NCBI GenBank assembly: GCA_011390155.1
Contig: JAABSW010000022.1
Span: 1 to 35,602, forward strand
DNA: 35,602 bases
Origin: Clostridiaceae bacterium
Lineage (GTDB): Bacteria; Bacillota; Clostridia; Peptostreptococcales; Tindalliaceae
Direction: 5' to 3'
Shown: positions 1 to 35,602 of the stretch, one piece after another
Layout of the letters: each line of letters begins with the position of its first letter
Numbering within the stretch: position 1 is the stretch's first letter
Translations under genes and position numbers: made by a program
Notes under the pieces: generated by a model
Seen by the model: the letters and a program-made list of their open reading frames with translations, nothing else
Database searches by the model: none
What the model was told of the DNA's origin: nothing

Positions 1-99
1 TTTTGTCCGGGTATTACCAGATTCTTTATGCCGATAAGGTTCAACGATGGATAAAAATATTCTCCCAGATTTCTTGTTAGGAATCTGCTTTAAATACAT
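1..99 (-). CDS. IS1634-like (IS4 superfamily) transposase, N-terminal 33 codons only
   Basis: The minus strand opens with ATG at 99 behind a good ribosome binding site (GGGAGGTGGGG) and stays open to the window edge, giving 33 residues. The start reads MYLKQIPNKKSGR, followed by FLSIVEPYRHKESG. This K-N-K-K-x-G-R-x-F-L-S-I-V-x-x-Y-R pattern is, as I recall, typical of the N-terminus of IS1634-family DDE transposases. The catalytic core and both ends of the element lie outside or cannot be recognised, so I cannot say whether the copy is intact. The family call is from recollection of the N-terminal pattern only. Confidence 0.68.
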   Translation of the reverse strand, partial: MYLKQIPNKKSGRIFLSIVEPYRHKESGNTRTK

Positions 100-125
100 T
101 TCGACCCCACCTCCCATATAGCTCT

Positions 126-154
126 ATTATACCATACGGTAAGCAAACGGTAAA
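126..154 (-). promoter_or_regulatory. Promoter of the transposase gene
   Basis: On the minus strand a TTTACC -35 (149-154), a 17-nt spacer and a perfect TATAAT -10 (126-131) preceded by TGG (extended -10) lie about 30 nt upstream of the transposase start. The promoter points away from ribU. Confidence 0.55.
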
Positions 155-261
155 CATAAAATTACATAAAATTTGACATAAAAAATATCTCTGAACGGCT
201 GAGTTCAAAGATTACAGGGGATAACTTTATTCAGGGTGGTGTCAAACTATCGAACAAAACC

Positions 262-290
262 TTGCATGAGACGAAAAAGTAGCTTATAAT
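262..290 (+). promoter_or_regulatory. Sigma-A promoter of ribU
   Basis: TTGCAT (262-267), a 17-nt spacer and TATAAT (285-290) place the transcription start a few bases before the FMN riboswitch, as expected for a riboswitch leader. Confidence 0.8.
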
Positions 291-299
291 ATGAATATA

Positions 300-410
300 A
301 TCTTCAGGGCAGGGTGAAATTCCCGACCGGCGGTGACAGTCCGCGAATTGCGAAGGCAATTGAACTGGTGAAATTCCGGTACCGACAGTAAAGTCTGGAT
401 GGGAGAAGAT
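300..410 (+). ncRNA. FMN riboswitch (RFN element)
   Basis: The leader contains the conserved RFN blocks: CAGGGCAGGGTGAAATTCCC, GGCGGTGACAG, the TGGTGAAATTCCGGTACCGA block and GTCTGGATGGGAGAAGATGA. The closing helix P1 pairs ATCTTC (300-305) with GAAGAT (405-410). It lies between a consensus promoter and an intrinsic terminator at 444-472, upstream of a riboflavin transporter gene. FMN binding should therefore favour premature termination and lower riboflavin uptake. Only the off-state terminator is obvious; I did not model the alternative antiterminator. Confidence 0.96.
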
Positions 411-443
411 GAACCAATGATGTGTTTATCTTGTCGTGTAACG

Positions 444-472
444 GCGCCTGAAGAATCAGGCGTCTTTTTTTT
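444..472 (+). terminator. Riboswitch-controlled intrinsic terminator before ribU
   Basis: CGCCTGA (445-451) pairs with TCAGGCG (456-462) around a four-base loop, followed by a run of T to 472. It lies between the FMN aptamer and ribU and is the likely expression platform. Confidence 0.88.
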
Positions 473-504
473 GGAATAAGCTGGAGAAATCAGGAGGGAA
501 CAAA

Positions 505-1128
505 ATGGAAAAAACTGAAAAAGCTGTTGTTGCGCACAGAAGAAGTAGATTAACCACAAGACAGATTACCAAAATATCTGCCCTGGCAGTCATGGCCTTT
601 GTCTTAATGATTCTGGAAATAGGGATTCCCTTTTTCCCCGGGTTCTTAAAACTCGATTTAAGTGACCTGCCGGCATTGGTGGGTGCCTTTGCCATGGGAC
701 CCGTTGCAGGCATTTTTATTCAATTTGTAAAAGTGGTGCTCCACGGCATTTTCCGCAGCTGGTCCGGCGGTGTGGGGGAACTGGCCAACTTTATGGTGGG
801 TGTGTTTTATGTGGTGCCAGCCGCCCTTGTGTACCATTACAAAAAAGACCAGAAACATGCTGTCATTGGCATGTTGGTGGGCACCCTTTTCATGACCCTG
901 CTGGGGTCCTTCGCCAACTATTATGTACTGATTCCCATGTATTCCCGCTTTATGCCCATTGAACTGATTGTTGACATGGGTACTGTGGTAAACTCCCGGA
1001 TCGTGGACGTAAAAACCTTGGTGATTTATGGCATTGCCCCCTTCAACGTGTTTAAAGGCTTGACCATTGGGGCCTTGACCCTCTTGATTTACAAGCGGAT
1101 TTCGCCCCTGCTGAAGGAGAAACACTAA
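505..1128 (+). CDS. ribU: Riboflavin ECF transporter S component RibU
   Basis: This 207-aa integral membrane protein is the substrate-binding S component that takes up riboflavin together with the shared EcfA-EcfA'-EcfT energising module, whose genes are not in this window. The N-terminal stretch from about residue 20 (RQITKISALAVMAF, then LDLSDLPALVGAFAMGP and QFVKVVLHG) is the family hallmark, and several hydrophobic segments follow to about residue 195. Length is typical. The ATG at 505 follows AGGAGGG at ideal spacing. It is a single-gene unit controlled by the FMN riboswitch, so expression should fall when FMN is plentiful. No biosynthetic rib genes are nearby. Confidence 0.95.
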   Translation: MEKTEKAVVAHRRSRLTTRQITKISALAVMAFVLMILEIGIPFFPGFLKLDLSDLPALVGAFAMGPVAGIFIQFVKVVLHGIFRSWSGGVGELANFMVGVFYVVPAALVYHYKKDQKHAVIGMLVGTLFMTLLGSFANYYVLIPMYSRFMPIELIVDMGTVVNSRIVDVKTLVIYGIAPFNVFKGLTIGALTLLIYKRISPLLKEKH

Positions 1129-1134
1129 GACCCT

Positions 1135-1162
1135 TTGTCATTTCAAGAAAGTATGCTATACT
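1135..1162 (+). promoter_or_regulatory. Promoter of the tsaE-tsaB-rimI operon
   Basis: TTGTCA (1135-1140), a 16-nt spacer and TATACT (1157-1162) with a TGC extension form a good sigma-A promoter just after the ribU stop. It would give a leader of about 135 nt before tsaE. Confidence 0.6.
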
Positions 1163-1188
1163 GTATAAGCAAATAAAATGATGTTAAC

Positions 1189-1234
1189 AGGGCTTCTTTG
1201 GATCTGATCCAGGAAGCCCTCAAATTGGTTTTTT
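1189..1234 (+). terminator. Leader hairpin with T-run before tsaE (terminator or attenuator)
   Basis: AGGGCTTC (1189-1196) pairs with GAAGCCCT (1213-1220), and inside it TGGATC (1199-1204) pairs with GATCCA (1206-1211). A T-run starts nine bases after the stem (from about 1229), which is longer than ideal. It may end ribU transcription or attenuate the operon from the promoter at 1135. Confidence 0.5.
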
Positions 1235-1303
1235 GTTATGTAGAAGTTTAAGATTTTACAGTGAGCCTAAGTTGAATTGACCGTAAAGGGGAACCAGTAC
1301 CAA

Positions 1304-1762
1304 ATGATCTGTCGTCGTGTAGTGAAACAAAAAGAAACGGAAGCCATTGCGGTGAAGTTGGCCGCTATTTTGAAACCCGGTGATGTGATTTGCCTCTCCG
1401 GTGACCTGGGTGCAGGGAAAACCACCTTCACAAAAGCCCTGGGAAAAGCACTGGGTGTTACGGAAGACATTACCAGCCCCACCTTTAACCTGATCCAGGA
1501 ATACGAAGGAGACCTGCCACTGTACCATTTCGACGTGTACCGGATGTTGAAACCCAGTGAATTCAGAGACCTGGGTGCAGAAGAATACTTTAATGGAGAC
1601 GGTGTCTGTGTCGTTGAATGGGCCAACCTGGTGAAAGAATATTTACCGGAACGGCACATTTGGATTGAAATCAAGTGGCTGGACGCCAAACGAAGGGAAA
1701 TTTGTATTACCCCTTCCGAAACCTTTGAGTGTAATATCACAAAGGAGTTGGGAATCACGTGA
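1304..1762 (+). CDS. tsaE: tRNA t6A biosynthesis ATPase TsaE
   Basis: TsaE is the P-loop ATPase that supports the TsaB-TsaD complex in making N6-threonylcarbamoyladenosine at position 37 of ANN-decoding tRNAs. The Walker A motif GDLGAGKTT lies near residues 34-42 and is followed by the family block SPTFNLIQEY and by YHFDVYR. From the ATG at 1304 the protein is 152 aa, the usual size. An in-frame TTG at 1277 would add nine residues but has no good ribosome binding site; AAAGGGG at 1285-1291 serves the ATG, at slightly long spacing. The end overlaps tsaB by four bases, so the two are translationally coupled. The homologue in Bacillus is ydiB. Confidence 0.92.
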   Translation: MICRRVVKQKETEAIAVKLAAILKPGDVICLSGDLGAGKTTFTKALGKALGVTEDITSPTFNLIQEYEGDLPLYHFDVYRMLKPSEFRDLGAEEYFNGDGVCVVEWANLVKEYLPERHIWIEIKWLDAKRREICITPSETFECNITKELGIT

Positions 1763-2484
1763 AACTTCTCGCTGTGGAAAGCACTTCCATGGCTGCGGGT
1801 GCAGCCCTTATACAAGAAGATAAGCTGATTGGCGAAATCCGGACGAACCACAAGAAAACCCACTCGGAACAGTTACTGCCCATGATTGACCATCTGCTGC
1901 AGATGTGCGAGTGTCCTTTGTCTGAGATTGACGTGCTGGCTGTCTCTCTGGGTCCTGGTTCCTTTACCGGGATCCGCATTGGCGTGGCCACTGTGAAAGG
2001 TTTGGCCCAGGCACTCCATAAGCCTGTGGTGGGGGTGAACAGCCTGGAAGCCCTGGCCTGGCAGGCAAACGCCTTCCAGGGGCGGGTGGTTCCATTGGTG
2101 GATGCCCAGCGAAAGCTGGTGTACACAGCTGCCTACAGTTTCGATGAATCGGGTGTTGCCATTCTCCGGGAGCCGGATGTGCTTCATATACAGGAACTGT
2201 TGGCAATACTGTCCGAAACAACAGAGGATCTCTTTTTTTTGGGAGATGCCATGCCACTCCACCGGGAACTCATAAATGAAACCCTGGGTGGTCGGGCCCG
2301 TTTTGCCCTGCCTTTGCAGGCAATGCCTTCCGCCTCATCACTGGCCCAGTGCGCCATCAGAAAGGCCCTGGCAGGGGAACTCATGAGTCCGGCATCGATT
2401 CAACCCATTTACCTGCGTACCTCCCAGGCGGAAAAAGTATACCAGCAGCGGCAGTTGTTGAAGGAAATGAGGAAAAACCCATGA
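1759..2484 (+). CDS. tsaB: tRNA t6A biosynthesis protein TsaB
   Basis: TsaB is an inactive ASKHA-fold paralogue of TsaD and forms a heterodimer with it for tRNA t6A synthesis in the cytoplasm. The N-terminus KLLAVESTSMAAGAAL matches the family's ...iDTS... start, and the block LGPGSFTGIRIGVATVKGLA (about residues 69-88) is its signature. The 241-aa length is normal. The GTG start at 1759 overlaps the tsaE stop (GTGA), and its own stop overlaps the rimI ATG (ATGA), showing tight coupling of tsaE-tsaB-rimI. No zinc-binding HxxxH motif is present, which separates it from TsaD. Confidence 0.93.
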   Translation: MKLLAVESTSMAAGAALIQEDKLIGEIRTNHKKTHSEQLLPMIDHLLQMCECPLSEIDVLAVSLGPGSFTGIRIGVATVKGLAQALHKPVVGVNSLEALAWQANAFQGRVVPLVDAQRKLVYTAAYSFDESGVAILREPDVLHIQELLAILSETTEDLFFLGDAMPLHRELINETLGGRARFALPLQAMPSASSLAQCAIRKALAGELMSPASIQPIYLRTSQAEKVYQQRQLLKEMRKNP

Positions 2485-2966
2485 TTACGCAACAGGAAAT
2501 TGTGGTGCGTCCCATGACGGTGGAGGATATTTGGGCTGTGGTGGAGATTGAAAAAGAATCTTTTGCCACACCCTGGACACCCCATGCTTTCCGGCTGGAA
2601 ATGAAAAATCATCTGGCCGTGTACCGTGTGGTGGAAGTGGACGGCCGGGTGGGTGCCTATGGGGGCATGTGGCTGATTCTGGATGAAGCCCATGTGACCA
2701 ACATTGCTGTGCATCCAGATTACAGGGGTCGTCACCTGGGCAGTAAAATCATGAAAGTGCTCATGAAAGAAGCCCGGCAGCGAAAATTGCTGCGCATGAC
2801 CCTTGAAGTGCGCACACAAAACCATGTGGCCATTGCCCTTTACAAAAAACTGGGGTTTCTCATGGCTGGTATACGGCCCGGTTACTACCAGGACACCGGT
2901 GAAGACGCACTGATCATGTGGGTTGAATTTACCAATGACAGCGATGAGATGACGGAGGAATCGTGA
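2481..2966 (+). CDS. rimI: Ribosomal protein alanine N-acetyltransferase RimI-type GNAT
   Basis: This 161-aa GNAT enzyme is expected to acetylate the N-terminal alanine of a ribosomal protein (S18 in E. coli), using acetyl-CoA. The RPMTVEDIWAVVEIEKESF start and the acetyl-CoA motif VHPDYRGRHLGSKIMKVLM (about residues 74-92) are visible, followed by the NHVAIALYKKLGF motif B. The ATG at 2481 overlaps the tsaB stop and follows a GGAAATGAGG site; a longer frame from 2349 lies inside tsaB and is not used. Its place right after tsaB is the classic Firmicute arrangement. The exact substrate cannot be told from sequence. Confidence 0.9.
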   Translation: MITQQEIVVRPMTVEDIWAVVEIEKESFATPWTPHAFRLEMKNHLAVYRVVEVDGRVGAYGGMWLILDEAHVTNIAVHPDYRGRHLGSKIMKVLMKEARQRKLLRMTLEVRTQNHVAIALYKKLGFLMAGIRPGYYQDTGEDALIMWVEFTNDSDEMTEES

Positions 2967-3108
2967 TACGGACAGTGTCACCCGGACCTTCGTTTTTTTT
3001 CGGCAAATTATTCAATGCAATGTATAAAACCAAAAAAGTTTTCATCTCTTCAGACTTTTTAAAACCGTTACCGTCGTATAGGGTAGTGCAAGAGTTGAGG
3101 TGGTTTTC

Positions 3109-3684
3109 GTGGCGTTGTCAGATGCTCAAATTGTGGAGAACATACTTCGGGGGGATGCTTCCGGTTTTCAGGAACTGGTAACCCGCTATCAAAAGCCGGT
3201 GTTCGGGGTTTGTTACCGAATGATGCGCCAGCGGGAAGAAGCGGAGGACCTGTCACAGGAAGTTTTCATCAAGGCGTATCGTTATCTGCGACAATACAAT
3301 CATGAACACAAATTTTCTTCGTGGATCCTTAAAATTGCCACCAATACCTGTATTGACGCCATCCGAAAAAAACGGGTGGACACCATGCCCCTGGATGAAG
3401 AAATCAAGACAAACCAGGAGGATGTCAGTGCAGAAAAGGCTTTTTTACAACAGGAAGCCCACCGGGAGATTGAATCGGCCATTGAGGCCTTGCCACCGGA
3501 TTATCGGATGGTGGTGTTGTTGTACCATCACCAGGGCCAGAGCTACCAACAAATTGCAGACAACCTGGACATTCCCATGTCAATGGTAAAAAACAGGTTG
3601 TTCAGAGCCCGAAAACTTTTGAAAGAATCGCTGAAAAAATTGAAGGAGGAGACCCTATGGACTGCCGAACAAGTTCAGAAATGA
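3109..3684 (+). CDS. ECF (sigma-70 family) RNA polymerase sigma factor, SigW-like
   Basis: The 191-aa protein has the two-domain ECF layout. Region 2 spans about residues 13-80 and includes the core-binding block EEAEDLSQEVFIKAYRYL and the -10-reading helix RIATNTCID-like segment KIATNTCIDAIRKKR. Region 4 (about residues 125-180) includes ALPPDYRMVVLLYHHQG and a helix-turn-helix SYQQIADNLDIPMSMVKNRL. I chose GTG at 3109, which has GAGG eight bases upstream; GTG at 3100 overlaps that site. The stop lies 28 bases inside the anti-sigma gene, which supports a regulatory pair. A CGTATA at 3075-3080 after an A/T-rich stretch might be an autoregulated ECF promoter, but the -35 is poor. Confidence 0.92.
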   Translation: MALSDAQIVENILRGDASGFQELVTRYQKPVFGVCYRMMRQREEAEDLSQEVFIKAYRYLRQYNHEHKFSSWILKIATNTCIDAIRKKRVDTMPLDEEIKTNQEDVSAEKAFLQQEAHREIESAIEALPPDYRMVVLLYHHQGQSYQQIADNLDIPMSMVKNRLFRARKLLKESLKKLKEETLWTAEQVQK

Positions 3685-4244
3685 TGATGAAATGGATGGA
3701 CGGTCCACTGGCTGAAACAGAAGAACAACAATGGATGAAACATTTGGCACAATGTGAAGCCTGTCGACAGGAATATGAAGAATGGAAACAAATAAAACAT
3801 GCACTGGCTCATTTGCCCCAGCTTTCACCGGGTGAAGGGTTTGAACACCGGGTGATGGCGGCCATTGATCCCGACTTGTACAAGGCGGCACAGCCCGCCA
3901 GCCGTCAGCGTAAATGGGGTCACATACTGGTGTGGACCGGGGCCCTGGGTTTGGCAGGTATTCTGGTGACAGAAACGGCCAACCTGATGCGTCAGGTCGT
4001 CCAAAACTGGTTGCAGGGCAGCGAAACGTACCAGGCCCTGACCATGGTGTATGAACGTCTGGTGGTGAGAGGCCTGCTTAACTTCCTGTTGCCCCAAAAG
4101 GGTTTACTGGAATGGTTGGGACGTTTTGAAGGGATCGCTGAATGGTGGACTTTCCTTGGAACATTGAATTTAATCATGCTGCTGGTGCTTATCAAACTAT
4201 CCCTGGATCGTTTGCTGGCAGGGGGAAGGAGAGAAGTGCATTGA
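3657..4244 (+). CDS. Zinc-finger anti-sigma factor, membrane bound
   Basis: The N-terminus carries the anti-sigma zinc motif H29-x3-C33-x2-C36 (HLAQCEAC), which binds and holds the ECF sigma factor. Two hydrophobic segments follow, at about residues 88-108 and 165-186, so the protein is anchored in the membrane with the zinc domain in the cytoplasm. It is 195 aa. The ATG at 3657 follows GGAGGAGA and overlaps the end of the sigma gene by 28 bases. The gene in turn overlaps the downstream membrane-protein gene by four bases. The signal that releases the sigma factor is unknown; regulated proteolysis is the usual route in this family. Confidence 0.9.
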   Translation: MDCRTSSEMMMKWMDGPLAETEEQQWMKHLAQCEACRQEYEEWKQIKHALAHLPQLSPGEGFEHRVMAAIDPDLYKAAQPASRQRKWGHILVWTGALGLAGILVTETANLMRQVVQNWLQGSETYQALTMVYERLVVRGLLNFLLPQKGLLEWLGRFEGIAEWWTFLGTLNLIMLLVLIKLSLDRLLAGGRREVH

Positions 4245-5212
4245 ACAGAAAAAGAATGACGTTTATGATTCTCATTGTACTGTTCCTTGTTTTACCGGTA
4301 ACAGCCAGTGCGACGACACAGCTGAGAGGGCAGATTGTACAGTTTGGAAACCCTGTGGTGGTGGAAGCGGATGAGGTTATACAGGGTGATGTGGTGAGTT
4401 TCTTTGGCCATTCCACCATCAGGGGCAGGGTGGAAGGAGATGTGGTGGGCATTTTCAGCCCCATCAATGTCACCGGTGGTGAAGTGACAGGTGACACAGT
4501 GGCGGTTTTCGGTCCTGTCTCTCTGGAGCAGGCCGCCCTGGGCAGAGATGCCATCTCTATTTTTGGTGGCTTGTCAGCGGGAGAGGGCACCAGCATTGAC
4601 GGCAGCGCCATTGCTGTCATGGGCAGCGGCCTTGACGTAAGAGAAGCTGCCATTGCAGGTGACCGTATCGATGTAGCCGGTTTTCTGCCAGGCAACATCA
4701 GCGGGTTTACCGTGTTAGGCTTACTCTTCGCCGGTTTTATGGTCTTAAAACATGTAACCGCCTTTGTCATGGGGGTGCTGGCCATTGTCATTTTCCCCGA
4801 CCGGTTTGAACGCATGGCAGAACATTCCTTCGAAGACATCGGCCGCAAAACCATGATCGGTTTACTGGTTAACCTGGGGGTCTTTGTGCTCATTGTGATC
4901 CTGGCTGTCACCGTGGTGGGGGCCATGCTCATACCCCTGGTGTTCCCTGCCTTTATGTTGCTGGAATTTGCCGGCAACACCACCATGAAAATGGCCTTTG
5001 GCAGAAAAATTGCCGACGGCATGGGGCATAAGTGGGGTTCCATCCTGGAACTTTTCGTGGGCACATTGTTGTTTCTCTTGTTGGACATCACCCTTGTTGG
5101 AAAATTGTTCACCTTCATCTTTAAGCTCATGGGCATAGGCATGGTGGTGGAAAGCAGACTGGGAGACCAACTGCCCCGTCAGACACAGGGAGGACTGGGG
5201 AATGAAGCCTAA
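4241..5212 (+). CDS. Membrane protein with bactofilin-like beta-repeat ectodomain
   Basis: Starting from TTG at 4241 (overlapping the anti-sigma stop, with GGAGAG upstream) the product is 323 aa. An ATG at 4256 is an alternative start. A signal-type hydrophobic stretch (about residues 8-23) is followed by a glycine- and valine-rich region, about residues 28-155, with short repeats such as EVIQGDVVSFFG, RGRVEGDVVGIFS and EVTGDTVAVFG. These resemble the right-handed beta-helix repeats of bactofilin/polymer-forming proteins. The C-terminal half has about four hydrophobic segments. Coupling to the ECF sigma/anti-sigma pair suggests a cell-envelope stress role. Function is not known to me. Confidence 0.72.
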   Translation: MNRKRMTFMILIVLFLVLPVTASATTQLRGQIVQFGNPVVVEADEVIQGDVVSFFGHSTIRGRVEGDVVGIFSPINVTGGEVTGDTVAVFGPVSLEQAALGRDAISIFGGLSAGEGTSIDGSAIAVMGSGLDVREAAIAGDRIDVAGFLPGNISGFTVLGLLFAGFMVLKHVTAFVMGVLAIVIFPDRFERMAEHSFEDIGRKTMIGLLVNLGVFVLIVILAVTVVGAMLIPLVFPAFMLLEFAGNTTMKMAFGRKIADGMGHKWGSILELFVGTLLFLLLDITLVGKLFTFIFKLMGIGMVVESRLGDQLPRQTQGGLGNEA

Positions 5213-6287
5213 ACCAATGAACAAACCATCCAGTGGATGGCTTACCCTGGGCATTGAAACCAGTTGTGACGAAACAGCCGTCAGTGTGGTGGAAGACGGT
5301 CGGAAGGTGCTTTCCAGTGTCGTGGCCTCACAGATTCCTGAACACCAGAAATTTGGTGGTGTGGTACCGGAAGTCGCTTCACGACAGCATGTGGAAACCA
5401 TCACCCAGGTCATCGACCAGGCGCTGGTGGAGGCAGGGAAAACACTGGCAGACATCCAGCAGGTGGCTGTTACCTATGGGCCTGGCCTGGTGGGAGCTTT
5501 ACTGGTGGGCGTGGCAGCGGGTAAAGCCCTGGCCTATGGCAGGGACCTTCCTCTCAATGGTGTAAACCATATTGAAGGGCATTTGTACGCTAATTTTATC
5601 CAGAGTCCTGAACTTGAACCGCCCCTTTTGGCACTCATTGTTTCAGGTGGACATACGCATTTGGTGAAAATGACGGATTATGGTGAGTATGAAGTGTTGG
5701 GAAAAACCCGGGATGATGCGGCAGGAGAAGCCTTTGACAAGGTGGCCCGGGTGTTGGAACTGGGATATCCGGGAGGGCCTTTCATCGACGAAGCAGCTAA
5801 AAAAGGCAACCCCCGTGCAGTTGATTTTCCCAGGGCTATTCAGGAAGAAAACAACTGGAATTTCAGCTTCAGCGGGTTAAAATCCGCTGTGCTGAACCAT
5901 ATTAATACAGAAAAAATGAAAGGTCAACCACTGCAGGTCAATGACGTGGCCGCCAGTTTTCAACAGGCAGTGGTGGATGTGCTGGTGGATAAAACCATTG
6001 ATTGTGCAGTCAACCAGGGGATGAAACAGGTGGTGCTGTCTGGCGGTGTGGCAGCCAACAGCCAACTTCGGGAGGCCCTGGGCCATGCTTGCAAGTTAAG
6101 AAATATTTCCTTTCATGTGCCGGATTTATCCCTCTGCACTGACAATGGGGCCATGATTGCCTGTGTGGGCTACTATGATTATTGTTTGGGCTTACGATCC
6201 CGCTGGAACCTGAATGCAGTGGCCAGTCTGGTGATTGGAGAACGACAGGAAAAGTGGTTTTACCCTGTTTATGAAGAGTTAACATAA
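5202..6287 (+). CDS. tsaD: tRNA N6-adenosine threonylcarbamoyltransferase TsaD
   Basis: TsaD transfers the threonylcarbamoyl group from TC-AMP to A37 of tRNA, completing t6A. The ASKHA fold starts LGIETSCDETAVSVVEDG (about residues 16-33). The metal-binding histidines H123 and H127 are in VNHIEGHLYA, and VSGGHTHL and the C-terminal LSGGVAANSQLRE block are also present. At 361 aa it is slightly long because of an N-terminal extension. ATG 5202 has GGGAGG eight bases upstream and overlaps the preceding gene; ATG 5217 is possible. It is separated from tsaE-tsaB-rimI by the ECF module, yet appears to be read in the same direction as a distal member. Confidence 0.96.
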   Translation: MKPKPMNKPSSGWLTLGIETSCDETAVSVVEDGRKVLSSVVASQIPEHQKFGGVVPEVASRQHVETITQVIDQALVEAGKTLADIQQVAVTYGPGLVGALLVGVAAGKALAYGRDLPLNGVNHIEGHLYANFIQSPELEPPLLALIVSGGHTHLVKMTDYGEYEVLGKTRDDAAGEAFDKVARVLELGYPGGPFIDEAAKKGNPRAVDFPRAIQEENNWNFSFSGLKSAVLNHINTEKMKGQPLQVNDVAASFQQAVVDVLVDKTIDCAVNQGMKQVVLSGGVAANSQLREALGHACKLRNISFHVPDLSLCTDNGAMIACVGYYDYCLGLRSRWNLNAVASLVIGERQEKWFYPVYEELT

Positions 6288-6307
6288 AATTGATTGCTGT
6301 GTTCTGG

Positions 6308-6341
6308 GCAGGTGACACCATCCGGTGATTACCTGCTTTTT
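6308..6341 (+). terminator. Intrinsic terminator after tsaD
   Basis: GCAGGT (6308-6313) pairs with ACCTGC (6331-6336), with an inner CACC-GGTG pairing, then TTTTT to 6341. Confidence 0.8.
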
Positions 6342-6465
6342 ATATGTAATGGTAGGTAAAGTAATCATTATTGAAAAGTGTGAGAGTAACCCTTATTATT
6401 TGAGAATCGTTCATAACTGCACAGGTTGTTTTTTCCGGGAGGACACAAAGTCAGGTGTGCAGAAA

Positions 6466-6556
6466 TGTGGAAACTGTGGATAACTATGAAAACAGGGTGT
6501 ATGAACAGGTGAGATTGTGGATAACTTTGTGGAAAACATAATAAATCTGTGGATGA
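6466..6556 (+). promoter_or_regulatory. Cluster of five DnaA-box-like sites
   Basis: Five nonamers in the same orientation match the DnaA box (TGTGGATAA, complement of TTATCCACA): 6466-6474 TGTGGAAAC, 6475-6483 TGTGGATAA (perfect), 6516-6524 TGTGGATAA (perfect), 6528-6536 TGTGGAAAA and 6548-6556 TGTGGATGA. They fill the gap between tsaD and the convergent ABC-F gene, where no promoter is required. From memory, Bacillus subtilis has a DnaA-box cluster in the equivalent gcp-ydiF gap. Confidence 0.75.
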
Positions 6557-6558
6557 AA

Positions 6559-6607
6559 AATGACACTCTTCTGTCATCATCATGACAGAAAAATGTCATT
6601 CTCTTTT
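6559..6607. terminator. Bidirectional terminator between tsaD and the ABC-F gene
   Basis: A 19-bp imperfect stem with two mismatches runs from AATGACA (6559-6565) through CTGTCAT (6571-6577), a CATC loop and ATGACAG (6582-6588), to TGTCATT (6594-6600). T-runs follow on the plus strand (6604-6609) and, read on the minus strand, just beyond 6559. It should end the minus-strand ABC-F transcript. Confidence 0.82.
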
Positions 6608-6619
6608 TTGTTAACATAA

Positions 6620-8563
6620 TTATTCTGCGTCATTTTCCAGCAAAACTTCCCATTGTGTATACAATTGATCCAGGGATTCCTTTACGTCTGTGGACTCAAG
6701 GTGAATCTGGCGGCTTTTTTCTTCGTCTGTGTAGACTTCTGGCTGGCACATAAGGTTTTCCAGTTCTTTAAGCCGGTCTTCCTGTTGATGCATGGTTTTT
6801 TCCAGCTGCGCCAGCTCATTTTTTCGGTCCCGTGCTTCTTCCCGTTGTTTTCGTTCTTTTAGTTTTTCTTGTTTTTGCTGGGTACGGCTGACTTCCATCT
6901 GGTTGGGTTCTTCCGATTCCATGGCCAGTTGTTTTTTCTTGGCCATGTACTCATCGTAATTTCCCAGGTATTGGGTGAGCCCTTCAGGGGAGAATTCCAG
7001 CACACCGGTGGCAATTCGGTTGATGAAGTAACGGTCATGAGAGATGAAAAACAAGGTTCCGTCGTAGTTCAGCAGAGATTCTTCCAGGTTTTCCCTTGCA
7101 GGAATGTCCAGGTGGTTGGTGGGTTCGTCCAACATCAACAGGTTGTGTTTGGACAACATAAGTTTTAGCAGGGATAACCGGGCTTTTTCACCACCACTGA
7201 GCAGGTGAATGGGCGTGAACACTTCGTCTTCCACGAAGAGAAAGGCACCCAGCCAAGTCCGCAGTTGTGTTTCGTTCAATTGTGGGTAGGCGTTATGAAG
7301 TTCCTCGATCACCTGCAATGATTCATCCAGGTGTTGAAGTTCCTGGTGGTAGTACCCCAGTGACACCTGGTGTCCCAGGGTGAGGGTACCTGCGTCCGGG
7401 ATTACTTCGCCGGCAGCCATGCGAAAAAGGGTGGTTTTGCCGATGCCGTTGGGGCCCACCAGTGCGATGCGGTCTCCCCGTTGAATGGTAAAATTCAAGT
7501 CTGTAAAAAGTGGCGGCTGTCCTGGCCAACTTTTGCTCAGGTGTTCTGCCGTGAGCACATGACGACCGCTGGCCTGTTCAACCTGAAACTGAAGGGCTGA
7601 CAACACGGCCTGTTGCACCTGTTTCTGGGGCCGGTCCATTTTGGCCAGCTTCTTTTCCCGGCTTTTTGCCCGGTTGGCAAGTTTTTCAGTGCCATGCTGT
7701 TTCATACGGCGCACCACGTCTTCCTGGCGCTGGATCTCTTTTTGAATTTTGCCGGCACTTCTCAGTTCTGCTTCCAGCAGGGCGGCTTTCTTCTTCAGGG
7801 CCTGGCTGTACCCGCCCCGGTAACCGGTAATTTTTCCCTGGGCCACTTCCAGGGTGTTGTCTGTTACCTGGTCAAGAAAATAACGGTCATGGGAGACTGC
7901 CAGCACGGTGCCGGTGTAAGAACGCAGGAAATTTTCCAGCCATTCCACCGATTCAATGTCCAGGTGATTGGTGGGTTCGTCCAACAACAAGATATCAGGA
8001 CGGCTAAGCAATAATCGTCCCAGGGCCAGACGGGTTTTCTGGCCGCCGGAGAGGGTGTAAACAGGACGTTGGAAATCATCGCCATAGAAACCCAGGCCGT
8101 TGAGCACACCTCTGACTTCACTGCGAAAAACATAACCCTTGTTGGTTTCGAAGGTTTCCAGCAGATGTGCGTAATCTTCCATGGTTTTTTCCAGGGCTTT
8201 GTTTTCCTGACCGTCGTTGGCTGCTTCCCCTGCCGCACCAATGGCCTGTTCCATCAGGCGCAGTTTTTCCTCCATGTCGATGAGTGACTGAAACACAACC
8301 AGCACATATTCGTGAACGGTTTCATCGGAAGACATGTCTGGCATTTGATGCTGGATGCCCAGGCGAATCTGTCCGGGCATAAACAACTGTCCTTCGTCAT
8401 AGGGCATCTCTTTGGTTAATATGTGAAAAAGACTTGTTTTTCCAGCGCCATTGGGGCCAACAATACCCACCTTGTCGCCTTCGTTAATGGAGAAGGAAAC
8501 CCGGTCAAAGAGGCACCGTGTTCCGAAATATTTTGATAGCTGGCTGACGGATAAAATAACCAT
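6620..8563 (-). CDS. ydiF: ABC-F family ribosome-associated ATPase (YdiF-type)
   Basis: The 647-aa protein has two ABC ATPase domains and no membrane segments. Domain 1 has Walker A GPNGAGKTS (about residue 36), signature LSGGQKTRLALGRLL and LLLDEPTNHLD. Domain 2 has GPNGIGKTT, LSGGEKARLSLLKLM and LMLDEPTNHLD. A charged linker with basic residues lies between them, and a coiled-coil tail follows from about residue 540. ABC-F proteins bind the ribosomal E site and act in translation, some giving antibiotic tolerance; the family member cannot be fixed from sequence. I chose ATG 8563, nine bases after AAGGAG; ATGs at 8569 and 8587 are poorly placed. Adjacency to tsaD matches Bacillus gcp-ydiF. 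Confidence 0.93.
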   Translation of the reverse strand: MVILSVSQLSKYFGTRCLFDRVSFSINEGDKVGIVGPNGAGKTSLFHILTKEMPYDEGQLFMPGQIRLGIQHQMPDMSSDETVHEYVLVVFQSLIDMEEKLRLMEQAIGAAGEAANDGQENKALEKTMEDYAHLLETFETNKGYVFRSEVRGVLNGLGFYGDDFQRPVYTLSGGQKTRLALGRLLLSRPDILLLDEPTNHLDIESVEWLENFLRSYTGTVLAVSHDRYFLDQVTDNTLEVAQGKITGYRGGYSQALKKKAALLEAELRSAGKIQKEIQRQEDVVRRMKQHGTEKLANRAKSREKKLAKMDRPQKQVQQAVLSALQFQVEQASGRHVLTAEHLSKSWPGQPPLFTDLNFTIQRGDRIALVGPNGIGKTTLFRMAAGEVIPDAGTLTLGHQVSLGYYHQELQHLDESLQVIEELHNAYPQLNETQLRTWLGAFLFVEDEVFTPIHLLSGGEKARLSLLKLMLSKHNLLMLDEPTNHLDIPARENLEESLLNYDGTLFFISHDRYFINRIATGVLEFSPEGLTQYLGNYDEYMAKKKQLAMESEEPNQMEVSRTQQKQEKLKERKQREEARDRKNELAQLEKTMHQQEDRLKELENLMCQPEVYTDEEKSRQIHLESTDVKESLDQLYTQWEVLLENDAE

Positions 8564-8598
8564 GGGCATAAACTCCTTCGTTGTCATTGAAAAAATAT

Positions 8599-8616
8599 TT
8601 GTTAAAAGAAGTACAA
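8599..8616. promoter_or_regulatory. Candidate Rex operator upstream of rex
   Basis: TTGTTAA (8599-8605), four bases, AGTACAA (8610-8616) has the length and outer TTGT...ACAA symmetry of the Rex operator. The left half is perfect; the right half matches four of seven. It lies between the divergent ABC-F and rex genes and could serve autoregulation. Confidence 0.38.
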
Positions 8617-8706
8617 AGTTTTACAAAAAGCATTTTTTTTTCATGTTATTTATATTATAATGAAGAGTGACCATCCTGTCATCCCTAGAAAATGAGGTGA
8701 AGCTCA

Positions 8707-9354
8707 GTGAAAAAAGAAGTTAAAGATGTATCAATGGCTGTGATCAGAAGACTTCCAAAGTATCACCGCTTGTTAAAAGAATTGATGGAAAAAGATGTCA
8801 CCCGCATATCTTCCAAGGAGCTTAGCGTAATGATCGGGTTTACTGCTTCCCAAATTCGCCAGGATCTCAATTGTTTTGGGGGTTTTGGACAGCAGGGGTA
8901 TGGCTACGATGTGGGAGAACTGTACAATGAGATCAGTCGTATTTTAGGTCTCACGAGCCATTACAACACCATCATCATTGGGGCCGGTAATCTTGGCCAG
9001 GCCATTGCCAATTATCCAAATTTCGAAAAAAAAGGTTTTCACATCATGGCTCTTTTTGAAAAGAATCCCCGGTTAATTGGTCTTCAGATCCGTGACGTTC
9101 CAGTGCTGGATGTGGATGAACTGGAAAGCTACTGTGAAGGAAAGAACATTGAAATTGGCGTCATATGCACCAACAAAGAAAGTGCGCAGGATGTGGCTGA
9201 TGTGTTGGTGAAGCTTCCGGTAAAAGCCATTTGGAATTTTGCGCCAACAGACATTGTTGTACCAGATTCCATTGTACTCGAAAATGTACATTTAAGCGAC
9301 AGTCTTTACATTATTTCTTATCTGCTGAAAAACAAGGAACTAAACGAAGCATAG
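8707..9354 (+). CDS. rex: Redox-sensing transcriptional repressor Rex
   Basis: Rex senses the NADH/NAD+ ratio and represses fermentation and respiration genes when NADH is low. The 215-aa protein has an N-terminal winged helix (about residues 15-75; SSKELSVMIGFTASQIRQDL, then FGGFGQQGYGYDV) and a Rossmann domain opening IIIGAGNLGQAI (about residue 93). The GTG at 8707 has AGGTGA six bases upstream. A TATAAT at 8656-8661 is the probable -10, though the -35 is a T-run. The gene is monocistronic, ending at a strong terminator. Confidence 0.96.
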   Translation: MKKEVKDVSMAVIRRLPKYHRLLKELMEKDVTRISSKELSVMIGFTASQIRQDLNCFGGFGQQGYGYDVGELYNEISRILGLTSHYNTIIIGAGNLGQAIANYPNFEKKGFHIMALFEKNPRLIGLQIRDVPVLDVDELESYCEGKNIEIGVICTNKESAQDVADVLVKLPVKAIWNFAPTDIVVPDSIVLENVHLSDSLYIISYLLKNKELNEA

Positions 9355-9376
9355 CATGCTGTGATGCAGGTACATG

Positions 9377-9415
9377 AAAAACCCGACAGCCGTCAGTTCT
9401 GGCTGCCGGGTTTTT
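9377..9415 (+). terminator. Intrinsic terminator after rex
   Basis: AAAAACCCG and AGCC pair with GGCT and CGGGTTTTT across a loop at 9392-9400. The T-run (9411-9415) overlaps the start of the structured repeat copy at 9413. Confidence 0.9.
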
Positions 9416-9458
9416 CTGCAGCGTTAAAACGCCGCCGGAAGCTAAGAATCCTGTTTAT
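9413..9458 (+). repeat. Structured intergenic repeat, copy 1 (omega-RNA/IS605 right-end-like)
   Basis: Thirty-two of 36 bases at 9423-9458 match 26022-26057, including an identical 21-nt core that starts GAAGCTAAGAATCC. The stem TTTCTGCAGCG (9413-9423) with CGCCGCCGGAA (9430-9440) closes a TTAAAA loop. The stem sequence differs from copy 2 but pairing is largely kept, including an A-C mismatch at the same place. The hairpin plus GCTAAGAATCC tail resembles the 3' end of TnpB-associated RNAs, from recollection. No tnpB is near. An extended -10 (TGGTACAAT, 9465-9473) follows and may serve the next gene. Confidence 0.5.
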
Positions 9459-9521
9459 CTGATGTGGTACAATAGATGAGAAAGAAAAGAAAAAAGTGTC
9501 AACAGAAAAGGAGACATGGGA

Positions 9522-10850
9522 ATGACCAAAAGAAAACGCATGGGTGTGATCATATGTGTGATGGTGTTATTCATGTCATTGACTGCGGCGCTGAGTACTG
9601 TTTCTGCCCAGGCACCCTCCATCTGGGTGGATGGAAAGCCACTGGTGCTGCCAGTGGACGAAAGGGGACCTGTGATCAGTCGGGAAGGCAGGGTGTTGGT
9701 GCCGGCCCGGTGGATAGCAGAGGCGTTGGACGTTACTGTCAGCTGGGATCCTGTCACTCGACAGGCTACCTTTGAAGAGGATGGAAATCGAACGGTTTTG
9801 ACCCTTGATGCAGGGGAAGCCAGCCTGAACGGCAACATCATCACCCTGGACAGTCCGGCGGTATCCCTTGAAGGCAGAACTTTCGTGCCGGTACGTTTTA
9901 TTTCCGAAGCTTTTGATGCCCGGGTGGTGTGGCAACCTGAGACCAGACGGGTTGAAATTACAAGTTTTCAACAACTGACAGCCAGGCTGAAAGAAACCAT
10001 CAGTTTTCAGGGCATCGGCCTGGGAGATTCAACTGCCCGGGTGATCCGCCTGTGGGGCGAACCCAGGGAAACAATTAGCAGCGAGTATGGTTTTGACTGG
10101 TGGGTGTACCACCAGAAGTATGAAGATTATGTGCAGGTAGGGGTTGAACAGGGCATGGTGGTGGCGATGTACACCAATTCCAACCACTGGACATCCAGTG
10201 AACCAATCCACCAGCAGACAAGCCGGCTGGAGCTGACCAGGTATTTGGGAGAACCTTTGGAATGGGTGTTGCGAGGCCAGACCCGTTATATGCGCAATGA
10301 AGAAAAGGAAAGTGATTTGTATTTTCTGCAAGACGTTGCCTATGTAGAGTTTTACTATGACGTACACGAGGAACAACAGATTACCGCTGTTAAATGGGTG
10401 CTGAAAAATCAGGAAGAATCCCTGGATGGGTTTTTAGGAAAGATGTCTGAAGTTATGGTGGAAAGCTATGAGCAACAACTTTTTTTGCTGGCCAATGCCG
10501 TGAGGGTGAGAATGGGTTTAAAGCCTTTTGAGTGGCATGACCAGGTGTCCAAGGTGGCCCGAAGGCACAGCCAGGACATGGGTCGCCGGGATTATTTTGA
10601 CCATGTGACGCCGGAAGGTAAAAATATATTGGATCGCATGTATGCAGAAGGTTTGAGGGTAAGTGTGGCAGCGGAAAACATTGCGGCCAATCTTTCGGCC
10701 ATTGATGCCCACGAAGCGCTGATGAATTCCCCTGGACACCGGGTGAACCTGTTGTCGGACATGCCTTATATGGGAACAGGCACCTCCTTGGGCCACGAGG
10801 GGGGCACCTTTGAAATCTACCATACCCAAAACTTCGCTTCTTTTTATTAA
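9522..10850 (+). CDS. Secreted CAP/SCP-like protein with copper-amine-oxidase-type N domain
   Basis: This 442-aa exported protein has a signal peptide (KRKRMGVIICVMVLF... with a Val-Ser-Ala-Gln cleavage region near residue 30). Next comes a stalk domain of the copper amine oxidase N-like type, about residues 35-145, with two repeats (GRVLVPARWIAEAL and GRTFVPVRFISEAF). A CAP-associated middle domain follows (about 155-300), then a C-terminal CAP domain (about 315-440) with HSQDMGRRDYFDHVTPEG and SPGHRVNLL. CAP-domain proteins are secreted and mostly of unknown function in bacteria. ATG 9522 is eight bases after AAGGAG; ATG 9516 is too close. It may share an operon with the MarR gene. Confidence 0.88.
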   Translation: MTKRKRMGVIICVMVLFMSLTAALSTVSAQAPSIWVDGKPLVLPVDERGPVISREGRVLVPARWIAEALDVTVSWDPVTRQATFEEDGNRTVLTLDAGEASLNGNIITLDSPAVSLEGRTFVPVRFISEAFDARVVWQPETRRVEITSFQQLTARLKETISFQGIGLGDSTARVIRLWGEPRETISSEYGFDWWVYHQKYEDYVQVGVEQGMVVAMYTNSNHWTSSEPIHQQTSRLELTRYLGEPLEWVLRGQTRYMRNEEKESDLYFLQDVAYVEFYYDVHEEQQITAVKWVLKNQEESLDGFLGKMSEVMVESYEQQLFLLANAVRVRMGLKPFEWHDQVSKVARRHSQDMGRRDYFDHVTPEGKNILDRMYAEGLRVSVAAENIAANLSAIDAHEALMNSPGHRVNLLSDMPYMGTGTSLGHEGGTFEIYHTQNFASFY

Positions 10851-10880
10851 CAGAGGTGAAACATGTAACAGGAGTGAAAC

Positions 10881-11360
10881 ATGAAAAATTATTATGCTCA
10901 AACCCATGAATATCTACAAAAACTGGCATCACTGGTGATCCAGGCCGATCGAAATGAAATAACCTGGGAGGGTGTTTCTGTGAACCTCATGGAATATGGC
11001 CTTCTTCAGGAACTGAAACGCCAGGAAGGCCAGACCTTCCAGGAAATGATGAAAAAAACAGAGAGAAGCCGGAACGAAGTGACGGCAATGGTAAGGAGGC
11101 TGTTAAAGCAGCAGCTGATTCAAAAAGGGCCGGCTTCAGAAGACCGAAGGGTGAGAAGGCTGATACTAACCGACCTGGGGTTGAGATTTGTGGAAACCCG
11201 GGAGAAAAAAAACCAGGCAATGATCACCAACCTGTTGAATGATTTTAGCTTTAATGAAGAAAAGGTCATCTTAAAATTTTTGGTGCGGTTGGACATGATG
11301 GCCAGGGGTGAAGAACTGGCGGATATACGAAGACGTGTTGGTCAAAGGGCAAAAAAGTAA
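10881..11360 (+). CDS. MarR family transcriptional regulator
   Basis: The 159-aa protein has a winged helix-turn-helix core at about residues 45-105 (ELKRQEGQTFQEMMKKTERSRNEVTAMVRRL, then the wing SEDRRVRRLILTDLG), flanked by dimerisation helices. It has no sensing cysteine. The ATG at 10881 follows AGGAGTG. It begins 30 bases after the CAP gene, so the two are probably cotranscribed, and it ends against the convergent ferredoxin terminator. Its target and ligand are unknown. Confidence 0.85.
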   Translation: MKNYYAQTHEYLQKLASLVIQADRNEITWEGVSVNLMEYGLLQELKRQEGQTFQEMMKKTERSRNEVTAMVRRLLKQQLIQKGPASEDRRVRRLILTDLGLRFVETREKKNQAMITNLLNDFSFNEEKVILKFLVRLDMMARGEELADIRRRVGQRAKK

Positions 11361-11389
11361 AGAAGACAGTGCGCCGGACACTGTCTTCT
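11351..11389 (-). terminator. Terminator of the ferredoxin gene
   Basis: Read on the minus strand, AGAAGACAGTG (11389-11379) pairs with CACTGTCTTCT (11371-11361) and is followed by a T-run (complement of 11351-11356). Confidence 0.82.
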
Positions 11390-11401
11390 CTGAAGTTGAT
11401 G

Positions 11402-11572
11402 TTACTCTGGCTGCGGAGAGTCTACAGGGCAGACGTTAGCGCAGGCACCACAGTCGATGCAGGCTTCGGCATCAATTACATAAATGTCGTCGCCAGCGGT
11501 GATGGCATCTGTTGGGCACTCAGGCTCACAGGCGCCGCAGCTGATACATGAATCATGAATTACATAAGCCAT
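11402..11572 (-). CDS. Clostridial-type 2[4Fe-4S] ferredoxin, 56 aa
   Basis: The minus-strand ATG at 11572 lies seven bases after GGAGGATT and encodes 56 residues, ending TAA at 11402. Two cluster motifs are complete: [12 protein letters not shown] (about residues 10-21) and [12 protein letters not shown] (about residues 39-50). This is the classic small ferredoxin that shuttles low-potential electrons in anaerobes, for example with hydrogenase, pyruvate oxidoreductase or Rnf. A promoter and a terminator of its own make it monocistronic. It diverges from the P-loop/Asp23-like gene, and a Fur-like palindrome lies in the shared gap. Confidence 0.96.
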
Positions 11573-11607
11573 AAAGTTGAATCCTCCTTTGTTTGAAGTG
11601 TAAACAC

Positions 11608-11622
11608 GCAGGAATTACCTGC
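11608..11622. promoter_or_regulatory. Palindrome in the ferredoxin leader
   Basis: GCAGG (11608-11612), five bases, CCTGC (11618-11622) lies between the ferredoxin promoter and its ribosome binding site. It could be an operator or a leader hairpin. Confidence 0.35.
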
Positions 11623-11631
11623 TTCATAAGC

Positions 11632-11661
11632 ATTATAGCAAGGAAATTCAGGAAGGTGCAA
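11632..11661 (-). promoter_or_regulatory. Promoter of the ferredoxin gene
   Basis: On the minus strand TTGCAC (11661-11656), an 18-nt spacer and TATAAT (11637-11632) with a TGC extension. Confidence 0.65.
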
Positions 11662-11697
11662 GGAAAAAACAGTGACTTTTTGTGAAAGCAGTTGCAA

Positions 11698-11717
11698 TAT
11701 AATGAGAATCATTCTAA
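11698..11717 (+). promoter_or_regulatory. -10 element overlapping a Fur-like palindrome
   Basis: TATAAT (11698-11703) runs directly into TGAGAATCATTCTAA (11703-11717), which contains the perfect inverted repeat AGAAT-C-ATTCT. This matches the 7-1-7 Fur box (TGATAATNATTATCA) at most positions. A repressor bound here would block the promoter of the gene at 11736. The -35 is weak. Confidence 0.48.
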
Positions 11718-11735
11718 ACAAAGGAGGGATGCTTC

Positions 11736-12548
11736 ATGGAAGTGACCCTGTTTATTGGCGGCAGTGGAACAGGAAAAAGTTATCAGGCCATTAACCTGGC
11801 AAAGGAAAGAAGCATCCGTTATATCATTGACGATGGCCTGTTGATTCGTGATAACCGTGTGTTGGGGGGAAAATCCGCCAAACGAGAACGGTCCCGTTTG
11901 GGCGCCATTCGCAGGGCGATTTTTACGGATGCAGAACACCGACAGGCGGTAAAGGATCTCATCACACAAGAGAAACCGGATAAAATCATGGTGCTGGGCA
12001 CCTCTCTTAAAATGGTGGAAACCATTGTGGAACAGTTGGCCCTGGGAACGCAAACAGTCACATTGTGGATCGAAGAGGTGGTGAGCGATGAGGACATTCG
12101 TCTGGCCAGAAAAATTCGTGTAAAAGAAGGCAAACATGTGATACCCGTGCCTTCCTTTGAGTTAAAAAAAGATTTTTCCGGTTATTTTTTGAACCCGCTG
12201 AAAGTGTTAAAAGGGTTAGGCATGACGGGAGATGAAGGCGGGTCAGAAAAATCGGTGGTTCGCCCTCATTTCAGCTACCTTGGGAAATACACCATTTCTG
12301 ATGGGGTGATTCGAAGCCTGGTGAATCATGCTGTGTCACGCTGGACGGATCTGATCCCTGCCGGGAGTACCTTTGTGAAAAACACAAGGCGGGGCCTCTT
12401 TATTGAGCTGGACGTAAAGGCCCCCTTTGGGATCTTGCTTACCCAACAGCTTCGGAGAGCCCAGGCAAAAATCATCCAGGAAGTGGAAGGAATGACTGCG
12501 CTGCACATTGCCTCGGTGAACATCACGGTGAAAAAATGGCTGGAATAA
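11736..12548 (+). CDS. P-loop protein with C-terminal Asp23/DUF322-like domain
   Basis: The 270-aa product starts with a Walker A motif GGSGTGKS (residues 8-15). The N-terminal part (to about 160) has alternating beta and alpha segments, such as KIMVLGTSLKMVETIV and TLWIEEVV, consistent with a small NTPase. After a linker, about residues 175-270 read GKYTISDGVIRSLVNHAVSR, then GLFIELDVKAPFG and ALHIASVNITVKKW. This is the strand pattern of the Asp23/alkaline shock (DUF322) family. No membrane segment is present. The ATG has AAAGGAGG at good spacing. Regulation by a Fur-like repressor is suggested by the upstream palindrome. I do not know its function. Confidence 0.7.
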   Translation: MEVTLFIGGSGTGKSYQAINLAKERSIRYIIDDGLLIRDNRVLGGKSAKRERSRLGAIRRAIFTDAEHRQAVKDLITQEKPDKIMVLGTSLKMVETIVEQLALGTQTVTLWIEEVVSDEDIRLARKIRVKEGKHVIPVPSFELKKDFSGYFLNPLKVLKGLGMTGDEGGSEKSVVRPHFSYLGKYTISDGVIRSLVNHAVSRWTDLIPAGSTFVKNTRRGLFIELDVKAPFGILLTQQLRRAQAKIIQEVEGMTALHIASVNITVKKWLE

Positions 12549-12552
12549 AGGG

Positions 12553-12600
12553 AAAAACACCCCTGACCCTAATGTGGTTAGGGTTTTGAGGTGTCTTTTA
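12553..12600. terminator. Bidirectional terminator
   Basis: ACCCTAA (12566-12572) pairs with TTAGGGT (12578-12584), and outside it ACACC (12557-12561) pairs with GGTGT (12590-12594). T-runs occur on both strands. The stop codon of the small minus-strand gene lies within the stem. Confidence 0.8.
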
Positions 12601-12754
12601 GTTTGAACTGCTGGCAAGGCTCCCCGGTTGATTCGAAGACCAGTTGTGATGGCATTTTACGGGTTTTAAACCCATAAAAGGTGCAGGCTTTTGGAAAGCG
12701 GGGGTTCCAGGTTACCTTAAAATAAACACAGGCATAACAGTTAACACGTTTCAT
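12578..12754 (-). CDS. 58-aa cysteine-rich small protein (putative zinc-binding)
   Basis: The minus-strand ATG at 12754 is four bases after the stop of the PfpI gene and has AGGA at usable spacing. The 58 residues start MKRVNCYACVYFKVTWNP and carry four cysteines in the pattern C6-x2-C9-x14-C24-x22-C47, suited to binding one zinc. Conserved-looking blocks are YFKVTW, CTFYGFKTRKMPS and TGEPCQQF. I recall similar small proteins in anaerobes, sometimes labelled as uracil-DNA glycosylase without good reason. The tight linkage suggests cotranscription with the DJ-1/PfpI gene. Function is unknown. Confidence 0.75.
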   Translation of the reverse strand: MKRVNCYACVYFKVTWNPRFPKACTFYGFKTRKMPSQLVFESTGEPCQQFKLKDTSKP

Positions 12755-12758
12755 ACCG

Positions 12759-13286
12759 CTATTCCTGTTTTAACAGTGCCAGGAGGGCAGTCATGTAGCC
12801 TGGTAAATCGGCAGGTCCTTTGGCAGAAACCAGGTTACCATGGGTCACCACAGGCTCATCAATCCACCGGGCGCCTGCATTCACCAGGTCATCACGGATG
12901 GCAGGAGTGCTGGTGACATTCTTACCCTTCAGCACATTGGCAGAGGCCAATACCCAACCGGCATGGCAAATTTGACCAATGATTTTTCCTTCCCGGTCCA
13001 TGTGGCGGACGATGTCCAACACCTCAGGGTAACGCCTCAGTTTGTCAGGGGCCCATCCTCCAGGAATGAGAATGCCGTCAAAGTCTTCCGGATCGATGTC
13101 TGCGAAGCAGGTATTTGTCTCGGCGGGTACGCCGTGCTTTCCATGGTACGTCCGGTTAACATCTTTGCCTGCCAGCACCACTTCTGCACCGGCTTCACGC
13201 ATCCGGTAGACAGGGTACCACAGCTCCAGGTCTTCAAAAGATTCATCAACCAGTTGTATAAAACGCAGTGATTTTTTGTTGTTCAT
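12759..13286 (-). CDS. DJ-1/PfpI family protein
   Basis: The 175-aa protein has the class I glutamine amidotransferase-like fold. The nucleophile elbow is GQICHAGW, with C107 followed by H108, and the partner acid is near E16 (DESFEDLE). The strand GILIPGGWAPD precedes it. The family includes intracellular proteases, glyoxalase III/deglycase enzymes and chaperones, so the activity stays open; a role in carbonyl or stress protection is most likely. Length is normal. The ATG follows AAGGAGGTGG. It is the first gene of a probable two-gene operon with the 58-aa cysteine-rich protein. Confidence 0.9.
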   Translation of the reverse strand: MNNKKSLRFIQLVDESFEDLELWYPVYRMREAGAEVVLAGKDVNRTYHGKHGVPAETNTCFADIDPEDFDGILIPGGWAPDKLRRYPEVLDIVRHMDREGKIIGQICHAGWVLASANVLKGKNVTSTPAIRDDLVNAGARWIDEPVVTHGNLVSAKGPADLPGYMTALLALLKQE

Positions 13287-13323
13287 AAAATTTCCACCTC
13301 CTTAGATGATCATACCCATTTAT

Positions 13324-13465
13324 GCAGAAATCATGCGATTCGATTGCGCATCTGCGATACCATAATGAATCAAACCAAAGCCTGTGAGAGTGACTTAACC
13401 AGTCAGTTAAAGAATAACAGGCTGCGTTGCCAAAGGATTGATACGAAAATGAATCGAATCCTTAA
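13324..13465. promoter_or_regulatory. Candidate upstream activator sites for the sigma-54 promoter
   Basis: The gap between pfpI and the sigma-54 promoter contains nested dyads: GCAGA (13324-13328) with TCTGC (13351-13355), and ATGCG (13333-13337) with CGCAT (13347-13351). A second dyad, AAGGATT-GAT with ATC-GAATCCTT, lies at about 13432-13463. The motif TGAATC(A/G)A occurs at 13366-13373 and 13450-13457, 80-160 bases before the -24 element, where enhancer-binding proteins usually bind. Similar motifs lie upstream of the second sigma-54 promoter at 22256. Confidence 0.42.
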
Positions 13466-13527
13466 AAAAAGGAAAACAGAACCCTTTTCTTAGACTGATA
13501 TTAACGCATTCAAGAGTTGAAAGCAAC

Positions 13528-13542
13528 TGGCACAATCCTTGC
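13528..13542 (+). promoter_or_regulatory. Sigma-54 promoter of the M20 hydrolase-preT-preA operon
   Basis: TGGCAC-AATCC-TTGC has the -24 GG (13529-13530) and -12 GC (13541-13542) exactly ten bases apart and matches the consensus fully. The start of transcription would be near 13554, about 59 bases before the first gene. Confidence 0.9.
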
Positions 13543-13612
13543 ATTATTTACAGAATGTTCACGACATACGTAATGAATGATCCTGGAGACAGGATAAATT
13601 TGAAAGGAGTGC

Positions 13613-14941
13613 ATGGCATTGAACGCAGAATTAGCAAAGAAAATGAACGAAATGGCAGTGGAAATGAAATCTGGAGTGGTTGCTTTTACACAAAAACTTG
13701 TGCAGACACCCAGCATCAGCGGTGAAGAAGGTACTTTAACAGATTTATTACTGGCAGAAATGGAAAAACTGGGTTATGATGATTGTTTTCGGGATGACCA
13801 GGGGAACATTGTGGGTCTGGTAAAAGGAACAGAAGAAGGCCCCACCATCATGTTCAACTCTCACATGGACCACGTTTCTCCTGGCGATGCAGCCAACTGG
13901 GAAGGCTATGACCCTTATGGCGCGGAAATAGATGTGTGTGACGTAGACAAGCAGGACAAGGACGGCACGGAAAAAGCAGAATGTATTCATGGCAGGGCTG
14001 CTTCTGATGTAAAAGCGGGTGAGGCTGCTCAAATTTATGCCGGAGGATTGCTGGCAAAATTGAAAAAAGAAGGTGTTGGCTTTAAAGGCACCTTCATGTT
14101 TACAGGGGTTGTGCAGGAAGAACCGGCAGAAATGGTGGGCATGAAATACCTGGTGGACACCACACTACCAGCCAAAGGCCTGACTTATGACGCCATGGTA
14201 TCCAGCGAAGCCACTTCCTTAAAACTGTATTTGGGTCACCGTGGTCGTGTTGAAATGCTGGCAACAGTTTATGGAAGAACCTCCCACGGCAGTGCGCCTT
14301 GGTTGGGCATTAACTCCATTTATAAAGCCATGCCTTTGATTCAAAAAATCAAAGATGAGTTATACCCAAGCCTGCCGAAAGACCCACATTTGGGTCAAGC
14401 TTCAATTTCTTTAAACATCATTGAGTGTTCTCCAGGGGCTCTGTCCATCGTACCGGATCAAACCTTCCTGTCATTGGACCGACGTTACATTCCAGGTGAA
14501 ACACCTGAAAAAGCCTTGGCTGAAATTCAGGCTATCATCGATGAATTAGCGGCAGCAGATCCGGAGTTTAAGGCAGACGTAAAAATCAAAAAAGCCGTTG
14601 AAAAATCTTACACCGGCATGGAATTTGAAGTGGAGAAAAACATGTACGCATGGAAAATTGACCAGGAGAATCCCTTTGTACAAGCTGCGGCAGCAGGCTT
14701 AACAGAACTTGGTCAGGAAGTGAAATACGGGCATTGGGACTTTGGCACCGACGGCAGCAAGACCGCCGGATTTGATCAGAAACCCACCATTGGTTACAGC
14801 CCCATGCAAGAACAGTATGCTCACACACCTTTTGACAAAGTGAGAACTGACTTTATCGTTAAATCCGTGGCAGGCAATGCGGCCATTTTCCTGAAAACTG
14901 CCGCAGCCGGTCCTGAAGTTTTTGAGAAAATCAGCTGGTAA
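13613..14941 (+). CDS. ygeY: YgeY-like M20 family metallohydrolase
   Basis: This 442-aa zinc hydrolase belongs to the M20/acetylornithine deacetylase group and resembles the YgeY 'selenium metabolism-linked' branch. Visible are the first metal ligand block NSHMDHVSPGD (about residue 81), HGRAASDVKAG with the bridging aspartate, the catalytic pair VVQEEPAEM and the dimerisation-domain histidine RTSHGSAPWLG. M20 enzymes include N-carbamoyl-amino acid amidohydrolases. As first gene of an operon with preT and preA, it could hydrolyse N-carbamoyl-beta-alanine, but this is inference. ATG 13613 is only three bases after AAAGGAG; an in-frame TTG at 13619 has better spacing and is a real alternative. 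Confidence 0.88.
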   Translation: MALNAELAKKMNEMAVEMKSGVVAFTQKLVQTPSISGEEGTLTDLLLAEMEKLGYDDCFRDDQGNIVGLVKGTEEGPTIMFNSHMDHVSPGDAANWEGYDPYGAEIDVCDVDKQDKDGTEKAECIHGRAASDVKAGEAAQIYAGGLLAKLKKEGVGFKGTFMFTGVVQEEPAEMVGMKYLVDTTLPAKGLTYDAMVSSEATSLKLYLGHRGRVEMLATVYGRTSHGSAPWLGINSIYKAMPLIQKIKDELYPSLPKDPHLGQASISLNIIECSPGALSIVPDQTFLSLDRRYIPGETPEKALAEIQAIIDELAAADPEFKADVKIKKAVEKSYTGMEFEVEKNMYAWKIDQENPFVQAAAAGLTELGQEVKYGHWDFGTDGSKTAGFDQKPTIGYSPMQEQYAHTPFDKVRTDFIVKSVAGNAAIFLKTAAAGPEVFEKISW

Positions 14942-14961
14942 TATCCGAAAAAAACAGAATG

Positions 14962-15007
14962 GGCTTCCGGCCTGAAGATTGTTTGCATTCAGTAAATGCC
15001 GGAAGCC
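14962..15007 (+). other. Strong intercistronic hairpin between the M20 hydrolase gene and preT
   Basis: GGCTTCCGGC (14962-14971) pairs perfectly with GCCGGAAGCC (14998-15007), with an inner CTGAA-TTCAG. No T-run follows, so it is more likely an RNA-stability or processing element than a full terminator. The preT ribosome binding site lies 11 bases beyond. Confidence 0.7.
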
Positions 15008-15034
15008 TGTTAAGTGAAAAAGGAGGAACAGGCA

Positions 15035-16306
15035 TTGGAAGAAAAACGTAAAGAATATCTGAAAGAAGTCGTACCACCGTTTACACCTGTGACAGCAATG
15101 GAAGAGGCCTCACGCTGTTTGTTATGCCATGACGCACCCTGTAGTGCCGGATGCCCTGCAGGAACTGATCCTGGAAAATTCATCCGGTCCATCCGTTTCC
15201 GCAACTTTAAAGGAGCGGCTGAAACCATTCGAGAAAACAACATCCTGGGTTCCACCTGTGCCAGGGTTTGCCCCTATGGACGCACCTGTGAAGAAGCTTG
15301 CAGCAGAACGGGCATTGATGTTCCCATTCAAATTGGGCGATTGCAACGGTTTGCCACAGACTTTGAACAGGCCCTTGGTATGAAAGTACTGGAAGCACCG
15401 GAAGCCACACTGGAAAAAGTGGCTGTCATTGGTGGCGGACCTGCCGGCCTGGCAGCAGCAACAAAACTGGCAATGAAAGGCTATAAAGTAACTATTTTTG
15501 AAAAGAATGAAAAAGCCGGCGGCGTGCTGACCTACGGCATTGTGCCCGGTCGTCTTCCCCAGGAAATTGTTGACTGGGAAGTGCAGTACGTAGCAGACCT
15601 GGGGGTTGAGTTTGTGTATAACTGCCAGGTGGGCAAAGACCTTTCTTACGAAGCACTGAAAGAACAGGGTTTTAAGGCGGTTTTCATGGCCATGGGACTT
15701 CAAAATTCCAAGCCCATCGAGCTGCCTGGAATGGACCTGGAAGGTGCAGGGTATGCCCTTGAGTTTCTGGCGGAAGCCAAGCCCAGTGAAGGACAGTTGG
15801 ACGTTGGGGAACATGTGGTGATCATTGGCGGCGGCGACGTGGCCATGGACTGTGCCACCACAGCTAAAATGCTTGGAAACCGGGTGTCTGTGGTATACCG
15901 GCGCAGAAAAATAGATATGCCTGCCTATCCGGCAGAAGTGGCTCATGTACAATCCATCGGTGTTGACTTTATTACCGAAACCCTTCCTGTGGAAGTGCTG
16001 GGAGAAAATGGAAAAGTGACAGCGCTGAAAGCCCAGGGTAAAGACGGGGTCTCTGAATTTGTGCTGAAGGCAGACCGAGTGGTGCTGGCCATTGGACAGG
16101 AAACCGACGATGTCACCTTTGTTGAGGGCATCATGGTGGACGAGAAGCAACTGGTACAATCATCTGAAACTACCTGCGCCACCAATGTGGAAGGCGTATT
16201 CGCTGCCGGAGACGTTGTGAATGGCGGTAAGACCGTTGTACAGGCAGTTGCAGAAGGTAAAACAGCGGCCGACAGTATCGATGCCTATTTGGCAGCCAAG
16301 CGGTAA
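15035..16306 (+). CDS. preT: NAD-dependent dihydropyrimidine dehydrogenase subunit PreT
   Basis: PreT is the GltD-like flavoprotein that takes electrons from NADH and passes them to PreA. The 423-aa protein has N-terminal iron-sulfur cysteines (CLLCHDAPCSAGCPAG, then CARVCPYGRTCEEAC, about residues 28-95). An FAD motif VAVIGGGPAGLAAA follows near residue 131, and a second nucleotide motif VVIIGGGDVAMDCA near residue 271. The TTG at 15035 is preferred because AAAAAGGAGG ends seven bases before it; the GTG at 15014 lies upstream of that site and has none of its own. The neighbouring preA makes the pyrimidine role more likely than glutamate synthase. Confidence 0.9.
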   Translation: MEEKRKEYLKEVVPPFTPVTAMEEASRCLLCHDAPCSAGCPAGTDPGKFIRSIRFRNFKGAAETIRENNILGSTCARVCPYGRTCEEACSRTGIDVPIQIGRLQRFATDFEQALGMKVLEAPEATLEKVAVIGGGPAGLAAATKLAMKGYKVTIFEKNEKAGGVLTYGIVPGRLPQEIVDWEVQYVADLGVEFVYNCQVGKDLSYEALKEQGFKAVFMAMGLQNSKPIELPGMDLEGAGYALEFLAEAKPSEGQLDVGEHVVIIGGGDVAMDCATTAKMLGNRVSVVYRRRKIDMPAYPAEVAHVQSIGVDFITETLPVEVLGENGKVTALKAQGKDGVSEFVLKADRVVLAIGQETDDVTFVEGIMVDEKQLVQSSETTCATNVEGVFAAGDVVNGGKTVVQAVAEGKTAADSIDAYLAAKR

Positions 16307-16336
16307 AAAGTTAAAGAAAGAGGGTGTAAAATAAAG

Positions 16337-17596
16337 ATGGCAAAACGTAAAGATCTATCAATTGAATTTTGCGGCGTTAAATGTGAAAATCCATTTTTCC
16401 TTTCCTCCTCACCGGTGGGAAGCAATTATGATATGTGTAAAAAAGCCCTTGAAAGCGGTTGGGGCGGCATTGTCTATAAAACCATCGGTTATTGGATTCC
16501 ACAGGAGTGTTCACCGCGGTTTGACCAGACAAGAAAAGAAAGCACTTCCTTTACAGGGTTTAAGAACATGGAAATGATTTCCGACAAACCCACAGAAAAG
16601 AACCTGGAAATGATGTATCAGCTGAAAAAAGACTTTCCAGATAAAGTGTTGATTGCTTCCATCATGGGAGAAAACACCGAGGAATGGGAAAAACTTGCCA
16701 AAGCGGTGACGGAAGTTGGCGCAGATATCATTGAATGCAATTTCTCATGTCCACAGATGACTTCCCATGCCATGGGTTCAGACGTGGGATGTAACTTTAA
16801 CCTGGTGGGAGAATACACCCGGGCGGTTGTGAACAGCACCCACCTGCCGGTAATGCCTAAGATGACACCAAACCTGACATTGATGGAACTGCCTGCCCGT
16901 GCAGCGGTGAAAAATGGTGCCAAAGCCATATCTGCCATCAATACCATCAAGAGTATTACAGAAGTTGACTTGGACGACTTTACCTGTCTGCCCATTGTCA
17001 ATGGCAAATCTTCCATTTCCGGGTATTCCGGGAGTGCCGTTAAACCCATAGCCCTTCGATTTATTGCACAAATGGCACAGGATGATGAATTGAAAAACAT
17101 CCCCTTCAGTGGTATGGGGGGCATTGAAACCTGGCAGGATGCCTTGGAGTTTATGTTGGTAGGTGCCAGCAACTTGCAGGTAACCACGTCTGTAATGCAA
17201 TATGGCTACCGTATTGTGGAAGACCTGATCAGTGGGGTTTCTTACTGGATGGAAGAAAAAGGCATCACCGATTTAAGCCAGATTGTCGGAAAAGCCTTGC
17301 CAAACATCGTTCCGGCAGAAGACATTGAGCGTGATTTCAAAGTCTTCCCCAAATATGACCATGACAAATGTGTGGGCTGTGGACGCTGCTACGTTTCCTG
17401 CTATGATGGCGGTCACCAGGCCATCGACTGGAACGAAGAAGAACGTCGTCCGTACCTGGATGAAGACAAATGTGTTGGCTGCGGACTGTGCTGGATCGTA
17501 TGCCCTGTGGAAAACTGTATTGTGCCTGGAGAAGTAAAATTCCATGATTTTGGTAAACCCAGGGACATTCATGTCATCCCTAAGAAATTCATATAA
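16337..17596 (+). CDS. preA: NAD-dependent dihydropyrimidine dehydrogenase subunit PreA
   Basis: PreA is the FMN/iron-sulfur subunit that reduces uracil or thymine to the dihydro form (or the reverse). The N-terminal TIM-barrel (about residues 1-320) has the active-site cysteine in ECNFSCPQM, as in dihydropyrimidine dehydrogenases, plus the FMN-site blocks [14 protein letters not shown] and [17 protein letters not shown]. The C-terminus carries two [4Fe-4S] motifs, [11 protein letters not shown] and [12 protein letters not shown]. The 419-aa length is typical. The ATG at 16337 has a rather distant GAGGG. It is last in the sigma-54 operon and ends at a bidirectional terminator. Confidence 0.94.
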
Positions 17597-17640
17597 AAAG
17601 GATTGTGCACACATTCCTGAGAAATAACTTCAAATAAGGA

Positions 17641-17690
17641 AAAAAAAACCGAACTGAAGGGAGGAGTAGATCCCTTCCAGTTCGGTTTTT
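17641..17690. terminator. Bidirectional terminator between preA and proC
   Basis: ACCGAACTG-AAGGGA (17648-17662) pairs with TCCCTT-CAGTTCGGT (17671-17686), leaving one bulged C. An A-run precedes it and a T-run follows, so it works for both convergent genes. Confidence 0.9.
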
Positions 17691-17758
17691 AAATGTCTTT
17701 TTAAGGGGTGGAATCCCGTTTACCCCGTACCCCCTGTGAAAGAGGTTGGCGTAAGGGG

Positions 17759-18607
17759 TCAGACCGCTTTCTTTGCTTCCTGGCGCTGCTGGTTTTCCTG
17801 GCGTAACTCCGCGGAGCGATGCGTGGCAGCCTGGATGGCGTCAACAATGTTCTCTTCAAAATGATTGGCCTTTAAGACGCCTAAGCCGGCCAGGGTGGTA
17901 CCGTTAGGTGAGCAAATCTGCTTTGTCAATTCCGCAGGGTCATCACCTGTTACGGTGAGCATCTCGATGGCACCTTTCAGTGTCTGAAGCGCCAGTTCGC
18001 CGGCGTCTTCATGGGAGAGGCCCGCCTGTTCTCCACCTTCCACCATGGCTTTTAAAAAGGTATAGACATAAGCAGGTCCGCTGCCGCTGAGACCGGTGAC
18101 AGCGTCCATTTGACTTTCTTCCACCTGGTGAACAGAACCGACGCAGAAGAAAATGCGGCGTGCAAAATCCATTTCCTCGGAGGATACCAATTTTCCCATT
18201 GACACTGCCGTGGCAGAAGTAAGTACCCGGGCAGACATGTTGGGCATGGCACGAATAATGGGGCATTTCGTTGTCAGTATGGAGGCGATGCTTTTGATAT
18301 CCACACCGGCTGCGATGGAAATAATGAGTTTACGATCGTTGATCATGGGGTCAATCTCTTCCAATACATTGAATAAATCCTGGGGTTTGACCGCTAAAAT
18401 CAGCACATCTGCCCACCGCAGCAATTCCCGTTTGCCGACGTAGGGAATAGAATAGGCCGCAGCCATTTTGCGACGACGGGGCATGCTATTTTTGTTATTA
18501 ATACGGATTTGTTCAGTGTTGAATTGACCAGACTGAATCATCCCCTGTATCAAGGCATTTGCCATATTTCCTGCACCAATAAAACCTACTTTTCTTGTGA
18601 TCATCAT
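17759..18607 (-). CDS. proC: Pyrroline-5-carboxylate reductase
   Basis: ProC reduces pyrroline-5-carboxylate to proline with NAD(P)H. The N-terminal Rossmann motif is VGFIGAGNMANALI. The conserved RAMPNMSARV block lies near residue 119, and the C-terminal helical dimer domain has LSGSGPAYVYTFLKAMVEGG. From ATG 18607 the protein is 282 aa, slightly long because of a charged tail. ATG 18604 is equally acceptable given GGAGGTG upstream, while GTG 18613 overlaps that site. Expression is controlled by its own T-box leader. It lies inside the pyrimidine region but has its own promoter and no obvious part in that pathway. Confidence 0.94.
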   Translation of the reverse strand: MMITRKVGFIGAGNMANALIQGMIQSGQFNTEQIRINNKNSMPRRRKMAAAYSIPYVGKRELLRWADVLILAVKPQDLFNVLEEIDPMINDRKLIISIAAGVDIKSIASILTTKCPIIRAMPNMSARVLTSATAVSMGKLVSSEEMDFARRIFFCVGSVHQVEESQMDAVTGLSGSGPAYVYTFLKAMVEGGEQAGLSHEDAGELALQTLKGAIEMLTVTGDDPAELTKQICSPNGTTLAGLGVLKANHFEENIVDAIQAATHRSAELRQENQQRQEAKKAV

Positions 18608-18629
18608 TGACACCTCCGTGGTTTAAGAA

Positions 18630-18668
18630 ACCAAAAAACCCTTCGCCAAATTAAAGGGCGAAGGGTTT
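18630..18668 (-). terminator. T-box-controlled terminator before proC
   Basis: On the minus strand AAACCCTTCGCC (18668-18657) pairs with GGCGAAGGGTTT (18647-18636), followed by more T. It directly follows the T-box motif. Confidence 0.92.
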
Positions 18669-18931
18669 ACTCGCGGTACCACCTTTATTGATTTCTCCCT
18701 GATCTGTGTCGATCGATGAGAAAAACCATCTCAGTCAAGATACGGCTGTCCATAGGGAAGCGATATCTGCCAGCGGATAACGTTGCTGGTAACGGCCAGG
18801 TTTATCACCTGCAGCTCTTGGGACGGGTTCCAAATACCTGGGATAGAATCTTTCACCGATTGCCGATTCTTTCTCTGAATCACAGGACGATTTGTACTAT
18901 TTCCCGGTCAGCGCCTTTGGTTTCTTGAATT
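18669..18931 (-). ncRNA. T-box leader of proC, proline specificity
   Basis: The minus-strand leader has the T-box core GGTGGTACCGCG (18683-18672), which base-pairs with uncharged tRNA acceptor ends. A long stem I lies upstream, with a GGTGAAAG-type distal loop. The probable specifier region reads GGAACCCGTCCC (18831-18820). Either register in it gives a proline codon, CCC (18827-18825) or CCG (18826-18824), agreeing with proC downstream. Uncharged tRNA-Pro should stabilise the antiterminator and switch proC on. Confidence 0.88.
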
Positions 18932-18937
18932 GAACAT

Positions 18938-18966
18938 ACCTTACCATAATAGAAGGATATTGTCAA
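18938..18966 (-). promoter_or_regulatory. Promoter of the proC T-box transcript
   Basis: A perfect TTGACA (18966-18961), 17 bases, then TAAGGT (18943-18938). It allows proC transcription independent of hydA. Confidence 0.6.
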
Positions 18967-19001
18967 GGGCATTGACGGAATATATTTTGATATAAGATGT
19001 T

Positions 19002-20375
19002 TTATGTCAATGGGGCGCGTTTGACAAATTGTCCCCAGCCTTTTTCGCCAACGAATTCGCCGTTGTCATAGACCAGTTTACCTCTGGAGTAAGTTTGCAC
19101 CGGATATCCTTTCAGTTCCACGCCTTCCCAAATGGTGTAATCCACGTCGGAGTGCATGTTGTCTTTGGAAATGACATATGTTTTTTCAGGATCGTAGATG
19201 ACCAGGTCAGCGTCAGAACCGGGTGCGATGGTACCTTTTTGAGGCGCACAGCCAAAGAGTTGGGCGGGGTTGGTGGAGCATACTTCAACCACTTTATTAA
19301 ATGAAATGCGGCCTCGGTTGGCTTCGCTCAGCATGTAGGGGTACATGTTTTCGATACCCATGCAGCCGTTGGGAATTTTGGTGTAGTCATCCTTGCCCCA
19401 GTCTTTTTCATAAGACATGAAGGGGCAGTGGTCTGTGGCCACAACGGAAATATCCCCTCGCTTGATGCCGTCCCACAAGGCGTCCTGAGACTCAGGTCCT
19501 TTAATGGGAGGTGAGCAGACGAAGTTTCGTCCGTCATCCCGTTTGTAAACATCATTGGTGAAATACAGGTATTGAGGGCAGGTTTCCGCAATGACATCAT
19601 AACCTTCCTGGCGGGCTCTGGTCACTTCATCCATGCCTTCTTTGCAGGCCAGGTGAACAATGTAGAGGGAAGTGTTGAAAGATTTGGCCCAGTGGATGGC
19701 ACGCTTGTCAGCTTCTGCTTCCACGAATTCTGGTCGGCTCAGGTAATGATACCAGGCGTGGGTTTTGCCTTCCGCCTTGAAATTCTGGTTGTTCATTTCG
19801 ATGACATCCGGGTTTTCTGCGTGAACAGACACCCTGGCGCCAACTTCCTTGGCACGAAGCATGGCTTTGACGAATACGCCGTCGTCCACCATGAGGCCTT
19901 CTTTCTTATACACCATGAACACTTTAAAACTGTTGATGCCATAGTTCACAGCCTGTTTAAACTCTTTTAATACCGCAGGTGTCAGATCGGTGATGGCGGT
20001 GTGGAAGGAATAGTCAACGCAAGCTTGTGGCTCGCATAAGGCATTTCTTCCTTCGACCGCTTCGATGAGTCCCTGGCCTTTGCCCTGGATCACAAAATCG
20101 AAGACGGTGGTGGTGCCGCCGCAGGCCGCAGCCCTGGTTCCGGATTCATAACTATCGGCAGATACAGTACCGCCAAAGGGCATCTCTAAGTGTGTGTGTG
20201 CATCCAGTGCGCCGGGAAGCACATAATTGCCAGTGGCATCCACAATTTCTTTGGCTTCCATTTCGTCCAGGGAACGGGTCATTACTTCAATTTTTCCGTC
20301 CCGCACACCAATGTCGGCTTTGAATGTGTCTTTTGCAGTGATAATGGTTCCGTTTTTAATGATAAGATCCATCAT
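19002..20375 (-). CDS. hydA: Dihydropyrimidinase / hydantoinase
   Basis: HydA opens the ring of dihydrouracil, dihydrothymine or hydantoins to N-carbamoyl amino acids. The 457-aa amidohydrolase has the metal ligands H60 and H62 in DAHTHLEMPFGG, the carboxylated lysine K151 in SFKVFMVYKKEG, HAENPDVI, IVHLACKEG and the aspartate in VVATDHCPF. The length is typical. The ATG at 20375 lies nine bases after AAAGGAGG. It follows the NCS1 permease gene on the same strand, 187 bases downstream, with a hairpin in between, so it is probably expressed from the same sigma-54 promoter. Confidence 0.95.
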   Translation of the reverse strand: MMDLIIKNGTIITAKDTFKADIGVRDGKIEVMTRSLDEMEAKEIVDATGNYVLPGALDAHTHLEMPFGGTVSADSYESGTRAAACGGTTTVFDFVIQGKGQGLIEAVEGRNALCEPQACVDYSFHTAITDLTPAVLKEFKQAVNYGINSFKVFMVYKKEGLMVDDGVFVKAMLRAKEVGARVSVHAENPDVIEMNNQNFKAEGKTHAWYHYLSRPEFVEAEADKRAIHWAKSFNTSLYIVHLACKEGMDEVTRARQEGYDVIAETCPQYLYFTNDVYKRDDGRNFVCSPPIKGPESQDALWDGIKRGDISVVATDHCPFMSYEKDWGKDDYTKIPNGCMGIENMYPYMLSEANRGRISFNKVVEVCSTNPAQLFGCAPQKGTIAPGSDADLVIYDPEKTYVISKDNMHSDVDYTIWEGVELKGYPVQTYSRGKLVYDNGEFVGEKGWGQFVKRAPLT

Positions 20376-20400
20376 AGGGTAAAACCTCCTTTAAAATTAA

Positions 20401-20444
20401 ACGCAAGCACCCCCGGCTGCATGCGCTGCTGAAAATGCTTGCGT
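20401..20444 (-). other. Hairpin between the NCS1 permease gene and hydA
   Basis: ACGCAAGCA (20401-20409) pairs perfectly with TGCTTGCGT (20436-20444). On the minus strand it is followed by TTTAATTTT, so it may be a weak terminator or a stability element in the permease-hydA message. The rest of the 187-base gap has a possible minus-strand -10 (TATAAT, 20483-20478) with a poor -35. Confidence 0.6.
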
Positions 20445-20562
20445 ATGAATCGGTTCTCTACGAAAACCTCTACTATTATTATACTATACGATCATCATTG
20501 TTGCTAACCATTGTTGTTGTAAAGTGTCTACCTTGTCATACACATGCTAGCTGTATTGTTCT

Positions 20563-22089
20563 TTACTTAACATGCTCTGTGATCTGCTCTTCTTCCTCCG
20601 GGGTAATGAGAGAACCTGTTTCATTCTTCATCAATGCCGGATAGATGACCAGTGCCAGGATAAAGCCCACCAGCCAGCCGTTTTCTCCAAAGAAGCGGAA
20701 GAAGTTGTTGGTGCCGCCCAAAATTCTTGGAAGGCCCAGTACCGGCAGTGCCAGGGAGACAAGCCAGGTGTAAACGGCTTTCATATTGAAACCGTTGCCA
20801 TACCAGTATCGGCTTTTTTCGCCTTTGAACAGGTCATCCAGGTCAAGCACTTTTTTACGGTATAGATAGTAGTCGGCTACGTACATGCCGGCCAAGGGGC
20901 CCAGGAAGTTTCCATAAACGCCCAGCCAGTCAAACAGGTAGGCACCGGCGGTTGCCAGCAGACGCCAAGGCATCATGGCGACGCCGACAAAACCAGTGAT
21001 CAGCGCACCCATACCATAGGTGATTTTGCGGGGGTTCAGGTTGGAAATACCATTGGCAGGTGCCACAACGTTGGCAGCGATGTTGGTGGTCAGTGTTGCG
21101 ATGGCAATACCTGCAGCACCAAGAATGGTGGCGAGGGGGCTTCCAATGTTAGCAACAACTGCTACTGGATCCCACATAGCTTCCCCGTAAACGATGACAG
21201 TGGCACCGGTAACAAACACGCCAACAAAAGCGAAAGCAGCCATGGTGGTGGGCAGTCCTAACAACTGACCCATAAACTGGTCTTTTTGTGTTTTGGCATA
21301 ACGTGAGAAGTCAGGAATGTTCAGGGCCAGGGTGGACCAGAAGGCAATGTTGGCCGTCAGGCCCGGCAGGAAAATACGCCAGAAGGTACCTGGAGCATAG
21401 GTTGCAGGAATTCGCAGAATGTCGCCCACGGTGCTGCCTGCAGCGTTAACGGCAGTAACAGCCCATACCATCAGTGCAACAGAGAGAACACCCAATATGG
21501 GAGCGCCCCAAGACTGCATGAACTTAATGGCATCAGGGCCCAGGTAAGCAATCCAAACGTTCAGAGCCCAGAAAACAAAGAAAGAAATCCAGATACTGCT
21601 GCCCCAGGCGGCCCAGGCTGGGCTGAGGGAAGCAATAACAGCGTCAAGTGCGCCGCCGCCAATCCAGGTTTGAATACCAAACCAGCCGGCTGCCACAATG
21701 GCGCGGGCAATAGAGGCAATGTGAGCACCTTTAACACCAAAGGCCAAACGGGCAAATACTGGGTAAGGGATACCATACTTGGTACCGGCGTGTGAGTTCA
21801 ACTGCATGGGTACCAGTACAATCAGGTTGGCAAGGGCGATGTTGAGAATTGCCTGCCACCAGGAAAGGCCGGCGGCCACAAGGCCTGAAGCCATCATGTA
21901 AGTGGGGATACAGACAGACATACCTACCCACAGTGATGCAATGTTATACGTTGTCCAGGATCGTTCTTCCAGTTTAGTGGGTGCCAGGTCGTCATTGTAG
22001 TATAGGTTCCCCTCTAAGTTGTTTCGTGCAGCGTCGCTCAGTTCGAATAGTCCATTTACTTCACGTTGTGTTTTAAGCTTTTCCGACAT
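20563..22089 (-). CDS. NCS1 family nucleobase/hydantoin permease
   Basis: This 508-aa membrane transporter belongs to the NCS1 (nucleobase-cation-symport-1) family, which includes uracil, allantoin and hydantoin permeases. About twelve hydrophobic segments are visible from residue 55 to 480. The early block SWTTYNIASLWVGMSVCIPTYM and the later NPRKITYGMGALITGFVG and YVADYYLYRKK are characteristic. Substrate cannot be read from sequence, but the neighbours hydA and preTA favour uracil, dihydropyrimidines or hydantoins. The ATG at 22089 follows GGAGGTG; a longer frame to 22221 lies in the leader. A minus-strand sigma-54 promoter lies 140 bases upstream. Confidence 0.92.
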   Translation of the reverse strand: MSEKLKTQREVNGLFELSDAARNNLEGNLYYNDDLAPTKLEERSWTTYNIASLWVGMSVCIPTYMMASGLVAAGLSWWQAILNIALANLIVLVPMQLNSHAGTKYGIPYPVFARLAFGVKGAHIASIARAIVAAGWFGIQTWIGGGALDAVIASLSPAWAAWGSSIWISFFVFWALNVWIAYLGPDAIKFMQSWGAPILGVLSVALMVWAVTAVNAAGSTVGDILRIPATYAPGTFWRIFLPGLTANIAFWSTLALNIPDFSRYAKTQKDQFMGQLLGLPTTMAAFAFVGVFVTGATVIVYGEAMWDPVAVVANIGSPLATILGAAGIAIATLTTNIAANVVAPANGISNLNPRKITYGMGALITGFVGVAMMPWRLLATAGAYLFDWLGVYGNFLGPLAGMYVADYYLYRKKVLDLDDLFKGEKSRYWYGNGFNMKAVYTWLVSLALPVLGLPRILGGTNNFFRFFGENGWLVGFILALVIYPALMKNETGSLITPEEEEQITEHVK

Positions 22090-22241
22090 GCATGTAACAC
22101 CTCCATTGTTTTTCTCAGTGTTTACCTTCTGAGACCTTAGAAAATAGACATAAGTTCCAATAATGCGAAAATTAGTGCGCTGGTTAAACGGCCTCCTTTC
22201 AATGAAATGATCAACATACATTGCGTCCCCTTATAAATTAA

Positions 22242-22256
22242 GCAATTATCATGCCA
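22242..22256 (-). promoter_or_regulatory. Sigma-54 promoter of the NCS1 permease-hydA unit
   Basis: Read on the minus strand, TGGCAT-GATAA-TTGC has the -24 GG (22255-22254) and -12 GC (22243-22242) exactly ten bases apart. Transcription would start near 22230, giving a leader of about 140 bases. Confidence 0.82.
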
Positions 22257-22640
22257 TGATGAAATGATAATCAGCAAAAGTGGTATGACTGGCAATAAGC
22301 CATTTGTTATCCCTCGTGAAGAAAATGGAATTATCCCTGCAGGGCTGATTGATTCAATGGCGGATCAAGAATGGGTTCAAAGAGGCACAGTAGTTTATTT
22401 TTTAACGATTCAAATGTGCATCAAATTCCTTGGATGCGATGCGCAAGGGTATCAAAATGAACGTTATATTTCATAAAAGCAGTAGATCACTCCCGAATCC
22501 AGAATATTCTATTGAATGCAATGAGGTGTCTGAATGGTTTCTTACTATCATCACATTATACCCAATTGTCCCGGTAACTTCAATAGAAAGAAGAAAACAT
22601 AGGAAGAGGAAAACAAAGCGTGAAAACAAAGGGAGTTGTA
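22257..22640. other. Intergenic region with candidate activator sites, no credible gene
   Basis: I see no gene here; short open frames have no ribosome binding site and no recognisable domain. TGAATC occurs on the minus strand at 22351-22356 and 22407-22412, about 96 and 152 bases upstream of the sigma-54 -24 element at 22255. These are candidate enhancer sites resembling those before the promoter at 13528. The rest holds nothing I can identify. Confidence 0.4.
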
Positions 22641-22669
22641 TTGTCATGACACTTCTCATGGCATATAAT
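22641..22669 (+). promoter_or_regulatory. Promoter of the glycosylase-DUF554-MCP genes
   Basis: TTGTCA (22641-22646), a 17-nt spacer and a perfect TATAAT (22664-22669). Confidence 0.78.
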
Positions 22670-22752
22670 GTTACAGGTAACCCGGGTTTGTTTGCAGCAA
22701 AACAAACAACCGAAAACATTGTAAAATGGGGTGATTTTGTGGGGGTTAATAC

Positions 22753-23640
22753 ATGAACATAGCGATGACAGCTGCTGGAAAAGCCTTCATAAAAGTAGAT
22801 GATTTTGATTTGGCCAAAACCCTGGAATGCGGTCAATGTTTCCGCTGGCACATGAATGGGAATGGAAGCTACACGGGTGTTGTACAGGGACGCCGTATTA
22901 CAGCCTTCCAGAAGGGCGATGAACTCATATTAGACGCCGCCAGCCAGGCTGAGGTGGAAAAGGTGTGGGTACCTTATTTTGATCTGGACAGAGATTATGC
23001 TGCCATGAATGAACAGATTCTGCAACAGGCACCCTGGATGAAAAAAGCGGTTGATTTGGGAACTGGTATTCATATTTTGAAGCAGGACCCCTGGGAGACC
23101 GCCATCACCTTCATTTTTTCAGCAAACAACCATATTCCCCGGATCACAGCCAGTGTGGCCTGTCTGGCAAAACGCTACGGCGCCTACCTGGGTGAAAGCG
23201 AAAAGGGAGCATGCCATGCCTTTCCCACACCGGCGGTATTAGGACAGATCAGCCTGGCCGACTGGCAGCAATGTGGCGCGGGTTACCGTGGGGGGTACCT
23301 GTTGAAAACGGCAGCCATATGGGAAGAGCAGTACAAAGAAATGATAAAGGTATCGGCTTCAAAGAAGGAACTGCCGGGGGATCAACGGCGAATACTGGAA
23401 AAGCTCCCGGGAGTGGGGCCAAAAGTATCTGCCTGTATCAGTCTGTATGGGTTGGGACATCACAACCAGTTTCCCGTGGATGTGTGGGTTAGAAGGCGGG
23501 TGAAAGCACTGTGGCCGGAAGCGCCTGAAACAGACAGGGAAATTGAACAGTTGGCGCTAAGCTTATTTGGTAATGCAGCTGGGTATGCACAACAGTTGCT
23601 GTTTTATGAGGCAAGGGGCAAGAAACATTCCACACTATAA
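22753..23640 (+). CDS. ogg: 8-oxoguanine DNA glycosylase, OGG1-type HhH-GPD
   Basis: The 295-aa enzyme removes 8-oxoguanine from DNA and cleaves the strand as a bifunctional lyase. The N-terminal OGG-type domain (CGQCFRWHMNGNGSY, about residues 26-40) precedes the helix-hairpin-helix LEKLPGVGPKVSACISLYGL. The catalytic lysine is K224 and the catalytic aspartate D243 in FPVDVWV, 19 residues apart as in human OGG1. FIFSANNHIPRI near residue 121 is also a family block. The ATG at 22753 follows GGGGG. It starts a probable operon with the DUF554 gene and the MCP. Confidence 0.93.
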   Translation: MNIAMTAAGKAFIKVDDFDLAKTLECGQCFRWHMNGNGSYTGVVQGRRITAFQKGDELILDAASQAEVEKVWVPYFDLDRDYAAMNEQILQQAPWMKKAVDLGTGIHILKQDPWETAITFIFSANNHIPRITASVACLAKRYGAYLGESEKGACHAFPTPAVLGQISLADWQQCGAGYRGGYLLKTAAIWEEQYKEMIKVSASKKELPGDQRRILEKLPGVGPKVSACISLYGLGHHNQFPVDVWVRRRVKALWPEAPETDREIEQLALSLFGNAAGYAQQLLFYEARGKKHSTL

Positions 23641-23659
23641 GTAAAGGAGATTATCAGCT

Positions 23660-24376
23660 ATGCTAGGGACCATTGTCAACACCATTGCAATTTTATTGGG
23701 AGGTATGCTGGGTCTGATTTTTCGAAAGGGAATTTCTGACCGGTTTAAAAACACGGTAATGAAAGGCCTGGGCCTTTCGGTATTCATGATAGGCTTGGCA
23801 GGAGCACTTCGAAGTGAAAACATTTTGTTACTGATATTTTCCATGGTCATTGGCAGTTTGATTGGTGAAGCCATGAACATAGAAGATAAACTGGACCGCT
23901 TTGGCAAATGGATCGAAATTCGTTCCGGTCAGGGAGAAGGTCAGGTGGCGAAAGGGTTTGTGGTGGCCAGTCTGATGTACTGTGTGGGGGCCATGGCCAT
24001 CGTGGGCGCACTGGAAAGTGGGTTGACGGGGAACCATGAAACGCTTTATGCCAAATCTTTGTTGGATGGAGTAACGTCTGTGATTTTTGCTTCCACCCTT
24101 GGGATTGGAGTCCTGTTTTCTGCTGGAACGGTACTGGTTTACCAAGGTGCCATAACCATTGCAGCCGGTGCCCTGGCCACTGTGTTGGTGGATTCCGTGA
24201 TTATTGAAATGTCCGCCATTGGCGGACTGCTGATCATGGGTATCGCCATGAACATCCTGGAGTTTAAGCGTGTGCCTGTGGGCAACATGCTTCCCGCCGT
24301 TTTTATTCCGTTGTTTTACCCGGCGGTGGAACCCTTTATCACGGAGTTGGTTCGATTCTTGCAAGGTTTACTTTGA
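23660..24376 (+). CDS. DUF554 family integral membrane protein
   Basis: This 238-aa protein has about seven hydrophobic segments and starts [21 protein letters not shown], the usual DUF554 opening. Other family blocks are [48 protein letters not shown] and the C-terminal [13 protein letters not shown]. It is probably a transporter-like protein of unknown substrate (Bacillus YdfK is a member). The ATG follows AAAGGAG. It begins 19 bases after the glycosylase and ends 19 bases before the MCP, so the three form one unit. No functional link between them is known to me. Confidence 0.9.
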
Positions 24377-24395
24377 AGCGAAGGAGGATGATCAA

Positions 24396-25949
24396 ATGCA
24401 AAATTGGTTGGGGTTGATTGGTGCCTTTGCCCTTGGATTTGGCTTGTGTTACCTGGTAGTAGCGGGCAGAGGTAAAAAACTGGTCAATGACGTGGCGAAA
24501 GTGCTGGAAGAATATGGAAAAGGAAACGTGCTTCAGGAACTTGACACCCAGTCCTATGGACAGTCTGACAGTGTGTTGTTAAAGCCGCTAAAATCCCTGC
24601 ACGGCATGCTTAAGAACTGGGTGTATCAGATTATTCATTCGTCAAGCACCATTAGCACCCTTACCCAGGAGCTTAACGAAGATTCCCATGCCAGTCTTAA
24701 AGAGATCTCTCTTCTATCAGAAAAAATCAATGTGTTTTCATCAGATGCCTATCAGGTAAGCAATGACATCATGGAAGCAGCTTCTATTTCAGAAGAACTT
24801 TCCAGCGGCAGTGCGGAGATTGCTGCTGCAGGACGACAGGTCAAAGAGAGAACCATCAAAACCAGGGAAGTGGTTGAGGTGGGAGGCCATGCCATAGAAG
24901 AAGCCATACAGGTGATGGATGGCATTGGTCAAAAATTGGCAGGTACAGGCGATGAGTTGAAAAAACTGGACAACATGATGCAAAACATTACGGGCATGTC
25001 GGTAAAAATCAATAAAATTGCAGAACAGATTAATTTGCTGGCCCTTAATGCATCCATTGAAGCCGCCAGGGCAGGGGAAGCCGGGAGAGGCTTTACCATT
25101 GTCGCCCAGGAAATTGGGAAACTGGCAGACGAAAGTGCCAATGCCTCTTCTGAAATCAGCCGTGTGGTGGAAGGCATCATGTCGCAGATGAATACAACCC
25201 ATGATCTGATGAATGCAGGCATGGAACAGGGCAAAAAAGGACAGGTGGTTGGCCGGGAAGCCAGTGGAAAACTGTCTGAAATTACCACTGCCATGGAAGA
25301 AATACTGAACGCCATTGAACACATCAGCCAGATTACAGGGGAACAGTCTGAAGCAACTGAACAGATGGCGACCCATATCGAAAAAGTGGCGGGTTTTTCA
25401 AAAGACACCATGAACACACTGGAGCAGATTACCGGTATGATGATCCAGCAAAATGATTACATTGAAAAAAGCACAAAGAAGGCGGATGAACTATATGACA
25501 TCAGCCAGGGTCTCAGCGACTTCGGTGGTCAATTTGATGAAATGCTGGGCCAATGCCTTGTCAGATACAGCACCCGCCTGGCGGAAGAGATCAAGCTAAA
25601 AGGCCTTGATGCAGTCAATATCAGTACTTTTGCAGAACAAACAGGTGCTGCAGATTTTTATGTCACTGACGGAACCGGTACCATTGTGGCCAGTTCTGAT
25701 AAATTGGCCGTTGGATTCCAGTTTCCTGATGACCCAAAATCGCAGGCCTATGATTTTCTGAAGATCTTGAAAGATCCCGCTGTAAAAGTCATTCAAAAGA
25801 TGCAACCCAGGGATTTGGACAATGAGTTTTATAAGTTTGCAGGCGTTTCACGTACTGACACACGTGGCGTGGTACAGGCATCTCTGGCCATGAAAGACAT
25901 CCCCAAATTTCATGTGAAGATGAATTTATCCGATGACTACCACCGCTAA
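24396..25949 (+). CDS. Methyl-accepting chemotaxis-like protein with C-terminal putative sensor domain
   Basis: The 517-aa protein has one N-terminal membrane segment (about residues 4-23) and no periplasmic domain. A long coiled coil follows, with the MCP hairpin tip at about 208-245 ([24 protein letters not shown], then [16 protein letters not shown]). After the signalling domain a globular region at about 385-517 ([24 protein letters not shown]) looks like a PAS/Cache-like sensor. The order is therefore inverted: anchor, signalling rod, then cytoplasmic sensor. It should feed CheA/CheW or a similar kinase in response to an internal signal. The ATG at 24396 follows AAGGAGG; an upstream extension to 24270 lies inside the previous gene. 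Confidence 0.9.
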
Positions 25950-26057
25950 GACTCCCTCTTCTGTAAGAGGGAGATAAGCGGTGCTACGTCCCTGGATAAC
26001 GCATTCTAAACTTCTGATGGAGTTAAAAATCCACCAGAAGCTAAGAATCCTGTTTAT
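25941..26057 (+). ncRNA. Structured intergenic element, copy 2 (solo omega-RNA/IS605 right-end-like)
   Basis: A long stem pairs CACCGCT (25941-25947) with AGCGGTG (25977-25983) and, inside it, CTCCCTCTT (25952-25960) with AAGAGGGAG (25965-25973); it includes the last codons and stop of the MCP gene. Then come GTGCTACGTCCC, GCATTCTAAAC and a second hairpin CTTCTGATGGA (26011-26021) with TCCACCAGAAG (26030-26040), ending GCTAAGAATCC. The order 'GTGCTACG..CCC, CATTCTAAAC, hairpin, GCTAAGAATCC' is what I remember from the 3' scaffold of TnpB omega-RNAs at the right end of IS605-type elements. No transposase or tnpB is present. Part of it recurs at 9413-9458. Confidence 0.48.
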
Positions 26058-26080
26058 AAGGAAATAGTCGTCACAGACTC

Positions 26081-26107
26081 GACGGTGCCTATGGCACCGT
26101 CTTTTAT
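26081..26107 (+). terminator. Intrinsic terminator after the MCP gene and structured element
   Basis: GACGGTGC (26081-26088), loop CTAT, then GCACCGTC (26094-26101), followed by TTTTATT. Confidence 0.9.
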
Positions 26108-26204
26108 TATGGAGATTTAAGAAGAAAATAGAAGATAGTTGAAGCATGAGAGAGTTAAACAAGAATAAAGAGGCATAGAAGGGTATAATATCAAAAAATA
26201 AGGT

Positions 26205-26233
26205 TTGCAAGGCATTTTTCTTTTCTATATGAT
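26205..26233 (+). promoter_or_regulatory. Promoter of groESL
   Basis: TTGCAA (26205-26210), 17 bases, TATGAT (26228-26233). The predicted start falls at the first bases of the CIRCE element. Confidence 0.82.
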
Positions 26234-26240
26234 AAGGATG

Positions 26241-26267
26241 TTAGCACTCGACTAAGGTGAGTGCTAA
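26241..26267. promoter_or_regulatory. CIRCE operator (HrcA binding site)
   Basis: TTAGCACTC (26241-26249), nine bases, GAGTGCTAA (26259-26267) is a perfect CIRCE. HrcA bound here would repress groESL outside heat stress. Confidence 0.98.
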
Positions 26268-26304
26268 CAGAATAACCAAGTGGATAATGTTATAAAGATA
26301 GTGA

Positions 26305-26613
<309 letters not shown>

Positions 26614-26654
26614 TCTCAACAACCAAGAATTTTTTTAAAATCACAAGGAGGTAA

Positions 26655-28301
<1,647 letters not shown>

Positions 28302-28302
28302 T

Positions 28303-28326
28303 TTGTAAAGTTAATTAACTTTACAA
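28303..28326. repeat. Perfect 24-bp palindrome just after groEL
   Basis: TTGTAAAGTTAA (28303-28314) is followed directly by its exact complement (28315-28326), two bases after the groEL stop. No T-run follows. It could be a hairpin in the groEL 3' end or a protein-binding site. Confidence 0.75.
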
Positions 28327-28356
28327 CCGCTTTTCAATTAAAAAATAATTTATTAT

Positions 28357-28397
28357 GGAAACCGGAGAAGTCGAAAGACAACTTCGGTTTTCCTTTG
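28357..28397 (+). terminator. Terminator of groESL
   Basis: GGAAACCG (28357-28364) pairs with CGGTTTTCC (28385-28393), with an inner GAAGT-AACTTC pairing, then TTTG. Confidence 0.72.
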
Positions 28398-28451
28398 TAT
28401 ATCAACGTATAGAGCGAATTAAAAAAATGGCGATAAAATTCAAAAAAGAAC

Positions 28452-28480
28452 TTGCAAACTATTCTCTCATTTGCTATAAT
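28452..28480 (+). promoter_or_regulatory. Strong promoter upstream of the tandem-repeat region
   Basis: TTGCAA (28452-28457), exactly 17 bases, perfect TATAAT (28475-28480) with a TGC extension. No gene with a ribosome binding site follows until 29035. Transcription would begin near 28487 and run into the repeats. Confidence 0.82.
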
Positions 28481-28550
28481 GAACTTAAGGAAGACTCCTT
28501 CCTCGAATCCTCTTTCAAAGACGCAAAGACAGTGCAGAGAAGGTAGATTC

Positions 28551-28630
28551 ACCAAGCAACACCAAGCAACACCAAGCAACACCAAGCAACACCAAGCAAC
28601 ACCAAGCAACACCAAGCAACACCAAGCAAC
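28551..28630. repeat. Tandem repeat, 8 exact copies of a 10-bp unit
   Basis: ACCAAGCAAC is repeated eight times without a mismatch. The unit is not a multiple of three. It is directly followed by a different array. Confidence 0.99.
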
Positions 28631-28740
28631 AAAGATTCAAAGATTCAAAGATTCAAAGATTCAAAGATTCAAAGATTCAAAGATTCAAAGATTCAAAGAT
28701 TCAAAGATTCAAAGATTCAAAGATTCAAAGATTCAAAGAA
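28631..28740. repeat. Tandem repeat, 13 exact copies of an 8-bp unit
   Basis: AAAGATTC is repeated 13 times without a mismatch (28631-28734) and ends in a partial unit AAAGAA. Exact identity points to recent slippage and probable copy-number variation among strains. Confidence 0.99.
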
Positions 28741-28895
28741 GTACCGGTAGTACAAAACAGATTTGTTCCTGTACCAGGGAACAGCCACTGGGAATGTAAC
28801 AGTGGTAGATCGCGAAAGAAGGTATTGAATGAGTTTTAGCACCGAAGGAGTGGCAAGACTGCATTGTCTGTCACAAAAAAGAGGATTCATTTCCG

Positions 28896-28943
28896 AATAA
28901 CCGGATCTCTCAGCAGCAATAGGAGATCCGGTTATTATTTTTT
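28896..28943 (+). terminator. Strong terminator after the repeat region
   Basis: AATAACCGGATCTC (28896-28909) pairs perfectly with GAGATCCGGTTATT (28923-28936), then TATTTTTT. Confidence 0.93.
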
Positions 28944-29034
28944 GGAGATGATTTCATAGCGTCTTCTGGTGGACGATCATAGGAGAATTCGGTATAATGG
29001 AAACAATTCATGCATTGAAACAGGAGGGAACAGA

Positions 29035-30150
29035 ATGATCTATCGGCCATATGGCTCAACAGGAAAACAAGTTTCGGTGATTGGTTTTGGTGGCATGCGG
29101 TTTGGGGAAGATGACGATTATGCCGCAGAAGTGGTAAGACACGCCAACGCACGAGGCATCAATTATTTTGATACGGCACCTTTTTATTGTGACGACAGGA
29201 GTGAAGACATCTTTGGCAAGGCCTTTAAGAACATGCCGGGAGACTTTTATGTGTCCACCAAAAGCATGATCCGAAAAGAGAAAACCGCCGACGAAGTCAG
29301 AGGGCGCATCGAATTGTCCCTGGAACGGCTGGGTGTTGAAAAAATTAATTTCTTTCATATGTGGTGCATCATGGACCTGGAACAATACAGAAAAATCATG
29401 GCACCCGGCGGCCCTTATGAAGGAGCCATGAAAGCCAAAGCAGAAGGTTTGGTGGATCATGTGGTGTTTTCCACCCACTGTACAGGCAAAGACATTCGGA
29501 CCATCATCGAAGATGATGTTTTTGAAGGGGTACTCCTGGGGTACAACGTTATCAATCATCCTTTCCGGCAGGAAGGTGTTCAGGCTGCATTGGAGCACAA
29601 TGTGGGTGTTGTAACAATGAACCCGTTGGGTGGGGGGCTGATACCCCGTTACCAGGATCACTTTTCCTTTGTTCGCCAGGATGATGATGAAACAACCGTA
29701 CAGGCAGCGTTGCGTTTCAATGCTTCTCAACCGGGGATTACGGTGGTGTTGTCGGGTATGGGAAGCATTGAAGAAGTGGATGAGAACGTTGAAGCGATTT
29801 CCAGGCCACTGGTGATCAGCGATGCCAAAAGACAAGAAATTCAAAGCCGTCTGACAGAAAAGCTGGATACCCTGTGTACCAACTGTCAATATTGCAGAGA
29901 GAAAAAATGTCCTTCAAAGATTAAAATGAACCATTTCATGGAGGCCTATAACATGCTGCTGCTAATGGGAGATGAGCAGGAAGTGTTGCGTCAGCTGGAT
30001 TATTATCGGCAAAATGGTGATTTAAAGGCGGATGACGCCTTGCCTGGCGAATGCATTGCCTGCGGTGTGTGCGAAGCCCTCTGCACCCAGAAACTGCCAA
30101 TTATAAAACGTCTTGACGAAGTGCAGCAAATCATCAATGGGCAGGCGTAA
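29035..30150 (+). CDS. Aldo/keto reductase with C-terminal ferredoxin-like domain
   Basis: The 371-aa protein has an aldo/keto reductase barrel (about residues 1-280) starting IYRPYGSTGKQVSVIGFGGMRF, with the aspartate and tyrosine of the catalytic set in FDTAPFY and the lysine in STKSM. The C-terminal part has cysteines in CTNCQYCREKKCP (about residue 286) and CIACGVCEALC (about residue 345), probably holding iron-sulfur clusters. This layout defines a subfamily common in anaerobes whose substrates are mostly unknown. ATG 29035 follows AGGAGGG. Two small genes follow on the same strand (14 and 18 bases apart), so an operon is likely. Confidence 0.9.
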   Translation: MIYRPYGSTGKQVSVIGFGGMRFGEDDDYAAEVVRHANARGINYFDTAPFYCDDRSEDIFGKAFKNMPGDFYVSTKSMIRKEKTADEVRGRIELSLERLGVEKINFFHMWCIMDLEQYRKIMAPGGPYEGAMKAKAEGLVDHVVFSTHCTGKDIRTIIEDDVFEGVLLGYNVINHPFRQEGVQAALEHNVGVVTMNPLGGGLIPRYQDHFSFVRQDDDETTVQAALRFNASQPGITVVLSGMGSIEEVDENVEAISRPLVISDAKRQEIQSRLTEKLDTLCTNCQYCREKKCPSKIKMNHFMEAYNMLLLMGDEQEVLRQLDYYRQNGDLKADDALPGECIACGVCEALCTQKLPIIKRLDEVQQIINGQA

Positions 30151-30164
30151 AGGGAGGTGCATTT

Positions 30165-30362
30165 ATGAATCGACAGTCTGGTCCCGTTGAAATTAAAGGG
30201 CATCAATTGGTTTGTCCCATTTGTGAAGGCAAAACATTTTGGGAGCGGGAAACCCTTATGAACACAGCAGGGGCCACATTCCTTGGGTTCGAATGGGCAA
30301 ACAAGGCAGCTGCCAATTACGTATGCAACGATTGCGGGTACGTTTATTGGTTTATCCGTTAG
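30165..30362 (+). CDS. Small zinc-ribbon protein
   Basis: The 65-aa protein has two cysteine pairs, CPIC (residues 17-20) and CNDCGY (about 54-59), the usual zinc ribbon with long spacing. Between them lies TLMNTAGATFLGFEWANKAAANYV. It resembles the small predicted nucleic-acid-binding zinc-ribbon proteins related to Bacillus YpzJ. The ATG follows GGGAGGTG. It lies between the aldo/keto reductase and the thioesterase genes in a compact run. Function is unknown. Confidence 0.8.
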   Translation: MNRQSGPVEIKGHQLVCPICEGKTFWERETLMNTAGATFLGFEWANKAAANYVCNDCGYVYWFIR

Positions 30363-30380
30363 TCTGAGGAGGAGGTCAAC

Positions 30381-30791
30381 ATGAAGGTATCATTGGAAGC
30401 AGGGTTGTCGGGACGTGCAGCCATACAGGTAACAGAAGAGAAAACGGCTGTGGCTTATGGCAGTGGCGGCGTGGAAGTATTTGCCACACCGGCCATGATC
30501 GGATTAATGGAGAATGCGGCTATGAAAGCAGTAGATCCCTTGTTGCCAGAAGGGTTTGGCACAGTGGGCACCAGGCTGGACGTGCGTCACATGGCAGCCA
30601 CACCCAGGGGATTGAGGGTCTTCGCAGAAGCCAAGCTGGTGGAAGTGAAAGGCAACCGGTTGACCTTTGAAGTCAGCGCCTTTGACGAAGTGGAACGGAT
30701 CGGGGAAGGCCTTCATGAACGTTTTATCATTGAAAAACAGCCTTTTCTCGAAAAAGTAGAGGATAAAAAGAGGGCAAACAGGGACGAGTGA
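30381..30791 (+). CDS. FlK-like hotdog thioesterase
   Basis: The 136-aa protein has the single hotdog fold of the fluoroacetyl-CoA-specific thioesterase (FlK) family. The residues T36 (FATPAMIG), E44 (LMENAA) and H70 (DVRHMAATP) keep the exact spacing (8 and 26) of the FlK catalytic triad T42/E50/H76. Most family members in anaerobes act on other short acyl-CoAs or are untested, so a fluoroacetate role is not implied. The ATG follows GAGGAGG. It is last in the three-gene run before the guaB leader. Confidence 0.87.
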   Translation: MKVSLEAGLSGRAAIQVTEEKTAVAYGSGGVEVFATPAMIGLMENAAMKAVDPLLPEGFGTVGTRLDVRHMAATPRGLRVFAEAKLVEVKGNRLTFEVSAFDEVERIGEGLHERFIIEKQPFLEKVEDKKRANRDE

Positions 30792-30798
30792 ATAAAAG

Positions 30799-30828
30799 CC
30801 GTCACTTAATACAAAACCGTCACTTAAT
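30799..30828. repeat. 12-bp direct repeat upstream of the guaB promoter
   Basis: CCGTCACTTAAT occurs at 30799-30810 and 30817-30828, 18 bases apart, ending two bases before the -35 box. It may be an activator or repressor site. Confidence 0.7.
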
Positions 30829-30830
30829 CC

Positions 30831-30859
30831 TTGACACACGCATGGGCGTCTGGTAAGCT
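30831..30859 (+). promoter_or_regulatory. Promoter of guaB leader
   Basis: Perfect TTGACA (30831-30836), 17 bases, TAAGCT (30854-30859) with a TGG extension. Confidence 0.68.
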
Positions 30860-30896
30860 TTTGTTCAACTATAGATTCAATGATATTTAGATATGA

Positions 30897-30966
30897 CGCT
30901 CATATAATACCACGGATACGGCGGGTAGTTTCTACGAGGAAACCGTAAATTTTCTCACTATGGGTG
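30897..30966 (+). ncRNA. Purine riboswitch, guanine type
   Basis: The aptamer has CATATAAT, the P2 loop GGATACGG, AGTTTCTAC, the P3 loop CCGTAAA and ACTATGGGTG. P1 pairs CGCTCATA (30897-30904) with TATGGGTG (30959-30966). The base at the ligand-selecting position in J3/1 (ACTATG) is C, which favours guanine or hypoxanthine over adenine. P2 has a bulged A, and its loop has C where U is common. A terminator follows before guaB, so guanine should switch guaB off. Confidence 0.92.
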
Positions 30967-31033
30967 AAAATAAGTTAATGTCAAACAGCCAGGGTTGCAT
31001 GATCAATGACATCATGTTTCTTTGTCTTTTTAA

Positions 31034-32634
<1,601 letters not shown>

Positions 32635-32708
32635 AGTGCACCTGATACATCGAAGCACATTGAATAAATTGAATACTTCATACTGGAAGATATAAGGGAG
32701 GAAATTGA

Positions 32709-34241
32709 ATGGAAAAGGAAATGGTGCTGGTGCTGGATTTCGGTGGCCAGTACAATCAGCTAATTGCCCGCAGGGTGCGTGAGTGCCAGGTATTTTGTGA
32801 AGTGGCACCCTATCACATTGACCCTGAAAAAGTGAGAGAAATGAACCCGAAAGGCATCATTCTAAGCGGAGGACCGGCCAGTGTGTATGCAGAGGGAGCC
32901 CCCCGGTGCCATGAGGACATCTTCGAAATGGGAATTCCTGTTTTAGGCATCTGTTACGGCGGCCAGTTAATGGCCAGGCATTTTGGAGGAAGCGTGAACC
33001 GGGCCAATAAGCGGGAATACGGCAAAATTACCGTTAACCTGACAGAGGAGTCCACCTTGTTTGAAGGCATTGGCAGGCAGATCACCAGCTGGATGAGCCA
33101 CACCGATTCCATTGACAGGGCACCGGAAGGGTTTCACATCACAGCTTCCACACCAGACTGTCCCGTGGCAGCCATGGAGGACCCTGAACGTAAAGGGTAT
33201 GCCCTGCAGTTTCACCCGGAGGTGGAACATACCGATCATGGCACCGACATCATCAAAAACTTTCTTTACGGTGTGTGTGAGTGTGCTGGTGACTGGACCA
33301 CAGGCAATTTGATTGATGAATCAATTGCAGCCATCCGCCAACAGGTGGGTGACCGTAAGGTGTTGTGTGCCCTGTCTGGCGGCGTGGATTCTTCCGTGGC
33401 GGCGGTGCTGGTGCACCAGGCCATCGGTGATCAGCTGACATGCGTATTCGTAGATCACGGCTTGTTGCGTAAAGATGAAGGAGACCAGGTGGAAACCCTC
33501 TTTACAGAAAAGTTCAAAATGAACTTTATCCGGGTCAACGCACAAAAACGTTTTCTGTCAGGGCTGGAAGGCGTGACGGAACCGGAAGATAAACGAAAAT
33601 ACATTGGCGAAACCTTCATACGTGTTTTTGAAGAAGAAGCTTTTAAACTGGGAGAAATGGATTTTCTGGTGCAGGGAACCCTGTACCCGGACATCATTGA
33701 AAGCGGTACAGACACAGCAGCGGTGATTAAAAGCCACCACAATGTGGGAGGACTGCCGGAAGACATGCATTTTCAACTAATAGAACCCTTCAAATACCTG
33801 TTCAAGGATGAAGTCAGGGCCGTGGGAACAGCCTTGGGATTGCCGGATAAAGTGGTGTGGCGGCAACCTTTCCCCGGACCTGGACTGGCAGTGCGTGTGT
33901 TGGGAGAAATCACGGAAGAAAAACTGCACATTGTTCGGGAAGCCGATGCCGTGGTGAGGGAAGAGATTAAAAAAGCCGGGCTGGACAGGGACATCTGGCA
34001 GTATTTTGCTGTGCTGCCGGGAATCAAAAGTGTGGGCGTCATGGGTGACGAAAGAACCTACTCCCATACCGTGGCCATCAGGGCTATCACCAGCTCCGAT
34101 GCCATGACAGCCGATTGGGCAAGAATTCCCCATGAAGTGCTGGCAGCCATGGCCAACCGCATCGTTAATGAAGTGGATGGTGTGAACAGAGTGGTGTATG
34201 ACATTACATCTAAACCGCCGGCAACCGTAGAGTGGGAATAA
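32709..34241 (+). CDS. guaA: GMP synthase (glutamine-hydrolysing)
   Basis: GuaA aminates XMP to GMP using glutamine and ATP. The 510-aa protein has an N-terminal glutaminase domain with C82 in GICYGGQ and the His/Glu pair in FHPEVEHT. The ATP pyrophosphatase motif SGGVDSS follows near residue 224, and the C-terminal dimer domain ends [17 protein letters not shown]. All catalytic parts are intact. The ATG follows GGGAGGAAA. It is the second gene of guaBA. Confidence 0.98.
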
Positions 34242-34277
34242 AGATACAACCGCAGGCAGGTCGAAAGAGGTGTGAAT

Positions 34278-34865
34278 ATGAGGGAACAAGAATCAGCAGA
34301 GCGTATTAAAAGAGTATCGATGAAACTCTTCAATGACAAAGGGTATGAAGCCACAACCATTCGGGATATCTGCAACAAAATTGGGATTACGGCCCCCTCC
34401 TTCTATTATTATTACGATTCAAAGGAACAGTTGTATTTACAACTGATTCAGGAGAGTGCCGCCTTGCACCAGGCAGCCATTGCCAGGGCCACTGACGAAT
34501 GCCCCAGCCAAATCGCAGAAGATCGTTTAAAGTATATTTTCCAGGCATTGCTTCGGTTTTACCGGGAGTACCCGGAAGCGTACACTTTTCTGCTGCGCAA
34601 CACGCTTTTTCCTGTAGCGACCATGAAGGAAAAAATAAGGGAACGGTCAAACATCTGGAACCATCAGTTTTCTGAACAAATTGCTGCTTTTATGGCCAGC
34701 AGCCAGAAACGAAACATGCCTAAACTGGAACGTATGGCACTCATCAGAGGATATCACCGATTTGTTATGGGATACGTGTTGCAGCTAGTCAGCGGCATCA
34801 GTGACAGCAGTGATGAAATGGCAGAAGAAGCTTGGAACCAATATTGGCAAGGCGTTAATGAATGA
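34278..34865 (+). CDS. TetR family transcriptional regulator
   Basis: The 195-aa protein has the TetR helix-turn-helix at about residues 8-55: AERIKRVSMKLFNDKGYEAT, then IRDICNKIGITAPSFYYYYDSKEQLY. A ligand-binding C-terminal helical domain follows. ATG 34278 lies just after AGAGGTG; the GTG at 34272 overlaps that site. It begins 36 bases after guaA and may be cotranscribed with it, ending at a terminator before purK. Its ligand and targets are unknown; a purine link is only positional. Confidence 0.88.
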   Translation: MREQESAERIKRVSMKLFNDKGYEATTIRDICNKIGITAPSFYYYYDSKEQLYLQLIQESAALHQAAIARATDECPSQIAEDRLKYIFQALLRFYREYPEAYTFLLRNTLFPVATMKEKIRERSNIWNHQFSEQIAAFMASSQKRNMPKLERMALIRGYHRFVMGYVLQLVSGISDSSDEMAEEAWNQYWQGVNE

Positions 34866-34878
34866 GGCACAAACAAGG

Positions 34879-34909
34879 AGGACACCTTCACAGCGGGGGT
34901 GTCCTTTTT
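34879..34909 (+). terminator. Terminator after the TetR gene
   Basis: AGGACACC (34879-34886) pairs with GGTGTCC (34898-34904), then TTTTT. Confidence 0.92.
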
Positions 34910-35027
34910 GTCTAAAAATATGAACAATAAAACAAATAAAAAAGAGAACGTTCGCCCTAACATGTACGTTAGCAAGATAAAATCAAAATATATTCTATAA
35001 AAACTTTATTTTTGGCCCATTTTTTGC

Positions 35028-35033
35028 TACACT
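35028..35033 (+). promoter_or_regulatory. Probable -10 of the purK promoter
   Basis: TACACT (35028-35033) preceded by TGC (extended -10); the -35 (TTTATT, 35005-35010) is weak. Upstream, GAACGTTC (34946-34953) and CTAAC-GTTAG (34957-34972) are small palindromes that could bind a regulator. Confidence 0.42.
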
Positions 35034-35086
35034 TAAAAAAGAGAAAAAAGGGTGGGTTAAAAAAATAATGACTGAAGGAGACTTCT

Positions 35087-35602
35087 ATGATGAAATCTGT
35101 TGAGATTGGCATCGTTGGTGGAGGACAATTGGGCCGTATGTTGATATTGGAGGGACATCGGATGGGTGTAAGGTTTGCAGTGTTGGACCCTTCGGCCCAC
35201 TGTCCTGCGGCGGTGATGACCCAATCGCTGATTAACGCCTCCTTCACCGATGGAGAAGCCCTGGAACAACTGGGGAGGAACAGCGACTGCATCACCTATG
35301 AATTTGAACACATCGATGCTGAAAAACTGATGGAATTGGAGCGTAAAGGGTACCATGTCATGCCGTCACCGGAGACACTGTTCATGATTCAGGATAAGTT
35401 CAGACAAAAATCATTTTTGTCTGACCACGGATTGCCGGTGCCTCGCTTCATGGCTGTCAATCAACTGAAAGATCTCCAGAAGGCCGCGGACATTTTTGGC
35501 TGTCCACTGATGCTGAAGAGCTGCAAGGGAGGTTATGATGGCAAAGGAAATCACCTGATCCTTTCAACGGAAGAAGTGCCCATGGCCTTTGAGAAAATGG
35601 GC
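35087..35602 (+). CDS. purK: N5-carboxyaminoimidazole ribonucleotide synthase PurK, N-terminal part
   Basis: PurK couples ATP and bicarbonate to AIR in purine synthesis, feeding PurE. The reading frame is open from ATG 35087 to the window end (172 codons). It starts SVEIGIVGGGQLGRML, followed by AVLDPSAHCPA, CITYEFEHIDAE and FRQKSFLSDHGLPVPRF. LMLKSCKGGYDGKGN is the start of the ATP-grasp domain. GAAGGAG lies six bases before the ATG; ATG 35090 is also possible. The C-terminal half lies outside the window. Its place after guaBA fits a purine-synthesis region. Confidence 0.95.
   Translation, partial: MMKSVEIGIVGGGQLGRMLILEGHRMGVRFAVLDPSAHCPAAVMTQSLINASFTDGEALEQLGRNSDCITYEFEHIDAEKLMELERKGYHVMPSPETLFMIQDKFRQKSFLSDHGLPVPRFMAVNQLKDLQKAADIFGCPLMLKSCKGGYDGKGNHLILSTEEVPMAFEKMG

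Follow-up and report, generated by a model that had tools for sequence, protein, structure and literature searches.

The closest known kind of arrangement to the one described here is the STRR insertion in the cyanobacterial RNase P RNA, where short tandem repeats reportedly occur within a structured RNA gene. The trnL group I intron of Nostoc is said to contain degenerate heptanucleotide repeats. Repeats are also found in the antitoxin RNAs (ToxI) of type III toxin-antitoxin systems, whose unit of about 35 nt folds as a pseudoknot, and in CsrB-like protein sponges, which carry GGA in the repeated element. The raiA motif RNA, or ModT (RF03072), is described as an abundant RNA of the Clostridia (PMC11706538).

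We have analyzed a window of 35,602 nt from a Clostridiaceae bacterium, in which two perfect tandem arrays lie between groEL (26661-28301) and a gene encoding an aldo/keto reductase. The best reading of the apparent transcript, called the array RNA below, is a structured RNA, probably noncoding, whose closed loop contains a hypermutable minisatellite slot. Like the STRR case, a structured RNA gene here tolerates short tandem repeats, and by our own definition of that kind (a structured RNA that is conserved and has repeats in a variable loop only) the array RNA belongs to it. Unlike that case, where the host is RNase P RNA, the array RNA has no Rfam match and its arrays are mostly perfect, locus-specific in our sample and built of units that are swapped from species to species. 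The Nostoc trnL intron is likewise a structured RNA with a variable element containing short repeats, but the host there is an intron, whereas the array RNA is predicted to be free-standing. With ToxI it shares its short length and the placement of tandem repeats between a promoter and a terminator; it differs in its perfect units of 7-10 nt, which change between species. Like raiA/ModT, it is a structured RNA of the Clostridia that is not one of the classical housekeeping RNAs. A partial literature search by literal matching returned no description of the array RNA, and the words 'tandem', 'repeat' and 'groEL' are absent from the main text of the ModT paper (PMC11706538).

The array locus downstream of groEL

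The first-pass annotation, made from the sequence alone, described eight exact copies of ACCAAGCAAC and 13 exact copies of AAAGATTC, preceded by an extended -10 promoter and followed by a terminator. Tandem Repeats Finder (TRF) and the sequence itself confirm all of these features (Table 1). Nothing contradicts its further statement that no ribosome binding site with an ATG occurs in or before the arrays; such a site, resembling a Shine-Dalgarno sequence, comes after them. What it missed was the closing helix around the arrays, this site with its ATG and 23-codon ORF, and the presence of the conserved element, with other arrays, in related bacteria. The RNA element is real and larger than was described.

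Table 1. Features of the array RNA locus, in window coordinates
Feature	Position	Strand	Basis or remark
Sigma-70-type extended -10 promoter	28452-28480	+	TTGCAA-17-TATAAT, TG before the -10
5' hairpin AGGAAG...CTTCCT	28488-28503	+	Predicted fold; just after the inferred transcription start
CTCCTTC, possible pseudoknot partner of 28844-28850	28495-28501	+	Alternative to the 5' hairpin
Closing helix P1a, 5' arm (partner 28880-28888)	28505-28513	+	Invariant in seven genomes
Closing helix P1b/P1c, 5' arms 28520-28522 and 28527-28537 (partner 28859-28872)	28520-28537	+	P1c covaries
Array 1, eight exact copies of ACCAAGCAAC (10 nt)	28551-28630	+	TRF, 100% matches
Array 2, 13 exact copies of AAAGATTC (8 nt), then a partial copy	28631-28734	+	TRF, 100% matches
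Three-way-junction domain	28760-28811	+	Closed by 28760-28764/28807-28811
Shine-Dalgarno-like GAAAGAAGG, ATG 6 nt later	28814-28831	+	Conserved as GAAAGARGG in f1
Possible 23-codon ORF, stop at terminator base	28829-28900	+	Open in 7/7 f1 genomes
GAAGGAG, possible pseudoknot partner of 28495-28501	28844-28850	+	Invariant in seven f1 genomes
Closing helix P1c/P1b, 3' arm	28859-28872	+	Fold, f1 alignment
Closing helix P1a, 3' arm	28880-28888	+	Fold, f1 alignment
Intrinsic terminator, stem 28897-28909/28923-28935, then T run	28897-28943	+	Fold; stem covaries

The promoter and much of its spacer are conserved in the alignment of all seven genomes of the family of the window (f1). The terminator hairpin (28897-28935) has 15 pairs in the predicted fold and a loop of 11 nt; a consensus terminator scan, with a loop limit of 8, made no call there. 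In its own genome the array element is a single-copy sequence by DNA search. The downstream gene product matches Pfam PF00248 (Aldo_ket_red) with weak Fer4 matches in addition, and has a 4Fe-4S-type tail.

Comparison with Rfam 15 returned nothing over the gathering score at the locus in the window, at five f1 loci or at the f3 and f6 loci (two other families, see below). Below threshold were ncr952 at 28281-28420, which is outside the RNA (21 of 100 bits), MIR8024 on the array of one f1 relative (G002) and mir-9424 on the terminator hairpin of one f3 genome, G055 (33 of 90 bits). The array RNA is not the raiA motif RNA: RF03072 matches were found in 17 of 18 genomes (16 over the cut-off; none in G022), all of them elsewhere than at the array locus and, in the window genome (G000), on contig C98. 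A type III antitoxin RNA was rejected as well, the downstream gene being a PF00248 reductase and not a ToxN nuclease and the units being 10 and 8 nt long. The copies are exact and head-to-tail with no unique spacers, which is not the make-up of a CRISPR array. A CsrB-like sponge does not fit either, as GGA is absent from both ACCAAGCAAC and AAAGATTC, whatever the register; outside the arrays GGA is present.

Several other features of the window were recorded. Two riboswitch aptamers were found, one of the FMN type at 296-414 (RF00050, 120 bits) and one of the purine type at 30880-30980 (RF00167, 76.5 bits), the latter upstream of an ORF (31072-32634) that reads by eye as IMP dehydrogenase and preceded, at 30791-30828, by 2.2 copies of an 18-nt direct repeat with CCGTCACTT. 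The protein encoded at 30381-30791 matches the fluoroacetyl-CoA-specific thioesterase FlK (PF22636, 135 bits). Before groES is an inverted repeat, TTAGCACTC-N9-GAGTGCTAA (26241-26267), which we take to resemble the CIRCE operator of HrcA. A short hairpin at 26012-26060, similar by eye to one between the array RNA and the reductase gene of G006 (L016) and of the form CTTCTGATGGAGTTAAAA...TCCACCAGAAG, may be a small dispersed element.

Pairing and covariation around the arrays

The ends of the RNA pair around the arrays, and this pairing covaries. In the fold of 28487-28945 (z = -6.7), a long-range helix between 28505-28537 and 28859-28890 encloses both arrays; the 205-nt tail folded alone gives z = -5.1. 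The three-way-junction domain contains two hairpins, 28766-28781 and 28784-28806, and the second is strongly covarying. The promoter, the 5' hairpin, both arms of the closing helix, the junction domain and the terminator are all conserved in the f1 alignment (n = 7).

Across this alignment 97.6% of 413 cells are paired in the stated structure, and pairing falls to 47.7% or less if the partner strand is slid. Both sides have changed in 17 of the 59 pairs (four in the closing helix, two in the junction, five in the second hairpin and six in the terminator) versus 9.3 +/- 1.6 in shuffles, none of 500 of which reaches 17; this test is inflated by the relatedness of the sequences, and both the alignment and the structure were set by us. 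One of the five covariation measures, further pair types, has no excess (36 versus 36.8 in shuffles). The possible pseudoknot is paired in all seven genomes and almost invariant; since P1a and this pseudoknot hardly vary, they prove nothing by themselves. For all 18 full-length RNAs from the three families, the 5' and 3' ends pair with each other more strongly than the 5' end does on average with 3' ends from other families, and in 17 of the 18 more strongly than with any of these; the exception is G022.

Distribution and turnover of the arrays

A DNA search places the element between groEL and the aldo/keto reductase gene in all three genomes of the genus and all seven of the family (f1, two genera). 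As grouped here, f1 joins Anoxynatronum and Tindallia, which NCBI assigns to the Clostridiaceae and the Tindalliaceae, respectively. A covariance model, R1, built on six of the seven f1 RNAs (G003, with N's in its array, was left out), finds the RNA in seven of 393 genomes of the order at E 0.001 with strict filters, that is, in all of the f1 genomes and none of the other 386. Over 391 genomes of the class, R1 has six matches outside f1 with E values of 0.001-0.009, none convincing, where about four would be expected by chance at the cut-off of 0.01; the parts read of three of the six loci lack the groEL-type array layout. Loss of promoter, tail and terminator in close relatives would have spoken against the first-pass annotation of a separate promoter-to-terminator unit, probably noncoding; all three are kept, and this supports it.

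Because R1 is confined to f1, the DNA downstream of groEL was surveyed in 70 genomes of 12 families, in stretches of 1.0-2.2 kb (104 bases in G054) that on short contigs reached back into groEL. Perfect arrays of at least four copies occur there in 7/7 f1, 6/19 f3 and 1/4 f6 genomes and in none of the 37 genomes of f2, f4, f5, f7 and f9-f12. One of the three f8 genomes has an array, a 15-mer directly at the groEL stop, in a layout different from that of the array RNA. An extended -10 promoter precedes the arrays of f3 and f6; in G097 it is a variant missed by the pattern. The next gene reads again as a reductase in G063 (f3) and in G011, G022 and G033 (f6).

With or without an array, the RNA is present in nine of the 19 f3 genomes having the groEL locus (G047, G055, G063, G068, G073, G091, G097, G102 and G107), the copy in G068 being about 11 kb from groEL. 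It was not found in the other ten, nor in longer stretches of six of them. A second model, R2, built on five f3 RNAs, detects a sixth, G107, at 1.3e-7. Its match in G061 (f11, 7e-4) was dropped, as the sequence has no array and no such promoter and looks coding by eye. When the RNA of G055 was compared with 20 f3 genomes, 11 had a match; G055, G047, G091 and G068 were accepted, those in G102:C85 and G130 look coding by eye, and those in G040, G117, G019 and G097:C6, together with small second hits, were not counted. A DNA search with the f6 version over the order returned five f6 genomes and two matches of 39-40 bases in f2. A pattern scan of viral contigs had no matches, and groEL had none on plasmids. 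Neither model, R1 or R2, picks up the families of the other, and the f3 RNA of G063 escapes R2; therefore, the common descent of the f1, f3 and f6 versions is something that we infer, from position, promoter, closing helix and slot. Degenerate AGTAGT/GAAGTA repeats of a similar style lie away from groEL in G112 (contig C82), at about 1.3-1.6 kb of locus L147 on the minus strand; these were not counted and are possibly a relocated relative of the array RNA.

The slot between the 5' arm and the 3' domain is filled differently in the f1 species, each represented by one genome. The window genome has the 10-mer ACCAAGCAAC and the 8-mer AAAGATTC (8.2 and 13.8 copies by TRF), and G001 has 13 copies of the same 10-mer. 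In G002 the 10-mer (3.7 copies) is followed by an 8/7-mer array of AAAGATTC/AAAGATTT and then by the 7-mer AAGATTT. Both G003 and G004 have GAGTAGTT, in about 16.9 units with an N gap and in 14.1 units, respectively; G005 has 15 copies of AAAGAAGT and G006 has 11 of GAGTAGTACC. By eye, G005 keeps an unexpanded form of the array sequence of G006 and vice versa, so the two arrays had separate origins. Within f1 the slot thus holds at least four clearly distinct units (ACCAAGCAAC, AAAGATTC, AAAGAAGT and GAGTAGTT/GAGTAGTACC).

This turnover takes place between ends that are nearly identical. For example, outside the arrays the window genome and G002 agree at 63/64 and 145/147 aligned positions (11 gap positions), and the ends of G003 and G004 at 106/106 and 131/137, yet the arrays differ in both pairs. 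The four f6 RNAs also have conserved sides and a hypervariable middle: the ends of G011 and G022 are identical at 193/213 and 219/226 positions, and their middles are 122 versus 54 nt long. In G011 the middle is 12 copies of AAGTAGTAC, in G033 and G058 it consists of degenerate repeats of 25-29 nt, and G022 has no array at a TRF score of 50. These patterns support in part the earlier idea that the arrays arise by slippage and differ in copy number between close relatives. Two arrays side by side, singled out at first as unusual, are indeed present in the window, but they are one case of a wider pattern in which many units fill the slot. A second, partly degenerate array, a 13-mer with five perfect copies, lies between the RNA terminator and the reductase gene of G011 (L086).

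Fourteen of the 18 full-length RNAs have a tandem array with a TRF score of at least 50, and the units differ between species; this set omits G050, where the RNA is split over two contigs, and G073 and G097, whose contigs end at the array. The four below that score are G047 and G068, with no tandem repeat listed, and G102 and G022, with weak ones only. No motif is common to all units, though many contain AAG or AGTA. For 16 hand-listed arrays with 14 distinct units, permuting the unit gives arrays with no more structure than the real ones; this comparison omitted AAAGATTT of G002, AGAAGTT of G091 and the long degenerate repeats of G033 and G058. The purine content of the arrays (0.60-0.88 in 11 RNAs) is little above that of the rest of the RNA (0.50-0.67). 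Neither comparison supports selection for a lack of structure or for purines in the arrays.

Arrays of this kind are by no means widespread in these genomes. A sample of 1.22 Mb from ten genomes of the three families has 12 entries for perfect arrays of at least six copies with a unit of 5-40 nt, and all of them are in the array RNA; G003 makes up two of the 12 because N's split its array, and the sample consists of stretches around or on the locus contigs, with only the 35.6-kb window from the window genome. Six further entries have 4-5 copies: two in the array RNA, one in the reductase leader of G011 and three elsewhere. This locus specificity is more notable because short tandem repeats are, on average, not enriched in bacterial genomes in a tree-of-life survey, as reported there (PMC12699852). 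Strong transcription or selection for the array may explain why arrays favour this loop.

Explanations for the array RNA

We consider it probable that an independently transcribed structured RNA gene, roughly 350-700 nt long with its terminator, lies downstream of groEL in f1 and, with the same layout, in part of f3 and of f6. Its 5' and 3' ends would zip into a long closing helix, and the f1 RNAs also have a small folded domain close to the 3' end. From the 5' arm to this domain, the loop would be a slot in which short local seeds are duplicated and expanded, decay in part and are replaced; the arrays would most likely arise through slippage during replication or through tandem duplication. 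Selection would hold the ends and the domain and leave the loop sequence free, so that an array is kept or tolerated in an RNA that depends on its ends and domain but on no particular sequence in the loop. An array that does work in the RNA would then be an interchangeable spacer or a low-specificity single-strand platform and not a specific recognition sequence.

Several observations sit less easily with this reading. The arrays in all seven f1 genomes look more regular than mere tolerance predicts, and the ORF in the tail could be a sign of an mRNA leader; on the same side are the ten f3 genomes where the RNA was not found, the four full-length RNAs below a TRF score of 50 and the degenerate repeats of G033 and G058. 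Another suggestion, possible but in our view doubtful, is that the array is itself the selected working part, a length-tuned spacer or a multivalent platform for a low-specificity RNA-binding protein such as Hfq or a KH protein, for which any short unit that multiplies would suffice. In its favor, arrays occupy one and the same slot throughout and are present in 7/7 f1 genomes and 14/18 full-length RNAs, no other array of at least six copies was found in the 1.22 Mb, the births appear independent and many units share AAG or AGTA. But the RNAs of G047 and G068 do without a listed repeat and those of G102 and G022 have only weak ones, there is no common motif, and with no sign of selection against structure and a purine content near that of the rest of the RNA, the platform idea gains no positive support. 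Extended further, the array RNA might tentatively be seen as a new bacterial RNA class with a conserved frame and a rewritable module, in which any short tandem array would serve, selection acting on the multivalency or tunable length that an array provides and not on its sequence, and slippage able to adjust the copy number. The same absence of a common motif and of a structure or purine bias, together with the replacement of the unit in relatives, makes a sponge or decoy for one specific protein or small RNA, as proposed in the first-pass annotation, most improbable: identical tandem units in an apparent transcript would suit it, but the unit is swapped even within one genus (AAAGAAGT in G005, GAGTAGTACC in G006 and GAGTAGTT in G003 and G004).

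The tail ORF is more likely noncoding, and we regard it as unlikely that the transcript is the mRNA of a tiny protein of about 23 aa, with a long structured leader, a variable spacer, a Shine-Dalgarno site, the ORF and a terminator. In its favor are the conserved GAAAGARGG-6 nt-ATG and a frame that is open in all seven f1 genomes, with its stop kept as TAA or TGA; each of the two shifted forward frames is interrupted by one or more stops in every genome, although for one of these frames the sole stop in G000, G001 and G002 is the opening codon. In f3, G047 and G055 have an ATG/GTG behind AAAGGA. Codons with a single difference are synonymous versus not in a ratio of 52:55 in the ORF frame and of 46:90 and 22:90 in the shifted frames, a mild point in favor, the pairs compared not being independent. 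Against it, the variable sites are spread evenly over the codon positions (12, 11 and 12 of 22 each), and the majority of the invariant codons fall in helix arms or in the possible pseudoknot. By eye the start is missing in G102 and the frame is shifted in G063, and the peptide has no Pfam match. A TTG frame in f6 likewise has no third-position excess (5, 5 and 2 variable sites in five genomes). Finally, array-prone intergenic DNA with no RNA function, its promoter and structure conserved merely by short divergence time, would account for arrays that recur by mutation; it hardly deserves credence given the both-side pair changes in four helices, the f6 ends that stay while the middle turns over, and a closing helix maintained across families.

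The structured RNA gene with a replaceable loop is therefore the reading that we prefer, and its function would presumably be noncoding. The array slot could serve for strain typing. It also hampers assembly, as seen in the contigs of G073 and G097, which end in or just past the array, and in the N's of G003 and G091. If expressed, the array RNA would represent a family not described before, at a conserved place in the genome, and it would offer a natural experiment on whether tandem repeats in a functional RNA are debris, a spacer or a platform.
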